This document shows, piece after piece, positions 1-64,000 of a stretch of DNA of 64,000 bases. Both the position numbers and the translations under genes were made by a program. The DNA comes from Erysipelotrichaceae bacterium. Its GTDB lineage: Bacteria; Bacillota_I; Bacilli_A; Erysipelotrichales; Erysipelotrichaceae. The notes under the pieces are model-generated. The model worked only from the letters and a program-made list of their open reading frames with translations, had not been told where the DNA came from and did no database searches. The stretch lies in assembly GCA_017431825.1 (NCBI GenBank), contig JAFRKI010000016.1, forward strand, positions 62,001 to 126,000. Reading direction: 5' to 3'. Every line of letters begins with the position of its first letter. Within the stretch, counting starts at the first letter, position 1.

Positions 1-853
1 CCGTATTGAAACCGGCTGTCCTGGTCGTTACCGACTGGAACAGGGATGAGATGATCCTTTCCGGCAAAGGCAGGGACCTGAATTCAAAGACGAACAGGAA
101 TAGCGCCGGAACGAATATCAGCAGCAGCGAAGTCACGAGGATGATCTTGCTCTGGATGCTGTAGTGCTTGAAACGGAGTTTATTAGTCTTGATGTCATCC
201 CAGGTAACGAAACCGATACCGCCGATGACGATCAGTGACATTATCACGATATTGACGTAGTAATTGCCCTGATAGGAAGTAAAGGAAGAGAAAGGTCCCC
301 TGATGCCCATCAGATCGAATCCGGCATTACAGAAAGCCGAGATCGAATGAAAGATCGAATACCAGACGGCTTTGAGCGGACCGACATCCTTAAGAAACTG
401 TGGGAACAGAAGACAGGCTCCTATCAGTTCGATAAAGAAAGACGTTTTGATGATGAAGGAAGTAAGCCTGACGATGCCTCTGATACGGGGAGCACCGATC
501 GACTCCTGCATAGTGCTTCTTTCCCACAGGCCGATCTGTTTGCCTGACAGGGCGATGAAAGCCATGGTGATCGTAACGACGCCCATACCGCCGATCTGTA
601 TCATGATCAGTATCACCAGCTGTCCGAACATCGACCAGTGGATGGCCGTATCCTTGACGACCAGTCCGGTAACACAGGTAGCTGATACCGATGTGAAAAG
701 AGCATCGACGAATTCCGTATGCATGTGGGCATTATTTGCCACCGGCAGCATCAGCAGCAGGGCTCCGAAAAGTATCAGCAGTAAAAAGCCCAGAATGATC
801 AGCTGGTAGGTCCTTGTTTTCTTTGTGTTGAAAACGCTTTTCTTTTTCTTCAT
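1..853 (-). CDS. TrkH/KtrB-family potassium uptake subunit, partial
   Basis: Membrane subunit of a Trk/Ktr potassium uptake system; it would import K+ together with a cytoplasmic NAD-binding TrkA/KtrA subunit that is not in the window. The gene starts at 853 (ATGAAGAAAAAG) and runs off the left edge, so about 284 N-terminal codons are visible. Three pore-loop signatures of the family can be read in order: SATCVTGL, SAFCNAGFDL and, at the very edge, TTRTAGFNT, separated by hydrophobic helices. The fourth pore repeat lies outside. No regulatory partner is adjacent, so KtrB versus TrkH cannot be decided here. Confidence 0.9.
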   Translation of the reverse strand, partial: MKKKKSVFNTKKTRTYQLIILGFLLLILFGALLLMLPVANNAHMHTEFVDALFTSVSATCVTGLVVKDTAIHWSMFGQLVILIMIQIGGMGVVTITMAFIALSGKQIGLWERSTMQESIGAPRIRGIVRLTSFIIKTSFFIELIGACLLFPQFLKDVGPLKAVWYSIFHSISAFCNAGFDLMGIRGPFSSFTSYQGNYYVNIVIMSLIVIGGIGFVTWDDIKTNKLRFKHYSIQSKIILVTSLLLIFVPALFLFVFEFRSLPLPERIISSLFQSVTTRTAGFNT

Positions 854-886
854 TTGACATTATTTATTGTAATATTTTAGGAATTT

Positions 887-919
887 AAATAAAATACCCC
901 GCTTGTTTTAAGCAGGGTA
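887..919 (-). terminator. Intrinsic terminator of the nucleoside hydrolase
   Basis: Stem arms 895-904 and 910-919 with one C-A mismatch and a five-base loop. On the minus strand it is followed by a T-rich run, directly after the stop of the hydrolase gene and before the potassium transporter start. Confidence 0.75.
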
Positions 920-948
920 AGGAATTATCTATCGGTTTATGATCCTGA

Positions 949-1878
949 TCAGATATGTCTTCTGAGAACGTTCTCTACCAGGTCCCAGAAAGGCTCATGA
1001 TCGATGGCCAGACCGACAGTGACGTTAGGTTTTTTATGGAAACGGTCATTGGCATCGCACAGCGTCCTGCCATAGCCCGGTCCGTAGCGGTTGGTATCGA
1101 CTTCCACGAACATGTCCTGAGTCTTATACATTTCCGGTGCCACCAGATAGGTAACGGCCGTAACGTCATGGACCGGACCGGCTTCAAGACCGTTGACGGC
1201 CTGTGACCTGAAGGTAAAACGCATGATGTCGCCGAAGAGCTTGCCGGCCTTGTTGCCGATGGCTTCCATTCTTTCGATGACTTTCATGTCGGCTAAGGCG
1301 GTATTGGTCAGGTCAAGACCCATCATCGTGATCGGAACACCTGAAGAGAAGACGATATGGGCAGCTTCCGGATCGGCATAGATGTTGAACTCGGCAGCCG
1401 GTGTGGCATTGCCCAGACCGATGGCACCGCCCATCAGGACGATCTCCTGGATCTTACCGATGATCTTCGGTTCCAGTCTCATGGCCATGGCGATGTTGCT
1501 AAGCGGTCCTACCGGTACCAGGGTGATGTCACCGTCACTGTTCATCAGCGTATTAATAAGGTACTCCACGGCATGCAAGGGTTCAGCCTTCTTATGGCAT
1601 TCGCCGAAGACCGGACCGTCAAGTCCCGATTCGCCATGTACGTCATCAGCCACATACTGCTCTCTGACAAGCGGAAGGCTCATGCCTCCGTATACCGGAA
1701 CATCCAGTCCCAGATGATCGCAGACATTAAGCGTGTTCTTTAGAGTCTTGGGAAGAGTCTGGTTGCCGGCCACCACCGTAACGCCCAGCAGTTCGATATC
1801 CGGATGCCTGGCAGCGACCATCAGGGCTATCGCATCATCATGCCCGGTATCACAGTCCAGTATCATTTTTCTTTTCAT
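949..1878 (-). CDS. Nucleoside hydrolase (IunH/Rih family)
   Basis: Hydrolyses the N-glycosidic bond of ribonucleosides to base and ribose for salvage. The calcium-binding aspartate cluster of the family is present at the N terminus (DCDTGHDD, about residues 8-15), as are the NIYADPEA stretch and the catalytic-type His-Asp in GPVHDVTAV. At about 309 aa it has the usual length. An ATG six codons upstream exists, but its first codons contain the ribosome binding site AAGAGGTG, so 1878 is the better start. It is divergent from a Crp-type regulator, an arrangement resembling rihB/yeiL of Escherichia coli. Pyrimidine versus purine preference cannot be read from the sequence. Confidence 0.93.
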
Positions 1879-1924
1879 AACAGCACCTCTTTTCAACTAA
1901 ATGATAGTATCATTAAGATATATA

Positions 1925-1946
1925 AAATAGGAGATATCTCCTATTT
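1925..1946. promoter_or_regulatory. Perfect 22-bp palindrome, candidate operator
   Basis: The divergent intergenic region contains a perfect inverted repeat of 22 bases with core AGGAGATATCTCCT at 1929-1942. It lies just upstream of the regulator start at 1954 and about 50 bases from the nucleoside hydrolase start. Homodimeric Crp/Fnr regulators bind such dyads, so a shared operator for the regulator and its divergent target is likely; the binding itself is inferred. Confidence 0.6.
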
Positions 1947-1953
1947 GATAACT

Positions 1954-2625
1954 ATGGAAAAGATATATGAAAAAAACGTTATCAGGCAATATCTGAACCG
2001 CAAGGGTTACCGCAACTGGTTTTCCCATGACTTCGATGATGCAGCATATCTTGTGAGATGCCGGCATAACGAGATCCTTATCCGCCAGGGAGACGAAGCC
2101 GATACATTATATTATCTGGTGAAAGGAAAGTGCCGGGCAACAGCGGTCAACAGCGAAGGTAAGCTCTGTGTGATCAATACGATAACTGCGCCTAATCTGA
2201 TCGGCGAGATAGAGTTCATCAGTGAAGACGATTCCTTTTCGGTAGAAGCGGTCGAAGATTCCCTGCTTATAGCCCTTCCTTATGAGGCGTGCCGGGATAT
2301 GCTTCTGAATGACCCGAAATTCCTTTTTCATCTCTGTGAGCTGCTTACGGAAAAGGAAAGGGAACATGCCATAAAGCTGACACAGGCTGCTTCCTTTCCG
2401 CTTGAAAACAGACTGGCTCAGTTCCTGCTGGAGAATGCCATCAACAAGGAGATATCCCTAAGAAAAACAGTCATAGCGGAAAGTCTGGGAGTTTCCTACA
2501 GACATCTGGAGAAAGTCATGAAAGACTTTGTGGAACAGGGGATATTAAAAAAAGAGAAGTTTGTCTACACCATCACTGATGAAAAAGAACTTCTCGATAA
2601 GGCATCTGCTTTGGACATATTCTGA
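1954..2625 (+). CDS. Crp/Fnr-family transcriptional regulator
   Basis: About 223 aa: an N-terminal cyclic-nucleotide-binding-type beta roll (RQGDEADTLYYLVKGK near residues 45-60), a long dimerisation helix, and a C-terminal winged helix-turn-helix with the recognition region AESLGVSYRHLEKVMKDF. The pattern is that of YeiL-like regulators. The reading frame is open upstream to 1804, but that part overlaps the divergent gene and its promoter; the ATG at 1954 gives a normal Crp-length N terminus. No strong ribosome binding site precedes it, and an in-frame TTG at 1945 is possible. It probably controls the divergent nucleoside hydrolase. No iron-sulfur cysteine motif is evident, so the effector is unknown. 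Confidence 0.88.
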   Translation: MEKIYEKNVIRQYLNRKGYRNWFSHDFDDAAYLVRCRHNEILIRQGDEADTLYYLVKGKCRATAVNSEGKLCVINTITAPNLIGEIEFISEDDSFSVEAVEDSLLIALPYEACRDMLLNDPKFLFHLCELLTEKEREHAIKLTQAASFPLENRLAQFLLENAINKEISLRKTVIAESLGVSYRHLEKVMKDFVEQGILKKEKFVYTITDEKELLDKASALDIF

Positions 2626-2631
2626 TATAAT

Positions 2632-3459
2632 CTATCTTTCCTTAAAGAACTTATCCGCAAATTCCGGATAGAGAGTCAGATCGAATACTTCTTTGGAACG
2701 GGTCCTGATGGCTTCATCAGCCAGATGGCCGTGCAGCCACACGGCATCGACAGCTGCCCGGTACGGATCCTCATAGAGAGCACAGAGCCCCGCGATCATG
2801 CCGGTCAGGACATCACCGCTTCCCGCTCTGGCCAGTGCTTCATTGCCGGAATCGTTGACGGTGACCTTTCCTCTTCCGGAAACGATGAGCGTAGAAGGCC
2901 CTTTAAGGACCAGTGTTACCTTCTTTTCCTTTGCGAAGTTTACCGCTATCTCTTCCTTATTCTTTTTTATATCATCGATGCTTAAGCCCGTCAGTAAGGA
3001 GAATTCTCCCAGATGCGGAGTCAGTATCATCTTCCTGTTCAGTTTATACAGACCGTCATTATCAGAAAGGATATGCAGGCCTTCCGCATCCACCGTTACC
3101 GGTACTTTCGCATTCTTTAATACGTATCTGAGATATTCTTCCTTCAAAGAATGATTGGTCATCCCTGAACCGAAGGCCACGGAATCAGCCTTCTTAAAGG
3201 CTTCAGGGAAGCCTTTATTACTGAGGTCATCAGGATGATAGACAGCCGTTATCTCATTGGAAGCAACTATCGGATAGATGCTTTCAGGCAGGAGGACTTC
3301 GATATAGGATGCGCCGACGCTTCTGGCACCGATGATGTTCAGGATACAGGCTCCGGCCATTCCGTATGATCCGCCTACGATGAAAACTCTGCCGTTGTCG
3401 AACTTATTGGAATCAGCTTTCCTTAAAGGATAATGTCTGAAAAAGGTCTTTTTATCCAT
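2632..3459 (-). CDS. nnrD: ADP-dependent NAD(P)H-hydrate dehydratase
   Basis: Metabolite-repair enzyme that dehydrates damaged S-NAD(P)HX back to NAD(P)H with ADP or ATP. The 275-aa protein is a ribokinase-like carbohydrate-kinase fold with the family signatures GGSYGMAGA near the N terminus, GSGMTNHS, LTPHLGEF and the nucleotide-binding NEALARAGSGDVLTGM near the C terminus. It is the stand-alone dehydratase; the NnrE epimerase domain found fused in many bacteria is absent. It is convergent with the Crp-type gene, with only six bases between stop codons. The 112-base gap on its other side (3460-3571) is AT-rich and must hold both divergent promoters. Confidence 0.92.
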   Translation of the reverse strand: MDKKTFFRHYPLRKADSNKFDNGRVFIVGGSYGMAGACILNIIGARSVGASYIEVLLPESIYPIVASNEITAVYHPDDLSNKGFPEAFKKADSVAFGSGMTNHSLKEEYLRYVLKNAKVPVTVDAEGLHILSDNDGLYKLNRKMILTPHLGEFSLLTGLSIDDIKKNKEEIAVNFAKEKKVTLVLKGPSTLIVSGRGKVTVNDSGNEALARAGSGDVLTGMIAGLCALYEDPYRAAVDAVWLHGHLADEAIRTRSKEVFDLTLYPEFADKFFKER

Positions 3460-3571
3460 ATTTAAATTATAAGTTAAAGTAGGGATTATTTATTTTAAAT
3501 GTAAAATTTGCGAAAATAAAAATGTGACCAAAACACGTTAACCGTTAGTAGATAGGTGAAAGGAGGGTGAC

Positions 3572-4132
3572 ATGGAAGATTTAGAGATCGTGGAACTTTA
3601 CTGGAACAGAGATGAAGCGGCACTTAAGGAGACTGCCGACAAATACGGCAATTACTGCTACTCGATCGCCTTCAATATTCTCTGTAACAATGAAGATGCC
3701 CAGGAATGTGTCAATGACACCTATCTGGGCGCCTGGAACGCGATACCTCCTCATCATCCGGCGGTCCTGTCGACTTTCTTGGGCAAGATCACCCGTCGTC
3801 TTTCTTTAAACAGAAGAAGAAGCGACAATGCGAAAAAGAGAGGCGGAGGAGAGATAACGCTGTCCTTTGACGAACTGGAAGAGTGCATCGCCTCCGGCAA
3901 GACCATCGATGAAGAACTGGCGGAACAGGAGCTGGCAGACATGATCAGCGAATTCCTGTCAACGCTGAAAGAAGAAGAAAGAAAGGTCTTTGTGTGCCGT
4001 TACTGGTACTTTGAGTCCATCGCTGATATAGCTTTACGATTCACTTATACTCCCAGCAAAGTCAAGATGATGCTGAAACGGACCAGAGACAGACTGAAAG
4101 ATTATTTGGAAAGAAGAGGTGTTTTGGTATGA
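3572..4132 (+). CDS. ECF-type RNA polymerase sigma factor
   Basis: A 186-aa sigma-70 family protein of the extracytoplasmic function class. Region 2 is visible as CYSIAFNILCNNEDAQECVND and following residues (about 30-65), and region 4 as the C-terminal helix-turn-helix from LKEEERKVFVCRYWYFES to the end. A strong ribosome binding site (AAAGGAGGGTGAC) precedes the ATG. Its stop overlaps the start of the next gene by four bases (ATGA), so sigma and the membrane protein are co-translated, as is usual for sigma/anti-sigma pairs. Confidence 0.92.
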   Translation: MEDLEIVELYWNRDEAALKETADKYGNYCYSIAFNILCNNEDAQECVNDTYLGAWNAIPPHHPAVLSTFLGKITRRLSLNRRRSDNAKKRGGGEITLSFDELEECIASGKTIDEELAEQELADMISEFLSTLKEEERKVFVCRYWYFESIADIALRFTYTPSKVKMMLKRTRDRLKDYLERRGVLV

Positions 4133-5208
4133 AGAATGAAAAGTTAGTAGATGCGATCGGACTTATCGACGATCATTATATTGAAGAAGCCCATAAGGCA
4201 AACAGGAAACAGTTCAGATTCAGCTGGGCCTTTGCGGGCAAGCTGGCAGCAGGTTTTGCGTGCCTGTGCTTACTGATAACGATAGCCCCGAAGATCCTCA
4301 ATAAGGGAGCGGGATTCGGCAACAAGGCAGCTGAAGATACCTATTACTATAACGGCGGAAGCAACAGCACCGGAAACACTTCCTATAAGACCAGCATCCC
4401 GTCATCTTCCTATTACGGAGATTACGATGCGGATGTAATGGTCGAAGATGCCGCCTATATGTCGGATGAAAGCTATTCAGGCGGATCGACATCCCGCAAT
4501 GAAAGCAGCTCCGGCAGCAGCACGGAACTTCAGGCTAACAAGAAGCTCATCGTAACCGGTGATCTCAACATGGAAACGATGGACCTCGACAAGGTGCTGG
4601 ATCAGCTGGGCAAAAACGTCAATGAATGCGGAGGTTATTTCCAGGATTCTTCCGTATCCACGTCCGGTTCCTACCGTTACTACACGGCCGTCATCAGGAT
4701 CCCGGCTGAAAAGTACGCTGATTTCATTTCGACCGTACAGGGCAGCGGCAACGTTACCTACTATCATGAAAACACCAGGGACATCACCGATGCTTACACT
4801 GACTTAAGTGCCAGACTAACATCCCTGAAGGCTGAAGAAGAAAAGGTCCTGGAGTTCTACAAGCAGGCTGAAAGCATCGACGATCTGATGAGGATCGAAT
4901 CAAGACTCACTGATATCCGCTATGAGATCGACTACATCGAGAACCAGCTCAAGAACTTCGATCTGCAGGTATCCTACTCCACGCTGACCATCTCCATCAA
5001 GGAGACGACTACTTATACCGAAACAAGTGTCAGCTTCTGGGAGAGACTGGCAAATTCATTCAGGTACGGCTGGACTGATTTCATCTCCGGCGTGGAAGAC
5101 TTCGTACTGGGCGTAATATACTACATCTGGACTATCCTCTTACTGGCAGCCATCGCCTTTGGCGGATACAAGTTATATAAAAAGTTAAGAAACAGAAGGA
5201 ATAAGTAA
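4129..5208 (+). CDS. Membrane protein with DUF4349 domain, probable anti-sigma factor
   Basis: The 359-aa protein has a short cytoplasmic N terminus (about 30 residues), a transmembrane helix near residues 33-53, a Ser/Gly/Tyr-rich linker to about residue 130, a DUF4349-like region with a coiled coil (residues about 135-310, ending in STLTISIKET), and a second transmembrane helix close to the C terminus followed by a basic tail. Coupling to the ECF sigma gene suggests that the N-terminal tail holds the sigma factor and the outside DUF4349 part senses envelope stress. The N-terminal tail lacks a zinc-binding HxxxCxxC motif, so the binding mode would be non-canonical. The anti-sigma role is inferred from context only. 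Confidence 0.8.
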   Translation: MKNEKLVDAIGLIDDHYIEEAHKANRKQFRFSWAFAGKLAAGFACLCLLITIAPKILNKGAGFGNKAAEDTYYYNGGSNSTGNTSYKTSIPSSSYYGDYDADVMVEDAAYMSDESYSGGSTSRNESSSGSSTELQANKKLIVTGDLNMETMDLDKVLDQLGKNVNECGGYFQDSSVSTSGSYRYYTAVIRIPAEKYADFISTVQGSGNVTYYHENTRDITDAYTDLSARLTSLKAEEEKVLEFYKQAESIDDLMRIESRLTDIRYEIDYIENQLKNFDLQVSYSTLTISIKETTTYTETSVSFWERLANSFRYGWTDFISGVEDFVLGVIYYIWTILLLAAIAFGGYKLYKKLRNRRNK

Positions 5209-6015
5209 ATGAAGAAAGGAACAGTATTATTAGTGATCATGATGATGCTGCTGACACTGTTTGGATGCTCAGGCTCGCTTAAGATCAAGGAAGGTGAAAA
5301 GGATTCCGACCTGGTCGATGCCAGGATCATATCGGCAACAACCAAGAAGAACGAGAATACCGGTTTCACCGTTGTCAATACCAAGGTGGAGCTTACCGGC
5401 AGGTCCGAAATTGCCCTCATGAGCATTCACGGCACTTACCATTTCCTCAATGACGAAGGTGAAGAAGTAGGCACGGTAGGCTTCTACTACATCGGTGTCG
5501 ATGATCCGCTGGAAAAGGACGAAACGGTAACGACCGAATACGGTTTCCAGAACAGATTCGAAGATGATGTCAAGCAGGTCTATCTTGAGATAACGGAAGT
5601 TAAGAATATTGAAGAACTGCCGCCTAAGCATCTTCCTCAGACCGGCGAATATCTCTACGAAGCTCTCAACAGCGAAAAGATCAACAGCATCAAAGAAGTC
5701 CTTCCGGTCAAGATCACCTACATCCAGGATCAGAGCGGATTCAGGACCTACTATACCGTAGAAGATCCGGAAAGCATCGAGAAGGCTGTAGCTCTCTTTA
5801 CTTCGATAAAGATCAAGGATGAGACCAATGAAGTCTATACCGACAACTACAACGGCATTCACTTCGTCTGGCCGGATGAAACCGAATCCTATGTCAGCAT
5901 CAATATGAGGAACCTCGAAGTGAGCGTCTACAATCAGTATCACTACTACGAAATGGAGGGTCTGGCTGCCTTCATCGACGGCCTGGCCACCATGGGTGTA
6001 AAGACAACGGATTAA
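5209..6015 (+). CDS. Lipoprotein of unknown function
   Basis: A 268-aa secreted lipoprotein: a basic start, a hydrophobic stretch and lipobox LTLFGC place the lipidated cysteine at residue 20. The mature part has a beta-rich appearance, with a first half describing immunoglobulin-like strands and a second half with YVSINMRNLEVSVYNQYHYY. I do not recognise a family. The ATG follows the upstream stop without a gap, so it is the third gene of the sigma operon and may be an extracellular partner of the DUF4349 protein. The operon ends at the terminator just downstream. Confidence 0.8.
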   Translation: MKKGTVLLVIMMMLLTLFGCSGSLKIKEGEKDSDLVDARIISATTKKNENTGFTVVNTKVELTGRSEIALMSIHGTYHFLNDEGEEVGTVGFYYIGVDDPLEKDETVTTEYGFQNRFEDDVKQVYLEITEVKNIEELPPKHLPQTGEYLYEALNSEKINSIKEVLPVKITYIQDQSGFRTYYTVEDPESIEKAVALFTSIKIKDETNEVYTDNYNGIHFVWPDETESYVSINMRNLEVSVYNQYHYYEMEGLAAFIDGLATMGVKTTD

Positions 6016-6038
6016 AAGGCACGGCAGTGCCTTTTTAA
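6014..6038 (+). terminator. Intrinsic terminator of the sigma operon
   Basis: Stem AAAAGGCAC / GTGCCTTTT (6014-6022 and 6027-6035) with loop GGCA and a T run. It overlaps the stop codon of the lipoprotein gene. Confidence 0.85.
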
Positions 6039-6057
6039 TTGCGTTAGAATATAGTTA

Positions 6058-6774
6058 ATGAAGACCTACTGCATAAGCGATATTCACGGACACTATCAGA
6101 ACTTTCTGGCTTTTTATGAAACGTTGGAAGAGGACGACCTGGTCTATGTCCTGGGCGACGTCATCGATAAAGGAGAAGATCCCATTTCCTGTTTAAGACT
6201 GATCATGAATGACAGACGTTTCATAATGATCCTGGGCAACCATGAATACATGATGTGGCAGTACCTTCATTCCCTAAAGAACGATCTGAGCGATAAGGAA
6301 GAAAACTACATCCAGTGGATCGAATGGAACAGAGGCTCCGATACCTACAAGCCATATCTGCAGCTTGAAGAAGCGGAACAGAAGAAGATCTATGACTTCA
6401 TCGAGGACCTGCCTCTTAACGTTCCGGAAGTGACCGTCAATGACAGAAAGTTCTATCTTGTACACTCCCTCCCGGGAAGCGATAAAGAGATAAGGATGGC
6501 CGACATCGGTTATAACGATGATCTCATCTACAGCTACGTCTGGGACAGGCAGCTCATCGATGAGTATCTGAAGCCTTTTGAAGATAAGACGGTCATCGCC
6601 GGACATACGGTAGTGCAGGAATACTACGGCTACTTCAAATGTGAACCTTACTATTACGGAGACGACATAAGTAAGGCTCCGTATATCGATATCGACGGAG
6701 GTCTGGCTTATCAGCTTCCGGGTTCAAGACTCATCGCCTTGTGCCTTGACGACCTTACTTACAGGATGTACTAA
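6058..6774 (+). CDS. Calcineurin-like metallophosphoesterase
   Basis: A 238-aa cytoplasmic phosphoesterase of the PPP/bis(5'-nucleosyl)-tetraphosphatase type. The metal-binding motifs appear in the proper order: SDIHGHYQN at the N terminus, LGDVIDKG around residue 32, LGNHEYM around residue 60, LVHS in the middle and AGHTVVQEY near residue 182. Substrates may be phosphoproteins or diadenosine polyphosphates; the sequence does not decide. The following zinc-ribbon gene starts only about ten bases downstream, so the two are probably co-transcribed. Confidence 0.88.
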   Translation: MKTYCISDIHGHYQNFLAFYETLEEDDLVYVLGDVIDKGEDPISCLRLIMNDRRFIMILGNHEYMMWQYLHSLKNDLSDKEENYIQWIEWNRGSDTYKPYLQLEEAEQKKIYDFIEDLPLNVPEVTVNDRKFYLVHSLPGSDKEIRMADIGYNDDLIYSYVWDRQLIDEYLKPFEDKTVIAGHTVVQEYYGYFKCEPYYYGDDISKAPYIDIDGGLAYQLPGSRLIALCLDDLTYRMY

Positions 6775-6784
6775 AGGAGACTGC

Positions 6785-7384
6785 ATGGGAAAGAAATACT
6801 GCAAGTGCTGCGGTGCTGAAGTCAACGATTCCCGGTTCTGTCCGGAATGCGGCACGCCTCTTAACGACGATACACTGACTGATGAAAAGCCGGATATCAC
6901 TGAACCGGAACCATGCGACGGGCTGAAGATCGCTGAACCGGATGACGATAAACCGAAAAAGAAGATTCCGGTACCGGAAGATGAAGGCTACTCGCTGCTG
7001 GTAGACTGCTGCCGGAGAACAGTGGCTACTGTAGGGGGCGACGGTTATGATGAACTGGTCCTTTATCAGAAAGGTGACGATTATCAGATCCATCACTTCT
7101 CCAGGTATGAATACATGTCCGATACCATCCATGCGGCTTACAGGACAACCAAGGAATGTGCCGACAAGGTATTCGAGGCCATAAAAAAGGAAAAGCTGGC
7201 GAAATACAGGGACTATAAAGGCCGTCCTTTATGTGGCGGAGAAAACATCGTCAAGTTCGTGATAAATGATGAAGTATACAGGATCACGGAAGCGAACCTT
7301 CCTTTTGAGAAACACTCTTCCCTGGGGAAGATAAGATCGGTGCTCTCTTCTTTCATTGATGAGAATAATAAAACAGATGCCTGA
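6785..7384 (+). CDS. Zinc-ribbon protein of unknown function
   Basis: A 199-aa protein with an N-terminal zinc ribbon (CKCCGAEV followed by FCPECGTPL), an acidic, proline-containing linker to about residue 65 and a C-terminal globular alpha/beta region of unknown family. The reading frame is open to 6746, but AAAGGAGA at 6772-6779 sits correctly for the ATG at 6785. The stop codon lies in the loop of the transcription terminator. No function can be assigned; it is one of three zinc-ribbon proteins in the window. Confidence 0.82.
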   Translation: MGKKYCKCCGAEVNDSRFCPECGTPLNDDTLTDEKPDITEPEPCDGLKIAEPDDDKPKKKIPVPEDEGYSLLVDCCRRTVATVGGDGYDELVLYQKGDDYQIHHFSRYEYMSDTIHAAYRTTKECADKVFEAIKKEKLAKYRDYKGRPLCGGENIVKFVINDEVYRITEANLPFEKHSSLGKIRSVLSSFIDENNKTDA

Positions 7385-7397
7385 GCATCTGTTTTTC
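7370..7397 (+). terminator. Intrinsic terminator with a stop codon in its loop
   Basis: Stem AAACAGATGC / GCATCTGTTT (7371-7380 and 7385-7394) with loop CTGA and a T run. The TGA of the upstream gene is within the loop, so the terminator is built into the coding end. Confidence 0.85.
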
Positions 7398-7417
7398 ATT
7401 AAACATAAATCAGGTTT

Positions 7418-9265
7418 CTAGTATTCACCCATGACGATGAGATTGTCGCCTCTTTCAAGTTCGATGATTTCATCAGGATCGAGGCAGAAGAAGCTTTCCT
7501 TGTTCTTGTTGACGTAACCCAGCAGCACATAGCCGTTCTGTGACAGCAGGTGTCTGAGGCTTCTTATGCTGTGGGTTCCGGCCAGGCCTGTGGCTCCGGC
7601 ATTCTTAAGATAGAGCTCGTTGCCTCTGTTGGAAAGCAGTTCCCTGAAGACGGAGATGAGCTCCGGATTCTTGGCGGTCTGGGCAAGAACGAGGGAAGAC
7701 ATGCTGGAGGATACCAGGAAGTCGGTATCGCCCAGGAAGTCCACGAGGTTCTGGCTCTGTTCACGCTGCATCTCGACGGTGATGTTGAAGTCGAGGTCGT
7801 TGCTGTTACGGATGTCTCTTAGGTTCAGCAGCAGGAAGATGGTATCCATGTCGGCATCTTCTTCGGCTTTGTCATGATCACTGAGGATCATGATATGCTT
7901 TGCCTTCAATGCCAGCTTGGTAAGTCCGCTGACACGGCGAGGATTTTCGGTGCTGTAGTTGATCTTAAGTCCGCGTTTGTCGGCGATCTCCTGCAGTTCC
8001 TTCTTTTCGGACTTGTCGACATCGGAGCTGATCAGTGTTACTCGGGTGACGTTTTCCGGCAGTTCTCTTAAGACCGTCGTCAGCGTCTCGTTATGGCCTA
8101 TCACCAGGGCATCGGTCTTATACTCGCTGTCCCTGAGCTTTAAGGCACTTACGTCGTCTTCTTCAAAGCCATATTCGTCACTCAGTTTATAGGCATCGCT
8201 TTCTTCCGAAAAGATCAGTATCCTGTCGCTCTCATCCAGGAGATAATCATCGGCAGGATTGAGGATGCTCTTACCGTCATGGAAGACACCGGCCGGGACC
8301 GCTCCTTTCATCCTTAACATCAGTTCGCCATAGGCCATACCCGTTATCTCCGGTATCTCCACGATCCGGAATTCGGCACCTTCGAAGTTGAAGATGTTGC
8401 GGAAGGTATCGGCCAGACCGTTCTGGGTACAGGAATGAGCTATCATCTTGGCCAGGATGTCATCGGTCTGCAGGGTGGTTATGTTATGAGCCTTGGCAAG
8501 CGTCTGCGGGAAGCTGTGGATGTTTTTGGCGACGATCGCATTGATCTGCTTGTCGTGGATGTCCTTCTTCTGCATCAGCACGACGACGGCCAGGATGGCT
8601 TTGACGACTTTCTTATCGTCTCCCGGGGAAATGATGACGGTCTGACAGGTCTCCAGCGAACACTTCTCGATGGAAGCCGGATCGCTGATGTCGACGCTGC
8701 GGCAGATCAGTCTGACGTTATCCGGGATGTCGATGTTCTCTTCAAGCTGCTGTTCCATCTCGTCTCTGTCCATGTCTTCGGCGATGACGATGCAGGCCGG
8801 TTTGCCTTCGGCTGCCAGGATCAGCTGATTTATCAGTGTGTATTCACCCGGAGTGAATCCCAGTACCACTATATGATCATTTTCGAGAATGGATGAATTA
8901 CCTTTCTTGAGATCGATGATCTTTTCTTCGATGGCACTGGTGATGATACCGATAAGGACCGAGGTGAACAGCACGCCCGCAATAGCCGTTATGGCCATGA
9001 TGATGACATAGCCCAGGCTTCCGTCCTCAAACGAAGGCATCCAGGCGTTTATTACCGTTGAGATGCTGTCCCAGAAGACCGATGCCGTTTCTCCTTCTTC
9101 ATTGAAATGGAAGAGGATGATGATGCCGGCCATCAAAACGGCCCAGATGATACTGACGACTATCAGCATCCTTATGAAGCCCAGCGAGCCCTTGGACATC
9201 TTATTATCGAACCAGTAGCTGAAGCGTTCTTTCAGAGAGTAGTTTTTCCTATTATCGTTTTTCAT
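7418..9265 (-). CDS. CASTOR/POLLUX-like ion channel with RCK-type NAD-binding domains
   Basis: A 615-aa membrane protein. Two transmembrane helices (about residues 28-52 and 85-110) flank a pore-like segment containing FWDSISTVINAWMP, followed by a long cytoplasmic part. HIVVLGFTPGEYTL near residue 130 is the first Rossmann-type RCK strand, and a second nucleotide-binding-like half begins near residue 388 (ALVIGHNETL). This layout matches the CASTOR/POLLUX group of putative potassium or calcium channels and not the standard Kch pore, because no TVGYG filter is present. It is monocistronic, with a ribosome binding site AAGAGGCAAG before the ATG. Confidence 0.82.
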   Translation of the reverse strand: MKNDNRKNYSLKERFSYWFDNKMSKGSLGFIRMLIVVSIIWAVLMAGIIILFHFNEEGETASVFWDSISTVINAWMPSFEDGSLGYVIIMAITAIAGVLFTSVLIGIITSAIEEKIIDLKKGNSSILENDHIVVLGFTPGEYTLINQLILAAEGKPACIVIAEDMDRDEMEQQLEENIDIPDNVRLICRSVDISDPASIEKCSLETCQTVIISPGDDKKVVKAILAVVVLMQKKDIHDKQINAIVAKNIHSFPQTLAKAHNITTLQTDDILAKMIAHSCTQNGLADTFRNIFNFEGAEFRIVEIPEITGMAYGELMLRMKGAVPAGVFHDGKSILNPADDYLLDESDRILIFSEESDAYKLSDEYGFEEDDVSALKLRDSEYKTDALVIGHNETLTTVLRELPENVTRVTLISSDVDKSEKKELQEIADKRGLKINYSTENPRRVSGLTKLALKAKHIMILSDHDKAEEDADMDTIFLLLNLRDIRNSNDLDFNITVEMQREQSQNLVDFLGDTDFLVSSSMSSLVLAQTAKNPELISVFRELLSNRGNELYLKNAGATGLAGTHSIRSLRHLLSQNGYVLLGYVNKNKESFFCLDPDEIIELERGDNLIVMGEY

Positions 9266-9316
9266 AGCTTGCCTCTTGATATACTTATCTACTTACATAT
9301 TACTACCTGAGACAGT

Positions 9317-9392
9317 ATTTAGAAAAAATTCAAAATATATATTGACAGGGCATTTACCATGACGGATAATATATTTAGAAAATATTCTAAAT
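9317..9392 (+). promoter_or_regulatory. Promoter with two flanking operator-like repeats
   Basis: A promoter TTGACA (9342-9347), 17-base spacer and GATAAT (9365-9370) precedes the protease-SdpR-SdpI operon. Two related 20-base elements flank it: 9317-9336 and 9373-9392. The second is an inverted repeat ATTTAGA-N6-TCTAAAT; the first shares ATTTAGAAAA and has a weaker right arm. ArsR-type repressors bind dyads of this kind, so autorepression by the second gene of the operon is likely. Confidence 0.7.
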
Positions 9393-9409
9393 AACAGGAG
9401 GATACATTA

Positions 9410-10264
9410 ATGAAGAAATACCTGCTTTATACCTTCGTAATATCCTGGGTGATCATGATTGCCATCTGTCTCAACTATGCAAGACTTGGACTGAATCTCA
9501 CAAGGACACTGATCATGGCGGTAATGTTCATACCGGCTCTGGGAGCTGTCCTTTCCGGCCATTCCTTAAAAGGCCTGGGCTGGAAACCGCAGTTCAAAGG
9601 AAAGCTCAGATACTGGCTGATGGCCTGGTTTCTGCCGGGTATCGTAACCGTACTTGGAGCCTTGCTGTTCTTTGCGGTATTCCCTAAGACCTTCGATCTG
9701 AGCGGCTCTGCTATGGTAGCTGCCGGGGGTGAAGAAGCGCTGAAGCAGATGGAAGCGGCCGGGATGACTTATAAGGCATACATCCTGATATCCGTAGTCC
9801 AGTGCTTTACGATCGCACCGCTTTTGAATACTCTGCCTTCGCTTGGTGAGGAGATAGGCTGGAGAGGTGTCATGTATCCGCAGTTAAAGGAAAAATACGG
9901 CACCAGGAAAGGCCTAATCATCGGCGGCATCATCTGGGGCATATGGCACTGGCCGCTGATATTGCTGATAGGCTTTGAATACGGTACGGCATATTTCGGT
10001 GCTCCTTTCCTGGGACTGCCGGTATTCTGTCTGATAACGATAGCTCTTGGCATCCTTCATTATTACGTCTATGAGAAAGGCGGATCCATCTGGCTGCCGG
10101 CCGTATTACACGGAAGCTTCAATGCCTGGGGCACCATACCGGCAGCCATATTCAATCCGGTCTTTGCGTCTTTAATGATACTGGGACCGGCTCCTGTAGG
10201 TATCCTGGCCGCCATACCGATGTTCATTGCAGCCGTGTTATTATTAAGAAAAGAAGGTGATTAG
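9410..10264 (+). CDS. CPBP-family intramembrane metalloprotease
   Basis: A 284-aa polytopic membrane protein of the CPBP (CAAX protease and bacteriocin-processing) family. The conserved Glu-Glu motif is in SLGEEIGWRGVMYPQL and the first histidine motif in IWGIWHWPLIL; a later LHGSFNA gives the third conserved site. Family members process peptides or give immunity to bacteriocins. It is the first gene of an operon with an ArsR-type regulator and SdpI, so a role in sensing or resisting a membrane-active toxin is plausible. The ribosome binding site is ACAGGAGG, ten bases upstream. Confidence 0.9.
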   Translation: MKKYLLYTFVISWVIMIAICLNYARLGLNLTRTLIMAVMFIPALGAVLSGHSLKGLGWKPQFKGKLRYWLMAWFLPGIVTVLGALLFFAVFPKTFDLSGSAMVAAGGEEALKQMEAAGMTYKAYILISVVQCFTIAPLLNTLPSLGEEIGWRGVMYPQLKEKYGTRKGLIIGGIIWGIWHWPLILLIGFEYGTAYFGAPFLGLPVFCLITIALGILHYYVYEKGGSIWLPAVLHGSFNAWGTIPAAIFNPVFASLMILGPAPVGILAAIPMFIAAVLLLRKEGD

Positions 10265-10555
10265 ATGAGTTTTGGCGAGACCCTTAAAGCTCTCTCCGAT
10301 AAGGAAAGAAGAGAGATACTGGAACTGCTCAAGAAAGGCAAGATGTCAGCCGGTGAGATATCTTCCCATTTCGATATGACCAACGCCACTATTTCCTATC
10401 ACCTGTCGATACTGAAAAAGGCCGGGCTGGTCTTTGAGGAAAAGGAGAAGAACTTCGTCTATTACCAGCTGAATACGACCGTACTGGAAGAAGTCATGTT
10501 GTGGATAAAGAGTTTAAAGGAGGAAGATGACAATGGAAAAGATCAGGAAGAATAA
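10265..10555 (+). CDS. ArsR/SmtB-family regulator, SdpR-like
   Basis: A 96-aa winged helix-turn-helix protein. ALSDKERREILELLKKGKMSAGEI, split here as the first helices, and the recognition helix region FDMTNATISYHLSILKKAGL are typical of ArsR-type repressors, and there are no metal-binding cysteines. Together with the SdpI gene behind it this resembles SdpR of Bacillus subtilis, an autorepressor titrated to the membrane by SdpI. It starts directly after the stop of the protease gene and ends inside the SdpI coding sequence, so the three genes are coupled. Confidence 0.88.
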   Translation: MSFGETLKALSDKERREILELLKKGKMSAGEISSHFDMTNATISYHLSILKKAGLVFEEKEKNFVYYQLNTTVLEEVMLWIKSLKEEDDNGKDQEE

Positions 10556-11198
10556 GATAGCGATAATCATCAGCTCGCTGCTGATACTGACGCCGATCTG
10601 TGTTTCTTTACTGTTTTGGGATAAACTGCCGGATCAGATACCGGTGCACTTCAACATGAACGGTGAGGCCGACAATTACTGGAGCAAGACCGCTGCGCTC
10701 TTGGGAATACCGGTCATAATGCTGGCAGTCCATGCGCTGTGCATCTTCGCGACCGTAGCCGATCCGAAGAGGAAGAACATCAGTGATGCCGCTTTCAATA
10801 TGGTCCTGTTCATCTGTCCGGTAATGTCCATCATTCTAAGTGCCATTGAAGTAAGCTATGGCTTAGGGCGGGAAGTCAGCGTCAACAAGATCGTGATGCT
10901 GCTGATGGGCATGATGTTCATCGTCCTGGGCAACTATGTTCCTAAATCAAGAAGGAACTATACCATGGGCATTAAAGTACCTTGGGCCTTGAACAGCGAC
11001 AACAACTGGAATGCGACCCATCGTTTCGCCGGTATCGTCTATATAGCGATCGGAATCGTATCGCTGATAATGGGCGTCCTGCCGGCAGTCTCCGGAAACA
11101 TCATGTGGATCTATTTCGTCGTCATGATGATAGTTGCTACGGCTCCGGTCGTCTATTCGTTCATCTACTACATTAAATACGAAAAAGAAGAAGAATAA
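10533..11198 (+). CDS. SdpI-family immunity-like membrane protein
   Basis: About 221 aa with six predicted hydrophobic helices. The N-terminal DUF1648-type segment LPDQIPVHFNMNGEADNY and the central YVPKSRRNYTMGIKVPW are signatures of SdpI-like proteins, which protect against the SdpC toxin and signal to SdpR. An ATG at 10527 is in frame, but the AAAGGAGG at 10516-10523 is only three bases away; the ATG at 10533 has correct spacing. It overlaps the end of the regulator gene. No toxin gene like sdpC is seen nearby, so the system may respond to toxins of neighbours or to a different peptide. Confidence 0.88.
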   Translation: MEKIRKNKIAIIISSLLILTPICVSLLFWDKLPDQIPVHFNMNGEADNYWSKTAALLGIPVIMLAVHALCIFATVADPKRKNISDAAFNMVLFICPVMSIILSAIEVSYGLGREVSVNKIVMLLMGMMFIVLGNYVPKSRRNYTMGIKVPWALNSDNNWNATHRFAGIVYIAIGIVSLIMGVLPAVSGNIMWIYFVVMMIVATAPVVYSFIYYIKYEKEEE

Positions 11199-11226
11199 AA
11201 AAGCACAGCTGAAAGCAGTGCTTTTT
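11197..11226. terminator. Bidirectional terminator
   Basis: Stem AAAAAGCAC / GTGCTTTTT (11198-11206 and 11218-11226) with A run before and T run after, so it can end the sdpI operon on the plus strand and the membrane protein gene at 11247 on the minus strand. Confidence 0.8.
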
Positions 11227-11246
11227 AAATGTCCGCATCTTAAGGA

Positions 11247-11933
11247 TCAGATTTCTCTGGCATTGGGACAGCGTTCCCTGATGAACTGATATACGAAGTC
11301 GAAGTTCTCGTCGTCCACATATACCTGGTTTCTAAGGAACCTGCCGTTCAAGGCAATGATGCCTTTATTCTTATTGGCTCTAATCTTTCTGACGTTCGCA
11401 AACGAGGAATACAACGAACCGCCGGAAGCATTCAGAGTCCCGATGCCTCTTAACGTATAGTTCTTCGTTGCCGAACCGGCCATCATGGTCAGGATATCGA
11501 GGGCCTTGGCTTTATCGGTCTTTATCTGCGTATGATCTACGCCTTCGTCATCCATTTCAAACAGGACGGTGTATTTGCCGTTATTGGCTTTGGTGACGAT
11601 GTAGTAGGCAGGGATCGACAAGACCATCAGGATGCCCATGACCAAAGCACACATGCCTATCACCGCAAGATAGGCTTCCGGTCCGTTGCCGCCGATAAGA
11701 TTTGCCACTAGACCAATGATGGCAATGATGAAAGTAGAGATGCCCAGGACTCTCCACACTTCGAAAAGCAGGGCAAAGGTCTTCAGCATCGGCAGTTCCG
11801 CCACCCAGTAATATTTGCCGTCCTTATAAAGCAGGCCGTTTACCGGTTTCTCTTCAGGTTCTTCGCCGATATCGACCAGATCATCATCTTCTTCAAGTTC
11901 AAGTGCCACATAGGCTTTTTCCTTATTGCTCAT
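11247..11933 (-). CDS. Hypothetical membrane protein
   Basis: A 228-aa protein with an acidic N-terminal tail (ELEEDDDLVDIGEEPEEK), two transmembrane helices near residues 58-80 and 88-112, and a cytoplasmic C-terminal domain of about 110 residues that ends FDFVYQFIRERCPNAREI. Similar tail-anchored layouts occur in many Bacillota proteins without known role. It is a single-gene unit, divergent from the nitroreductase. I do not recognise a family. Confidence 0.75.
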   Translation of the reverse strand: MSNKEKAYVALELEEDDDLVDIGEEPEEKPVNGLLYKDGKYYWVAELPMLKTFALLFEVWRVLGISTFIIAIIGLVANLIGGNGPEAYLAVIGMCALVMGILMVLSIPAYYIVTKANNGKYTVLFEMDDEGVDHTQIKTDKAKALDILTMMAGSATKNYTLRGIGTLNASGGSLYSSFANVRKIRANKNKGIIALNGRFLRNQVYVDDENFDFVYQFIRERCPNAREI

Positions 11934-11995
11934 AACTTCACCTTATTACCTAAATTCTATCATTACTATATATAATTAGGAAAAAGGAAGATATT

Positions 11996-12730
11996 ATGAA
12001 CAATACGATCAGAGAACTCATGGAAAGAAGGTCCGTAAGGGTTTTTGAAGAAAAGGAGATCAGTCCCGAAGACAGGGAAGTCATACTTCTGGCAGCGGTC
12101 AATGCGCCATCGGCCGGTAATCAGCAGATGTACCGCATCATCGATGTGACCGACCAGAGCATAAAGGACAGACTGGCGGTGCTTTGTGACAACCAGCCTT
12201 TCATTGCGACAGGGAAGATGGTGCTGGTCTTCTGCGGTGATTTCCGCAAATGGTATGATGCTTTTGACAGTGCCGGATTAAGTCCGAGGGAAGTCGGTGT
12301 AGGTGATCTGATACTGTCCATCGAAGATTCGATGATCGCCGCCCAGAATGCGGTAACGGCAGCCTGGTCCTTAGGCATCGGTTCCTGCTATATCGGCGAC
12401 ATACTGGAAAACAGGGAAGCCATCAAGGAACTGCTGGAACTGCCTGACTGGGTCTTTCCTTCGACGCTGCTGGTCTTCGGTTATCCGGTCAAGCAGCAGC
12501 TGGAAAGGGTAAAACCGAAAAGGGAATCACTGGAATATCTGGTATGTGAGAACACCTATCACAGAAGCAGTGCCGAAGAGCTCTTTGAACTGTTCAGGGA
12601 TAAACAGAACTTTCCGGATGAAGCGGCATATAAGGCCTGGCTGGAAAGATTCTATAAGGTCAAATACAATTCCGATTTCTCCAAGGAAATGACGAGATCC
12701 GTTAACGGATATTTAAAGGAATATAAATAG
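11996..12730 (+). CDS. Nitroreductase-family flavoprotein
   Basis: A 244-aa FMN-dependent oxidoreductase of the NfsA/FRP type: the start IRELMERRSVRVFEEKEI and the AAVNAPSAGNQQMYRI segment give the FMN-binding arginine and serine positions, and AWSLGIGSCYIGDILEN gives the glycine-rich FMN loop. The C-terminal extension (residues 185-244) is typical for the longer NfsA-like members. These enzymes reduce quinones or nitro compounds with NAD(P)H. The LUD gene follows after about 20 bases and may share its transcript. Confidence 0.9.
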   Translation: MNNTIRELMERRSVRVFEEKEISPEDREVILLAAVNAPSAGNQQMYRIIDVTDQSIKDRLAVLCDNQPFIATGKMVLVFCGDFRKWYDAFDSAGLSPREVGVGDLILSIEDSMIAAQNAVTAAWSLGIGSCYIGDILENREAIKELLELPDWVFPSTLLVFGYPVKQQLERVKPKRESLEYLVCENTYHRSSAEELFELFRDKQNFPDEAAYKAWLERFYKVKYNSDFSKEMTRSVNGYLKEYK

Positions 12731-12751
12731 GTACATATAAGGAGGATGAAT

Positions 12752-13387
12752 ATGGAACCGAGAAAAGAGTATTACCAGAAACAGGCACAGGTCATCATTA
12801 CCAATCTTGAAAGAAGGAACATGGAAGGATACTACTGTACTGACGTCAGGGAAGCCAAGGAAAAGATCGCTGAACTGTTAGGAGAAAGAAAGACCATCGC
12901 TTACGGCGGTTCGATGTCCCTGGATGAAAACGGCTTTAAGGATTTCCTGAAGGAAAAGGGTCATGAGATCATCGTCAGGGAAAACTACAAGACACCGGAA
13001 GAGGTAAAGGAACTGAAGGCCAGGACCATCAATGCCGATGCGTTCTTTACTTCGACCAACGCCATTACGATGGACGGTGAGCTAATCAATATCGACGGTA
13101 CCAGCAACCGTATTTCCTATATCGCTTACGGACCTGATGAAGTCTATTTCATCGTCGGCATGAATAAGGTCGCTCCTTCCTTTGAAGAAGGAATGAAAAG
13201 AGCCCGCAATGTCGCGGCACCTCTTAATGCCATAAGGCTCAATACGGATACGCCATGTTCAAAGGCCGGGAAGTGCATGAACTGTCTTGATAAGGACACG
13301 ATCTGCTGCAACTTCCTGATCACGAGATATTCAAGGACCAAAGGCAGGATCAAGGTGATCCTTGTCGGTGAGGAACTTGGTTATTAA
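12752..13387 (+). CDS. LUD-domain protein (LutC/YkgG-like)
   Basis: A 211-aa protein of the lactate-utilisation LUD family. The conserved segments TIAYGGSMSLDENGF, ADAFFTSTNAITMDGELI and GPDEVYFIVGMNKV are visible, and a C-terminal cysteine cluster (CSKAGKCMNC and ICC) is typical of this stand-alone subfamily. LutA and LutB partners are not nearby, so lactate oxidation cannot be claimed. An in-frame ATG at 12746 touches the AAGGAGG at 12739-12745; the ATG at 12752 has proper spacing. Confidence 0.85.
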   Translation: MEPRKEYYQKQAQVIITNLERRNMEGYYCTDVREAKEKIAELLGERKTIAYGGSMSLDENGFKDFLKEKGHEIIVRENYKTPEEVKELKARTINADAFFTSTNAITMDGELINIDGTSNRISYIAYGPDEVYFIVGMNKVAPSFEEGMKRARNVAAPLNAIRLNTDTPCSKAGKCMNCLDKDTICCNFLITRYSRTKGRIKVILVGEELGY

Positions 13388-13389
13388 AG

Positions 13390-13409
13390 ACCGCAGAAAT
13401 GCGGTTTTA
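13390..13409 (+). terminator. Intrinsic terminator after the LUD gene
   Basis: Stem ACCGCA / TGCGGT (13390-13395 and 13400-13405) with GAAA tetraloop and a short T run. Confidence 0.65.
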
Positions 13410-13459
13410 TTCTGCATACGGAAAGCTTTGATGTAAAATTGGAATATCAGGTAAAGCAG

Positions 13460-14152
13460 ATGAAGATGAAAGCCCTGAAAGCAGCCTTCCCTCATACCAT
13501 ACCGGTCATGACCGGTTATCTTTTTCTGGGTATGGCTTACGGCATCTATATGCGGGTATCCGGTTTTCCGTTATGGTATCCCTTACTGACCAGCATCATC
13601 ATTTTTGGCGGATCACTGGAATTCCTGCTGGTGACGATGCTTATGGCGCCTTTTGCACCCTTGGAAACTTTTGTCATGGCTGTGCTTTTACAGGCCAGGC
13701 ATCTGTTCTATGGGCTGGCCATGCTGGATAAATACAAAGATCAGGGTAAGAAGAAATGCTATCTTATCTATGCGCTGACTGATGAGACCTTTTCCCTTAA
13801 CTGTTCTATCGATGCTCCCGAAGAGACCGATAAAGGCTGGTTCATGTTTTTTGTGAGCCTTTTAGATCATTGTTACTGGATAAGCGGAGCTACTCTGGGC
13901 GGACTGCTTGGTTCGCTGATCACCTTCGACACCGACGGCATCTCCTTCGTGATGACAGCGATGTTTACGGTCATCTTCCTGGAGCAGCTTTTAAAGGAGA
14001 AAAAACACCATAGCTCATTCATCGGTTTTATCAGTTCCCTGATCTGTCTTTATGCTTTCGGTAAAGGAGGCTTCCTGGTCCCGGCAATGCTGATGATCAT
14101 GATCCTGCTGACCGTATTTCGAAAAGCGATTGAAAAAGGAGAAGGATCATGA
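13460..14152 (+). CDS. azlC: AzlC-family branched-chain amino acid exporter subunit
   Basis: The larger subunit of the AzlCD exporter. About 230 aa with the family start KALKAAFPHTIPVMTGYLFL, the conserved ARHLFYGL motif in the middle and several hydrophobic helices. The frame is open to a TTG at 13439; ATGs at 13460 and 13466 better match the family N terminus, and no clear ribosome binding site settles it. Its stop overlaps the start of azlD (ATGA), the usual arrangement. Confidence 0.9.
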   Translation: MKMKALKAAFPHTIPVMTGYLFLGMAYGIYMRVSGFPLWYPLLTSIIIFGGSLEFLLVTMLMAPFAPLETFVMAVLLQARHLFYGLAMLDKYKDQGKKKCYLIYALTDETFSLNCSIDAPEETDKGWFMFFVSLLDHCYWISGATLGGLLGSLITFDTDGISFVMTAMFTVIFLEQLLKEKKHHSSFIGFISSLICLYAFGKGGFLVPAMLMIMILLTVFRKAIEKGEGS

Positions 14153-14475
14153 CCGTGATGCAGCAGCTTATCACCATATTTCTCTGTTCCGCCGCAACGA
14201 TACTGATGAGGTTTCTGCCTTTTGCGGTCTTTTCTTCCGACAAGAAAACACCGGCATATATCCGTTATCTCGGAAAAGCTCTGCCGGGTGCTGTTTTTGC
14301 GATGTTGCTGATCTACTGTCTGAAGGATGTCGACCTGTTGCATGGAAGCCACGGTCTTCCTGAAGCCGTCTCCGTTGCTTTGACGGTATCGTTACATTTA
14401 TGGAAAAGAAAGACCCTGCTGTCCATAGCAGCAGGAACTCTCTGTTACATGATTTTACTGCATTTCATATTTTAA
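14149..14475 (+). CDS. azlD: AzlD-family branched-chain amino acid exporter subunit
   Basis: The 108-aa small membrane subunit with four hydrophobic helices and the family segment TILMRFLPFAVF near residue 15 and YLGKALPGAVFAMLLIYCLK. It pairs with AzlC to export branched-chain amino acids. It is translationally coupled to azlC by a four-base overlap. Confidence 0.92.
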   Translation: MTVMQQLITIFLCSAATILMRFLPFAVFSSDKKTPAYIRYLGKALPGAVFAMLLIYCLKDVDLLHGSHGLPEAVSVALTVSLHLWKRKTLLSIAAGTLCYMILLHFIF

Positions 14476-14505
14476 AAGATACCAGCTGAGCTGATATCTT
14501 TTTTT
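14474..14505. terminator. Terminator between convergent azlD and the ABC exporter
   Basis: Stem AAAGATA / TATCTTT with an inner CAGC / GCTG stem and a TGA loop. A T run follows on the plus strand and a shorter one on the minus strand. The TAA of the minus-strand gene (14504-14506) lies in the T run. Confidence 0.75.
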
Positions 14506-17500
14506 ACTCTGCTCTTAAGGCTATTACCGGATCCTGACGGGCAGCCTTCTTGGATGGTATGAAGCCTGCGATCATCGTCAGTATCACGGATATCAGGACA
14601 AGTATTCCCGCATACTTTGTCGGTAATACCGCATTGATATTGTAGTTGTTGGTGAGACTGTGGATGAGCCTGTTGATCGGCGGCAGCAGCAGGGCCGTTG
14701 TGCCCACTCCCAGCAGTCCTGACAATAAGCCGATGATGAAGGTCTCCGCATTGAAGATGGATGAGATGTTGCGCTTGGAAGCGCCCATCGCTCTCAGGAT
14801 GCCTATCTCCTTGGTCCTTTCCATTACTGATATCAGCGTAATGACGGCGATCATGATGCTGGAAACGATCAGCGATATGGAGACGAAGGCGATCAGCACA
14901 TAGGTGACGCTGTCTACGATGGTCTTTACCGAAGACATCAGTATACCGGTTATGTCGGTATAGTTTATCTGTCTTTCTTCCTCGACCATGTCATTATAGC
15001 TGTCTAACCACTTAAGGAAATTCTCCTTGCCTTCAAAACTGGAGAAGAAGAAGGATATGGTAGTAGGTTCTTCGATATCCTGATAACCGAGGCTGGTCAG
15101 ATTGGTGGCAGCCGAAGCGATCTTGTTGTCGGACATCATGGCCGACATGATCCTCTGCAGTTCATCTTCCTTCATGTTGAATTTGAAGGCCTGTGCGAAC
15201 TTGGAGGAATCGATCTTCATGAGGTCGCCCTTGCTTAAAGGTGAAAGCAGGTCGGCAGTGACTTCACCGATGCCTTTGGCGATAAGCAGGTAGGTGTAAT
15301 CTTCGGTGGAATTCGTTGCCAGGTTCCTGATAGCGCTTTGCGCTTCGTTTGTGGCCATTCCTTTGGCTATCGCTTCATCGACATCGATCGTATCGAGGTC
15401 GCTTCTTTTTACCAGTGAAAGCATGGAGAATATCGGAGAGGATGTATCCGCCAGTTCTCTGGCTTCACTGCAGTACTCATCGAAACAGCTGCGTACGACG
15501 GTGACCAGTTCGTCGACCTGCAGGATCTCCTTGGTGATGGCAGCCGATTTGAAGGCTTCCGTGATCATGCTGCTGAAAGTCACATATTCCGTGTATCTGT
15601 CTTCATAAACATAGATCTCATTCGGATTCTCAGGGTCGGTGGTTATGCCCTTGACCTTTCTGTATTTGACTATTTCTTCCTCATAATCAGGATCGCTCTC
15701 TTCAGGCAAGGCACAGCCGGAGATCAGATTACCGTTAACGGCATAACCCAGCGGGCAGGCATTATCATCTTCAGTGTCCGGTACGAAGAAATTCATATAA
15801 GAAGCATAGCTTTCGATGATGCCTTTGGCTGCGGTCGAGAACTGTCTGACCAGCTCCTGATAGACTCCGGTCTCCATATCTTCAAGATCCTTGACGATGT
15901 CTTTGGACTTGTCTATGATCTTGCTCTGCATGGCTCCCGCATCGGAGAAGGAAGAAAGATCCGCATTGATGGTGAAAGCTTCCGCAAGCTTCTTCTGATC
16001 GATCGAGATCATGTCTTCAAAGTTCATCTGCTCCTGCTGCTCATTATTCATTTCTTCAAAGCTCTTGCCGGAAAAGACGTCGATGTCCCTGTTGTTCAGC
16101 TGCTTCTGAACGATGCTGGTATCGGCAGCCTTATCGATGATGAACCGGGTCAGGTCCTTGGTGTAATTGACGCCCGGTGAAAGGAAGGTGGTGGAAGCAC
16201 CGTCCTTGGCGATGACGATACCGGTGACTTTGAGCTTTATGGCCTCGTCATAGAGTTTCTTCATGTATTCATCATCGGAAGACATGTCCTCATAGATGTT
16301 ATAGCTCGGATTGTATTTATAACGGTCGGTAGCCAGTATCAGCCTGAGATCTAGGTCCAGCAGATCCTGGTAGGTGAAGCTCAGCATTTCGTTGGTATCC
16401 TTGACTTCTTCACCGGAGAGATGTTTCGTAAACATATCCGTCAGTTCCTCAAAATTCCTGAGACCCAGTGAATATACCAGCAGATCGGAAATGCCGTCTC
16501 TTTCCGATAAGACGATCAGCAGTTCATCGTATCTTTCCGGAAGTCTGCCGGCCAGCAGTTCATAGTTATCATTTATCATTTGCCTATCATCGCTCATTTC
16601 CGTGAAGATACCGAATCCGTAAGAGGCATAAGCGGAAGTCATGACCGAAGACATGGTACCGGAAGTAAAGGAATTGAGTACGGAATTGGGATTGATCTGT
16701 ACCAGTCTGTCCGTAGCGTCATAGGTATATATGATAGGAGTGACGGCATAGCTGTAGCTGATACCGGTAACGTCATCCTTTATTTCATCATAGTGACCTT
16801 CCACGTATTCCTTGAAAGGTTTGAGTTCATTCATGCTGACGGATGCAAACATGCTTGCCAGGTACTTTCTTTCCCTTAAGGTACCGTCAGCAGGTTCTTC
16901 ATCTCCTCTGTTGGCCATGCCCAGTATCATGGAAGCCATGTCTGTTGATTCTTTGGTTATCGTCAAAGGATAGGAAGAGAGCGTATCTTCCTGTATCTTA
17001 TCGATGTAGTTCTGAAAGCCCTGAGACAAGGACAGGATCAAAGCGATGCCGATGATGCCTATGGAACCCGCAAAGGCCGTCAGGATGGTCCTGCCTTTCT
17101 TGGTGAGCAGATTATTGAATGATAAGGAAAGAGCGGTAAGGAAACCCATGCGGGCCTTGCCGAGTCTTCTGCTTGAAAGACCTTCATTGTCTTCATCCCG
17201 CAGATAAGGATTGGAATCACCAACGATCTCGCCGTCCTTGAGTCTTACGATCCTGTTCGCATAGCGGTCAGCCAGCTCCGGATTATGAGTGACCATGACT
17301 ACCAGTCTGTCTTTGGCCACTTCCTTTAATAAGTCAAGGACCTGGATGGATGTCTTCGTATCAAGAGCACCTGTCGGTTCATCGGCTAAGACGATATCGG
17401 GATTATTGACTAAAGCTCTGGCGATGGCAACTCTTTGCATCTGACCGCCGGACATCTGATTGGGTTTCTTGTGAGCCTGGTCCTTCAGTCCCACCGCATC

Positions 17501-17878
17501 CAAAGCCTCAAGCGCTCTGTTCTTTCTTTCGGACGATGTCAGACCGCCGATAGTAAGCGCCAGTTCGACATTGGAAAGGATGGTCTGATGAGGGATCAGA
17601 TTGTAGGACTGGAAAACGAAACCGATCGTATGATTACGGTAAGCGTCCCAGTCTCTGTCCTTATAATCTCTGGTCGATATGCCGTTGATGATCAGGTCGC
17701 CGCTGTCATATCTGTCCAGGCCGCCGATGATATTCAAAAGCGTCGTCTTACCGGATCCCGAAGGCCCCAGTACGGCAACGAATTCGTTTTTCCTTAAATT
17801 AAGGGAAACATTGTCCAGAGCCTTCTGTACAAGGTCACCTGTCTTATATGTTTTGGATATATTCTTTATCTGCAGCAT
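14504..17878 (-). CDS. Fused ABC exporter: MacB-type ATPase with FtsX-like permease
   Basis: A 1124-aa one-chain ABC transporter. Residues 1-230 are the ATPase: Walker A GPSGSGKTTLL, signature MSGGQMQRVAIARAL and Walker B IVLADEPTGALD. A transmembrane helix near residue 270 follows, then a very large extracytoplasmic region (about residues 290-980), then three C-terminal helices with the FtsX segment MERTKEIGILRAMGASKRNI. The outer domain contains an isolated cysteine pair (ACPLGYAVNGNLISGC) that could form a disulfide. Such fusions export peptides or sense antimicrobial peptides as MacB-like mechanotransmitters; the substrate is unknown. No two-component system is adjacent. Confidence 0.9.
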   Translation of the reverse strand: MLQIKNISKTYKTGDLVQKALDNVSLNLRKNEFVAVLGPSGSGKTTLLNIIGGLDRYDSGDLIINGISTRDYKDRDWDAYRNHTIGFVFQSYNLIPHQTILSNVELALTIGGLTSSERKNRALEALDAVGLKDQAHKKPNQMSGGQMQRVAIARALVNNPDIVLADEPTGALDTKTSIQVLDLLKEVAKDRLVVMVTHNPELADRYANRIVRLKDGEIVGDSNPYLRDEDNEGLSSRRLGKARMGFLTALSLSFNNLLTKKGRTILTAFAGSIGIIGIALILSLSQGFQNYIDKIQEDTLSSYPLTITKESTDMASMILGMANRGDEEPADGTLRERKYLASMFASVSMNELKPFKEYVEGHYDEIKDDVTGISYSYAVTPIIYTYDATDRLVQINPNSVLNSFTSGTMSSVMTSAYASYGFGIFTEMSDDRQMINDNYELLAGRLPERYDELLIVLSERDGISDLLVYSLGLRNFEELTDMFTKHLSGEEVKDTNEMLSFTYQDLLDLDLRLILATDRYKYNPSYNIYEDMSSDDEYMKKLYDEAIKLKVTGIVIAKDGASTTFLSPGVNYTKDLTRFIIDKAADTSIVQKQLNNRDIDVFSGKSFEEMNNEQQEQMNFEDMISIDQKKLAEAFTINADLSSFSDAGAMQSKIIDKSKDIVKDLEDMETGVYQELVRQFSTAAKGIIESYASYMNFFVPDTEDDNACPLGYAVNGNLISGCALPEESDPDYEEEIVKYRKVKGITTDPENPNEIYVYEDRYTEYVTFSSMITEAFKSAAITKEILQVDELVTVVRSCFDEYCSEARELADTSSPIFSMLSLVKRSDLDTIDVDEAIAKGMATNEAQSAIRNLATNSTEDYTYLLIAKGIGEVTADLLSPLSKGDLMKIDSSKFAQAFKFNMKEDELQRIMSAMMSDNKIASAATNLTSLGYQDIEEPTTISFFFSSFEGKENFLKWLDSYNDMVEEERQINYTDITGILMSSVKTIVDSVTYVLIAFVSISLIVSSIMIAVITLISVMERTKEIGILRAMGASKRNISSIFNAETFIIGLLSGLLGVGTTALLLPPINRLIHSLTNNYNINAVLPTKYAGILVLISVILTMIAGFIPSKKAARQDPVIALRAE

Positions 17879-17947
17879 GATTAAATTGTACCACTAAGAA
17901 CCTTTCCATTAATAATATGGGCATATATCTGACACTCTTTAAGCAAT

Positions 17948-18020
17948 AATGAAAATATTTTCATTCATTGAAAAAAGATGACATTTTTTATTGACACGTT
18001 ATTTTCATTCAAACTATAAT
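17948..18020 (+). promoter_or_regulatory. Consensus promoter of the opp operon with palindrome
   Basis: Perfect TTGACA (17991-17996) and TATAAT (18015-18020) are separated by 18 bases, 30 bases before the oppA start. Upstream, 17948-17965 is a perfect 18-base palindrome containing GAAAATATTTTC. Its half ATTTTCATTC (17957-17966) recurs inside the promoter spacer at 18001-18010, which suggests a regulator bound at both sites. The dyad is not the CodY box, whose half sites have the opposite orientation. Confidence 0.65.
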
Positions 18021-18050
18021 TAACTTATTATTATAAGGAGGACGCTGTTA

Positions 18051-19658
18051 ATGAAAAAGTTGTTAACTGTTTTATTAGCACTACTGATTCTGGTCGGTAT
18101 GACCGCTTGCTCCGGCAAGAAGGGTGGCGATGACGCTGCTGATGTCGTTATCTTCCAGAATGAAAACGTACGAAAAGCAATGATATATGCAATTGACAGA
18201 GACACTCTCGTCAAATCATTGAACGATGGTTCTATCGCAGCCGAAGGCATCATTCCTTGGAAACTGGCTGCCAATCCGGTAAGCGGCGCTGACTTCCGTG
18301 AAGATCAGGGCTCACTGGTAGGCTATGATGTCGACAAGGCCAAGGAATACTTTGCGAAGGCCTGTGAAGAACTGGGTAAGGACACTCTTACCATCAACCT
18401 GCTGTACGGTACCAACGAAGGTGACTCCGTAATCAAGGCTGCTGAACAGGTAGCATATTATCTTGAAGAAGTCGGCTTCGAAGTAAATCTGGTCGCCAAG
18501 CAGAAAAAAGAGAGACTTGCCTTAATGACCGATGGTGACTACGATGTAGCTCTGACCCGTTGGGGTCCTGACTATGCCGATCCTCAGACTTACATGGATC
18601 TGTTCGTAAGCACCAATACTTCCAACAACTCCGGCCGATACAACTCTGCCGAATACGATGCCAACGTAGCCGCTGCTGAAGCAACTACCGATATGGCTGA
18701 AAGATGGCAGTACTTCCTGGCTGCTGAGAGAAACCTGGTAGCTGATGATGCCGCTGATATCCCTGTATTCCAGGCCGGCGGTGCCATGATCATCAGACCT
18801 GGTGTAACCGGTATCCAGTTCCACTCAGCTGCTGTCGATAACTACCGTCATGTTGCCGGTAAGGAAGCTGTTACGCTTGTAACCAACACGGATATCATTT
18901 ATCTTGATAACCAGGTTGCTACCGATGGTACTTCCTTCATCGCCGATACGATGTTCATGGCCGGTCTGACCGAGCTTGAAGAAGGCGGCAACTGGAAACT
19001 CGATCTGGCTGAAAGCTATGAAGTAAATGACGATGCTACAGTATACACCTTCAAGATCAGAGACGATGCTTACTGGGTAACCAAAGACGGTGACGTCTAT
19101 GCTCCGGTAACTGCTTATGACTTTGAATTTGCCTGGAACAGACTGGTATCTGAAGAGCTGGCTTCCGAATACGGATGGTGGCTGGATACCATGTCAGTAG
19201 AGAGCTGGAAGGCTGTCGACGACAAGACCTTCGAAGTAACGCTGACTGCACCTTCAGGCATCTTCATGGGCTGTCTGGCATTCCCAAGCACATTCCCGAT
19301 CAATGAAGAATTCCTGACTGCCCAGGGCGATCAGTATGCAACCAGTGCTGACACCGTACTGGCCTGCGGACCGTTCATTCTCGATTCCTGGACTCCTGGT
19401 TATTCTTATGAATTCAAGAAGAATGACATGTACTATTTCGCTTCTGACTATGTAGCCGACGGTGGTGCTGATAAGGTCGTCTTCAGAGTACTGGAAGATA
19501 CTCAGACTGCCTTAATGGAATATGAAGCCGGCAATATCGATACTGTAATCCTTTCCGGTGAACAGGTCGATGCCAACAAGAATGTCGACGGCTATGTTGA
19601 CCGTCTGCAGGGCTATCTGTTCTACTTATCAGTTAATATCAACCATTACGGTGAATAA
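18051..19658 (+). CDS. oppA: Oligopeptide-binding lipoprotein (family 5), circularly permuted
   Basis: Substrate-binding lipoprotein of the Opp importer encoded behind it; 535 aa with lipobox cysteine at residue 20. The order of the two halves is exchanged. Residues about 35-270 match the C-terminal half of normal OppA/DppA proteins: NENVRKAMIYAIDRDTLV, then TINLLYGTNEG, RWGPDYADPQTYMDLF, RYNSAEYD and the usual C-terminal end near residue 268. Residues about 272-535 match the N-terminal half: VTLVTNTDIIYLDNQVATDG, YTFKIRDDAYW, VTAYDFEFAWNRL, LEDTQTALMEYEAGNID and YLFYLSVNIN. In a normal protein the last residues here would continue directly into the first mature residues, so the cut lies at the hinge between lobes. 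The gene has a consensus promoter and a good ribosome binding site; it is in one open frame. Confidence 0.9.
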   Translation: MKKLLTVLLALLILVGMTACSGKKGGDDAADVVIFQNENVRKAMIYAIDRDTLVKSLNDGSIAAEGIIPWKLAANPVSGADFREDQGSLVGYDVDKAKEYFAKACEELGKDTLTINLLYGTNEGDSVIKAAEQVAYYLEEVGFEVNLVAKQKKERLALMTDGDYDVALTRWGPDYADPQTYMDLFVSTNTSNNSGRYNSAEYDANVAAAEATTDMAERWQYFLAAERNLVADDAADIPVFQAGGAMIIRPGVTGIQFHSAAVDNYRHVAGKEAVTLVTNTDIIYLDNQVATDGTSFIADTMFMAGLTELEEGGNWKLDLAESYEVNDDATVYTFKIRDDAYWVTKDGDVYAPVTAYDFEFAWNRLVSEELASEYGWWLDTMSVESWKAVDDKTFEVTLTAPSGIFMGCLAFPSTFPINEEFLTAQGDQYATSADTVLACGPFILDSWTPGYSYEFKKNDMYYFASDYVADGGADKVVFRVLEDTQTALMEYEAGNIDTVILSGEQVDANKNVDGYVDRLQGYLFYLSVNINHYGE

Positions 19659-19682
19659 GACTAAGTAAGAAAAGATTATTTT

Positions 19683-19716
19683 ACCGGAGCGATTGTAACT
19701 GATCGCTCCGGTTTTA
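19683..19716 (+). terminator. Terminator or attenuator between oppA and oppB
   Basis: Stem ACCGGAGCGAT / ATCGCTCCGGT (19683-19693 and 19702-19712) with an eight-base loop and a TTTTA tail. Its place inside the operon would give more binding protein than permease transcript. Confidence 0.85.
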
Positions 19717-19739
19717 TACATTTAGGGAAGGGGGAAAGC

Positions 19740-20675
19740 ATGAGAAAATATATCATAAAAAGAGTACTGATATCCTTAGCTACGCTTTTTGTTATTTTGC
19801 TGGTGCTGTTTATACTTATGGACCTCATGCCTGGTACACCGTTCAACGATGAAAAGCTTACGGAAGCACAGAAGACACTGCTGTATGCCAAGTACGGTCT
19901 GGACAGACCGCTGCTTACGCGTTTCTTCCTGTATGCCAAAAACATGCTGAAAGGTGACCTGGGGGTCTCATATGCGATCAATAAAAACTTTGCTGTTAGT
20001 GACATGGTAAAGGACCGTCTGGGAATATCCATTGCGGTAGGCGGCATGGCCATGCTGATCGGAACGGTTTTCGGACTGATCCTTGGCATCCTGGCTGCGC
20101 TCAACCACAATTCCTGGATCGATAATCTGTGTTCTGCCATTTCAGTAATAGGTGTCAGCGTACCGTCCTATGTCTGTGCACTTTTATTGTGTTATTTCAT
20201 TGCCTACAGGCTGGGCTGGCTGCCGATACTATATAACGTCGAACAGCCGTTCATTTCGCTTATTCTGCCGGCGATAGCCTTAAGCGTGTCGCCTACGGCC
20301 AATATCGCCCGTTTCACCAGAAGTGAGATGATCGACGTCCTCAACTCGGACTATATCCTCCTGGTACAGTCCAAGGGCGTCAGGAACTGGAAGATGATCA
20401 TCACGCACGTGCTCAGGAATGCACTCATTCCGGTAATCACCGTCATGGGTCCGATCCTGGTAAACCTGCTTACCGGTTCCAGTGTCATCGAGAAGATCTT
20501 CGGTATCCCGGGCATCGGCCGACTGATGATAACGGCCATTCAGGAAAACGACTACAACGTCACCATCGCCTGCGCCTTCGTCTATTCGGTAATGTACATC
20601 GTGATGATGCTGTTCGTGGATATCCTTTACGGAATCATCGACCCGCGTATCCGTATCACAAAGGAGGAGAAGTAA
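19740..20675 (+). CDS. oppB: Oligopeptide ABC transporter permease OppB
   Basis: The 311-aa inner membrane permease. It has the family start KYIIKRVLISLATLFVILL, the periplasmic-side LMPGTPF motif, six hydrophobic helices and the EAA-loop region ending GIPGIGRLM, which contacts the ATPases. It is placed after the oppA attenuator and followed after one base by oppC. Together OppB and OppC form the translocation pore for peptides delivered by the binding protein. Confidence 0.95.
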   Translation: MRKYIIKRVLISLATLFVILLVLFILMDLMPGTPFNDEKLTEAQKTLLYAKYGLDRPLLTRFFLYAKNMLKGDLGVSYAINKNFAVSDMVKDRLGISIAVGGMAMLIGTVFGLILGILAALNHNSWIDNLCSAISVIGVSVPSYVCALLLCYFIAYRLGWLPILYNVEQPFISLILPAIALSVSPTANIARFTRSEMIDVLNSDYILLVQSKGVRNWKMIITHVLRNALIPVITVMGPILVNLLTGSSVIEKIFGIPGIGRLMITAIQENDYNVTIACAFVYSVMYIVMMLFVDILYGIIDPRIRITKEEK

Positions 20676-20676
20676 G

Positions 20677-21690
20677 ATGTCAATGTATGATCATGAGTTT
20701 CAGTCTAACGACTTCGAATTTGCGCATGCGGCCGGCGAAAAGCTGATCGACCGTAACTATTCGGCAACTTCCTATGCCAAGGACGTCTGGAACAACTTCA
20801 AGAAGAATAAAGGTGCCCTGGTAGGAGCCGTAATAATCCTCATCATCGTCATCATGGCCCTTATCGGTCCGAGTATGAACGAGTTTACCTATAAGCAGAT
20901 CCACGGCGGACAGGAATGTCTGGTACCGCGTATTCCGGGCCTGGAAAAGCTCGGCATAGCCGACGGCTGGCATAACGGCGTCGACCAGTATGCGGAAAAG
21001 GGCGCCAAGGACGTTTACTACTGGTTCGGATCCGATACACAGGGACGTGATATCTGGACCCGTGTCTGGTCAGGAACCAGAGTATCGCTGATCATTGCCT
21101 TGGCGGCCGTTCTGGTCGATATCGTAATAGGCATGGTCTATGGTCTGGTGTCGGGCTATTTCGGAGGCATGGTGGACAGCGTCATGCAGAGGTTCGCCGA
21201 GATCCTGAACGGCATACCGACTCTGGTCATCGTTACCCTTTTGGGTATGGTCTTACCGGCCGGCATCACTTCCATCATCTTCGCATTGATGCTGACGGGC
21301 TGGATAGGCATGGAAAGGATAGCCCGTGCCCAGGTCCTTAAAGTAAAGGAGCAGGAATTCGTCCTGGCATCAAGGACGCTTGGTGCCTCCAAGTTCCGTC
21401 TTATATTTTCCGAGATCCTGCCTAATATCCTGGGTCAGGTCATCGTAACGAGTATGTTCTCGATCCCGAATGCCATATTCCTTGAGGCATACTTATCATT
21501 CTTAGGGTTAGGTGTTCCAGCTCCTATGGCATCGCTTGGTTCACTGGTATCTGACGGATACAAGTCTATGACGACCTTCCCTCATATACTTATCATCCCG
21601 GTCGTAGTCATGGCTGTCCTGATGCTGTGCTTCAACCTGTTTGCCGATGGTCTGAGGGATGCCTTTGACCCTAAGATGCTGAACAAGTAA
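20677..21690 (+). CDS. oppC: Oligopeptide ABC transporter permease OppC
   Basis: The 337-aa second permease, with an N-terminal cytoplasmic tail of about 45 residues, the first helix at VGAVIILIIVIMALIGPSM, the GSDTQGRDIWTRVWSGTRVSL stretch (split by one substitution from the common LGTDxxGRD motif), and the EAA loop ASRTLGASKFRLIFSEILPN. The start is preceded by AAAGGAGGAG. It pairs with OppB. Confidence 0.95.
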   Translation: MSMYDHEFQSNDFEFAHAAGEKLIDRNYSATSYAKDVWNNFKKNKGALVGAVIILIIVIMALIGPSMNEFTYKQIHGGQECLVPRIPGLEKLGIADGWHNGVDQYAEKGAKDVYYWFGSDTQGRDIWTRVWSGTRVSLIIALAAVLVDIVIGMVYGLVSGYFGGMVDSVMQRFAEILNGIPTLVIVTLLGMVLPAGITSIIFALMLTGWIGMERIARAQVLKVKEQEFVLASRTLGASKFRLIFSEILPNILGQVIVTSMFSIPNAIFLEAYLSFLGLGVPAPMASLGSLVSDGYKSMTTFPHILIIPVVVMAVLMLCFNLFADGLRDAFDPKMLNK

Positions 21691-21702
21691 GGAGGTATTA
21701 AG

Positions 21703-22797
21703 ATGACAGTTAAAAGAAATCAGAACGACAGAGTCTTATACATACGTGATCTTAACATCTCATTCAAGACCGCCTATGGCACCGTAAGAGCCATCAGAGG
21801 CGTCAGGCTGGACCTGTTTAAGGGCGAGACCATTGCGATAGTCGGTGAATCGGGTTCAGGCAAATCCGTTACCGTCAAGACGATAATGGGCATCTTAGAC
21901 TCCAACGGAGTCATCGATTCCGGTCAGATCATCTACCGCTATAAGGACGAAGAAGGCAATCAGCAGGAGGTCGATCTGGTCAAGATGAGCCAGAAAGACA
22001 TCAGGTACAAATTCTGCGGCAAGCACATCGCCATGGTCTTTCAGGATCCGATGACTTCCCTCGATCCGACCATGACGGTAGGCAAGCAGATCATGGAACC
22101 GATGAGAGAACACTACAAGATATCCAGAGAAGAGGCTAAGCAAAGGGCCATGGATCTTCTGGAAGAAGTAGGCATCGACAATCCCGATAAAAGATTCAAA
22201 CAGTATCCGCATGAATTATCCGGAGGCATGAGACAGAGGGTGGTCATCGCCATCGCCCTGGCCTGCGATCCGGACGTGCTGATCTGTGATGAACCGACGA
22301 CGGCTCTGGACGTTACCATCCAGGCCAAGATCCTTGAACTGATCAAGGACATTCAGAACAAGAAAGGCATATCGGTCATCTACATCACCCATGACCTGGG
22401 CGTAGTTGCCAAGGTCGCGGACTATGTGGCCGTCATGTATGCCGGAAGAATAGTGGAAAAAGGCAAGATCAACGAAGTCTTCTATGATCCTCGTCATCCG
22501 TATACCTGGGGATTATTGTCATCCATGCCGGATACGGATACCAATTCAAGGAGGCTCTTCGCCATTCCGGGCTCTCCTCCTAACCTGATGGAAAGAGTGG
22601 AAGGCGATGCCTTTGCGGTAAGGAATCCGTATGCGCTCAATATCGACTTCGTTGAGGAGCCGCCGCAGTATGACGTAGGCGGACAGCACCGTGTTGCCTC
22701 ATGGCTCTCAGATCCGAGAGCACCTAAGGTGGAACTGCCGGTGGAACTGGTTGAAAAACTGGAAAAGATGAAGAAGGAGGCTGATATAAATGACTGA
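21703..22797 (+). CDS. oppD: Oligopeptide ABC transporter ATPase OppD
   Basis: The 364-aa ATPase of the importer. Walker [13 protein letters not shown] is near residue 48, the Q loop at MVFQDPMTSLDP, the signature LSGGMRQRVVIAIAL, Walker B VLICDEPTTALD and the switch histidine in IYITHDLGV. The C-terminal oligopeptide-transporter extension is present (from HPYTWGLLSSMPD onwards), though without the usual row of cluster-binding cysteines. The last eight bases overlap the start of oppF. Confidence 0.95.
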   Translation: MTVKRNQNDRVLYIRDLNISFKTAYGTVRAIRGVRLDLFKGETIAIVGESGSGKSVTVKTIMGILDSNGVIDSGQIIYRYKDEEGNQQEVDLVKMSQKDIRYKFCGKHIAMVFQDPMTSLDPTMTVGKQIMEPMREHYKISREEAKQRAMDLLEEVGIDNPDKRFKQYPHELSGGMRQRVVIAIALACDPDVLICDEPTTALDVTIQAKILELIKDIQNKKGISVIYITHDLGVVAKVADYVAVMYAGRIVEKGKINEVFYDPRHPYTWGLLSSMPDTDTNSRRLFAIPGSPPNLMERVEGDAFAVRNPYALNIDFVEEPPQYDVGGQHRVASWLSDPRAPKVELPVELVEKLEKMKKEADIND

Positions 22798-23722
22798 GAC
22801 AAGACAACCTCTGCTTCATGTGGAAAACCTGAAACAGCACTTCAAGATCTCAAGAAAGTTCACGACCAAGGCCGTTGACGGAATAAGCTTCGACATATAT
22901 GAAGGTGAAACGTACGGTCTGGTAGGTGAATCAGGGTCGGGCAAGTCGACAACCGGAAGGGCTCTGATCAGGCTCTATGATCCGACTGACGGCAAGATCA
23001 TCTTCGACGGTCATGACATCTCCGGCAAGCTTTCCAAGGAAGATGAAAGATTCCTCAGGACCAACATGCAGATGATATTCCAGGACCCGATGGCCTGTCT
23101 TAACCCGAGAAGAAAGGTATCACAGATCATCGCCGAAGGACTGGAGATACATCATATCTGCAAGTCCAAGGAAGAAGTCGAAGAAAGAGTCAACAACATC
23201 CTCGACAAGGTCGGATTATCCAAGGAACAGGGAACCAGATTCCCGCATCAGTTCTCCGGCGGCCAGAGACAGAGAGTCGGCATCGCCAGAGCACTGGTCA
23301 TGAATCCGAAGCTCGTCATTGCCGATGAATGCATCTCAGCTCTTGACGTATCCATTCAGGCTCAGGTCGTCAATATGATGAAGGACCTGCAGGATGAACT
23401 GGGTACCACCTATCTCTTCATTGCCCACGACCTTTCAATGGTCAAGTACATCTCCGACAGGATCGGTGTCATGCACTTAGGACATATCGTGGAGACCGGT
23501 ACGACCGATGAGATCTTCGAGAATCCGATCCATCCTTATACCAAGTCGCTGTTAAGCGCCATCCCTCATCCTAATCCGGTAGTGGAGAAGAAGAGAGTGG
23601 CCATCAGCTACGATAAGGACAAGGAAGGCGTCGATTATACCAAGGGAACCCAGCACTGGCTCAGCGATACGCACTATGTGCTGGCTACCGATGAAGAGTT
23701 CGAAAAGTGGAACAATAACTGA
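22790..23722 (+). CDS. oppF: Oligopeptide ABC transporter ATPase OppF
   Basis: The 310-aa second ATPase. Walker [14 protein letters not shown] loop [13 protein letters not shown], signature [15 protein letters not shown], Walker [13 protein letters not shown] (with Cys-Ile in place of the usual Pro-Val) and [10 protein letters not shown] are all visible, followed by [16 protein letters not shown], typical of OppF. It forms the heterodimer with OppD and closes the operon. Confidence 0.95.
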
Positions 23723-23726
23723 TCAG

Positions 23727-23756
23727 AAAACATCAGAAGCGATTCTGATGTTTTTT
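23727..23756 (+). terminator. Intrinsic terminator of the opp operon
   Basis: Stem AAAACATCAGAA / TTCTGATGTTTT (23727-23738 and 23743-23754) with GCGA tetraloop and T run. Confidence 0.9.
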
Positions 23757-23788
23757 ATGAAACCGGACACGGATAATAAAGTATCATA

Positions 23789-24472
23789 ATGGTAATGAAA
23801 AAGACCGATCTTAAGTATATAGATCATCTGGGAATCGACCGGGTACTGGAAAGAAGAAGCGGCAGGATCATTGAAGAAGATGACGATGTTCTGTTTGCCC
23901 GTGATGATATCAGCGGAGCTTATTTCCTGATCTGCAACGATCTGAAGAAGTCAAGGGACATAATTTCAAAACATCAGGACATCAGGCTGCTGATGACGTC
24001 AGATATCGGCGTCGGCAGAGTCCTTTTCGAAGAATTTGGCTTTAAGGAAAAACTCGAGTGTTACCAGGCAGCCTATTACGGTGAGCCCCCGGAAGATGAA
24101 GGAATATTGCGCTTCTGTTATGCGGATAAGGAAGACCTGAAAACGGTAACTGACGCATATCACATGATCTCGGCTGAAGAAATGAAAAAGGTCATCGAAA
24201 GAAAGTGCCTGCTTCTGGGCTTCAAAGACGAAACGCCAGTAGGCTTTATCGGTGAGCATCTAGAAGGCAGCATGGGCCTGCTTTATGTCTTCCCTGAGTA
24301 CCGGAGAAAGAGCTACGCCTATGAACTGGAGAAAGCCTTTATCGCACTTACCATGAAAAGAGGCCTTATTCCTTTCGGACAGATCGAAAAGGACAATGAA
24401 GCGTCCCTGAAGCTGCAGGAAAAGCTGGGGATGACGGTATCGGAAGATCTGATCTGCTGGATGTGGAAATGA
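23789..24472 (+). CDS. GNAT-family N-acetyltransferase
   Basis: A 227-aa acetyltransferase of the GNAT superfamily. The C-terminal half has the acetyl-CoA-binding pattern GLLYVFPEYRRKSYAYELEK followed by a short-chain KDNEASLKLQEKLGM motif that is typical of the last two strands. The N-terminal half is an FR47-like extension that probably binds the acceptor. A second in-frame ATG at 23795 is possible; neither has a clear ribosome binding site. The substrate is unknown. Confidence 0.82.
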   Translation: MVMKKTDLKYIDHLGIDRVLERRSGRIIEEDDDVLFARDDISGAYFLICNDLKKSRDIISKHQDIRLLMTSDIGVGRVLFEEFGFKEKLECYQAAYYGEPPEDEGILRFCYADKEDLKTVTDAYHMISAEEMKKVIERKCLLLGFKDETPVGFIGEHLEGSMGLLYVFPEYRRKSYAYELEKAFIALTMKRGLIPFGQIEKDNEASLKLQEKLGMTVSEDLICWMWK

Positions 24473-24482
24473 CTCAGACAAT

Positions 24483-24517
24483 AAAAAACAGATATCTCAT
24501 CGATATCTGTTTTTTCT
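24483..24517. terminator. Bidirectional terminator
   Basis: A hairpin with arms AAACAGATATC / GATATCTGTTT flanked by A and T runs between the convergent acetyltransferase and surface protein genes. It can act on both strands. Confidence 0.8.
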
Positions 24518-24551
24518 GACCTTGTCAGTATCCGTTTCGTTATATGCGAGT

Positions 24552-25970
24552 CTATGCCGAAACGCTGTTTACCGGTTCATCATCTTCCTTTCTTCTTCTG
24601 GTGATGATGACCAGGAGAACACCCGCAAGGAATAATCCTATCATCAGCAGTGTCCATTTATCGGTCATGGCCATCTGCAGATTCATGTTTTCGGTGTTCA
24701 GGAATACATAGAGCGATAACGGTGCCGGGATCACTGAGAGGATCCTGCCGGAGTTGAATCTGTGTTCCTTATTGAAGACAGCCTTGATCAGGGAACCGAT
24801 CATTACCAGGATGGTAGCGATCAGAGCCAGAAGGTTGATCAGAGCCCAGCTGCTTTCTTCGATCACAGGTGCAGCTAACGGAGTATCATCTTCGGCGATG
24901 ATCACAGGCTTGCTGTGGAGACGGTCGCCTCTTTCAGGCTCAGCCTTGATAGTCTCTTCGATAACTGCAGGGACAGTCTTGTTTTCTTCAGTCTTGACTT
25001 CGTCGTTTACGATCGCCGGAACGATATCTTCCTTTTCTTCGATCTCAAGAAGATCCATCTTTTCCAGCTTCTCAGGCTCGGTCGGCAGTTCCTTATATTC
25101 AGGAGTGTACTTTTCGACTTTCTGAGGTTCTGCACCTAAGCGGTAGAAATCGTAAGTGTAGAGGCTGAAGACATCGGCTGCTTCTCTTCTGTCGGTCGTA
25201 CCGTAAGCGTAGGATACGTTCTGGGCAACGCCCTTGTACCAGTCGCTGTAGGAATAAGCCGCATTGGAAGTGAAGACGGTACCTGATGGCATCCAGTAGC
25301 CGTTGGTGTAGCCTTCGAACCACTTGTAGAAGGCAGCGCTCTTGTAACCCATGGATTCAGCTTCGCTGATGACGGTCACGTAGTCGTTCTGATCTACTTC
25401 GATGGCTTCCCATTCAGCCAGGGCCAGATGATTCTGGATGTTGTCGTCATCTTCCAGATCGCTGAGTTCGTTGATCGAGAAGGTGGAATGGTCGGCATCT
25501 TCAGCATAGAAGATGTGAACATTGATGATCCTGACTGTCTGTCCGGACTTTTCTTCAGCTTCTTCGACCTTGATGGTCTTGGCTTCAGATGCTTCAGTCG
25601 TTACTGTCCAGTCAGTAGGCAGATCTTCCGGATCGTCGGTCCTGGTCTCGGTGATGCCCTTTTCCTCATGCTTGTCGATCTTCTGCTGAGTCGGTGCATA
25701 GGCTTCCAGCTGAGCTTCGTTTTCGGCGACCTTTTCGTCTTCGGCTTCGTTGTGAGCCATTGCCGCTTCCAGTTCTTCCTGGTAAGTGATCTCCAGCTGT
25801 TCGTTGTAGGCATCAACTTCTTCGTTGTACTTTTCGATAAGTTCGTTTGCTTCTTCAGCAGTCATACCTTCAGTATCAGGCATTTCCGGCATCTCGTCTG
25901 CATAGACATTGCAGATGCCGCAGCTGAGCGTAAGATAGAGTGTAGTAAGAATAATAAGCAGTTTTTTCAT
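24552..25970 (-). CDS. Surface protein with coiled-coil stalk and C-terminal membrane anchor
   Basis: A 472-aa secreted protein. The signal peptide ends near residue 25 (after VYA). Residues 30-105 form a Glu/Ala-rich coiled coil, residues 150-290 a globular domain with SFSINELSDLEDDDNIQNH and tyrosine/tryptophan-rich strands (WFEGYTNGYWMP), then a Glu/Pro-rich linker. The C terminus has three hydrophobic helices beginning SSWALINLLALIA and ending GVLLVIITRRRKEDD. This same anchor layout occurs in the 930-aa surface protein at 45787-48579. There is no LPXTG motif. The 200-base gap upstream (25971-26171) holds divergent promoters and the palindrome CCTTATAAGG but nothing else that I recognise. 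Confidence 0.82.
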   Translation of the reverse strand: MKKLLIILTTLYLTLSCGICNVYADEMPEMPDTEGMTAEEANELIEKYNEEVDAYNEQLEITYQEELEAAMAHNEAEDEKVAENEAQLEAYAPTQQKIDKHEEKGITETRTDDPEDLPTDWTVTTEASEAKTIKVEEAEEKSGQTVRIINVHIFYAEDADHSTFSINELSDLEDDDNIQNHLALAEWEAIEVDQNDYVTVISEAESMGYKSAAFYKWFEGYTNGYWMPSGTVFTSNAAYSYSDWYKGVAQNVSYAYGTTDRREAADVFSLYTYDFYRLGAEPQKVEKYTPEYKELPTEPEKLEKMDLLEIEEKEDIVPAIVNDEVKTEENKTVPAVIEETIKAEPERGDRLHSKPVIIAEDDTPLAAPVIEESSWALINLLALIATILVMIGSLIKAVFNKEHRFNSGRILSVIPAPLSLYVFLNTENMNLQMAMTDKWTLLMIGLFLAGVLLVIITRRRKEDDEPVNSVSA

Positions 25971-26171
25971 TTTCGTTCTCCTTAAACCTTCGGTTGTATC
26001 TCGCTTTACAACTCCATCTTATAGGAAGCCCCTTATAAGGATTAGTCTAAAAACGGCTTATAAAAAGGTAATTTTAAAAAAAGCAGTTTTCCGGGTTTTC
26101 AGACAGTTTTCGGCGTTTATTGGTGGCTAAATGCCGTCCATTAATCATAGAATATATATGAGGAAACTATT

Positions 26172-26558
26172 ATGATGCATAAAGTCACTATCAATAATGA
26201 CAACCGGCTCTACGGTCTTGACAAAGATCTTTTTGAGGAAGGCGAAAGAGTGGAGTTCAGAGTGATGTTTGCGACCGACACCGATTACCGTGTCACGTCC
26301 GAGCAGGTAAAGGTAACGCTTGACAGAGTGGAAAAAGGCTATGAAGGAGTCTACTGTTTCATCATGCCGGATGAGGATGTGCAGGTATCCGTATCATCAC
26401 GCAACTCGATGATGAAGCTGGGTCATGAACATCTGCCCGGAAAGGATAAGGAACATCCCGCAGACAGAAAGCCGGGTACGGTCATCTGTCCGGAATGCGG
26501 TGCTGAAGTTGAAGAAGGAATGAAGTTCTGTCATAACTGCGGTTATAAACTGTATTAG
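26172..26558 (+). CDS. Small protein with beta domain and C-terminal zinc ribbon
   Basis: A 128-aa protein. Residues 1-80 form a beta-sandwich-like domain ending MPDEDVQVSVSSRNSM, a pattern seen in other small Bacillota proteins of unknown role. Residues 100-128 are a zinc ribbon (VICPECGAEV and KFCHNCGYKLY). It is followed after nine bases by an acetyltransferase gene. An in-frame second ATG lies at codon two. No function is known to me. Confidence 0.75.
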   Translation: MMHKVTINNDNRLYGLDKDLFEEGERVEFRVMFATDTDYRVTSEQVKVTLDRVEKGYEGVYCFIMPDEDVQVSVSSRNSMMKLGHEHLPGKDKEHPADRKPGTVICPECGAEVEEGMKFCHNCGYKLY

Positions 26559-26567
26559 GAGAGACAT

Positions 26568-27188
26568 ATGACACAATACGAAAGAATGCTGAAGGGTCTG
26601 CTCTATGATCCTGCAGATGAAGAGATAATGAAGGAACAGGTCCCTTATCAGGACAGGCTGTGGGCTTTCAATCAGCTCAAGCCTTCTGACGTGAAGGAAA
26701 AGGAAGAGTATATGAAGGAAGTTTTTGCGGAATGCGGTGAAGGCTGTTATATCGAAATGCCATTTCATGCGAACTGGGGTGGGCATCACATCCATTTCGG
26801 AAACCATATCTATGCCAATTCCAATCTGACGGTAGTCGATGACGGTCATCTCTATGTGGGCGACAGGGTAATGTTCGGACCTAACGTTACGATAGCTACG
26901 GCCGGCCATCCGATCAATGCGGAGCTCAGAAGAAGGAATCTGCAGTTCAATAAGGATGTATATATCGGCGAGAATGCCTGGATCGGCGCGGGAGTAATGA
27001 TCATGCCCGGTGTCCGTATCGGAAACAACGCCGTTATCGGAGCCGGCAGTGTCGTAACTAAAGACATACCTGACAACGTGATCGCCGTAGGCAATCCCTG
27101 CAGGGAATTAAGAGAAGTCGGTGAAAGAGATGATGAATACTTCTATAAGGATGAAAAGATAGACTGGAAGAATCTGAACAGCTTATGA
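26568..27188 (+). CDS. Sugar O-acetyltransferase (Maa/LacA-like)
   Basis: A 206-aa left-handed beta-helix acetyltransferase of the maltose/galactoside type. The N-terminal mac domain starts TQYERMLKGLLYDPADEEI; the catalytic-type histidine is in MFGPNVTIATAGHPI; hexapeptide turns and the typical C-terminal VIGAGSVVTKDIPDNVIAVGNP with CREL follow. It transfers acetyl from acetyl-CoA to a sugar hydroxyl. It overlaps the following gene by four bases. Confidence 0.92.
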   Translation: MTQYERMLKGLLYDPADEEIMKEQVPYQDRLWAFNQLKPSDVKEKEEYMKEVFAECGEGCYIEMPFHANWGGHHIHFGNHIYANSNLTVVDDGHLYVGDRVMFGPNVTIATAGHPINAELRRRNLQFNKDVYIGENAWIGAGVMIMPGVRIGNNAVIGAGSVVTKDIPDNVIAVGNPCRELREVGERDDEYFYKDEKIDWKNLNSL

Positions 27189-28951
27189 AAAACAGTAACC
27201 GTAAAATAATAACCAAGCTTATGCTGAAGCTCTTGCCGATACAGATACTGCTGGCGGGCATCGGAGCCATCAACGGTATCGTATCGAGCCTTTTTGCGTC
27301 CAACTTCATCGGTCAGGATGCCATGAGTGCCGTAGGTCTTTACTCTCCGGTAAACATGTTCATCAGTGCCGTCAGCACCATGCTGGTGGGAGGAGCCACC
27401 ATCATCTGCGGCAGATACATCGGTCAGAACGAACTGGACAAGACCAGAAGGGTATTCTCCCTGGATATTGCGATAAGCTTACTGGTGGCTGTCTTGTTTA
27501 CGGTCATCATGCTGGCTATCGGAGTTTTCGATCTCAGTTTCATCTTCACCAAGGACACTGCTCTGCAGCAGATACTGAACGTTTATCTCATCGGTCAGGC
27601 CATCGGTATCCTGCCGCTGATACTGGGTAATCAGCTTTCAGCCTTCCTTTCTCTTGAAAACAGAACGAGACTGACGATGATCGCTTCCATCGTCTATATC
27701 CTGGCGAATCTGGCGCTGGATTATATCTTTATCCAGAAACTGGCCATGGGAGCTCTGGGGCTGGCTTTGGCATCATCGATCGGCTTATGGATATTCTTCA
27801 TCATCCAGGCCACTTATTTCTTTACAAAGAAGGCCACGTTCCGTTTCGCCTTGGGCGACGTTGCCTGGAACGAGAGCGGTGAAGTCGTGAAGATCGGCAT
27901 ACCGGGAGCTGCCAGTTATGGCTATCAGTCCTTAAGAGGAGTGATCGTTAATTCTCTGATACTTAAATATGTGGGTAGCGTAGGCATCTCGGCCTTTACG
28001 GCAGCCAATTCCCTGATGGGTCTGTTCTGGGCCGTGCCGGGAGGCATGTTGGCAGTATCGAGGATGATGATCTCCATAAGCGTCGGTGAAGAAGACAGAC
28101 AGACGCTGGCAGACGTCATGAGAGTCATGATGTACTGCTTCATACCTCTGATGTCCGTAATATGTTTAGGCATCATCCTTATGGCCCATCCGTTCACCCG
28201 TCTTTATTACCGGGATATGAGCGATGCCGTATACATGCTGACGGTCTGGGGCTTCAGGATCCTGCCGATATGCATGCCTTTAAGCATCATCTACATGCAT
28301 TTCAGCTGCTACGGTCAGGCTTCAAATAAAAACATTCTGGTCCATGTGCTGGCCTTACTGGACGGTGTGGTCTGCGTTGCCGGATTCACGGCTTTACTGA
28401 TATCGTTCCTTGGTATGAACAGCGTCTATATCGCCAATGTCCTCAATGGTGTGGTGACTACGATCGTGATAGTAGGTTATGCCATCATTAAAAACAAGCG
28501 TATCCCTCGGAACATGGAAGAACTGATGGTGATCCCGGAAGACTTCGGTGTCGGTGAAGAGGACCGTATCGATATCTCCGTAAACAGCATTGAAGAGGTA
28601 ATGGATGTTTCCAGGAAGGTCCAGGACTTCTGTCTGGAAAAGGGGATCGATAATAAACGTTCCTATTATGCAGGTCTCTGCATGGAAGAAATGGCCGGAA
28701 ACATCGTCGATCACGGTTTCACCAAGGATAATAAGAAGCATTCGATAGACATCCGCGTTGTCTACAAGGATGATGACGTCATCCTCAGGATCAAGGACGA
28801 CTGCGTTCATTTCGATCCGGCTGAAAGAGCCGGCATCATCGATCCTGACGATATGACCAGAAACATCGGCATCAGGCTGGTGTATAAGCTCGCAAAGGAC
28901 GTCAACTACCAGAATATCCTCGGACTTAACGTTCTGACGATGAGGATCTGA
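27185..28951 (+). CDS. MATE-family transporter fused to an RsbW-like ATPase domain
   Basis: A 588-aa fusion. Residues 1-440 are a twelve-helix MATE-type transporter with the symmetrical halves SSLFASNFIGQDAMSAVGL and GSVGISAFTAANSLMGLF. Residues about 455-588 form a cytoplasmic GHKL ATPase domain like the anti-sigma kinase RsbW: the N box is CMEEMAGNIVDHGF and the G1 box is RIKDDCVHFDP, where the usual DxG glycine is replaced by cysteine. The C-terminal GIRLVYKLAKDVNY fits the G2 region. Drug or signal export coupled to a switch-kinase domain is known as an architecture in gut Bacillota but its role is not. It overlaps the acetyltransferase gene. Confidence 0.88.
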   Translation: MKNSNRKIITKLMLKLLPIQILLAGIGAINGIVSSLFASNFIGQDAMSAVGLYSPVNMFISAVSTMLVGGATIICGRYIGQNELDKTRRVFSLDIAISLLVAVLFTVIMLAIGVFDLSFIFTKDTALQQILNVYLIGQAIGILPLILGNQLSAFLSLENRTRLTMIASIVYILANLALDYIFIQKLAMGALGLALASSIGLWIFFIIQATYFFTKKATFRFALGDVAWNESGEVVKIGIPGAASYGYQSLRGVIVNSLILKYVGSVGISAFTAANSLMGLFWAVPGGMLAVSRMMISISVGEEDRQTLADVMRVMMYCFIPLMSVICLGIILMAHPFTRLYYRDMSDAVYMLTVWGFRILPICMPLSIIYMHFSCYGQASNKNILVHVLALLDGVVCVAGFTALLISFLGMNSVYIANVLNGVVTTIVIVGYAIIKNKRIPRNMEELMVIPEDFGVGEEDRIDISVNSIEEVMDVSRKVQDFCLEKGIDNKRSYYAGLCMEEMAGNIVDHGFTKDNKKHSIDIRVVYKDDDVILRIKDDCVHFDPAERAGIIDPDDMTRNIGIRLVYKLAKDVNYQNILGLNVLTMRI

Positions 28952-28952
28952 C

Positions 28953-29363
28953 ATGAATATCCCTTTACTGCTGTGTGCTTTATTCTACGGTCTCCTGTGC
29001 ATCTTTTCCATCGTTACCGGTCTCATATACATGAACGGCAGGAAGGAACTCAATCCGCTGGAACTGCCGGATAAGTTCGTAGCTAAGCTGAACGATGAAG
29101 AAAAACTCAAAAGCTTCACGGTGAGGATGGGTCTGGTGACCTTTATCGTAGGCATCGTACAGGGCATAACGGCCTATGCGCTATTTAAAAAAGGCAGTCC
29201 TTTATTCTATTGGATAGCCCTGGGCTTCACGCTGTTCTCCGTTGCTTCGGTGCTGTTCAAGCTCAAAGGCAAGATCAATGCCTTTCCTTTACTGAAGCTG
29301 ACTGCCTATCTGGCCATACTGGCGGTACTGCTGTTAAGGAGCAGCAGAGTCCTGTTCTTCTAA
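28953..29363 (+). CDS. Hypothetical membrane protein
   Basis: A 136-aa protein with four hydrophobic helices (near residues 3-26, 58-77, 83-102 and 113-131). The second and third flank a short loop, and a hydrophilic segment with LELPDKFVAKLNDEEKLKS separates the first and second. It begins one base after the preceding stop, so it belongs to the MATE fusion operon. No family recognised. Confidence 0.72.
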   Translation: MNIPLLLCALFYGLLCIFSIVTGLIYMNGRKELNPLELPDKFVAKLNDEEKLKSFTVRMGLVTFIVGIVQGITAYALFKKGSPLFYWIALGFTLFSVASVLFKLKGKINAFPLLKLTAYLAILAVLLLRSSRVLFF

Positions 29364-29388
29364 AGACAAATAACATACCTAAAGCAGG

Positions 29389-29415
29389 CGGCACTTAAAA
29401 AGCGCCGTTTTTATT
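29389..29415 (+). terminator. Intrinsic terminator of the MATE operon
   Basis: Stem arms 29389-29396 and 29400-29407 (one A-C mismatch) with a T run ending just before the TTGACA of the next promoter. Confidence 0.7.
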
Positions 29416-29460
29416 TGACAAGCCTGTATTACTGTGTTAATGTATTAATGTATTAATACA
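29415..29460 (+). promoter_or_regulatory. Promoter and operator of the GntR-ABC operon
   Basis: TTGACA at 29415-29420 is followed by a weak -10 around 29438. The stretch 29436-29460 contains direct copies of TGTATTAA at 29441 and 29449, the last forming the perfect palindrome TGTATTAATACA at 29449-29460. It lies between the promoter and the start of the YtrA-type repressor, the expected place for an autoregulatory operator. Confidence 0.65.
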
Positions 29461-29477
29461 AAAAGAAAGGATCAGAT

Positions 29478-29843
29478 ATGCCAAGAGTATTTTCGGAAAA
29501 CGTTCCTATCTATCTCCAGCTGATCGAAATGCTGAAAGTCTCGATCGTCACCGGGGAATACAAGGCAGACGACAAGCTGCCTCCGGTAAGGGAACTGGCT
29601 CTTCGATACGGAGTCAATCCCAATACGGTCCAGAGAGCTTACAGCGAACTGGAAAGAGAAGGGATCGTTCAAAGCGAGCGGACGTCAGGCCGGTATATAA
29701 ACATTGATGCCCAGAAGATAAACGAACTCAAGAAAGGGATCAGTGAAGAGTATATCCGGGAACTGTTCGAACGTCTGAGACAGATAGGTCTCAGCGGCAA
29801 AGAGATAAAGAACTTAGTCAATAAGTGGGAGGAAAACAAATAA
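29478..29843 (+). CDS. GntR-family regulator, YtrA type
   Basis: A 121-aa repressor with an N-terminal winged helix-turn-helix (YLQLIEMLKVSIVTGEYKA, then LPPVRELALRYGVNPNTVQ, then ELEREGIVQSERTSGRYI) and a short helical C terminus for dimerisation. This short form is typical of YtrA-like regulators that control an ABC transporter encoded in the same operon. Its stop overlaps the start of the ATPase gene (TAATG). Confidence 0.9.
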   Translation: MPRVFSENVPIYLQLIEMLKVSIVTGEYKADDKLPPVRELALRYGVNPNTVQRAYSELEREGIVQSERTSGRYINIDAQKINELKKGISEEYIRELFERLRQIGLSGKEIKNLVNKWEENK

Positions 29844-30538
29844 TGGAAACATTGGTTTGTGAAGGATTATCAAAAAGCTATGGATCTAAACTGGCTTTAA
29901 ACAGGATCGACCTGAGACTTGAAGAAGGAAGGATAGTAGGCCTGCTGGGTCCTAACGGCTCCGGCAAGACTACGCTGATAAAGCTTGCTTCAAGACTGCT
30001 GGTACCGAGTGAAGGAAGGATCACCATCTGCGGTGAAGAACCGTCAGAGATAACGAAGGCACTGATATCATATCTGCCTGACCGTAATTTCCTGCCGGAC
30101 TGGATGAACAGCGAAGAACTGCTGCAGATGTACGGCGACTTTTTCGGTGATTTCGATGAAGTGAAGGCGTTAGAGATGCTGAACAACCTTAATATCGACA
30201 TGAAGATGCCGATCAAGAAGATGTCCAAGGGCACCAGAGACAAGGTACAGCTGATACTGACCATGTCCAGGCATGCCAAACTGTATCTGCTTGATGAGCC
30301 TATCGCCGGTGTCGATCCGGCATCAAGGGATTACATCCTCAACACCATCATCAACAACTATGATGAAGAAGCTACTGTTCTTATCAGTACCCATCTGATA
30401 TCGGATGTCGAAAGCGTACTGGATGAAGCCATCTTCCTTAAGGAAGGTGAGATCTTCCTGCATAAGAACAGCGATGAACTGAGAGAAGAAACAGGCAAGA
30501 GTATCGATGAATACTTCCGGGAGGTTTTCAGATGTTAG
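29843..30538 (+). CDS. ABC transporter ATPase, YtrB-like
   Basis: A 231-aa ATPase: Walker A GPNGSGKTTLIKL, signature-like MSKGTRDKVQLIL (in place of LSGGQ, as in YtrB-type exporters), Walker B LYLLDEPIAGVD and the ISTHLISDVE switch region. The frame is open to 29825, but the ribosome binding site GGGAGG at 29827-29832 selects the ATG at 29843. With the following permease it forms a GntR-controlled exporter, which in related bacteria responds to cell-wall antibiotics. Confidence 0.92.
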   Translation: METLVCEGLSKSYGSKLALNRIDLRLEEGRIVGLLGPNGSGKTTLIKLASRLLVPSEGRITICGEEPSEITKALISYLPDRNFLPDWMNSEELLQMYGDFFGDFDEVKALEMLNNLNIDMKMPIKKMSKGTRDKVQLILTMSRHAKLYLLDEPIAGVDPASRDYILNTIINNYDEEATVLISTHLISDVESVLDEAIFLKEGEIFLHKNSDELREETGKSIDEYFREVFRC

Positions 30539-31272
30539 GTAAATTAGTCAAATATGATTTCAAAGCCATGTCCAAGATCATGTTTCCGATCTTCATGGTC
30601 ATGCTGGGGCTGTCGCTGGTACTGGGCCTGATGCTCAAACTGAGACTGGATAACGGCTGGGTATTCGGATTTATCGCAACAGCTTTTATCGTTGCAATGA
30701 TCGGATCGGGCATTGCTTCGATCATCTGCATTTCCAACAGATTCAATCAGGGTCTTTTGAAGAATGAGGGTTATCTGTCTTTTGCTTTACCGGTAAAGAC
30801 CGGTACACACATCATTGCCAAGCTCTTAAACGGTGTCATCTGGTCGGTATTTGAAGGACTGGCCGTTCTGGCAAGTATCTGCATCGTCGGCATGATCGCC
30901 GCCAATTCAAAAGAACTTCTGGAAGCATACAGGTTTATTCTGAAGATGTTCGGACTTATGGATAAAGACGTTATCATCGGTCTCCTGCATGCCGTATCGC
31001 TGTCCACTCTGGAACTGATCGCCGGTGTCTGTCTAATCTATGCGGCTTATGCGATCGCCCATCTGTTTGAAAAGCACAAGTCACTGGTCATGGCTGGGGT
31101 GATCCTGCTGTTCATCGTCCTGAGAACGATGCTGACGACCAATGTGATCTTCTCAGATGCATTCGGTATCAGGCCTGAGATCTGGCTGTGGTATCTGCAG
31201 TCGCTCATCCCGATCGCCGTCTATACATTCATAACCTGGTTCATACTGGATAAGCGGCTGAATCTGGAATAA
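30532..31272 (+). CDS. ABC transporter permease
   Basis: A 246-aa membrane protein with six hydrophobic helices, the partner of the ATPase with which it overlaps by seven bases. The start KLVKYDFKAMSKIMFPIFMV is typical of short ABC-2-type permeases of the YtrC/D kind. Its last base is shared with the ATG of the transglycosylase gene (TAATG). Confidence 0.85.
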   Translation: MLGKLVKYDFKAMSKIMFPIFMVMLGLSLVLGLMLKLRLDNGWVFGFIATAFIVAMIGSGIASIICISNRFNQGLLKNEGYLSFALPVKTGTHIIAKLLNGVIWSVFEGLAVLASICIVGMIAANSKELLEAYRFILKMFGLMDKDVIIGLLHAVSLSTLELIAGVCLIYAAYAIAHLFEKHKSLVMAGVILLFIVLRTMLTTNVIFSDAFGIRPEIWLWYLQSLIPIAVYTFITWFILDKRLNLE

Positions 31273-31988
31273 TGAGAAAAGCATTAAAGACCATAGTGCT
31301 GCTGCTGATCCTGAGCGTACTGGTGTGTCTGGCAACGGTGCTGGGACAAGGCTGGTTCCGTTTCCAAAGGGAGATCGAAAATATGCCTCTAAGCACGGCA
31401 GTAGCTCAGTATACGGATAAGGATGACTATGTGGTTTTTGAAGATATCGATGATGACTTCGTCAAGGCCGTCATCTCCGTTGAAGACAAGCGTTTCTTCG
31501 ACCGGCAGGGTTATGATTTCGTAGCTCTTATCAGAGCTTTCTACAATAACTTCCGGGCCGGAAGAGTGGTTGAAGGAGGATCGACCATTACCGAACAGAT
31601 AGCCAAGAACCTGTATCTGGGCGGCTATGTCAACGGCATCGAAGAAAAGACGGCGGAGATCTTCATCATGCTGGATCTGGAGAAGGAGTATTCCAAGGAA
31701 GACCTCTTCGCTCTTTATGCCAACATGAACTACTACGGAGACGGATACTGGGGCATAAGGGATGCTGCCAAAGGCTATTATGCTGCCGATGCCGGCGATC
31801 TGACTCTGGCAGAAGCAGCCATCCTGGCAGGCATACCCAATGCGCCATCTATCCTTCAGCTGTCGACCGGATATGATCTGGCCAAGGAAAGACAGGCCTG
31901 GGTACTTCAGACCATGGTGAATAACGGTTACATAAGCGAGGACGACATGGAGACGGCGCTGCTGGAAGATGTCAGGCCCGTAAGCTGA
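31272..31988 (+). CDS. Monofunctional peptidoglycan glycosyltransferase (GT51)
   Basis: A 238-aa membrane-anchored glycosyltransferase that polymerises lipid II into glycan strands. One N-terminal transmembrane helix (residues 8-27), then the GT51 motifs: the catalytic glutamate in VISVEDKRFFDRQGYD, GGSTITEQIAKNLYL, and YANMNYYGDGYWGIRDAAKGY, in which the second catalytic-type glutamate position is taken by aspartate. There is no transpeptidase domain. Its co-transcription with a GntR-controlled ABC exporter suggests a cell-wall stress operon. Confidence 0.9.
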   Translation: MRKALKTIVLLLILSVLVCLATVLGQGWFRFQREIENMPLSTAVAQYTDKDDYVVFEDIDDDFVKAVISVEDKRFFDRQGYDFVALIRAFYNNFRAGRVVEGGSTITEQIAKNLYLGGYVNGIEEKTAEIFIMLDLEKEYSKEDLFALYANMNYYGDGYWGIRDAAKGYYAADAGDLTLAEAAILAGIPNAPSILQLSTGYDLAKERQAWVLQTMVNNGYISEDDMETALLEDVRPVS

Positions 31989-31993
31989 TAAAG

Positions 31994-32019
31994 AAGCTCT
32001 CAGATGACTGAGAGCTTTT
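31994..32019 (+). terminator. Intrinsic terminator of the GntR-ABC-GT51 operon
   Basis: Stem AAGCTCTCAG / CTGAGAGCTT (31994-32003 and 32008-32017) with ATGA loop and a short T run. Confidence 0.85.
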
Positions 32020-32077
32020 GTTCTGGATGAATGATGAATGGTATAATTATCAAAACATCATATAAAGAGGTGACACT

Positions 32078-33265
32078 ATGCACTATGAATTTGATGAAAT
32101 AATCGACCGTAAACATGACCCTTATTCCTTTTCCTTCAAGTGGCAGAAACCTGACTATGTCTGTAAGCAGGTAGGCGTCAGCGAACTTAGGGATGATGTG
32201 ATCTGCCTGGAAACGGCAGACATGGATTTCCGCGTAGCTCCCGAGATCATTGAAGATCTGAAGAAGCTTACGGAGCACGGCATCTTCGGCTATTCTTCCA
32301 TGCCTGATGCCTACAAGGAAGCTGTCGTAAACTGGTACGGGAAAAGACAGGGCTGGGATTTCAAAAAGGACGACATCTACTATTTCCCGGGTACTCATGA
32401 AGCTATAGCTCAGCTGGTAAGGCTTTACACGAAGCAGGGTGAAGGCGTCATCGTTCTGGTACCGTGTTACGGATATCACGGCGACGTTGAAGACAACGGC
32501 CGTAAATACGTCCAGGTAAGGATGATCAATGACGGCAACGAGTACTTTACCATCGATTACGATGCGTTGGAGAAAGCCTGTGCCGATCCGAACAATACCA
32601 TGATCATCATGTGCCATCCGCATAACCCGACCGGCAGAGTGTTCACTCATGAAGAGCTCAATAAGGTCGCGGATATCTGCAGGAGACATGATGTCCTGAT
32701 CGTTTCCGACGAAGTCCATTCCGATATCCTCCGCCAGGGACAGGGATTCGAGCCGATGATGAAGGCCTGCGGCCCTAAAGGGCTGATAGCCTGCACGGCC
32801 GTCAATAAGACCTTCAATCTGGCCGGGCTGGCCATGACCAATGTGATCATCTGTGATGAGGATCTCAAGTTAAAGGAAGTAGGCATGTATTCGATGCCGA
32901 CACCTTTCGGTATCCAGGCTGTCATATCCGCCTATACCAGAGGCGAGCCATGGGTAGATGCCCTGAATGAATATGTCGACAGGAATATCGATGACTGTCT
33001 TGAATATATCCATAAGAATCTCCCTAAGGCCAAGGTGATCAGACCGGAAGGCGGTTACTCCATCAATATCGATTTCTCCGGATACGGATTAAGTGATAAG
33101 GAAGTAGCCGAAAAGATCTACGGCAAGGCCGGCGTCATCCTGAATTCCGGACTCTTCTTCGATGACTGGAGAGGTCTGCAGGTCCACAGAGCCTGCCTGT
33201 CATCACCGCATTCGATGTGTCTGGAGGCCTTTGAAAGAATAGCGAAAGAATTCGAAAATATATGA
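32078..33265 (+). CDS. PatB/MalY-type aminotransferase-fold lyase
   Basis: A 395-aa PLP enzyme of fold type I, MalY/PatB class (cystathionine beta-lyase and related activities). The start YEFDEIIDRKHDPYSFSFKW, the ADMDFRVAPEI stretch, the substrate-side HPHNPTGRVFT, the PLP aspartate-tyrosine region IVSDEVHSDI and the PLP lysine in TAVNKTFNLAGLAMTN are all present. It most likely cleaves cystathionine or cysteine to homocysteine or sulfide and pyruvate. It is monocistronic with a ribosome binding site AAAGAGGTGA. Confidence 0.92.
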   Translation: MHYEFDEIIDRKHDPYSFSFKWQKPDYVCKQVGVSELRDDVICLETADMDFRVAPEIIEDLKKLTEHGIFGYSSMPDAYKEAVVNWYGKRQGWDFKKDDIYYFPGTHEAIAQLVRLYTKQGEGVIVLVPCYGYHGDVEDNGRKYVQVRMINDGNEYFTIDYDALEKACADPNNTMIIMCHPHNPTGRVFTHEELNKVADICRRHDVLIVSDEVHSDILRQGQGFEPMMKACGPKGLIACTAVNKTFNLAGLAMTNVIICDEDLKLKEVGMYSMPTPFGIQAVISAYTRGEPWVDALNEYVDRNIDDCLEYIHKNLPKAKVIRPEGGYSINIDFSGYGLSDKEVAEKIYGKAGVILNSGLFFDDWRGLQVHRACLSSPHSMCLEAFERIAKEFENI

Positions 33266-33275
33266 TCATGAATAG

Positions 33276-33303
33276 AGATGTGCTGTCAGGCACATCTTTC
33301 TTT
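33276..33303 (+). terminator. Intrinsic terminator after the PatB gene
   Basis: Stem AGATGTGC / GCACATCT (33276-33283 and 33290-33297) with a six-base loop and T-rich tail. Confidence 0.8.
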
Positions 33304-33321
33304 TATGTATAATTGAGATAT

Positions 33322-34536
33322 ATGGTCAGATTCGATACCAGAGACAGAAAGCCGAAGATCTATGACATAGCTGTACTCACGGCTGCCGTTTTTGCGTTTT
33401 TAGGGATCCTGGTAATGAGGGGGTCGTATGAACATGTTCACCTCATCAGCTGCATACTGATAGCTTATCTGGCTGCAGTCATCGTACTGCTTATTAGAGC
33501 TTTCATAAGACAACTCAGGTATAATCCTTATTCATACAATACCATTTACTATATCGGCTTTGCGATATTCGTGCTGTTCCTGCTGCTGACGCAGATCATC
33601 CTGGCAGTACGTCTGTCTTCATATACGTCGGAGACGCTTCTTTATAACATCACCGGTACCTTACTGGCTTCAGCCAGGAACTACATGATCATGACTTCGC
33701 CTTTCGTGCTGGTCTTTTCAATAGGTCTGTGCATATCCAACGTGTCGCTGATCAGACATGAAGACTTCCGTTTCGTGAATATACTGGGTATCATCCTGTC
33801 GGTACTGTTGGTAGGCGGGATAGCCTTTATCTGGACTTTTGATTTCTATGCCAGCGGCAGCCTTAAAGAGATCATGATCCATGAACTGTGGACCAGCCTC
33901 TTTGCGGCCGTTTACCTCTATTTTGAATGCATGCTGATAGGAGTAATAATATCCCATGTCATCGTGTGCAGATATGAACCCGACCATGACAAGGACTTCA
34001 TGATAATCCTGGGCTGTGCCATCAGAAAGGACGGCACACCTTCGCCTATCCTTAAAGGAAGGATAGACAGAGCTCTGGACTTCTATCATAAACAGAAGGA
34101 TGATACCGGCAGGGAACTGACCTTCGTTACTTCCGGCGGTCAGGGTCCTGATGAAGTGATATCGGAAAGCAGGTCCATGAAGAATTATCTTATGGATAAA
34201 GGAATAAAAGAGGAACAGATCGTCATGGAGGACAGATCGACTTCCACTTATGAGAATATGAAGTTCTCCAAGGAAAAGATCGAAGCGATCGATCCCGAGG
34301 GAAAGATCGCTTTCTCGACGACCAACTTCCATGTCTTCAGGAGCGGCCTTCTGGCCAGAAGAGTGAAGATGAAGGCTCAGGGCATCGGTGCCGATACGAA
34401 ATGGTATTTCTGGCCTAATGCCGCCGTCAGGGAGTTCGTGGGGCTCTTGACTGCTCATCGCCTGAAACAGGCCGTCATCCTCACTGTGATGATCGCTGTT
34501 TACATCCTGCTGGTATCCCTGCATTACAGTTATTAA
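33322..34536 (+). CDS. Membrane protein with DUF218 (YdcF-like) domain
   Basis: About 404 aa. The N-terminal half has six to seven hydrophobic helices (residues about 12-225); the C-terminal half is a DUF218 domain: MIILGCAIRKDGTPSPIL, VTSGGQGPDEVISES, MEDRSTSTYENMKFS and STTNFHVFRSGLLAR. The last hydrophobic helix ends the protein. DUF218 proteins (SanA/YdcF) are linked to envelope metabolism. Starts at TTG 33313 or ATG 33322 are both possible; neither has a clear ribosome binding site. The PrsW-type gene follows after about ten bases. Confidence 0.85.
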   Translation: MVRFDTRDRKPKIYDIAVLTAAVFAFLGILVMRGSYEHVHLISCILIAYLAAVIVLLIRAFIRQLRYNPYSYNTIYYIGFAIFVLFLLLTQIILAVRLSSYTSETLLYNITGTLLASARNYMIMTSPFVLVFSIGLCISNVSLIRHEDFRFVNILGIILSVLLVGGIAFIWTFDFYASGSLKEIMIHELWTSLFAAVYLYFECMLIGVIISHVIVCRYEPDHDKDFMIILGCAIRKDGTPSPILKGRIDRALDFYHKQKDDTGRELTFVTSGGQGPDEVISESRSMKNYLMDKGIKEEQIVMEDRSTSTYENMKFSKEKIEAIDPEGKIAFSTTNFHVFRSGLLARRVKMKAQGIGADTKWYFWPNAAVREFVGLLTAHRLKQAVILTVMIAVYILLVSLHYSY

Positions 34537-34547
34537 GGAGATCGAAT

Positions 34548-35267
34548 ATGATAGAGATTATTGCCCTGATCATCAGCTTCTTACCGCCGGTCATTCTGTA
34601 TTTCTGGCTGCGCGGACTGAAAAAGGAAGATCCCGAATATAAGAAAAACTGCCGTAAACTGCTTATTGGCGGTGTCCTGTGCACGGGTCTTGTGGTCCTT
34701 TTCTCATTGACGATGAACATCCTCTGGAACGTTGCCGGCTTCGACAGATTCGGAGCTCTGGCCAAAGCGGCCTTCAGCGATTTCATTCTGGCGTCCATGT
34801 CCGAAGAACTTATGAAATTCTTTATTGCGAGGAAGACCATCAGAAAGAAGATCAGCGAAGTCAGCTACAGTGACTGCATCGCTTTCGTAGCCATCGTCGG
34901 CATCGGCTTCGGTCTGGCGGAATCGCTGGTATACTTCTTCTCTACCAACTGGATACAGATCCTGGTAAGAGGCCTGTTCATCATGCACGCATCCTTCGGC
35001 ATGCTGATGGGCCACTTTATCGCAAGAAATCTTCAGACCGGCAGGAGATCCTATATGGCAGCCGCCATCATCCTGCCTTGGTTCCTGCATGGCATGTATG
35101 ACTTCTCCCTTGCGGATGAATTCGGTGCCCTTAACGACAACCTCGTATTCGTGCCTTTCATCATCCTGCTGATTACCGTCATCATCGGCATCAGGTCGGT
35201 GCTGAAACTGCGTAAGGCCAAAAAGAATAATGAACTTTATGAACCGTTGGTGCAGGAGATCAAATGA
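34548..35267 (+). CDS. PrsW-family intramembrane metalloprotease
   Basis: A 239-aa polytopic protease-like protein. The PrsW motifs are visible in order: MSEELMKFF (Glu-Glu-x3-Lys type), GIGFGLAESLVYF (conserved Glu), IMHASFGMLMGHFIA (conserved His) and PWFLHGMYDF (His). In Bacillus, PrsW starts proteolysis of an anti-sigma factor; here the ECF/anti-sigma pair at 3572-5208 is a remote candidate target, which is speculation. It overlaps the next gene by four bases. Confidence 0.88.
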   Translation: MIEIIALIISFLPPVILYFWLRGLKKEDPEYKKNCRKLLIGGVLCTGLVVLFSLTMNILWNVAGFDRFGALAKAAFSDFILASMSEELMKFFIARKTIRKKISEVSYSDCIAFVAIVGIGFGLAESLVYFFSTNWIQILVRGLFIMHASFGMLMGHFIARNLQTGRRSYMAAAIILPWFLHGMYDFSLADEFGALNDNLVFVPFIILLITVIIGIRSVLKLRKAKKNNELYEPLVQEIK

Positions 35268-35596
35268 ACGAAGTAAAACAGGCGACCATTTACGTCGGTC
35301 TTAATGACAGTGAGACCAAGGAACAGAAATATGACCTCAAAAGATACGTGGACGTCCTTAAGGATGTCTGCAAGGCCTACAATACGGCTTTTTCGCTGTA
35401 TCTGGCCAACGGCGGCTATTTCCATGACGACGGCACATACGTTGACGAGAATACCCTGGTGGTCATGCTGCTGGGAACAGCCGAAGAAACGGTGAACGAG
35501 ATAGCCAGAGACCTCTGCGTCTTCTTCAATCAGGAAAGTGTCATGGTCACCTATGATACGGCCGAAGTCCACTTTGTGAGAGAAAGCATCGATTAA
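35264..35596 (+). CDS. Hypothetical small protein
   Basis: A 110-aa soluble alpha/beta protein. The start ATIYVGLNDSETKEQKYD, the turn GGYFHDDGTYVDENTLVV and the end FFNQESVMVTYDTAEVHF suggest a ferredoxin-like or DUF3574-like small enzyme fold, but the match is only by impression. It is coupled to the PrsW gene by ATGA overlap and precedes another small hypothetical gene. No function assigned. Confidence 0.7.
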   Translation: MNEVKQATIYVGLNDSETKEQKYDLKRYVDVLKDVCKAYNTAFSLYLANGGYFHDDGTYVDENTLVVMLLGTAEETVNEIARDLCVFFNQESVMVTYDTAEVHFVRESID

Positions 35597-35613
35597 AAAG
35601 GATGGTACAGTAC

Positions 35614-36084
35614 ATGAAAACACTTATAAACGATGAACTGGAGATCGTCTATCCTGAAGGTTTCCATGAAATGAACGAAACAGAAAAGAAGGAACACAAC
35701 ATTACGGACAAAAACGGCAGCTTTTGTCTGAGCGATGAAGAAAGACATATCATCATAACCGTCTTCTGGAAAAATGCGGGAGGGCTGATAAGTGCGCTGG
35801 TCAAGCCGCACGATGCCGTAGTCAACATGGAAAAAGCCGTATCCGGACAGATGCAGAAATTCGGTTATAAATTCGATGAATTCATCGTCAGGGAAGCCGG
35901 AGACAAGACGGCTGACGGTTACCGTTATGATTATAAGGTCGATGGCCTGGAAATGTCCGGTGAATCCTTCATCGTGAAAAACAGTAGGACTTTCTACTAT
36001 ATCCACAGCTATTACCGTACGGCCTTAAAGGAAGAAAGCCTGAAGGTCCTGGATGAGATATTCGGATCACTGATCTGGAAATAA
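35614..36084 (+). CDS. Hypothetical protein
   Basis: About 156 aa, soluble, alpha/beta, with no signal peptide. The segments YPEGFHEMNETEKKEHNI and SGESFIVKNSRTFYYIHSYY suggest a Mog1/PsbP-like or lipoprotein-type beta sandwich, but I cannot name the family. An ATG at 35602 lies directly on the AAAAGG site; the ATG at 35614 gives better spacing. It sits in the run of genes from the PrsW protease to the DUF89 protein with short gaps. Confidence 0.7.
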   Translation: MKTLINDELEIVYPEGFHEMNETEKKEHNITDKNGSFCLSDEERHIIITVFWKNAGGLISALVKPHDAVVNMEKAVSGQMQKFGYKFDEFIVREAGDKTADGYRYDYKVDGLEMSGESFIVKNSRTFYYIHSYYRTALKEESLKVLDEIFGSLIWK

Positions 36085-36093
36085 GGAGGAGCT

Positions 36094-36942
36094 ATGCAGT
36101 TAGACTGGCGCTGTGCAAAGTGTTTATACGAAAGACAGCAGGAGCATACAGATAATGAAGACTACCTGGCTGAAATAGGAGCGATCATCGACAGCAGAAG
36201 GGAACATGACACCTCCCCTTATCTGACCTGGCGTTTTCATCAGGCTTATGAAAGGCATTTCGGCATAAGTCCCAAGTCCTATAAGGAAGAGAAGAAACAG
36301 TTCAATGACCTGGTCCTTTCCCTGGAAGACAAGTTAAGGAAACAGATCATAGAAAGCGAAGATCCTTTAGCTGCCGCCATGGTATATGGAAGGATAGGAA
36401 ACTATATCGACTTCGGTGCCGCCAACTGTGTCAGCGAAGAAGAGTTCCTTTCCCTTTTTGGAAAGGCCGAATTCAATGAAAGAGACAGGGAAGCCTTCGA
36501 GTCTTTCAAAAGACAGTGTGCCAAAGCAAGGACCTTCCTTCTGATAGCGGACAACTGCGGGGAGATCGTCATCGACAAACTCTTTCTGGAACAGCTCAGG
36601 AAACTCTATCCGCATCTTGAGATAAGCGTGATGGTAAGAGGAGCTGAAGCCGTCAATGACGTAACGGCCGAAGATGCTGCTTATGTCGGGATCGATAAAT
36701 ACGCAAAGATTATATCCAACGGAAATGAGATAGCCGGTACAGTCTATGAAATGTGCAGTGATGAAGCGAAAGATGCACTGGACAACACGGACGTCATCCT
36801 GGCCAAGGGACAGGGCAACTATGAATCGATGGCTGCCCAGGGAAGGCACATCTTCTATTCCTTCCTGTGCAAATGCGATCTTTTTACCAGCCGTTACAAT
36901 GTGCCTTTATATACCGGCATCTTTACGGAAGAATGGGAATAA
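36094..36942 (+). CDS. DUF89 (ARMT1-like) metal-dependent phosphatase
   Basis: A 282-aa protein of the DUF89 damage-control phosphatase family. The N-terminal RCAKCLYERQQEH has the CxxC characteristic of the microbial subfamily; the metal-binding signature LLIADNCGEIVIDKLF is near residue 150, and VILAKGQGNYES near residue 225. Members hydrolyse phosphate from damaged or over-reactive sugar phosphates. A good ribosome binding site AAGGAGGAG precedes the start, ten bases after the previous stop. Confidence 0.88.
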   Translation: MQLDWRCAKCLYERQQEHTDNEDYLAEIGAIIDSRREHDTSPYLTWRFHQAYERHFGISPKSYKEEKKQFNDLVLSLEDKLRKQIIESEDPLAAAMVYGRIGNYIDFGAANCVSEEEFLSLFGKAEFNERDREAFESFKRQCAKARTFLLIADNCGEIVIDKLFLEQLRKLYPHLEISVMVRGAEAVNDVTAEDAAYVGIDKYAKIISNGNEIAGTVYEMCSDEAKDALDNTDVILAKGQGNYESMAAQGRHIFYSFLCKCDLFTSRYNVPLYTGIFTEEWE

Positions 36943-36977
36943 GTTGTATAATATTAAAGTAAGGAAGAGAAAGAAAA

Positions 36978-37463
36978 ATGGAATATCCTGATAGAGTCAC
37001 GCAGGGCGAAGACGGTGCATACCGCTGGACCTGCAAGATCGACAAGAAATATGAACACAGACAGTACCGTCTGACCATGTGGGTGGTAGGAATATGCTGC
37101 CTGCTTTGTCTGGGAGTGGCAGCTGTCTTCGGATTTGACGAGGAATCATTACGAACTGTAGTCCTTTCCATTCTGGCAGCGATGTTCATCTGCCAGATGG
37201 TCTGCCGCTTCTTTGAGAAGCTGCCGGGCACCGTCGATCAGAAATACGAACTGACCGATAAGCACATCAGGCTCGGTGAAGCCCCAAGGACGGCAACCAT
37301 CGAACTGGACAAGGTCGAAAAGGTCGTCGTATACGGCGACGCACTGGAGCTTTACGGAAAGTTCGGCAATCCGATGGTCTTCGTACCGGTCGATGATTAC
37401 GACATGGTCAAAGACAAGATACTGACGCTGACTTCCGAGAAAGCCAAAGTCGAATACAGATAA
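36978..37463 (+). CDS. Hypothetical membrane protein
   Basis: A 161-aa protein with two adjacent transmembrane helices (about residues 34-56 and 61-80) and a cytoplasmic C-terminal domain with IRLGEAPRTATIELDKVEKV that resembles the small PH-like domains of YcxB or YdbT-type proteins. No function is known. The ATG at 36978 follows a purine-rich AGGAAGAGAAAG. Confidence 0.7.
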   Translation: MEYPDRVTQGEDGAYRWTCKIDKKYEHRQYRLTMWVVGICCLLCLGVAAVFGFDEESLRTVVLSILAAMFICQMVCRFFEKLPGTVDQKYELTDKHIRLGEAPRTATIELDKVEKVVVYGDALELYGKFGNPMVFVPVDDYDMVKDKILTLTSEKAKVEYR

Positions 37464-37490
37464 ACTCATTACAGGATAATGGGTTTTTTT
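37463..37490 (+). terminator. Intrinsic terminator
   Basis: Stem AACTCATTA / TAATGGGTT with one G-T pair (37463-37471 and 37477-37485) and a T run, starting at the stop codon of the preceding gene. Confidence 0.75.
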
Positions 37491-37503
37491 AAGAGGAACG
37501 CAT

Positions 37504-37965
37504 ATGGCAAGAAAAGAACTGGATCTGAAGAAATTTGATGAAGAGTACGTAAGACTCATCTGCACTGACGGTGAAGTCTATGAAGGACTGGCCGGTTATA
37601 ACGGCGAGGAATTCAACGAACTGGAATTCGGCAGGGCTGAAGACGGCCTGAAGATCTCCTACTTTCTTTTTTACAGAGGCGATATCGAGGACATAAAGAT
37701 CGTCGATGAATTCGCCAATCCTTACGGAAAGATCGAAGAGGAAGCGGTCAGGGACGGTTTCGTTATCGTCGAAGACATCCTTTTCGATGACGATGACGTC
37801 GCAGCATACAGACTGCTCAGCTGCCTGAGGAAGTATCTTGATCCCGATAATGAGGAAAAGCTCAAATACGAGGACGATCTTCTCAAGGCTCTGGTAAGAT
37901 TCAGGGACTTTACGAAGGACGAAAAGGCCAGGAAACTGACTGAAGAAATACTGAAGATGAGATAG
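37504..37965 (+). CDS. Hypothetical protein, LSm-like start
   Basis: A 153-aa soluble protein. The first 70 residues (FDEEYVRLICTDGEVYEGLA, then NGEEFNELEFGR) look like a small beta barrel of the LSm type; the rest is helical, with an acidic middle and the pattern AAYRLLSCLRKYLDPDNEEK. It is followed after nine bases by the acidic 199-aa gene with a good ribosome binding site, so the two form a unit. No family name can be given with confidence. Confidence 0.7.
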   Translation: MARKELDLKKFDEEYVRLICTDGEVYEGLAGYNGEEFNELEFGRAEDGLKISYFLFYRGDIEDIKIVDEFANPYGKIEEEAVRDGFVIVEDILFDDDDVAAYRLLSCLRKYLDPDNEEKLKYEDDLLKALVRFRDFTKDEKARKLTEEILKMR

Positions 37966-37974
37966 GAGAAGCAT

Positions 37975-38574
37975 ATGACCGGCTTTGACGATTTTGAAGA
38001 CGATGTGATGGAAGAAGACGATGAGTCGGATGATCTTTATGATGAAGATGAATATGATGAGTCTGCAGATCCAAATGATTATGAAGATGAACTGAAGGAA
38101 ATGATAAACGGCATCGCCAGGCAGGACTTCGGCATCGATCTGGAAGACTATGAAGATGCCGTGGATGAGATCGCTTATCGCTTCGACGATGTCCTGAAGG
38201 AATATCTGCTGGAAAACGATGTCTCTAATATTGAGGAAATGCTGGAAGATGAGGAAGTGCAGTCCCTGGCAGCCGAAAGCATCAGGGAATATCTTGAAGA
38301 CAACTACATCGATTTTCCGGACCTGCGGAACGAAGAAAAGAGCTTTGAAGAAAGCCCTGTCTTCTTAGGCGCCTTCGGCAGCATGCTGGAGCGATTCGAC
38401 AAGCCTGATAAGAAAAAGGGTTCACCGTTTAAGGACGACTATGATAAAAGGATCGATGATTTCATAGACGACATGGAAGGCTTTGCGCATGAATACCGCG
38501 ATGACTTCGACAGCCTGTCGGAAGCCATGGATTACTTTGAAGATGAACTGGAAATAAAAAACAGAAGAAAATAA
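37975..38574 (+). CDS. Hypothetical acidic protein
   Basis: A 199-aa, strongly acidic protein. Residues 1-45 are almost only Asp, Glu, Ser and Tyr; the remainder is predicted helical (DEIAYRFDDVLKEYLLENDV, FIDDMEGFAHEYRDDF). It has no signal peptide or membrane helix. It ends in the terminator shared with the convergent phosphatase gene. No function can be assigned. Confidence 0.7.
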   Translation: MTGFDDFEDDVMEEDDESDDLYDEDEYDESADPNDYEDELKEMINGIARQDFGIDLEDYEDAVDEIAYRFDDVLKEYLLENDVSNIEEMLEDEEVQSLAAESIREYLEDNYIDFPDLRNEEKSFEESPVFLGAFGSMLERFDKPDKKKGSPFKDDYDKRIDDFIDDMEGFAHEYRDDFDSLSEAMDYFEDELEIKNRRK

Positions 38575-38597
38575 AAAGCGGCCTGACCGCTTTTTTA
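38574..38597. terminator. Bidirectional terminator
   Basis: Stem AAAAGCGG / CCGCTTTT with a five-base loop between the convergent acidic-protein and tyrosine phosphatase genes, flanked by A and T runs. Confidence 0.8.
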
Positions 38598-38605
38598 ATT
38601 AACAG

Positions 38606-39373
38606 TTATTCAAGGATCCGTTCACGGAAGCTGCGGATCTTTTCCTCATCAAGACCGACGGTATCTATCAGATAAGCATCGAGACTGCCGTGTTTCTCTT
38701 TGATGGTATCAAGAGCTGCCCGGAGGTATTCCTCTTTGGCGAGAAAGACGTTCTTAACTCCTTCCGCATACTCTTCGCTGCGCCCTCTGGCCAGTTCCTT
38801 TTCTTTTATCATTTCCGCTTTAGGACCGTTTACGACGTTAGTAAGCAGATAGTCTTCATAGATGTCTTCTTCGCTTATACCGAGGATATGTTCGACCAGA
38901 GCTGCCACCAATCCGCAGCGGTCCTTGCCTTCGGTGCAGTGCCACAGTATGCTGCCCTTATCGTAGTCATATTCAAGGATGGTGTTTAAGATCGCATGGA
39001 AACGTTCCTGGCTGGAAGGGTTGCTGACGATCAGCTTATACAGCATATCCATTACCGGCAGCCCCTTCTCCAGAGCAAAGTTGAAATCGGAAATACCCAG
39101 CTTATCATCATCGAATACCGGCAGAGGCAGATACTCGACCGTATCGGGAAGGATCTCCGGTCTGTCGTTTCTTTCTCTGGTAGTCCTTAAGTCGATGACG
39201 GTGCGTAGTCCGTATTCGCTGATCAGACAGTTCAGATCGTTCTGGTCGGCTTTATTCAAAAGCGCGCTTCTGATAAGAGCCTTCGGCTTAACGGTCTTTC
39301 CTTCAGTGTTGGTCATCGTACCCAGATCCCTGATGTTGGAAACGGTCTTCAGTTCGATAAATCTGCTGTTCAT
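38606..39373 (-). CDS. Tyrosine phosphatase (Y_phosphatase3 type)
   Basis: About 255 aa. The catalytic P-loop HCTEGKDRCG is near residue 146 and the N-terminal signature NIRDLGTMTNTEGKTVKP near residue 15; VIDLRTTRERNDRPE follows, as in the atypical LipA/MptpB-like dual protein- and lipid-phosphatase family. The frame is open to 39421, but AAGGTGAAGA precedes the ATG at 39373 and gives the normal family start. It is divergent from the XRE-HD gene. Confidence 0.9.
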   Translation of the reverse strand: MNSRFIELKTVSNIRDLGTMTNTEGKTVKPKALIRSALLNKADQNDLNCLISEYGLRTVIDLRTTRERNDRPEILPDTVEYLPLPVFDDDKLGISDFNFALEKGLPVMDMLYKLIVSNPSSQERFHAILNTILEYDYDKGSILWHCTEGKDRCGLVAALVEHILGISEEDIYEDYLLTNVVNGPKAEMIKEKELARGRSEEYAEGVKNVFLAKEEYLRAALDTIKEKHGSLDAYLIDTVGLDEEKIRSFRERILE

Positions 39374-39438
39374 ATTCTTCACCTTATCGGATACAGTATA
39401 ACACAGCGTAGGCCTGTACACATATTTTAAGGATGATG

Positions 39439-39470
39439 TATAATGATATTGTATTCAAGTTAAACTTGAA
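39439..39470 (+). promoter_or_regulatory. Promoter -10 and 17-base palindrome before the XRE-HD gene
   Basis: TATAAT at 39439-39444 is followed ten bases later by the perfect dyad TTCAAGTT-A-AACTTGAA (39454-39470), in the position of a repressor operator on or near the transcription start. The leader continues about 85 bases to the start of the XRE-type gene. Autoregulation by that helix-turn-helix protein is inferred. Confidence 0.6.
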
Positions 39471-39553
39471 ATAATTCATAAAAGCTCAATCGCTACCCTA
39501 TGGTGATTATTTATAGAAAAACTATACTGATTATGTAAGAAGGAGGTATTCAT

Positions 39554-40366
39554 ATGACAATTGGACAACGTATCAAAGCAGCACGTAAAAACGCCGGTTT
39601 GACCCAGGAGGAGCTGGCAGACAAACTTGGCGTTACCTTCCAGGCCGTTTCTTCCTGGGAGACTGGCACTTACGTTCCCGACACATACAATCTTATCGAG
39701 CTGGCCAGACGGCTGGACGTTTCGGTATCTTCCCTCGTCGAGGAACGGGGAGGCTATGAGTTCACCACTACTGACGCCATCTATAACTGGGAACACATGC
39801 GTACTTTCGTTAAGTCAAGCGCCAATGCCTTAAAACTTAAGGACTCGCTTAAAGCCGTCGACTTTGCGGTCAGAGCCCATAAAGGACAGTTCCGTAAAAA
39901 CAGTGACGTTCCTTATATCTATCATCCTTTAAGCGTAGCCTGTCATGCGCTGGCCATGGGCATCCATGACGACAGTATCGTCGCCGCCTGTCTTCTGCAC
40001 GACACTCTGGAAGACACGGACGTTACAAAAGAGGACCTGCAGAAGGTGTTCGACAGCGAAACCGTTAACCTCGTCGTCTTGCTTACCAAGCAAGAAAAAG
40101 GAGACGAAGAAGCCGTACTTAAGCGGTACTTCAAAGCCATTTCCAAAAACCCTAAGGCAGCGCTAATCAAATGCATCGACCGCTGCAACAACCTCACCAC
40201 AATAGCTTGCGGTCTCAGCAGAGAGAAAATATACAACTATATAAGGGAGACTGAGCTCTATATTCTGCCGCTGTTAAAGGTCATCAAAAACGACTATAAT
40301 GACGCAGCCTGGCTCTTGTCCTACCAGACCAGGTCGACACTGGACATCTATAAAAGACTTATGTAA
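39554..40366 (+). CDS. XRE-type HTH fused to (p)ppGpp hydrolase-like HD domain
   Basis: A 270-aa fusion. Residues 1-65 are a Cro/C1-type DNA-binding domain (KNAGLTQEELADKLGVTFQA then VSSWETGTYVPD). Residues about 95-250 are an HD domain of the RelA/SpoT hydrolase and small alarmone hydrolase kind: VPYIYHPLSVACHAL, the HD motif in CLLHDTLEDTDVT and KCIDRCNNLTTIACG. The alarmone synthetase domain is missing. A transcription factor that could bind or cleave (p)ppGpp is implied. The ribosome binding site is AAGGAGG. It is followed by a terminator and a small phosphatase gene. Confidence 0.9.
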   Translation: MTIGQRIKAARKNAGLTQEELADKLGVTFQAVSSWETGTYVPDTYNLIELARRLDVSVSSLVEERGGYEFTTTDAIYNWEHMRTFVKSSANALKLKDSLKAVDFAVRAHKGQFRKNSDVPYIYHPLSVACHALAMGIHDDSIVAACLLHDTLEDTDVTKEDLQKVFDSETVNLVVLLTKQEKGDEEAVLKRYFKAISKNPKAALIKCIDRCNNLTTIACGLSREKIYNYIRETELYILPLLKVIKNDYNDAAWLLSYQTRSTLDIYKRLM

Positions 40367-40392
40367 ATCAGGGGCGACCCTGATTTCTTCTT
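40365..40392 (+). terminator. Intrinsic terminator after the XRE-HD gene
   Basis: Stem AAATCAGGG / CCCTGATTT (40365-40373 and 40378-40386) with GCGA tetraloop and T-rich tail, overlapping the stop codon. Confidence 0.85.
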
Positions 40393-40438
40393 GAAAAATA
40401 AAGCGATCCGTGTCATTTATATAGTAGGATCAAAAGCC

Positions 40439-40903
40439 ATGAAAGTAAGCATTGCATCAAGAGAAAAGATGAAACAGCTGATAAGCTCCGTAATGTATTA
40501 CGGTACTTTGAAAAGCGATACCTATATCATCAGCTATTACTCCGATCTGAGAGATCTGAACTTCTCCAAAGTCAGATCGAAAGTATTCAAGGCTAAGATC
40601 GATGACATCAGAGTCGTAAAGAATAAAGAGAAGTTCTACGAGGACAATTATAAGGTCTTTCTGGACATGGCTCATTTCATTCAGGAAGCAAAGGATAATG
40701 ACTGTGACATATACTGCCAGTGTGAAGCCGGAGTCAGCCGCAGTGCCGGTACGGCCATGGCCATCAGGGACTATTATTTCAATGACGGTGATGTGATACT
40801 TAAGGACTGGCACTACATGCCTAATTATCTTCTTTATTACTGCGTGATCAGAGCACTTAATGAAATAAACGGAACGGATATCTGGCCCGATAAGATAAGG
40901 TAG
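40439..40903 (+). CDS. Small dual-specificity/tyrosine phosphatase-like protein
   Basis: About 154 aa with the C-x5-R catalytic loop in CQCEAGVSRSAGTAMAI near residue 97, the hallmark of cysteine-based protein phosphatases; an upstream aspartate-rich region may supply the general acid. The remaining sequence does not show a known subfamily. The frame is open from a TTG at 40391, but the ATG at 40439 gives the compact form. It is a second C-x5-R phosphatase within 2 kb, the first being at 38606-39373. Confidence 0.8.
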   Translation: MKVSIASREKMKQLISSVMYYGTLKSDTYIISYYSDLRDLNFSKVRSKVFKAKIDDIRVVKNKEKFYEDNYKVFLDMAHFIQEAKDNDCDIYCQCEAGVSRSAGTAMAIRDYYFNDGDVILKDWHYMPNYLLYYCVIRALNEINGTDIWPDKIR

Positions 40904-40958
40904 ATTATCAAAGCACGGGCTTTTAGTATACAATGTAGTTAAGAAAGAGGAAGGAACA

Positions 40959-41756
40959 ATGAAAAAAGGAATTATACTTGTTTTTATCATCCTTTTACTC
41001 ACAGCCTGTACGGGAGGAAAGGGAAACGATGGCAACAACGGCAATAACGGGGGCAACGATACTCCGGAACCTGTAAAGAAAGAGTTCCCTTATGCGGATC
41101 TTTACGGTTACTGGGTATTGGCCGACGGCGGAGAATACTGCAATATCTATCAGGGAGCGACCGGAGACGACATGTTCGAATTCGGTGACTTCAACAGTTT
41201 CACTACCGGCCGGGTACAGATCGAATCATATGAGAATACCAAGGACGACGTTTTCTATTTCAAGCTGAAATACATCGACATGGATAACCTTCTGGGTGAC
41301 AAGTACATCGACATTGCCGACTACAAGGAAGGATTTATCACCATCGACGATGAACTCTATACCTATATCGGAGATGACTATTCAGATGCAGCCTGGACCA
41401 GCAACTATTTCCTGGCTCAGGGTCTGGCGGAAAAGCTGGAAGGCTACTGGAACGAAGTCGAATACAATATGTTCGTATATGTCGGCAAGGATCCTGATTC
41501 CGGGCAGCTGGTACTGGTACCTGGCCTTTACGATTCAGAACCGGGCGGAACCTATACTTTCAGCAGCGTCGAGAAGACGGGCGAAGTATATGTCGTCGAC
41601 TGCTATCTTATAGTCAACACCAGTTCAAACAGGAAGTTCACCTTTGATCTGACGGACTTCGCCAACGGCAAGATCAAGTTCGAAGGCAAAGCCATGTACT
41701 ATGGCGGTCCTGATTTTGAAACGGCTTACGGCGAATATGCCAAGAAACATCATTAA
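40959..41756 (+). CDS. Lipoprotein of unknown function
   Basis: A 265-aa exported lipoprotein with lipobox LLTACTG (cysteine about residue 17), a Gly/Asn-rich tether to about residue 35 and a beta-rich mature domain with two related parts: YADLYGYWVLADGGEYCNIYQ and, in the second, KLEGYWNEVEYNMFVYVGKD. These look like two copies of a small beta domain that begins with GYW. No family recognised. It may share a transcript with the next gene, 18 bases downstream. Confidence 0.78.
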   Translation: MKKGIILVFIILLLTACTGGKGNDGNNGNNGGNDTPEPVKKEFPYADLYGYWVLADGGEYCNIYQGATGDDMFEFGDFNSFTTGRVQIESYENTKDDVFYFKLKYIDMDNLLGDKYIDIADYKEGFITIDDELYTYIGDDYSDAAWTSNYFLAQGLAEKLEGYWNEVEYNMFVYVGKDPDSGQLVLVPGLYDSEPGGTYTFSSVEKTGEVYVVDCYLIVNTSSNRKFTFDLTDFANGKIKFEGKAMYYGGPDFETAYGEYAKKHH

Positions 41757-41774
41757 GCATAAAGGAGAAACACG

Positions 41775-42329
41775 ATGGGTTTATTAGACAAACTGATCCA
41801 GGAAGGCGCTAAGATCATTGAAGAAAACGTCTCTCCTGAAGACAAGGAAAAAGTAGGAGAATTCCTGACCAACCTCAAGGATGGCATCGGTGACTTAGCC
41901 GGTGAGCTGAAGGATAAAGTCGGTGACATCAATCTGGAAGAACTCAAGGGTGCTTTGAATGCCGAAAAGAGCAGTGAAAGCAGCTATGATGAATCCTATT
42001 TTGAAGAAGATCCGACTGATACCAGGACCTGCAAGGAAAAGATCCTGGGAGTCCTGAAGAGCGAATTCCCTGAATATGAAGCAAGAGAAGAAGTATCACC
42101 CAGAGAACTGGGCGGTACCGGTAAGTTCATGGATTACTCCATTCTGGTTTCCAAGGACGGAGCTCCTAAGCTGGCCATCATGCTGATAGGCAAGACGACC
42201 GCCTCCCACAGGGAATACCGCTGGAGCCGGGAATTTGCCGAAAGCAAAGGCATTCCGTTCATCAACTTCATCCATTTCTATCCTAATAAGATAGACTACA
42301 TCACCCAAAGACTGCACAAATATCTGTAG
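41775..42329 (+). CDS. Hypothetical protein with amphipathic helices and nuclease-like C terminus
   Basis: A 184-aa protein. The first 65 residues are amphipathic helices and include EFLTNLKDGIGDLAGELKDK. Residues 90-184 form an alpha/beta region with YSILVSKDGAPKLAIMLIGK and YRWSREFAESKGIPFINFIH, which looks like a restriction-endonuclease-like core seen in some hypothetical Bacillota proteins, but the catalytic residues are not obvious. It is the gene immediately upstream of the reverse transcriptase leader. Confidence 0.7.
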   Translation: MGLLDKLIQEGAKIIEENVSPEDKEKVGEFLTNLKDGIGDLAGELKDKVGDINLEELKGALNAEKSSESSYDESYFEEDPTDTRTCKEKILGVLKSEFPEYEAREEVSPRELGGTGKFMDYSILVSKDGAPKLAIMLIGKTTASHREYRWSREFAESKGIPFINFIHFYPNKIDYITQRLHKYL

Positions 42330-42331
42330 TT

Positions 42332-42359
42332 TTGGCATAAGAAAGAGAAATGCAATAAT
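42332..42359 (+). promoter_or_regulatory. Candidate promoter of the leader RNA and reverse transcriptase
   Basis: TTGGCA (42332-42337) and AATAAT (42354-42359), each one base off consensus, are 16 bases apart. Transcription would start near 42366, giving a leader of about 113 bases before the ATG at 42479. Confidence 0.5.
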
Positions 42360-42468
42360 GCGCCTGCGGCGGCTGCAGCATGATCCCTTGAATACTTTGC
42401 AGGCAGCAGGATCATGTACCGGCCGGTATCACACGAAATTTCGTGTTTCAAAGTGTTTTCTCTTTCTT
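42339..42468 (+). ncRNA. Candidate structured leader RNA of the reverse transcriptase
   Basis: The 149-base gap before the reverse transcriptase is full of dyads: terminal arms AAGAAAGAGAAA / TTTCTCTTTCTT (42339-42350 and 42457-42468), hairpin CATGATCC / GGATCATG (42379-42386 and 42409-42416), GCCTGC / GCAGGC (42362-42367 and 42399-42404), ACCGGCCGGT (42418-42427) and ACACGAAATTTCGTGT (42431-42446). A structured RNA upstream of a reverse transcriptase is typical of retrons and of some defence-associated reverse transcriptases. If the candidate promoter 42332-42359 is used, the left terminal arm is not transcribed and only the inner hairpins would be in the RNA. Extent is therefore approximate. 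Confidence 0.55.
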
Positions 42469-42478
42469 TTTATTTCCT

Positions 42479-43735
42479 ATGACCATACTGAACGAACTGA
42501 GCAGAAAAGATGTCTGGCAGGACTTCCTTGAATACAAGCTGAAAAAGAACCAGCTTAGCAGGAAGGAAGCGGCCGAACTGGAAGCATTCATCGATAATGA
42601 AGACTACCTCAGGGTAACTGAGACTTTTTCTTTTGATTATCCTCATAAGAAGTATCTCTCCAAGATCGGCAGCAGCAAGAAGAGGGTAGTATACACTTAC
42701 TCTAAGGATGAGACCTGGGTACTTAAACTGCTGGCCTATCTCCTGTATAAGTATGACGACAGGATATCCGCTTCCTGTTACTCATTCAGAAAGAATAAGA
42801 CATCCAAATCGGCCTTTGATGCCATCCTGAAGATCAGAGATCTTGATGACAGATACGTCCTGAAACTCGATATCCACGATTACTTCAATTCCATCGATGC
42901 CGACGAGCTGCTCAGGATCCTGGAAGAGATCATCAGCGATGATAAGGAACTGCTGGAGCTATTAAGGAATCTCCTTAAGCAGGACCGATGCTACTCTGGT
43001 GATGAACTCATAGAAGAGAAAAGAGGAGCCATGGCCGGTGTGCCTCTGGCATCTTTTTTTGCGAACGTGTATCTGTTAAGTCTTGATGAGACGTTCGCAA
43101 AGAAGGGCATCCCTTATTTCCGCTATTCCGATGACATCATCATCTTTGCGGGAAGCAGGGCAGAAAGAGATGAGTGCTACAGACTGGTAAAGGAAGAGCT
43201 GGAAAGAAAGAAGCTGACGCTCAATCCTGATAAGCTGATGTATGCCGATCCCCATGAAGGTTTTGAATTCCTGGGCTTCAGCTATAAGGAAGGCATCATC
43301 GACATGTCGGCAGTTACCATCAGGAAGATGAAAGGAAAGATCAGAAGGAAAGCCCATAAGATATACCGCTGGAAGGAAAGAAACGGCCGTTCCTTCAAGG
43401 AAGCTGCCAGAACGATGATCAGGAGCTTTGATCACCGTTTCTATGATCTTAACGGTAACCGTGACTTTACCTGGATCAGATTCTATTTTCCGCTGATCAA
43501 TGACGATAAGGGGCTGCATGAGATCGATGAATACATGCAGATGTACTTAAGATATCTTTACAGCGGCAGGCACTACAAGGGAAACTACAGGGTAGGATAC
43601 GAAGATCTCAAGAAACTGGGATACACGCCGCTGGTGGCTGAATATCATCAGTGGAAGAAGGACAACGCCCTGCTCGATAGGAAAAACCGCTTAAGCGATG
43701 ATATGATGAAAGTGAAAGAAGAGGAAAAACCATGA
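42479..43735 (+). CDS. Stand-alone reverse transcriptase
   Basis: A 418-aa RNA-directed DNA polymerase. Palm motifs are complete: motif A YVLKLDIHDYFNSI (Asp131), motif B GAMAGVPLASFFANVYL (183-199), motif C RYSDDIIIFA (Asp218, Asp219), LNPDKLMYA (248-256) and FEFLGFSYKEG. A basic thumb (KMKGKIRRKAHKIYRWK) and about 120 further residues follow. Retron hallmarks NAxxH and VTG are not seen, and no HNH or maturase X domain or intron structure is evident. GTG 42443 extends the frame, but ATG 42479 fits better; unusually there is no Shine-Dalgarno site, only a pyrimidine tract. The stop overlaps the ATG of a nucleoside hydrolase gene (ATGA). Confidence 0.92.
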   Translation: MTILNELSRKDVWQDFLEYKLKKNQLSRKEAAELEAFIDNEDYLRVTETFSFDYPHKKYLSKIGSSKKRVVYTYSKDETWVLKLLAYLLYKYDDRISASCYSFRKNKTSKSAFDAILKIRDLDDRYVLKLDIHDYFNSIDADELLRILEEIISDDKELLELLRNLLKQDRCYSGDELIEEKRGAMAGVPLASFFANVYLLSLDETFAKKGIPYFRYSDDIIIFAGSRAERDECYRLVKEELERKKLTLNPDKLMYADPHEGFEFLGFSYKEGIIDMSAVTIRKMKGKIRRKAHKIYRWKERNGRSFKEAARTMIRSFDHRFYDLNGNRDFTWIRFYFPLINDDKGLHEIDEYMQMYLRYLYSGRHYKGNYRVGYEDLKKLGYTPLVAEYHQWKKDNALLDRKNRLSDDMMKVKEEEKP

Positions 43736-44715
43736 GAAAGATAATAATCGATACTGATACCGGTTCCGATGATGCCGTAGCCGTGATGATGTGTTTAAGG
43801 GAGCCGTCAGTTGAAGTGCTGGCTCTTACTACCGTATCCGGTAACGTGCCTCTGGAACAGGCCACGCTGAACTGTCTGATGTCGGCCGAGATAGCTGTGG
43901 GAGCGGAAAACGTTCCTCCTGTCTATATGGGAGCTGACAGACCTTTGATAAGGAGCAGAGTCCATGCCAGAAACGTCCACGGCAATGACGGCATGTCCGA
44001 CTGCGACCTGATACATCCGACCGTTAAGCCGGTCGAAGGCGTCCATGCGTGTGATGCGATCATCGATCTGGTAAGGAAGTATCCTGATGAAATAGAGATA
44101 GCCGTCATCGGTCCGGTGACCAATCTGGCTCTGGCTATGATGAAGGAACCGGAAACCATGAAGCATCTCAAATGCATCTGGACCATGGGCACCACCGGTT
44201 TCGGCAACGGCAATACCACGCCGGTTTCGGAATTCAACGTCTATGCGGATGCGGAGGCCTATCAGATCATGATGGACTTCGGTGTTCATGTCTATGTGGG
44301 CGGTTATGACTTATGCATCAGCGCCGCCGCCTGGTTCGATGAAGACACGAAGAGGCTTCTCGATTCGGGATCGAAGGCCGCCGAGTATGCCGTTAAGTGC
44401 AACGAGGCCCTGGCACAGTTCTGTTATGCGATAGGCGGGGAGAGAAGGATAGACCTGCCTGATGCCGTATCGCTGTCACCGATGCTTTGGAGCGACGTCA
44501 TAAAGAAGGCCAGTCCTTGCGTATCCCACGTCTGTACCGAGCACAACGAGTGCTACGGTCAGGTCATCTTCTATGACGGCAGGATGCTGGCAGGAATGGG
44601 ACCGGGCTTTGAAGGCGAATACTACGGCAAGAAGGAACCAAACTGTACGGTCATCTACGAATTAGACAACGATCTGTACAAGAAACGTCTGGAAGCTCTG
44701 CTGATAAACGAGTAA
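43732..44715 (+). CDS. Nucleoside hydrolase-family protein coupled to the reverse transcriptase
   Basis: A 327-aa IunH-type N-glycosidase. The calcium-binding cluster DTDTGSDDAVAV is at residues 6-17, the VHGNDGMSD loop and the GNTTPVSEFNVYADAEA segment are conserved. The position of the usual catalytic-type His-Asp near the C terminus reads LPDAVSL, that is His replaced by Pro, so activity or specificity may differ from the enzyme at 949-1878. Its ATG overlaps the reverse transcriptase stop by four bases. Either a salvage enzyme placed by chance or an effector of the reverse transcriptase system. Confidence 0.88.
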   Translation: MRKIIIDTDTGSDDAVAVMMCLREPSVEVLALTTVSGNVPLEQATLNCLMSAEIAVGAENVPPVYMGADRPLIRSRVHARNVHGNDGMSDCDLIHPTVKPVEGVHACDAIIDLVRKYPDEIEIAVIGPVTNLALAMMKEPETMKHLKCIWTMGTTGFGNGNTTPVSEFNVYADAEAYQIMMDFGVHVYVGGYDLCISAAAWFDEDTKRLLDSGSKAAEYAVKCNEALAQFCYAIGGERRIDLPDAVSLSPMLWSDVIKKASPCVSHVCTEHNECYGQVIFYDGRMLAGMGPGFEGEYYGKKEPNCTVIYELDNDLYKKRLEALLINE

Positions 44716-44717
44716 AA

Positions 44718-44749
44718 GAAAACAGCTATCATCAGATAGCTGTTTTTTT
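44718..44749. terminator. Bidirectional terminator
   Basis: Stem AAACAGCTATC / GATAGCTGTTT (44720-44730 and 44735-44745) with ATCA loop and T run. It ends the reverse transcriptase operon and the convergent gene at 44751. Confidence 0.88.
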
Positions 44750-44750
44750 A

Positions 44751-45563
44751 TCATCTGTGTTTCTTAGATCCGCCGAATCCGCTTGGGCCGTTTTTCTTGC
44801 CCTTGCCTCCCGGACCGCTTTGTGTACCGTGATTGCCGAATCCGGTATTCTTTTTCGGACCGCCCGGATTGGTATTGTAGCGTACACCGCCGCTTGGTGC
44901 CGTGTAGTAACCGTACGGATTGACTTTCTGTCTTACGGTGATCTTCTTGGTCTGAGGTGCCAGAGGTCTTACGACGTTACGCGGACGTGGAGTGATGGTC
45001 CTGCGCACATGGACCGGAGGCCTTCTCTTTGTGCCTAACAGCGAATGGAACAGCATCTTCAGCAGGCTCGGTTTCTTCGGACGGACGATGGTCCTGAGTC
45101 TGTGAGCGGCACCGATGGTAGCCAGCACGATAGCCGCTGAAGTCAGGAAGGAACCGTCGGAATTGAACAGTGAAGCAGTCGAAGTGTTCTTGGAGATATC
45201 CTCATACTCATCACCGTTGGTGACAGATAATTCGACACCGTATTCTTCAAAAGCCTGAGCGACGACGGCAGCCTGCTTGAGCGTCAGGTTGGCTGCTATC
45301 TCTACCGGAATGTTGTTTACCAGATTTCTGGCACTGATGGTCGTATAACCCAGCACATCTTCCAGCAGGTCGATGACTTCAGCCTTCTTGGCTGAACCCA
45401 GACCGGTGATATAGATCGCATAGTTTCCGGTACTTACAGTATTTGCGTTTTCATCGATCAGCACATATGATCTTTCTTCTGCACTCACGGCTGAACCGCA
45501 GCCCGGGCAGTATGCCATATCATTCGATAATTCTCTTCCGCAATACGGACAATATGATGACAT
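44751..45563 (-). CDS. Zinc-ribbon protein with L7/L12-like domain and basic tail
   Basis: A 270-aa protein in three parts. Residues 1-28 are a zinc ribbon (SYCPYCGREL and YCPGCGSAV). Residues about 42-115 resemble the C-terminal domain of ribosomal protein L7/L12: KKAEVIDLLEDVLGYTTISA followed by RNLVNNIPVEIAANLTLKQA and EEYGVELSV. After a short hydrophobic segment (SAAIVLATIGAA) comes a 110-residue tail rich in Arg, Pro, Gly and Lys. The L7/L12 fold binds translation GTPases in its normal setting; what it does here is unknown. The 223-base gap behind its start (45564-45786) holds divergent promoters and the palindrome AGGAAATTTCCT at 45680-45691. Confidence 0.78.
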   Translation of the reverse strand: MSSYCPYCGRELSNDMAYCPGCGSAVSAEERSYVLIDENANTVSTGNYAIYITGLGSAKKAEVIDLLEDVLGYTTISARNLVNNIPVEIAANLTLKQAAVVAQAFEEYGVELSVTNGDEYEDISKNTSTASLFNSDGSFLTSAAIVLATIGAAHRLRTIVRPKKPSLLKMLFHSLLGTKRRPPVHVRRTITPRPRNVVRPLAPQTKKITVRQKVNPYGYYTAPSGGVRYNTNPGGPKKNTGFGNHGTQSGPGGKGKKNGPSGFGGSKKHR

Positions 45564-45786
45564 TTGCTAATCCTCCTCATCTGCTTTTATTTTAAAATAT
45601 GCATAAGGAACTTTTGTATTTTTAATAAAAAAAAGAACAGGATTACCGCTGCATACAGATCTTTCGCTGCTAAGGGAAAAGGAAATTTCCTACCCTTTTG
45701 AAGACGGTTTTTTGATTTTAGATTATACTTCCCGTAAAATAAAATATAAGAGGAAAACTGACGTTTTTTGTGTAAAGGAGGAAAAA

Positions 45787-48579
45787 ATGAACAGACTGCT
45801 CAGAAAAATACTGATCCTGTTTATCGCGGTCTTCGTGCTGTTTGCGCATGTGCCTTCCGCCTGCCGTAATACCGTTATGGCAGAAGAAGATGAAAGCGCC
45901 GTAGTCGAAGAAACTGTCGAAGAGTCTGAGGATACAGGCGAAACAGTAAACGAAGAAGAAGTAATAGTCGTTCAGGAAGAGCACAAGGAAGAAACGGTCA
46001 CTGAAGCTCCTGCCGAAACCGTGCAGGAAGAAACCGTTAATGATGAAAACGAAGAGACCGTTTCGGAAACCGGAGAAACCGATGAGATCATCGAAGTCAC
46101 TGATGAAGAAGGTGAAGAAACCGAGATCCTTGATGAAGAGATGAACGAGGAAGAAGAGGTCTCTGCCGAAGAAGAAGCCGAGATCGAATACGGTCCTCAT
46201 GAATTCGTTGAAGAAGACGTTAACGGTCTTTATATCAGAGTAACTGATTCCGATGGTGCTTTCCCGGTTGAGACGATCATGAAGACGGAGCCGGTAGCTG
46301 CGGAAGATGTTTTCGCTGCGGTCAGTGATGTGGTCGAAACCTCCATCAGCGAGATCACGGCTGTCGATATCTCTTTCTGGTATGAAGACGAAGAGATCGA
46401 ACCGATCCTTCCGGTAGACGTCGAAATAAGAGTAAACGGTGCTGACGAAGATGTGGAACAGCAGATCGTTCATATCGATGATGACAACAATGCGGAGCTG
46501 GTAAAAGCCGTAATGAACAGCAATGGTGATATGACGATCGCTGAATTCACGGTTGGTGAGTTCTCCACTTATGCGTTCGTCAAGAGCACCGAGAATGAGG
46601 AGGCTGAGACCAGAAACGATACTGATCCTGAAGTAATATCAGATGTAGACGGGTTTAACAGAGTGATCGCTGAGCTGAATGCTGCTGGCGGATCAAAGAC
46701 CATTAAACTTGCTGCGGATATTACGTATTCCGGTAATGTTACCTTGAATAACGGCACACTTACCATTCTGGGTGAAGGGCATGTGCTGACCGGTACTACT
46801 CTGCTTAAAAAAACAGCAGTAATGAATTTAGGTGAAGAAGGATATAGTAAAACCTTGCAGTTTAAAAACAACGACAATACCAACTGTATTTTTGATGTAG
46901 GAGACAGCGCCGTTTTAAACATTTATAATGGCACGACCATTGGCCCGCACTCTTCGAGTGGCACTTCCGGCGGCATCCAGGCTCACAGCCAGTCTACGGT
47001 CAACATGTATGGCGGAACCATCACCGATTGTCATAGTACCGTATCCGTTTCCGGCGGTTTATATTTTGATGGCAATTCTGTATTCAATATGCATGGCGGA
47101 ACCATTACCGGATGCACTGGCATGCAGGGTGGAGCAATAGGCCTTTCCGGAGCAGCCCCGATCGGCGGTTCCGGCGAGAGTTCCGTGACTATGAACATGT
47201 ATGGCGGCACTATCAGCAACTGTGTTGATAAATTCGTCGGAGGCGGAGCTATATGTGCATGGACCGCTTATCCGGTCACTATCAATATAAACGGAGGCAC
47301 AATCACTAACTGTTCTTCTGTTTCTTATGGTTATGGAGGTGCTATCTGCATATATACCACCAGCGATACAACATTCAACATGGGCGGTGGCACGATCACA
47401 GGCAGTAAATGTGGCGGAGCCGGATATGGCGGTGCGGTTTTCATTTATGCGTCAAGTAATAACACAAGCATTAATTTCAATGCCGGTACCATCAAAAACA
47501 ATACCGCAAAATTTGGCGCAGGCATAATGTCCTTTGGCGGCAACATAACCATTGCCAACGGCTTCGGTTTATACAACAATACAGCTTCAGACGGCGGTGA
47601 TGATATCTATAATGCCGGCGGCAAAGTCAAATTAGGAACAGTCGATACATCTGCGACCCTTTCTGGTTGCGGTCATAATATCGACGGCTGGTATGAAGAT
47701 GCAGTAGAGCGTTGGAGCTACAGTGATTGCACCGGCAAAGAAGACCATTTGGAGCTTTTTGAGCATGTCGGTGAAACTTACAGCGAAGAATACGGATTAA
47801 AGGCCGCTCACGGAGAGATCGTTTATACCTATACCTACACCGTTATCTGGGTCAATTACGACGGTACGGTACTGGAAACCGATGAAGCAGTAGAAGAAGG
47901 TACGATACCGACTTATGACGGCGAAACACCGACCAGACCGGATTCATCAGAGTATACCTATACTTTCAATGGCTGGTCTCCTGAGATAACGGAAGCAAGT
48001 GAAAACATAACCTATACGGCCACTTTCACTGAGACGAAGATCCCTGAACCTTCAGGAGGCGGTACAGGCGGAGGTGATACTCCGGGAACTACTCCGAGCC
48101 AGTCACAGTCAGGCGGAACGGTAATACCGACTCCTCAGCCGACACCAGAGCCGGAACCGGAGCCGGTACCCGATCCTACTCCTGAACCTGATCCGGGTCC
48201 AACACCAGACCCGAATCCTCCGATCGATCCTGATCCTACCCCTGGTGCTCTCAACCGCAGCTGGGCTCTGGTAAATCTTATCCTGACAGCTCTTACCACC
48301 TTACTGGCCTTCGGCATGTTAGCCACCAGAAGGAAGAAAGAGGAAGTCGAAGATGAAGAAGAAGTAAAGAGAAACAACTTCAAGCTTCTCGGACTAGTCC
48401 CTGCCATCGTCTCGATCGTCGTATTCCTCATTACCGAGGATATGAAGCAGCCGATGGTCATGACTGATAAATTCACTATCGTCATGGCAGCCATAGCCGT
48501 GGTCGGAGTACTGCTGGCATACTTTACCCGAAACCGGAGCAGGAACCGGACACAGGATCCTGAACCGCAGATGTCGTAA
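45787..48579 (+). CDS. Large surface protein with beta-helix repeats and membrane anchor
   Basis: About 930 aa. Signal peptide (RLLRKILILFIAVFVLFA), then a Glu/Thr/Val-rich acidic stalk (residues about 30-130), a globular domain to about residue 280, a right-handed beta-helix region with many turns of the type MYGGTITDCHS or MHGGTITGC (about 310-650), an InlB-B-like repeat (YTVIWVNYDGTVLETDEAVE and YTFNGWSPEITEASENITYT), a Pro/Glu/Asp spacer, and a C-terminal anchor of three helices starting SWALVNLILTAL. The anchor is related to that of the protein at 24552-25970 and there is no LPXTG. The frame is open to 45712, but AAAGGAGG sets the start at 45787. Likely an adhesin. Confidence 0.85.
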   Translation: MNRLLRKILILFIAVFVLFAHVPSACRNTVMAEEDESAVVEETVEESEDTGETVNEEEVIVVQEEHKEETVTEAPAETVQEETVNDENEETVSETGETDEIIEVTDEEGEETEILDEEMNEEEEVSAEEEAEIEYGPHEFVEEDVNGLYIRVTDSDGAFPVETIMKTEPVAAEDVFAAVSDVVETSISEITAVDISFWYEDEEIEPILPVDVEIRVNGADEDVEQQIVHIDDDNNAELVKAVMNSNGDMTIAEFTVGEFSTYAFVKSTENEEAETRNDTDPEVISDVDGFNRVIAELNAAGGSKTIKLAADITYSGNVTLNNGTLTILGEGHVLTGTTLLKKTAVMNLGEEGYSKTLQFKNNDNTNCIFDVGDSAVLNIYNGTTIGPHSSSGTSGGIQAHSQSTVNMYGGTITDCHSTVSVSGGLYFDGNSVFNMHGGTITGCTGMQGGAIGLSGAAPIGGSGESSVTMNMYGGTISNCVDKFVGGGAICAWTAYPVTININGGTITNCSSVSYGYGGAICIYTTSDTTFNMGGGTITGSKCGGAGYGGAVFIYASSNNTSINFNAGTIKNNTAKFGAGIMSFGGNITIANGFGLYNNTASDGGDDIYNAGGKVKLGTVDTSATLSGCGHNIDGWYEDAVERWSYSDCTGKEDHLELFEHVGETYSEEYGLKAAHGEIVYTYTYTVIWVNYDGTVLETDEAVEEGTIPTYDGETPTRPDSSEYTYTFNGWSPEITEASENITYTATFTETKIPEPSGGGTGGGDTPGTTPSQSQSGGTVIPTPQPTPEPEPEPVPDPTPEPDPGPTPDPNPPIDPDPTPGALNRSWALVNLILTALTTLLAFGMLATRRKKEEVEDEEEVKRNNFKLLGLVPAIVSIVVFLITEDMKQPMVMTDKFTIVMAAIAVVGVLLAYFTRNRSRNRTQDPEPQMS

Positions 48580-48603
48580 AGTATACTGATAATAAAAAAA
48601 CAC

Positions 48604-48632
48604 AAGCCATTCCTTGCGGATGGCTTTTTTAC
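48604..48632 (+). terminator. Intrinsic terminator of the surface protein gene
   Basis: Stem AAGCCA / TGGCTT extended by TCC / GGA around a TTGC loop, followed by a T run. Confidence 0.8.
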
Positions 48633-48652
48633 GGAAATTTATGATCATGATA

Positions 48653-48686
48653 ATAAAACAGCCATCCGTTTCCGGATGACTGTTTT
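48653..48686 (-). terminator. Intrinsic terminator of the helical repeat protein gene
   Basis: Arms 48655-48661 plus 48663-48668 pair with 48673-48678 plus 48680-48686 around a GAAA-type loop (minus strand), with one mismatch and a T-rich tail. It lies just after the minus-strand stop at 48709. Confidence 0.78.
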
Positions 48687-48708
48687 CTTGTGTTTTGTTT
48701 AGACTGGC

Positions 48709-49185
48709 TTATGCTTCGGTCTTATTTTCGGTAGTATCGCTAATTGTCTCAAGGGCTTCTTCAACTACTTCTTCTACAGCCTCTTTTACTTCTTCAGCTT
48801 CTTCTTTTCCATCAAAGAGATCAACTACACCATCTTTAAGATTTCCGGCAAGCTCAGTAGCCTTGTTTAAGGTCTCACCTGACTTGATACCTTCAACTGT
48901 CTTGTTGAATGTATTCTGGACATTCTTGGCGAATTCTCCGGACTTTACATCATCGACAGTCTTGGTAGCAAAATCGGCAACCTTACCGACAGCATCATCA
49001 GCTTTTCCAACGATATCGCCGGATTTTACGTCATTAACCAGGTTGTTGACTTTTTCCTTTGCAACATCAAGAATGTCTTTATCGTTTTCCTTAGCTTCTT
49101 TCTCGAGCTTTGAGATTGCTGCCGCTGCACCAGCTAATGCTGCTGCTCCAAGCAAACCACCTAAACCGCTTTTTTTCTTTGCCAT
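48709..49185 (-). CDS. Helical repeat protein of unknown function
   Basis: A 158-aa, alanine- and lysine-rich protein. It starts with a glycine/alanine-rich hydrophobic segment (GLGGLLGAAALAGAAAA), followed by about three amphipathic repeats of roughly 25-30 residues marked by NDVKSGDIV, DDVKSGEFAK and EGIKSGETL. Near the C terminus is GNLKDGVVDLFDG, a motif also found in the proteins at 41775-42329 and 57371-57892. An acidic tail ends it. The composition resembles LEA- or YtxH-like stress proteins, but no function is known. Confidence 0.75.
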   Translation of the reverse strand: MAKKKSGLGGLLGAAALAGAAAAISKLEKEAKENDKDILDVAKEKVNNLVNDVKSGDIVGKADDAVGKVADFATKTVDDVKSGEFAKNVQNTFNKTVEGIKSGETLNKATELAGNLKDGVVDLFDGKEEAEEVKEAVEEVVEEALETISDTTENKTEA

Positions 49186-49263
49186 AGCAGATACCTCCTT
49201 CAGGTATTATTTTACTATAAGTAGATATAAAAATGTAAAATCTGAATGCTAAAATTATGCTAA

Positions 49264-49896
49264 TTATCCGATGCTCAAAACCGTTTCTGCCAGCAGATGC
49301 GCCAGCTGTTTATGGCCTTGCCTGCTTAAGTGGATACCATCGATATCGGATACTTCAATATCTCCGCCATCCGCAAAGACGCAGCCGTGCCTTTTACATA
49401 GTTTCCTGTACTCATCGCTTAAGGCAATGGATTTACTGATCGAATCGTCATCGAACTCATACGCAAAAGGTCCTTCCTTGCAGGAGGAAGAGATATGGGC
49501 CGGCGCAACGACGATGATGACCGGCAGATAGCTCTGCTTGGCTAAGGATGCTTCCCTGGTCTTCATGATCAGTTTTTCCATTCCTTCAGCGATGTCCTTT
49601 GCCTTGGCATCGACTTCCGTATTGCAGTCGTTTGTTCCCAGCATGAAGATCACGATATCCAGAGGCCGGTGGGAATGAAGGATGGGCACCAGATGCCTCA
49701 GGCCGTTCTTGATGTCATCTCCTTCCCTGTCAAAAGCAGTCGTCCTGCCGTTGAGGCCTTCAGGTATCACTTCATATTTCGCAGGCAGAAGACCGTCCAG
49801 GATAGTGGTCCATCTTGCGTCCTTCGGATAACGTGTCATGTCTTCCGGATTATAGCCGTAGGTGTTCGAATCACCGTAACACAGTACTGTTTTCAT
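49264..49896 (-). CDS. SGNH/GDSL-family hydrolase
   Basis: A 210-aa esterase-fold enzyme. Block I CYGDSNTYGYNP carries the catalytic serine, block II has NGRTT (glycine/arginine oxyanion), block III MLGTNDCN, and block V DGIHLSRQGH the Asp-x-x-His pair. It matches the cytoplasmic arylesterase/acyl-hydrolase subgroup seen in many Bacillota, with no signal peptide. It is monocistronic, divergent from the rhomboid gene. Confidence 0.92.
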   Translation of the reverse strand: MKTVLCYGDSNTYGYNPEDMTRYPKDARWTTILDGLLPAKYEVIPEGLNGRTTAFDREGDDIKNGLRHLVPILHSHRPLDIVIFMLGTNDCNTEVDAKAKDIAEGMEKLIMKTREASLAKQSYLPVIIVVAPAHISSSCKEGPFAYEFDDDSISKSIALSDEYRKLCKRHGCVFADGGDIEVSDIDGIHLSRQGHKQLAHLLAETVLSIG

Positions 49897-49977
49897 ATAT
49901 CCATTGTATTATGGCTTTATCGCTGAATTGTTAAAAATGTATAATAAGATTAACTTTAAGATCAACGGGAGGTGCCT

Positions 49978-50508
49978 ATGATATATATCCTGATACTTAT
50001 AAATGCCGCTGTTTTCTTTCTGATGTTCAACGGAAAACTCAGGCTGAAAGACCTGGGACAGTCCTATCAGACGGTCTTCAGGGATAAGCAGTATTACCGC
50101 ATCATTACCAGTGCCTTTACCCATAAGTCGCTTACGCATATCTTCTTTAATATGTTTGCCTTATACAATGTCGGACAGTGGGTCCAGGCAGTATACGGCA
50201 CCGTGGGCTTTGCGGTGATCTATTTCGTTTCCATCATCCTGGGACAGACCCTTTCCTTATATATCCGTCATGACAACGGTGAAGACGGCGTCCTCAGTGT
50301 CGGTGCATCAGGCGGCATCTGCGGCCTTATCGGTGCCTACCTTGTGGCCATCATCTTCATCTTCGGCATTCAGAATACCATCATGAACTTTGCGGTCACT
50401 GTCGCTTATATAGTGATCATGTCCATAATTCCGGGTGTCGACGGTACATCCCATATCTGCTGCTTTGCTTTCGGTCTTATCATCGCTTACCTGCTGATGA
50501 TCATTTAA
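49978..50508 (+). CDS. Rhomboid-family intramembrane serine protease
   Basis: A 176-aa compact rhomboid with six hydrophobic helices. The HIFFNMFALYNVGQWVQ stretch of helix 2, the catalytic serine in VGASGGICGLIGAYL and the catalytic histidine in DGTSHICCFAFGLIIA are present, so the Ser-His dyad is complete. A GTG at 49972 is in frame but lies within the ribosome binding site GGGAGG; the ATG at 49978 is preferred. The lipoprotein gene follows after two bases. Confidence 0.9.
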   Translation: MIYILILINAAVFFLMFNGKLRLKDLGQSYQTVFRDKQYYRIITSAFTHKSLTHIFFNMFALYNVGQWVQAVYGTVGFAVIYFVSIILGQTLSLYIRHDNGEDGVLSVGASGGICGLIGAYLVAIIFIFGIQNTIMNFAVTVAYIVIMSIIPGVDGTSHICCFAFGLIIAYLLMII

Positions 50509-50510
50509 AT

Positions 50511-50957
50511 ATGAAGAAACTTTTATTACTGTTACTGATCGTTATCATCAGCGGCTGTGCTGCCAAAAGGGAAGACTTCTACAGTCTTTCTTTTGACGGT
50601 AACGATATCGCTGTCGGCTATGACGGTACTGAAATGCTGGATGGTGTTTCCGGTATCGATAACTACGCTTATTATCTGAATGATAAAGAAGAAAAGATCA
50701 TCAGCAGGCTGGTGATCTACCTTGACGATCTTAACGATCCGCTGGTATATATCGATGACTATCCTCTTAATAAGGGCATAAAGGAAAGCTGTGCCGATCT
50801 TGACGGCGAACTGATCGAAAAGAACGGCTATGCCTGTTTCATAGGCAAGGAAGTCTATAAAAGAGAGAACTACATCATCCTTTACGGTGATATCCTGGAT
50901 GATGATATCGATGAAATCGACCGTATCGAAGCATATTATGACGATAACGGCAGATGA
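50511..50957 (+). CDS. Small lipoprotein
   Basis: A 148-aa lipoprotein with lipobox IISGCAA (cysteine about residue 16) and an acidic mature domain with FYSLSFDGNDIAVGYDG and ISRLVIYLDDLNDPLVYID. It starts two bases after the rhomboid stop and is presumably co-translated, which makes it a possible substrate or partner of that protease. No family recognised. Confidence 0.75.
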   Translation: MKKLLLLLLIVIISGCAAKREDFYSLSFDGNDIAVGYDGTEMLDGVSGIDNYAYYLNDKEEKIISRLVIYLDDLNDPLVYIDDYPLNKGIKESCADLDGELIEKNGYACFIGKEVYKRENYIILYGDILDDDIDEIDRIEAYYDDNGR

Positions 50958-50998
50958 TTCAGCCATATACGGATTCTTGTATTATAATTAGTTCAGGA

Positions 50999-51075
50999 CT
51001 GGATGTAGCTCAGCTTGGTAGAGTGCCTGCTTCGGGAGCAGGAGGCCGAGAGTTCAAATCTCTTCATCCAGACCA
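50999..51075 (+). tRNA. tRNA-Pro (anticodon CGG)
   Basis: A complete cloverleaf. The acceptor stem CTGGATG (50999-51005) pairs with CATCCAG (51065-51071); the D arm contains AGCTCAGCTTGGTAGAG; the anticodon stem CCTGC / GCAGG surrounds the loop TTCGGGA with CGG at 51033-51035; the T loop reads TTCAAAT. The 3' CCA is encoded at 51073-51075. A TATAAT-like box lies about 15 bases upstream. A second aldo/keto reductase reading frame across it is not real. Confidence 0.95.
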
Positions 51076-51110
51076 TTTTTTATAAGAAGGGCTCAAAGGA
51101 GGGACAGATC

Positions 51111-52103
51111 ATGAGATATACTCATTTCAAGAGTGCTGACGTTGACGTATCCCAGATGGCGGTAGGAACCTGGGCCATCGGCGGCAAGCGTTACGGCGAC
51201 GTCGATGAAAAGGAAAGCATCGAGGCGATCAGAGCCATGCTGGAAGGAGGCGTGAACCTCATCGATACGGCTCCGGGTTACGGCGTCGGCCATTCGGAAG
51301 AAGTGGTAGGCAAGGCCATCAAAGGACTGGACAGATCGAAACTCTTCATCGCCACCAAGTTCGGCATTTCCGCTACCACAATGAAGGCCCAGAAGACCGG
51401 AGACGGATCCTTAAGGGACTCCTCCTATGAAAGTGTCCTCTATGAATGCGAGCAGTCTCTAAGAAGGATGGGAACGGACTACATCGACTTCTATCTTATG
51501 CACTGGCCTGATTACGATACTCCGGTCGAAGAGACGGCTTCAGCTCTCAATCATCTTAAGGAACAGGGAAAGATCAGGTTCGTCGGTCTTTCAAATGTCA
51601 CTGAAGAACTGATCACCGAATTCCAGAAATACACGGAAGTCAATGCCGTACAGCTGGCCTTCTCCATGGTCGTAAGAAAAGACAGACCTTTGATGGAATG
51701 GGTTCATGAAAAGGGTATCGATACGATGACTTACGGTTCCCTGGGTGCAGGTATCCTGACAGGCGCCTTCAGGACACCGCCGCAGTTTGCGGAAAACGAT
51801 TACCGTAATTCCTTCTATCCTTTCTTCAAGGATCCGGAATTCTCCCAGGTAATGAAAGTACTGGAAGTGATGGACAGAATATCGGCCGAGACCGGCAAGC
51901 CTCTAGCCCAGATAGCCATCAACTGGTCCAACAGCAAGGACTTCGTATCCACCTGTCTGTGCGGCGTGAGAAACGTTGCGGAAGCCAAAGAGAACTGTGC
52001 GACCTTCGACTGGGATCTGACACCTGAACAGGTGAGGATGCTGGATGAAGCGATCGAGAAAAACCTTGAGTTCGATGGCTCGGCAGAGAAGTATAAGAGA
52101 TAA
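51111..52103 (+). CDS. Aldo/keto reductase
   Basis: A 330-aa NADPH-dependent oxidoreductase of the AKR superfamily with a TIM barrel. The catalytic tetrad is visible: Asp and Tyr in LIDTAPGYGVGHSEEV, Lys in FIATKFGIS and His in FYLMHWPDYDT. The start KSADVDVSQMAVGTWAIGGK resembles the AKR11/YhdN-type group. The open frame begins in the tRNA gene, but AAAGGAGGGAC before 51111 marks the start. The substrate is not predictable. Confidence 0.93.
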   Translation: MRYTHFKSADVDVSQMAVGTWAIGGKRYGDVDEKESIEAIRAMLEGGVNLIDTAPGYGVGHSEEVVGKAIKGLDRSKLFIATKFGISATTMKAQKTGDGSLRDSSYESVLYECEQSLRRMGTDYIDFYLMHWPDYDTPVEETASALNHLKEQGKIRFVGLSNVTEELITEFQKYTEVNAVQLAFSMVVRKDRPLMEWVHEKGIDTMTYGSLGAGILTGAFRTPPQFAENDYRNSFYPFFKDPEFSQVMKVLEVMDRISAETGKPLAQIAINWSNSKDFVSTCLCGVRNVAEAKENCATFDWDLTPEQVRMLDEAIEKNLEFDGSAEKYKR

Positions 52104-52135
52104 AAAAAGACATCTCACTAAGAGATGTCTTTTTT
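52104..52135. terminator. Bidirectional terminator
   Basis: Stem GACATCTC / GAGATGTC flanked by A and T runs, between the convergent reductase and membrane protein genes. Confidence 0.85.
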
Positions 52136-52706
52136 ATTCAGTTATCACATCCGGCTCCTTGATGTCTTTCCTTAACGCAAACAAAGTGACACAGGTCACG
52201 ATGGCGCTTACCAGGGCACATACTCCGAATACGGCAGCTGCAGCGATCATGACGGTTGATTCCTTATAGTACGCATAGGTTCCGGCAGCCGCAAACAGCA
52301 GCACGAGGATGATGTTGAGGTACTTCAGGACATTGATGGTACCTGCCTTATTGGAACCGTAATCCTCAGCTATCTTTGACAGGATGCCGAAGAGAATGAA
52401 GATATAGACGGCAGAAAGAACGCTGACGACGCTCTTGAAGATATCGATCGGCAGTTCCGGCATGACTATTCCAAGCACCCATAAGGCAGTTACGGCTATG
52501 GCCAGACATAAGGACAGCCATTTGATGTACTCCTTGCCCTTGCCGTATTCGCCTAAGTAATCAAAGGCCAGGAAGAAGAGGAACCAGCCGATAAAGTCCG
52601 GAGTAATGTTTATCTTTAAGGTATTGATCGTCAGATTGATGTTGATCAGCGTAAAGAGAAAGCCGATGGCGATGAGGGTTATTCCCTTTTTTATTTTTGA
52701 AGTCAT
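52134..52706 (-). CDS. Hypothetical membrane protein
   Basis: A 190-aa protein with about six hydrophobic helices. The start KGITLIAIGFLFTLININL and the PDFIGWFLFFLAFDYLGEYG segment resemble a group of small integral membrane proteins common in Bacillota but without assigned function. A ribosome binding site AAAGGAG lies at the proper distance. Single-gene unit. Confidence 0.75.
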   Translation of the reverse strand: MTSKIKKGITLIAIGFLFTLININLTINTLKINITPDFIGWFLFFLAFDYLGEYGKGKEYIKWLSLCLAIAVTALWVLGIVMPELPIDIFKSVVSVLSAVYIFILFGILSKIAEDYGSNKAGTINVLKYLNIILVLLFAAAGTYAYYKESTVMIAAAAVFGVCALVSAIVTCVTLFALRKDIKEPDVITE

Positions 52707-52801
52707 ATGTTGCTCCTTTCAGTGACAGTCTCTATCATACTCTTTTTTGGTAAATAGCACAAATGCTTTTATAATTAATATTGCTGAAAGAAGGATCCTT
52801 T

Positions 52802-53776
52802 ATGAATAAGATACTTGAGAACAGATGTGATGAACTGATCAGGGCCTATGGCCTTTTGAAAGAAAAAGAGAAATTTGAAGATGAACACAATATACTGGCC
52901 GGCGCCGGTCTTTTCATGGCCAGCGGCAAGGAGATCAATACTGCCAGGATCGAAGCCTGCAGCCGTATAATCGACGCCAATACCGGGCTGTTCTCTGAAC
53001 TGCGAGGCCTTTGCAAGTACATCATCCGCTGCAAGATGGCCCTTTCCAAGAATCCTGCCGTTTATTTTGATGACGTTGCCAGGATATACAAGGAACTTGA
53101 TCCGGGCATCTTTACCAGCGATGGCTCTGTAGCAGCTGCCATGGTGGTCGCCGACTATATGAACGGCAACGAAGAGAAGCTGGTAGCCGATACTCTTGCG
53201 ATCTATAAGGAAATGCGCAAGGCTCACTCCTTCCTTACCGACGGAGACGACTTGCCTTTTGCGGCCCTGATGGCTGCATCGGGTAAGGATCCTTTCGAGA
53301 TACATGAAAGAGCAGAGGCGGCTTATGAACTTCTAAGAGGAAGATTCAAGGCTGAAAGGGACACCCTGCAGAGTCTCAGCCACATCCTGTCCTTATATGA
53401 TGAAGATCTGAAAGAGATGTGTGAAAGCATAAGTGATATCGGAAATGCCCTGAAAGAAGCGGGACATTCTCTTGGCGGCAGCGTCCGGGCAGCGATACTG
53501 GGCCTGCTGATGAATTCCGGAAAAAGCGAAACCGAACTGGTCGAAGAGATATTGGAAGCCGATGAGTATCTGAAACAGTTTGCGCCGTTTAAAGGGATCT
53601 TCGGTTTCGAAAAGAGCGACCGCTGCATGTATGCGGTACTCTGCGTACAAAGCGCCAATGAAAGCACGGGAAAAGCATCACTGTCGGCTACCGTATCGGC
53701 CGTGGTCCAGATGGCTATCGTTGCCAGGATGCAGGAGGCAGCGATACAGGCGGCTACAGCTGCGGCAACAATGTAA
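52802..53776 (+). CDS. DUF4003-family protein
   Basis: About 324 aa, all helical, cytoplasmic. The pattern AGLFMASGKEINTARIEACS, AAAMVVADYMNGNEEKLVAD and LTDGDDLPFAALMAASGKDP is that of the DUF4003 family, whose function is unknown. A TTG start at 52781 is open, but GAAGGATC followed by the ATG at 52802 is better. The C-terminal alanine-rich segment (AAIQAATAAATM) is usual for the family. A 70-base gap separates it from the T-box promoter. Confidence 0.85.
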   Translation: MNKILENRCDELIRAYGLLKEKEKFEDEHNILAGAGLFMASGKEINTARIEACSRIIDANTGLFSELRGLCKYIIRCKMALSKNPAVYFDDVARIYKELDPGIFTSDGSVAAAMVVADYMNGNEEKLVADTLAIYKEMRKAHSFLTDGDDLPFAALMAASGKDPFEIHERAEAAYELLRGRFKAERDTLQSLSHILSLYDEDLKEMCESISDIGNALKEAGHSLGGSVRAAILGLLMNSGKSETELVEEILEADEYLKQFAPFKGIFGFEKSDRCMYAVLCVQSANESTGKASLSATVSAVVQMAIVARMQEAAIQAATAAATM

Positions 53777-53813
53777 ATTGTTTCATAGAGAAGAGAAAGT
53801 TTTCATAAACCGA

Positions 53814-54080
53814 TTGACAAATCATTTATTTAAAGCGTAATATAACCTTAATAGCTGAGAAAGGAAGAGTACCTTAAAGGAAACTCATAGAGAGTCCCGT
53901 CTGGTGGAAAGGGACAGCGAAGTTTAAGGGAACATGGTCCGGGAGCTGATATTACGATGAGTGATATACGTAAGCACACGTTACAGTGCAGGGGTATGAT
54001 GGTATCCTGTAGAGGTGCAGCGATGCACGAAATAAGGTGGTAACACGTTTATACAGACGTCCTTATGGGCGTCTTTTTTG
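53814..54080 (+). promoter_or_regulatory. Methionine T-box leader with its promoter
   Basis: A promoter TTGACA (53814-53819) and TAATAT (53838-53843) is followed by a classical T-box riboswitch. Stem I elements AGAGAG and GGTGGAAAGGGAC lie near 53889-53914; the specifier loop contains GAAC followed by the codon ATG at 53934-53936; the T-box sequence AAGGTGGTAACACG is at 54034-54047; the terminator AGACGTCC / GGGCGTCT lies at 54055-54074 with a T run. Uncharged tRNA-Met should pair with the ATG and the T-box and permit read-through into metNIQ, which matches the products of the downstream genes. Confidence 0.95.
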
Positions 54081-54100
54081 TTTAAAAGGAGGTGAGGACC

Positions 54101-55111
54101 ATGATCTCGATAAGGAACGTTTCCAAGACGTTCAAAGGCCGAAGAAGCGTTGATGCCGTAAAGAACGTTTCCCTGGAGATCGAAGACGGAGAGATATTCG
54201 GGATCGTCGGTTACTCGGGTGCAGGAAAGTCGACACTGATAAGACTCGTCAATCAGCTGGAAACGGCAGACAGCGGCGAGATCTGCATCGATGATGTCGA
54301 CATAACCAAATTAAAGGGGGATGCGCTGAGAAAGCAGAGACAGAAGATAGGCATGATATTCCAACATTTCAACCTTCTCTGGTCAAAGACAGTTCTCGGC
54401 AACATCATGTTCCCGTTGGAACTTGCGGGAGTAGCCAGGGAAGAAAGAAAAGAAAGAGCCGCCGAGATGGCCAGAAAAGTCGGACTGGAAGACAAGATGA
54501 ACGTCTATCCGAGCAATCTCTCCGGCGGACAGAAACAGAGGGTAGCCATTGCCAGAGCACTGGTCCTTAATCCGAAGATACTCCTGTGTGATGAAGCGAC
54601 ATCGGCTCTTGATCCCAAGACTACCGAAGACATACTGGAACTTCTGAAACAGATCAATAAGGAATACGGCCTTACCATCCTGATGATCTCCCACCAGATG
54701 GAAACGGTACAGAAGATCTGCCATAAGCTGGCGGTCATGGCCGATGGCGAAGTGGTGGAACAGGGAAGTGTCAAGGACATCTTCTCCAATCCTACTCATC
54801 CATTGACTAAGGAACTGATACAGACCGTCGATACCGGTGTGGATGTTGTGAAGCTGGCTTCACAGCTCAAGGACAAGTATCCGGAAGGACACCTCTTAAG
54901 GATAACCTTCGAAGACAGCACGTCCGAAAAGCCGATACTATATACGCTGGCCCTTAAGCTGGGGATTCCGATCAACATCGTGGCCGCCAACATCAAGTCG
55001 ACCCAGGCCGGATCGCTCGGTGTCATGTATATAAACATCGAAGCCAAGAGAGATGTTGAACCGTTCCTGGCTGAACTGGAAAAGCAGGGACTGAAAGTGG
55101 AGGTGATCTAA
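54101..55111 (+). CDS. metN: Methionine ABC transporter ATPase MetN
   Basis: A 336-aa ATPase. Walker A GYSGAGKSTLIRLVN, signature LSGGQKQRVAIARAL, Walker B ILLCDEATSALDP and the ILMISHQMETV switch are present. The last 80 residues form the NIL domain (LLRITFEDSTSEKPILYTLA and following), which binds methionine and inhibits transport when the cell is replete. A GTG at 54092 lies within the ribosome binding site AAAAGGAGG; ATG 54101 is the start. Expression is controlled by the T-box upstream. Confidence 0.97.
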   Translation: MISIRNVSKTFKGRRSVDAVKNVSLEIEDGEIFGIVGYSGAGKSTLIRLVNQLETADSGEICIDDVDITKLKGDALRKQRQKIGMIFQHFNLLWSKTVLGNIMFPLELAGVAREERKERAAEMARKVGLEDKMNVYPSNLSGGQKQRVAIARALVLNPKILLCDEATSALDPKTTEDILELLKQINKEYGLTILMISHQMETVQKICHKLAVMADGEVVEQGSVKDIFSNPTHPLTKELIQTVDTGVDVVKLASQLKDKYPEGHLLRITFEDSTSEKPILYTLALKLGIPINIVAANIKSTQAGSLGVMYINIEAKRDVEPFLAELEKQGLKVEVI

Positions 55112-55780
55112 ATGCTGCAGTTACTGATAAAACTTAGGGAGCCTCTGCTGGAAACGCTGCTGCTGACCTTCATACCGCTGATCATATCGGTGGTCCTGGG
55201 CTTCCTGTTCGGCACCCTGGTCTTCATTACCAGCGACGCCGGGATCCTCGACGTCAATGCCAGCCCGGGCTTAAGGGTACTGAACAGGATATCCGATGCC
55301 ATCATCAATATCCTGAGATCGGTACCGTATCTGATCATCCTGATCTGGCTGCTGCCTGTGACCAAGCTGCTGGTGGGTTCCATCATCGGCTGGAAAGCAG
55401 CCATTCCTTCACTGGTCGTAAGTGCCACCCCGTTCTTTGCGAGGATGACGGTCATCGCCTTCAGTGAAGTTCCCAAAGGTACTATCGAAGCTTCCAAGGC
55501 TTTAGGTGCCAGCAACTTCGATATTATATTCAAGGTCTTACTGCCGGAAAGCAAGCCTGCCTTACTCTCAAGTATTGCGGTAACGGCCATCAACCTGATA
55601 TCCTACAGTGCCATGGCCGGAGCCATCGGTGCCGGAGGACTGGGTTATGAGGCTTACCTCTACGGTCTGATAAGAAACAATCCGCCGCTCATGTACATGG
55701 CTACCTTACTGATAATCATCCTGGTATTCGGTATCCAGTACATCGGCGATATCATCGTAAGAAAAGTAGATAAAAGATAG
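55112..55780 (+). CDS. metI: Methionine ABC transporter permease MetI
   Basis: A 222-aa permease with five hydrophobic helices. The ILRSVPYLILIWLLPVTK-like region and the EAA loop in EASKALGASNFDIIFKVLLPE, and the GAIGAGGLGYEAYLYGL stretch, are typical of MetI. It starts directly after the metN stop, so the two are translationally coupled. Confidence 0.97.
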   Translation: MLQLLIKLREPLLETLLLTFIPLIISVVLGFLFGTLVFITSDAGILDVNASPGLRVLNRISDAIINILRSVPYLIILIWLLPVTKLLVGSIIGWKAAIPSLVVSATPFFARMTVIAFSEVPKGTIEASKALGASNFDIIFKVLLPESKPALLSSIAVTAINLISYSAMAGAIGAGGLGYEAYLYGLIRNNPPLMYMATLLIIILVFGIQYIGDIIVRKVDKR

Positions 55781-55791
55781 GAGGACGAATC

Positions 55792-56619
55792 ATGAAAAAA
55801 TTATTAGTTGTTTTATTTGCTTTACTGTTATTAGTTGGCTGCTCTGGATCTAAGGGCGGCGAAGAAGTCGTGACTGACGGCAAGGAAGTCATTACGGTAG
55901 CCTGTACGGCTGAACCTCATGCCACCATCCTGGAAGAGGCAGCTCCGTTACTGGCTGAAAAGGGCTATGAACTCAAGATCGAGATCTGGGATGACTATTA
56001 CATCTTCAACAGTGCACTGGAAAACGGTGACGTCGATGCCAACTACTTCCAGCACATTCCTTTCTTCAATAACGAAGTAAGCGAAAAGGGTTATGATATC
56101 GCCAATGCCGGCGGTGTTCATATCGAACCTTTCGGCTTCTATTCCAAGAGATACACAAGCGTCGATGAAATCCAGGACGGCGATACCATCGTCATTTCCA
56201 ACTCCGTATCCGATCACGGCAGGATCCTGGCCATCCTCGATGATGCCGGTCTGATCAAGCTGGCTGACGGTGTCGATGCCATGAGCGCAACTCTGGATGA
56301 TGTTGCCGAAAACCCTAAGAACCTGCAGTTCGTTGAAGTCAAGCCGGAACTCCTGACCAATTCCTATGAATACGACGAGGGAGCTCTCGTTGCCATCAAC
56401 GGCAACTATGCCATCGCCTACGGCCTCAATCCTACCAAGGATGCCGTCATTCTGGAATCTGCCGGCCAGGACAACCCTTATGTCAACATCGTTGCCTGCA
56501 GAACTGCCGATCTGGGAAGCGACAAGATCAATGCTTTAGTCGAAGTGCTGCAGTCTGATGCCATCAGGAATTTCATCAGTGAAAAATATTCTGATGGTTC
56601 CGTTATTCCTGCCGAATAA
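55792..56619 (+). CDS. metQ: Methionine-binding lipoprotein MetQ
   Basis: A 275-aa NlpA-family lipoprotein with lipobox LLLVGCSG (cysteine at residue 17). The mature part has the family segments EPHATILEEAAPLLAEKGYE, DANYFQHIPFFNNEV, GFYSKRYTSVDEI and ALVAINGNYAIAYGLNP. It captures methionine, probably D and L forms, for MetNI. It ends the T-box operon; I see no hairpin terminator before the next promoter (TATAAT near 56624). Confidence 0.96.
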   Translation: MKKLLVVLFALLLLVGCSGSKGGEEVVTDGKEVITVACTAEPHATILEEAAPLLAEKGYELKIEIWDDYYIFNSALENGDVDANYFQHIPFFNNEVSEKGYDIANAGGVHIEPFGFYSKRYTSVDEIQDGDTIVISNSVSDHGRILAILDDAGLIKLADGVDAMSATLDDVAENPKNLQFVEVKPELLTNSYEYDEGALVAINGNYAIAYGLNPTKDAVILESAGQDNPYVNIVACRTADLGSDKINALVEVLQSDAIRNFISEKYSDGSVIPAE

Positions 56620-56661
56620 ATGCTATAATTAATACGGCTATTGAAAGGAGAATAATAATTC

Positions 56662-57294
56662 ATGGCAAATAATGATCTGAATGCTCTTTTAGGGCAGTTA
56701 TTAAATGCTGATACATTATCCGCAATAAGCGGCGCGACCGGTGTTTCTTCAAGCGATACCAAGAATGTATTGGCTAATGCATTACCGCTGCTTTTAAACG
56801 GCGCTAATAATCAGGCTGCTTCTTCCAAGACAGTTGAAAGCTTCTTAGGAGCCCTGACACAGCACGCTGCCGATGACAGCTCCAACATCAACAGCTTCTT
56901 CAAGAACGTTGACCTGGATGACGGCGCCAAGATCATCAAGCACTTGCTGGGCGGCGAGACCAAGTCTGTTACCGAGAACGTTGCCAAGAAAGCCAACACC
57001 AACTCGACTGCTGCTTCTAAGGTCCTTTCCGCTGCTGCACCGTTACTGCTGACTCTGATCGGTAAATCACTCATCAGCAACGTAACCAAGAGCACCAAGA
57101 AGAAATCATCCGCAGTATCCACTACCGATCTGCTGGGTGCCCTCTTAGGAGCCGGAACCACCAAGGCAAGTTCCGCCAACATGACAGCTGACTTACTGGG
57201 AACCTTATTAGGTGCCGGTACTTCTTCCAAGAAGTCTTCCAGTGTCAGCGACGTAGCTGCGATCGCCAATCTGGTAAGCTCTTTCCTGAAGTAA
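56662..57294 (+). CDS. DUF937-family protein
   Basis: A 210-aa alanine-, serine- and leucine-rich protein. The N-terminal half has the DUF937 pattern: NALLGQLLNADTLSAISGAT, followed by LANALPLLLNGANNQA and LDDGAKIIKHLLGGE. The C-terminal half contains two copies of DLLGALLGAGT / DLLGTLLGAGT separated by a serine/lysine-rich linker. Unknown function; such proteins are often annotated as surface or stress-related. Promoter TATAAT is 38 bases upstream, with ribosome binding site AAAGGAG. Confidence 0.8.
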   Translation: MANNDLNALLGQLLNADTLSAISGATGVSSSDTKNVLANALPLLLNGANNQAASSKTVESFLGALTQHAADDSSNINSFFKNVDLDDGAKIIKHLLGGETKSVTENVAKKANTNSTAASKVLSAAAPLLLTLIGKSLISNVTKSTKKKSSAVSTTDLLGALLGAGTTKASSANMTADLLGTLLGAGTSSKKSSSVSDVAAIANLVSSFLK

Positions 57295-57313
57295 GAAAAG
57301 CCAAAACATGAAA

Positions 57314-57340
57314 AAAGCCGGGTTATCCCGGCTTTTTCTT
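57314..57340 (+). terminator. Intrinsic terminator of the DUF937 gene
   Basis: Stem AAAGCCGGG / CCCGGCTTT (57314-57322 and 57327-57335) with TTAT loop and T run. Confidence 0.88.
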
Positions 57341-57344
57341 TTGA

Positions 57345-57372
57345 TTAAAAAAGATCTTCCTTGGAAGATCTT
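57345..57372 (-). terminator. Intrinsic terminator of the convergent helical protein gene
   Basis: Stem AAGATCTTCC / GGAAGATCTT (57351-57360 and 57363-57372) with a two-base loop; on the minus strand it is followed by six T residues and it overlaps the stop codon at 57371-57373. Confidence 0.85.
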
Positions 57373-57892
57373 ATTCTTCGTCCTTATCCTTGGCTAAGGC
57401 GCCTTTGATCACGTCAAGGCCCTTGTCGGCTGCATTCAGGATGGCCAGCTTGGCCTCTCCGATCAGCACCTGTGTCTTAGGACTGGTATAGATATCCACA
57501 AGCCCGTCCTTCAGATTGACCATGAATTCAGCTGCGCTCTTGACGCTGTCGTTCTCCAGGAACTTCTCCATGGTCGACTTCTTTGAGAAGTCATGCTCGT
57601 CATCGTCCGGAATTATCTCTTCGATCCTGTCGAAGGCATACTTTCTGGCGCTTTCGCACTTGGCTTCGACTCTGTCCAGGAACTCATTAAGGCTTTCCTC
57701 ATTGTCTATCTTGTCAATGGCGGCCTTAAGCTTAAAGGCTGCTTCATTTATTACGTCGATAGTCTTATCTGATACGGTCTTTATCTTGGCAGTCGTCTCT
57801 TCGTCAAGTCCTTCAAGCTTGGAATCGGCCTTTTCCTTGATCGCACTTGTGATATCCTGCATTTTCTTGATGGTTTCATCAAAACGGCTCAT
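57371..57892 (-). CDS. Helical protein of unknown function
   Basis: A 173-aa cytoplasmic, all-helical protein. The first part is a coiled coil (TIKKMQDITSAIKEKADSKL), then an acidic segment around IPDDDEHDF, then EFMVNLKDGLVDIYTSPKTQ, whose NLKDG motif also occurs in the proteins at 41775-42329 and 48709-49185. No signal peptide and no family recognised. It is divergent from the XpaC-like operon; the intergenic region is 64 bases. Confidence 0.75.
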   Translation of the reverse strand: MSRFDETIKKMQDITSAIKEKADSKLEGLDEETTAKIKTVSDKTIDVINEAAFKLKAAIDKIDNEESLNEFLDRVEAKCESARKYAFDRIEEIIPDDDEHDFSKKSTMEKFLENDSVKSAAEFMVNLKDGLVDIYTSPKTQVLIGEAKLAILNAADKGLDVIKGALAKDKDEE

Positions 57893-57956
57893 GACAAATA
57901 CCTCCTTTATCCTTTATCATTATAACTCAATTAATTTTATTGTATAATTATTACGT

Positions 57957-58934
57957 ATGAGAAGAAGACCGTATGGCGGCGGTTTTATCTTCTTCTGGTT
58001 TTTTCTGTTAGCGATGTCTTCAGAACTGATGTGGGATATGGGCGTACTGCTGTTTCCTCTGATATTCTTCGGAGCGATGGGATATGCGATCTATTCCATC
58101 ATCAAGAAGGCTAACGCAGCCGTAAACAATCCTGTAAGAGTCGAACCGTCAACCAGAAGAACGATAAACGCCAACAAAGTAAACAACACCCGAACCGTTA
58201 ATTCCCGCGTTACCAAGATATCCAACGCGGATTTAAACAAGATAGACAAGAAGCTCACTTCTTATTTTAAGAATAACCTGACCCTGCCGGTCATCGAAGG
58301 CATATCCCTTACGACTCAGTCCGGCAAGTTCACGACCGTCGACCAGCTCTATCTGACCTACAAGGATGAGAAGGTCCTGAAACTGGAAGAGTTCAAGGTC
58401 AAGTACTATCCGGTCTATGAGAAGATCATGCAGCTGCTGCTGGTATTCTCCCAGAAGGGCGAGAACGTCATGCAGGCCGAAGTCGAGACCAAGGTCAAGA
58501 ACAAGAAGAACATCCTCAGCGATGCCGATAAGTACATCGACAGGATCGATGCCCTCAACAAGGCCATCCCGCAGGAAGAGATCACCAACGGTCTTTACCA
58601 GACCTGTGATCTTCTCAAGCAGATCGACCTGCTGAAGGAGACCAAGAATGATGAGAACAAGGTCCAGAAACTTTACGATTACTATCTGCCGATACTGATC
58701 GATGTTCTGGAAAGATACAAGAAACTGCAGGATGCCCCGACACACGGCGAAGACTTCAAGAAGTGTGAAGCCCAGCTGATCAAGACCATCATCCTGATCA
58801 ACGAAGCTCTCAAGACCATCGGCAACAGCATGCAGGAAGACGACTACATGAACATCAATGCCGATATCAGCACTCTGCAGAGCCTGTTACAGAAAGACGG
58901 ATACGGAGAAGATCCTTTTGGAGAGAAGAAATAA
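57957..58934 (+). CDS. XpaC-like membrane protein
   Basis: A 325-aa protein with two N-terminal transmembrane helices (about residues 9-27 and 29-49), an Asn/Arg-rich linker, and a long helical domain that resembles the 5-bromo-4-chloroindolyl phosphate hydrolysis (XpaC) family: VYEKIMQLLLVFSQKGENVM, KYIDRIDALNKAIPQEEI and LYDYYLPILIDVLERYKKLQ. XpaC proteins accompany TelA-type proteins in tellurite operons; their activity is unclear. Its last base is part of the next start codon (TAATG). Confidence 0.75.
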   Translation: MRRRPYGGGFIFFWFFLLAMSSELMWDMGVLLFPLIFFGAMGYAIYSIIKKANAAVNNPVRVEPSTRRTINANKVNNTRTVNSRVTKISNADLNKIDKKLTSYFKNNLTLPVIEGISLTTQSGKFTTVDQLYLTYKDEKVLKLEEFKVKYYPVYEKIMQLLLVFSQKGENVMQAEVETKVKNKKNILSDADKYIDRIDALNKAIPQEEITNGLYQTCDLLKQIDLLKETKNDENKVQKLYDYYLPILIDVLERYKKLQDAPTHGEDFKKCEAQLIKTIILINEALKTIGNSMQEDDYMNINADISTLQSLLQKDGYGEDPFGEKK

Positions 58935-59521
58935 TGGCTGAACAAGATATTTATAAACTCGTAGAAGAGCTTAACAAGAACAAGAGCATTTCCGACAACA
59001 CCAAGATCGACAGCATCTATGGTCTTTTGGATCAGGTCAAGAAGGAAAGCGAAGACAAGACAAAGAAGCCGAACCTGACTTTCGGCGAAGAAGTAAAGCC
59101 GGTCGAAGAAGCGACGGCAGCCAAGCCTAAGGAAACAAGGCTCAGCGATTTCAAGGATCAGGTAAAACCGATAAGGAAGCCTTCTTTTCCGACAGCCATC
59201 AGGCCGTTCGAGAAGAGATCCGACTGTTTCCTGAATATCCTGCAGGCCATCGAATACGGTGAAAACAACCGTGATTATGAGGACGGCCATAAGACGGCAC
59301 TGGAAAAGTACTACGGCATCGCCCAGAGCAATCCTAAGGACTTCTATGTTGTCGAAGGAAGAGTCAATGATGAAGTGGCCAAGTTCAGAGTCGGCAACAG
59401 CCCTGACAACTTCACCAGAGGCTACCGTGATGGACTGGAATATATCGTCAAGGCCCTGGACAAGTCCAAGGAACTGATGGCTAAGAAAATAAATGAGGAA
59501 CTGTTAAAAGAGCTAGGATAA
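58934..59521 (+). CDS. Hypothetical protein linking XpaC-like and AAA genes
   Basis: A 195-aa soluble protein. A helical N terminus (LVEELNKNKSISDNTKIDSI), a proline- and lysine-rich linker, then a C-terminal domain with RSDCFLNILQAIEYGENNRD and VEGRVNDEVAKFRVGNSPDN. It has overlapping start and stop codons with both neighbours, so it is probably a stoichiometric partner or adapter of the AAA protein. No family recognised. Confidence 0.72.
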   Translation: MAEQDIYKLVEELNKNKSISDNTKIDSIYGLLDQVKKESEDKTKKPNLTFGEEVKPVEEATAAKPKETRLSDFKDQVKPIRKPSFPTAIRPFEKRSDCFLNILQAIEYGENNRDYEDGHKTALEKYYGIAQSNPKDFYVVEGRVNDEVAKFRVGNSPDNFTRGYRDGLEYIVKALDKSKELMAKKINEELLKELG

Positions 59522-61503
59522 TGAAAAAGGAAGAAAGAGAAAAACTGGTCGAAGAGGTTCTTAATAAAAAGCGTGACTATAACACCGTCTACAACGAGTC
59601 CATGAGAGTCATCGATGCGACGGAAAAAGAACTGAATCGCATGATGGAAGAAAACAAGAAGGGCATCGATAACCTTTTAAAGAGAACCGATCTCGATGAA
59701 GGCTATCTTGCCTCTTTAAAACAGAAGATGGAAAGCGATCTTGACGTCAAGCTGGAAGTACCGGAAACGGTAGTCGTCGGCAAGGCATCGAAAGAGGTCT
59801 TTGACGAGATCGAAAAGGAACTGAAGGATATCATCATCGGACAGGATGAAGCCTGTGAAAAGATGGCCATGGCCTTCAGAAGACCGTATGTGACCGGATC
59901 CGATCCTAAGAAGATCAGGAATTCCATCGTCGTCTACGGATCCAACGGTACCGGCAGACATCAGCTGGTCAGCAGCATGGCTTCCCTTTTAAAGAAACAC
60001 GGACTGACAGTATCCAATGAAGTATATGTCCTGGATATGAAGAGATATCAGTCTTCCACCCAGGAGATCCTTTTCCTGCAGGACCTGTATGTGGCCCTGG
60101 TAGGCAAGAATCCGGTCATTCTGATCGAGAACTTCAAGGAAGCTTCACCGATCTTCAACAGAATGCTGACGGAACTGGTGCTGGAAGGAAGATGTCTTCT
60201 TAACCAGAGATATACCTTTGCGAACAACCAGCTGCAGGAAGCTACCGCCAAATTAAGCAAGGATGTCATCGACCACCTGGACGGCAATGACAAGACCCTG
60301 GTCTTCATTACCGAAGACAAGCCATCCAAACTGATGGACGTCTTCGGCAAGTCCTTCGTCGATCACATCGAAGACAAGATCACTACCGAGAAGTTCACGG
60401 AAGAAGCTCTCGATAAGATAATCGATCAGATCCTCAAGGATCTGGAGACCAAGTCCGAGACCCAGTTCGAACTGGATCTGGTGATCGATGATTCACTTAA
60501 GACCTATCTTAAAGAGAACTACGAACCTAATGACGGTATCGATTCCCTGACACCAATCACTAATAAGATCTACAACTGCCTGGTAAACATTACCCTGCAG
60601 AATTCCGATATCAATTCCATCAGGCTTACCTATGATGAGACCATCAAAGCCAGCTTTGATGAAAAGACCGTCGACCTCGATATCGCCAATGACGAGTCGG
60701 CCGAAAGAAAAGAGATCCAGGCTGAGCTGGATGAGATCGTCGGCTTACAGTCCGTCAAGGATTATCTGCTTTCCCTTGAGAACAACATGAAGATCATGCA
60801 GATAAGGAAGCAGAAAGGTCTGAAGGTATCCGAAGTATCCAAGCATATGATCTTTACCGGCAACCCCGGCACCGGCAAGACGACCATTGCCCGTATCGTA
60901 TCGAGACTTATGAAAGCCGCCGGCATCCTTAAGCAGGGCCAGCTGGTCGAAGTTACCAGAGCCGATCTGGTAGGCAAGTACGTCGGTCATACCGCACCGC
61001 TTACCATGAACGTCATCAACTCTGCTTTAGGCGGTGTACTCTTTATCGATGAAGCCTATTCCTTATACAGAGGCAAGGATGATTCCTTTGGTCTCGAGGC
61101 CATCGATACCATCGTTAAAGGCATGGAAGACCACCGTGACGATCTGATCGTCATACTGGCCGGTTACACCAAGGAAATGGCTGAGTTCCTGACTGCCAAC
61201 TCCGGTCTTAAGTCAAGGTTCGCCAATATCATCCAGTTCGATGATTATACCGGTGAAGAGATGATGCTGATAGCCAAGTCCATCGCCAAGTCCAAGGGCT
61301 ATTTCCTGAATGAGAACTGCGACAAGCCTTTACAGGAATACTTCACTATCATCCAGGCCAAAGGCGATCCTAACTCCGGTAACGGACGTCTCGCCCGAAA
61401 CAAGGTCGAGGAGGCCATTCTGAAACAGTCCAAGCGATTGCTCGATAACCCTGATGATGAGATCAGTGAGCTCAAGATCGAAGATTTCAACTTAAGCGAC
61501 TAA
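59521..61503 (+). CDS. Tandem AAA+ ATPase (CbxX/SpoVK-like)
   Basis: A 660-aa protein. After an N-terminal coiled coil (residues 1-95) comes a first AAA module whose Walker A is degenerate (YGSNGTGRHQLVSS near residue 140: Lys to Arg and Thr to His), then a complete second module: Walker A FTGNPGTGKTTIARIV near residue 445, Walker B GVLFIDEAYSLYRG, and the arginine-finger side LKSRFANIIQF. The second module is of the CbxX/CfxQ type known from SpoVK and Rubisco activase. It closes a coupled three-gene operon with the XpaC-like membrane protein, suggesting membrane-associated remodelling. Confidence 0.9.
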   Translation: MKKEEREKLVEEVLNKKRDYNTVYNESMRVIDATEKELNRMMEENKKGIDNLLKRTDLDEGYLASLKQKMESDLDVKLEVPETVVVGKASKEVFDEIEKELKDIIIGQDEACEKMAMAFRRPYVTGSDPKKIRNSIVVYGSNGTGRHQLVSSMASLLKKHGLTVSNEVYVLDMKRYQSSTQEILFLQDLYVALVGKNPVILIENFKEASPIFNRMLTELVLEGRCLLNQRYTFANNQLQEATAKLSKDVIDHLDGNDKTLVFITEDKPSKLMDVFGKSFVDHIEDKITTEKFTEEALDKIIDQILKDLETKSETQFELDLVIDDSLKTYLKENYEPNDGIDSLTPITNKIYNCLVNITLQNSDINSIRLTYDETIKASFDEKTVDLDIANDESAERKEIQAELDEIVGLQSVKDYLLSLENNMKIMQIRKQKGLKVSEVSKHMIFTGNPGTGKTTIARIVSRLMKAAGILKQGQLVEVTRADLVGKYVGHTAPLTMNVINSALGGVLFIDEAYSLYRGKDDSFGLEAIDTIVKGMEDHRDDLIVILAGYTKEMAEFLTANSGLKSRFANIIQFDDYTGEEMMLIAKSIAKSKGYFLNENCDKPLQEYFTIIQAKGDPNSGNGRLARNKVEEAILKQSKRLLDNPDDEISELKIEDFNLSD

Positions 61504-61524
61504 GGTGCCAAGGCACCTTTTTTA
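61502..61524 (+). terminator. Intrinsic terminator of the XpaC-AAA operon
   Basis: Stem AAGGTGCC / GGCACCTT with a two-base loop and T run, immediately after the stop codon. Confidence 0.85.
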
Positions 61525-61552
61525 AACTTTAAGAATACATTAAAATAGAGAT

Positions 61553-62863
61553 ATGTTAAGTGACACGATAGTCGCCATAAGCACCGCTTTGAAGGAAGGC
61601 GCCATCTCCATCGTCAGGATGTCAGGAGATGACAGTTTTGAAATACTCAAAAGCGTTTCCGACATCAAAGAGATAGAACCAAACACCATAAAATTTACGC
61701 ACATCTATGACGGTGAAGAGATGATCGATGAAGTACTGGTATCTTTCTTTAAAGGACCTAAATCCTATACCAGGGAAGACATGGTGGAGATCAACTGCCA
61801 TGGCGGTATCTATGTGACCAGGCTCATCCTGAATCTGCTTTTAGCCAAGGGCTGCCGTCTGGCCGAAGCAGGCGAGTTCACCAAAAGGGCTTATCTAAAC
61901 GGCAGGATAGATCTGAGCGAAGCCGAATCGGCCAACGACCTGATCAGAGCCACGAGCAGGATACAGGCCAAAAGCGCCATCAAAGGCATCGACGGGTCCA
62001 TTGAAAAACTGCTGACGCCGATCATGGATGAGATGAAAGACGTCATCTCGATGATCGAAGTCAACATCGACTATCCCGAATATGAAGACGTCAAAGAAAT
62101 GACCAACGTCAATGTGAGACCGTATGTCGAGAAGTGGATCATGGACATGGGTGAAATGGTAGACAAGGCCGAAAGGTTCAGAGTGATAAAGGACGGCATA
62201 AAGACCGTCATCATCGGCAAGCCCAACGTCGGCAAGTCCTCCCTGCTGAATGCCCTGATCGAGAAAGACAAGGCCATCGTGACGGAGATCGCCGGTACGA
62301 CCAGGGACCTCGTCGAAGGCAGGGTGAACCTTAAGAATATTACGCTCAACCTCATCGATACCGCCGGCATCAGGGAGAGCGAAGACCGGATCGAAAAGAT
62401 CGGCATCGAGAAATCCAGACAGGCTCTGGAAGAAGCCGAACTGGTGATCCTCGTGATCGATGCTTCCAACGAAGACGAGGAAGACGCAGAACTCTTAAGA
62501 ATGACCGAAGGCCGTAACCGTATCGTCGTCTACAACAAGTCCGATCTTGTGAAGAGGGGTGACATAAACGTCAGCGCCCTGAATAATGATGTCTCTATGC
62601 TCGTGGAGCACATCGAAGATATGTATAAGGATGACGTTTCCTTAGTCGATGAGGATATCCTCAATAATGAAAGACAGATATCGCTGATGAAACAGGCCCG
62701 AAACGAACTGGAAGAGATGCTGAAACACTTTGACGATACTTCACTGGATGTGATCATGCTGAACCTGGAGGAAAGCTATCATTATCTCTGTGAGATACTG
62801 GGAAAGGAGTATCAGGAGGATCTGATCGATCACATGTTCAGAAACTTCTGTCTGGGAAAATGA
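61553..62863 (+). CDS. mnmE: tRNA uridine-34 modification GTPase MnmE
   Basis: A 436-aa GTPase that, with MnmG, makes the aminomethyl-type modification at the wobble uridine. N-terminal TrmE domain (SDTIVAISTALKEGAISIVR), central helical part, G domain with G1 GKPNVGKSSLLNAL, G2/G3 TEIAGTTRDLVEG and LIDTAGIRESED, G4 NKSD, and the conserved C-terminal FCLGK with the catalytic cysteine. Full length for the family. Its stop overlaps the TatD gene. Confidence 0.98.
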   Translation: MLSDTIVAISTALKEGAISIVRMSGDDSFEILKSVSDIKEIEPNTIKFTHIYDGEEMIDEVLVSFFKGPKSYTREDMVEINCHGGIYVTRLILNLLLAKGCRLAEAGEFTKRAYLNGRIDLSEAESANDLIRATSRIQAKSAIKGIDGSIEKLLTPIMDEMKDVISMIEVNIDYPEYEDVKEMTNVNVRPYVEKWIMDMGEMVDKAERFRVIKDGIKTVIIGKPNVGKSSLLNALIEKDKAIVTEIAGTTRDLVEGRVNLKNITLNLIDTAGIRESEDRIEKIGIEKSRQALEEAELVILVIDASNEDEEDAELLRMTEGRNRIVVYNKSDLVKRGDINVSALNNDVSMLVEHIEDMYKDDVSLVDEDILNNERQISLMKQARNELEEMLKHFDDTSLDVIMLNLEESYHYLCEILGKEYQEDLIDHMFRNFCLGK

Positions 62864-63615
62864 TGAACTATCTGGACAGTCATTGCCACATAAATGATGA
62901 AGCTTACGATGAAGACCTTGATGAAGTTCTAAACAGGATGCTGGAAAACAGAGTGACCAGGGCCATGATCGTCTGTGTGAGTTTTGAAGACTACAGAAAG
63001 ACGCTGGAAATAAAAAAGGAAGGCATCAGATTCAAAAAAGCCATCGGTGTCTATCCGGAGTGTACCGGTATCAGCGAAGATGATTTTAATGAATATGTCA
63101 GGCTAATGAAGGAATGTGATGCCGTAGGCGAGATAGGTCTTGATTATCACTGGTATCCCGAAACGAAGGAGAAGCAGAAGGAGCTTTTCATAAGACAGAT
63201 CCGGATCGCCAAGGAACTCGGTAAACCTGTCATCGTCCATTCAAGAGATGCTCTGCAGGATACCTATGACATCCTTAAGGAACACAGGTATGAAGGCGTA
63301 CTGCACTGTTACAGCGGATCGGCGGAAATGGCGAAGGAATTCGTGAAGCTTGGCTACTACATATCCATTGCCGGACCGGTAACCTGGAAGAATGCTAAAG
63401 AACCGCTGGAAGTCGTGAAGAGCGTTCCTTTGGAAAGGCTCCTGATCGAGACCGACTGCCCTTATCTTACTCCGGCACCAAATAGGGGCAAACGGAACGA
63501 GCCTTCCTATGTGGTCCATACCGCAAAAAGGATCATGGAGGAACTCGGTATCGATGAGGAGACTTTCTTAAGACAGATAAATGCCAATTATGATAATTTG
63601 TTCGGGTCTAACTGA
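62860..63615 (+). CDS. TatD-family metal-dependent hydrolase
   Basis: A 251-aa TIM-barrel deoxyribonuclease of the TatD family. Metal ligands are visible: YLDSHCHIND at the N terminus, GEIGLDYHWYPE near residue 90, PVIVHSRDA near 128, LHCYSGSAEMAKEF near 150 and LIETDCPYLTPAPNRGKRNE near 200. It overlaps mnmE by four bases; ATG 62860 and 62863 are both possible starts. It probably acts in DNA repair or turnover. Confidence 0.93.
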   Translation: MMNYLDSHCHINDEAYDEDLDEVLNRMLENRVTRAMIVCVSFEDYRKTLEIKKEGIRFKKAIGVYPECTGISEDDFNEYVRLMKECDAVGEIGLDYHWYPETKEKQKELFIRQIRIAKELGKPVIVHSRDALQDTYDILKEHRYEGVLHCYSGSAEMAKEFVKLGYYISIAGPVTWKNAKEPLEVVKSVPLERLLIETDCPYLTPAPNRGKRNEPSYVVHTAKRIMEELGIDEETFLRQINANYDNLFGSN

Positions 63616-63642
63616 TATAATTAAAAAACAAGGAGAAAAAAT

Positions 63643-64000
63643 ATGAATAATCCGTTACTGCTGATCCTTATGGTACTTATGCTGGTGATGATGTTCAACA
63701 ACATCCGCAAGGTACGCAACATGAAGAAAGACGAGAAATACATACTTGCCTATACCGGTGTTCTTAAAAAGGAAGAGAACGCCGTTGCCAATCTGAATAA
63801 GTATATTGAAGAAGAGACCAATCCCGAACTTAAGAACAAGGGACTGCTGGTCAAGGTCTATACCGATATCCTTGAAGGCATCAATCCGAGCGCTACCATC
63901 GACAGCATCAGCTTTGATGATATCTTCCTGGCTGACGGAAACTATGTACCGGAAAAGATCTCGAAGAATTCCGACGCCTTCGTCTGGCTGCTTCTCAATC
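63643..64000 (+). CDS. Hypothetical membrane-anchored protein, partial
   Basis: The first 119 codons of a gene that runs off the right edge. An N-terminal transmembrane helix (PLLLILMVLMLVMMFNNI) is followed by a cytoplasmic part with KKEENAVANLNKYIEEETNP and SFDDIFLADGNYVPEKI. A strong ribosome binding site AAGGAGAAAA precedes the ATG, 30 bases after the TatD stop, so it is probably the third gene of the mnmE unit. No family recognised from the visible part. Confidence 0.75.
   Translation, partial: MNNPLLLILMVLMLVMMFNNIRKVRNMKKDEKYILAYTGVLKKEENAVANLNKYIEEETNPELKNKGLLVKVYTDILEGINPSATIDSISFDDIFLADGNYVPEKISKNSDAFVWLLLN

Follow-up and report, generated by a model that had tools for sequence, protein, structure and literature searches.

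An oligopeptide-binding lipoprotein gene (oppA) of a gut-dwelling Erysipelotrichaceae bacterium, located in the 64,000-nucleotide stretch of DNA analyzed here (the window), encodes its two canonical halves in swapped order. The explanation that best accounts for the evidence as a whole, and that we consider very probable, is a true natural circular permutation in an oligopeptide-binding lipoprotein of family 5 (cluster C) that serves as the substrate-binding subunit of OppBCDF. By a parsimony count, equivalent permutations at three cut sites have had at least eight independent origins in the Bacilli, with one reversal.

The window protein belongs to PF00496 (SBP_bac_5) with a score of 221.6 bits against a gathering cut-off of 32.4 (E = 2e-65), and its two matching stretches, both far above the cut-off, are out of order. 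The genome-wide Pfam search placed profile positions 212 to 367 first (G000:C11:80150-80626) and positions 3 to 210 second (80996-81646). A first-pass annotation of this DNA had proposed a circular permutation, and the reverse order of the halves bears it out: a single continuous, collinear match was not obtained, and by its profile order the protein is a permuted variant and not an ordinary family member. A profile of ordinary proteins (492 positions) reads 266 to 491 before 2 to 262, and structural matches are reversed as well, residues 23 to 261 corresponding to 298 to 533 of 6npo and residues 267 to 516 to 29 to 283. At residue ~271 (base 18861), where the annotation had located the junction, the joint NYRHVAGKEAVTLV connects, almost without a linker, the equivalents of SYRHIVIK (the ordinary C terminus in L006) and KTVVTVQAPTP (the mature N terminus). 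The new ends fall where the first hinge strand, YLFYLSVNIN, finishes.

The features of the gene and its operon are collected in Table 1. The consensus promoter, the signal peptide and Cys20 at the front, and the intact oppB, oppC, oppD, and oppF downstream agree with the suggestion that the operon is a working one, and the lipobox signal peptide and adjacency to oppBCDF in the sequence are those of family 5. The permuted gene is the operon's only oppA, and Cys20 is invariant among the aligned permuted proteins. The hairpin between oppA and oppB probably holds expression of the permease genes below that of the binding protein.

Table 1. Features of the permuted oppA gene and its operon (positions within the window)
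Feature	Positions	Strand	Remarks
Sigma-70 type promoter, TTGACA-18-TATAAT	17991..18020	+	12/12 consensus match; consensus match only
oppA open reading frame	18051..19658	+	535 aa, single open frame, ATG, good ribosome site
Signal peptide and lipobox LVGMTA-C20 (lipid anchor)	18051..18110	+	
Short linker, residues 21-30, from lipidated Cys to new fold start	18111..18140	+	
Canonical C-terminal half, residues 31-270	18141..18860	+	Lobe III and return to lobe I
Asp174 in WGPDY	18570..18572	+	Aligned with Asp of E. coli OppA WCADY (9rd1); invariant in alignments
Joint of NYRHV (ordinary C terminus) and EAVTLV (ordinary mature N terminus)	18843..18875	+	Almost no linker
Canonical N-terminal half, residues 271-531	18861..19643	+	Lobes I and II; last element is hinge strand YLFYLSVNIN
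New C terminus HYGE and stop	19644..19658	+	Cut site A
12-bp hairpin in oppA/oppB gap	19683..19712	+	Terminator- or attenuator-like; z = -3.5
oppB permease	19740..20675	+	PF00528
oppC permease	20677..21690	+	PF00528 and OppC_N
oppD ATPase	21703..22797	+	PF00005 and oligo_HPY
oppF ATPase	22790..23722	+	PF00005 and oligo_HPY

A survey of 36 genomes of the genus found a close oppA homolog in 21, of which 9, including the window genome, are permuted. The other eight (G001, G003, G016, G021, G027, G028, G031, and G034) carry the same junction, as the annotation had suggested relatives might, and match the window protein collinearly over its full length at 66 to 78% identity. The window comes from a 17-contig draft genome, most of the genomes compared are draft metagenome assemblies, and close relatives with the normal order exist, as would fit an assembly error that joined two ordinary oppA fragments in the wrong order. 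We treat such an error as ruled out, its probability being close to nil, because eight independent genomes give the full-length collinear match. Permuted genes in one frame also occur in six sister-genus genomes and seven genomes of other families, nearly all of the other permuted genes keep an intact signal peptide, and two lie in near-closed assemblies (G653, 2 contigs; G656, 1 contig). The gene order oppA-B-C-D-F is alike in permuted and ordinary genomes of the genus, and dN/dS among the permuted oppA genes is 0.07 to 0.13, indicating purifying selection. Collinear relatives, a conserved operon, and these ratios together identify the permuted oppA as an inherited, selected gene.

The survey for permutations covered the class Bacilli; every fetched open reading frame was scanned with the 492-position profile, made from ordinary proteins only, for domains in the wrong order. 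Permuted proteins were found in a Solobacterium metagenome genome (L007, 45% identity to the window OppA) and four further genomes of its genus, which form a second permuted clade in a sister genus, and elsewhere in the class, in part with other cuts. Cut A (profile position ~263) is shared by the window genus, the sister genus, family f19 (G446, G515, and G653), and G507; cut B (~341) is found in G136, G070, and G656, and cut C (~427) in G330 and G773. The first domain at cut C scores just 18 bits, although G330 and G773 concur and inspection by eye leaves the reading clear. All of the permuted oppA genes lie in opp operons, in some of which oppA is the last gene. Aligned with E. coli OppA, cuts A, B, and C fall at ~280, 360, and 447, all inside what we take to be domain III of that protein (271 to 486). 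The three cut points thus all fall within lobe III, across from the lobe that carries the ordinary anchor. The permuted OppA of G507 (L205:6415-8253) also bears an acidic repeat tail, (STDDE)n, beyond the new cut site.

Structure prediction, which the annotation had recommended, returned a single confident AlphaFold2 fold for the window OppA (pLDDT 91.6, pTM 0.86) and a similar result for the cut-B protein of G136 (pLDDT 89.2, pTM 0.85); the input included half-length rows of normal relatives, with which any consistent permutation might fold well. Foldseek superimposed only one half of the model, ~265 residues, on Listeria OppA at ~1.9 A, the signature expected of a permuted chain because Foldseek aligns in chain order. 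The termini of ordinary OppA proteins both lie in lobe I, near one another, and can therefore be joined with almost no linker and at little cost. Since the old termini meet in this way, the permuted chain would be expected to fold into the ordinary two-lobed peptide trap. The Asp of the E. coli WCADY motif, which holds the amino group of the peptide, aligns with Asp174 of the window protein, and the permuted OppA therefore probably still binds peptides. It would capture them and hand them over to OppBC as usual. That the protein is instead decayed, or serves some purpose other than transport, is highly improbable: we found no point in favor of this reading, and it is opposed by purifying selection, the conserved binding motif, and the position of the gene as the only oppA of an intact operon. 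The sole gross change in the permuted protein would be the position of the N-terminal lipid anchor. Every new cut lies in lobe III, and the anchor therefore shifts to the other lobe; the earlier claim that it had moved off lobe I is supported, the new N terminus emerging from lobe III beside the hinge.

In a tree of 57 proteins the two permuted clades were well separated, with ordinary proteins around each of them, and 4 changes were counted. In the largest tree, made with 94 proteins by a quick method, parsimony required nine changes, of which eight are permutations and one is a reversal. The deeper placements (G507, G656, f19, and cut C) are less sure than those inside the family of the window; a careful tree of 96 proteins, built before the last finds, gave seven. 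One ancient permutation, inherited or transferred and followed by many returns to the normal order, might be suggested by the recurrence of cut A at nearly the same residue in four separate clades and by the fact that one reversal does occur. We judge this unlikely. There are three different cut sites, the permuted genes follow the tree of their own operon in two genera, and a single origin needs many more changes than nine because normal relatives surround every permuted clade.

The reversal involves G002, whose OppA has the ordinary order yet is 76 to 82% identical to the permuted OppA of the window. In the independent oppBCDF tree, G002 groups with G000 and G001 within the permuted clade (support 100/97), and these data reject a grouping of the permuted genes without G002 (AU test, p = 0.00065); the oppA tree alone leaves the placement open (p = 0.06), and the combined data give p = 6.7e-9 for the reversal. 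The linker in the middle of the G002 protein, NINHSDTLVTYQNEN, lacks most of the longer linker that relatives of ordinary order have. It resembles the permuted C terminus (NINHYE) followed by the start that follows the permuted lipobox (SDDGETVVIYQNEN), in the manner of a scar. A second duplication and loss, acting on the permuted gene, would restore the ordinary order and leave such a linker.

The permuted gene most likely arose by duplication and subsequent loss. An in-frame tandem duplication of oppA would come first; the first copy would then lose its 5' part behind the signal peptide and the second copy its 3' part. Such permutation by duplication follows an established model that has been reviewed for saposin/swaposin and DNA methyltransferases (PMC3320104). 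The proposed route resembles those cases in its tandem duplication and subsequent loss of the outer parts; oppA differs in showing repeated events and a return among close orthologs of one operon, and in that intermediates were not found. This route was already put forward in the first-pass annotation. The starting point that it predicts exists in G117 (L176:227-3717), in the sister genus, that of the second permuted clade, where two ordinary oppA genes stand in tandem ~143 bases apart, but a fused, double-length N-C-N-C intermediate was sought among the fetched Bacilli open reading frames and not found. Long frames of 1172 to 1188 aa in G040 and G051 were considered as fused intermediates and rejected, being separate ordinary open reading frames. 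The junctions held no convincing repeats as a trace of recombination.

That all three cut sites lie in lobe III, away from the lobe with the usual anchor, raises the question of whether the permutation is adaptive, an anchor on lobe III improving capture or docking in thick-walled, often gut-dwelling bacteria. If lobe III is taken as ~42% of the chain and cuts as uniform along it, eight of eight would fall there about once in 1000, although the events number only eight and were counted post hoc. A role for tethering was likewise proposed by the authors who described TpMglB-2, discussed below (PMC4990184). Lobe III loops may, however, simply tolerate breaks, and the return of G002 to the normal order speaks against a strong advantage; we hold an adaptive role to be possible but rather doubtful. 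It seems fairly likely, more broadly, that OppA topology is evolutionarily switchable in the Bacilli, having been permuted at least eight times through three lobe III cuts, and reversibly, with the move of the tether either tolerated or selected.

Compared with ordinary OppA proteins (PF00496; Listeria 5kzt, B. anthracis 6npo, and E. coli 3tcf/9rd1), the window protein is of the same family by sequence in both halves and has the same operon, a predicted lipoprotein anchor, and the putative peptide-amine-binding Asp motif; it differs in its swapped halves, in its N terminus and anchor in lobe III, and in its C terminus at the hinge strand. The first-pass annotation knew of no natural permutation in this family, and in the open-access literature we likewise found no published family-5 permutation and no paper combining "circular permut" with "OppA." The closest published precedent that emerged belongs to a different cluster of binding proteins: TpMglB-2 (Tp0684) of Treponema pallidum, "Type Ic / Cluster Bc," is a tethered binding lipoprotein of an ABC importer that is naturally circularly permuted, of a type occurring in spirochetes and Gram-positive gut bacteria (PMC4990184). 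The window OppA, also a permuted, tethered binding protein, works alike without being a member of that type; TpMglB-2, as described there, is a cluster B glucose binder of another family, with another cut and a fourth hinge crossing (PMC4990184). The sequence and fold matches of the window OppA are to family 5 and not to the sugar-binding fold of cluster B (type I). Recurrence at more than one cut site and a return to the ordinary order, as seen for OppA, are not reported for TpMglB-2 in the passages of that description considered here (PMC4990184). What is new here is the permutation in family 5, its recurrence at three sites, and its reversal within a genus.

These findings bear on the study of permutation itself and on practical questions. 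As a rule, a natural circular permutation is observed a single time and between distantly related proteins. Here, orthologs of one operon gene in close species differ by permutation, with several cuts and a reversal, and the process can therefore be counted and reconstructed. The importance to an ABC importer of the side on which its lipoprotein is tethered becomes testable, and the permuted proteins offer natural templates for biosensors built on permuted binding proteins. Where an annotation pipeline requires collinear profiles, permuted genes may be split or misnamed.

Two further observations concern the genomes and frames examined. In G288 (L234:2663-7849), an open frame of 1729 aa has a family-5 binding protein as its last third (1229 to 1712). 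The separately named goat metagenome genomes L004 and L005 (L147 and L157) seemingly hold one and the same oppA-operon stretch, with identical match coordinates and identical oppBCDF, as might result from double binning of one strain or contig.
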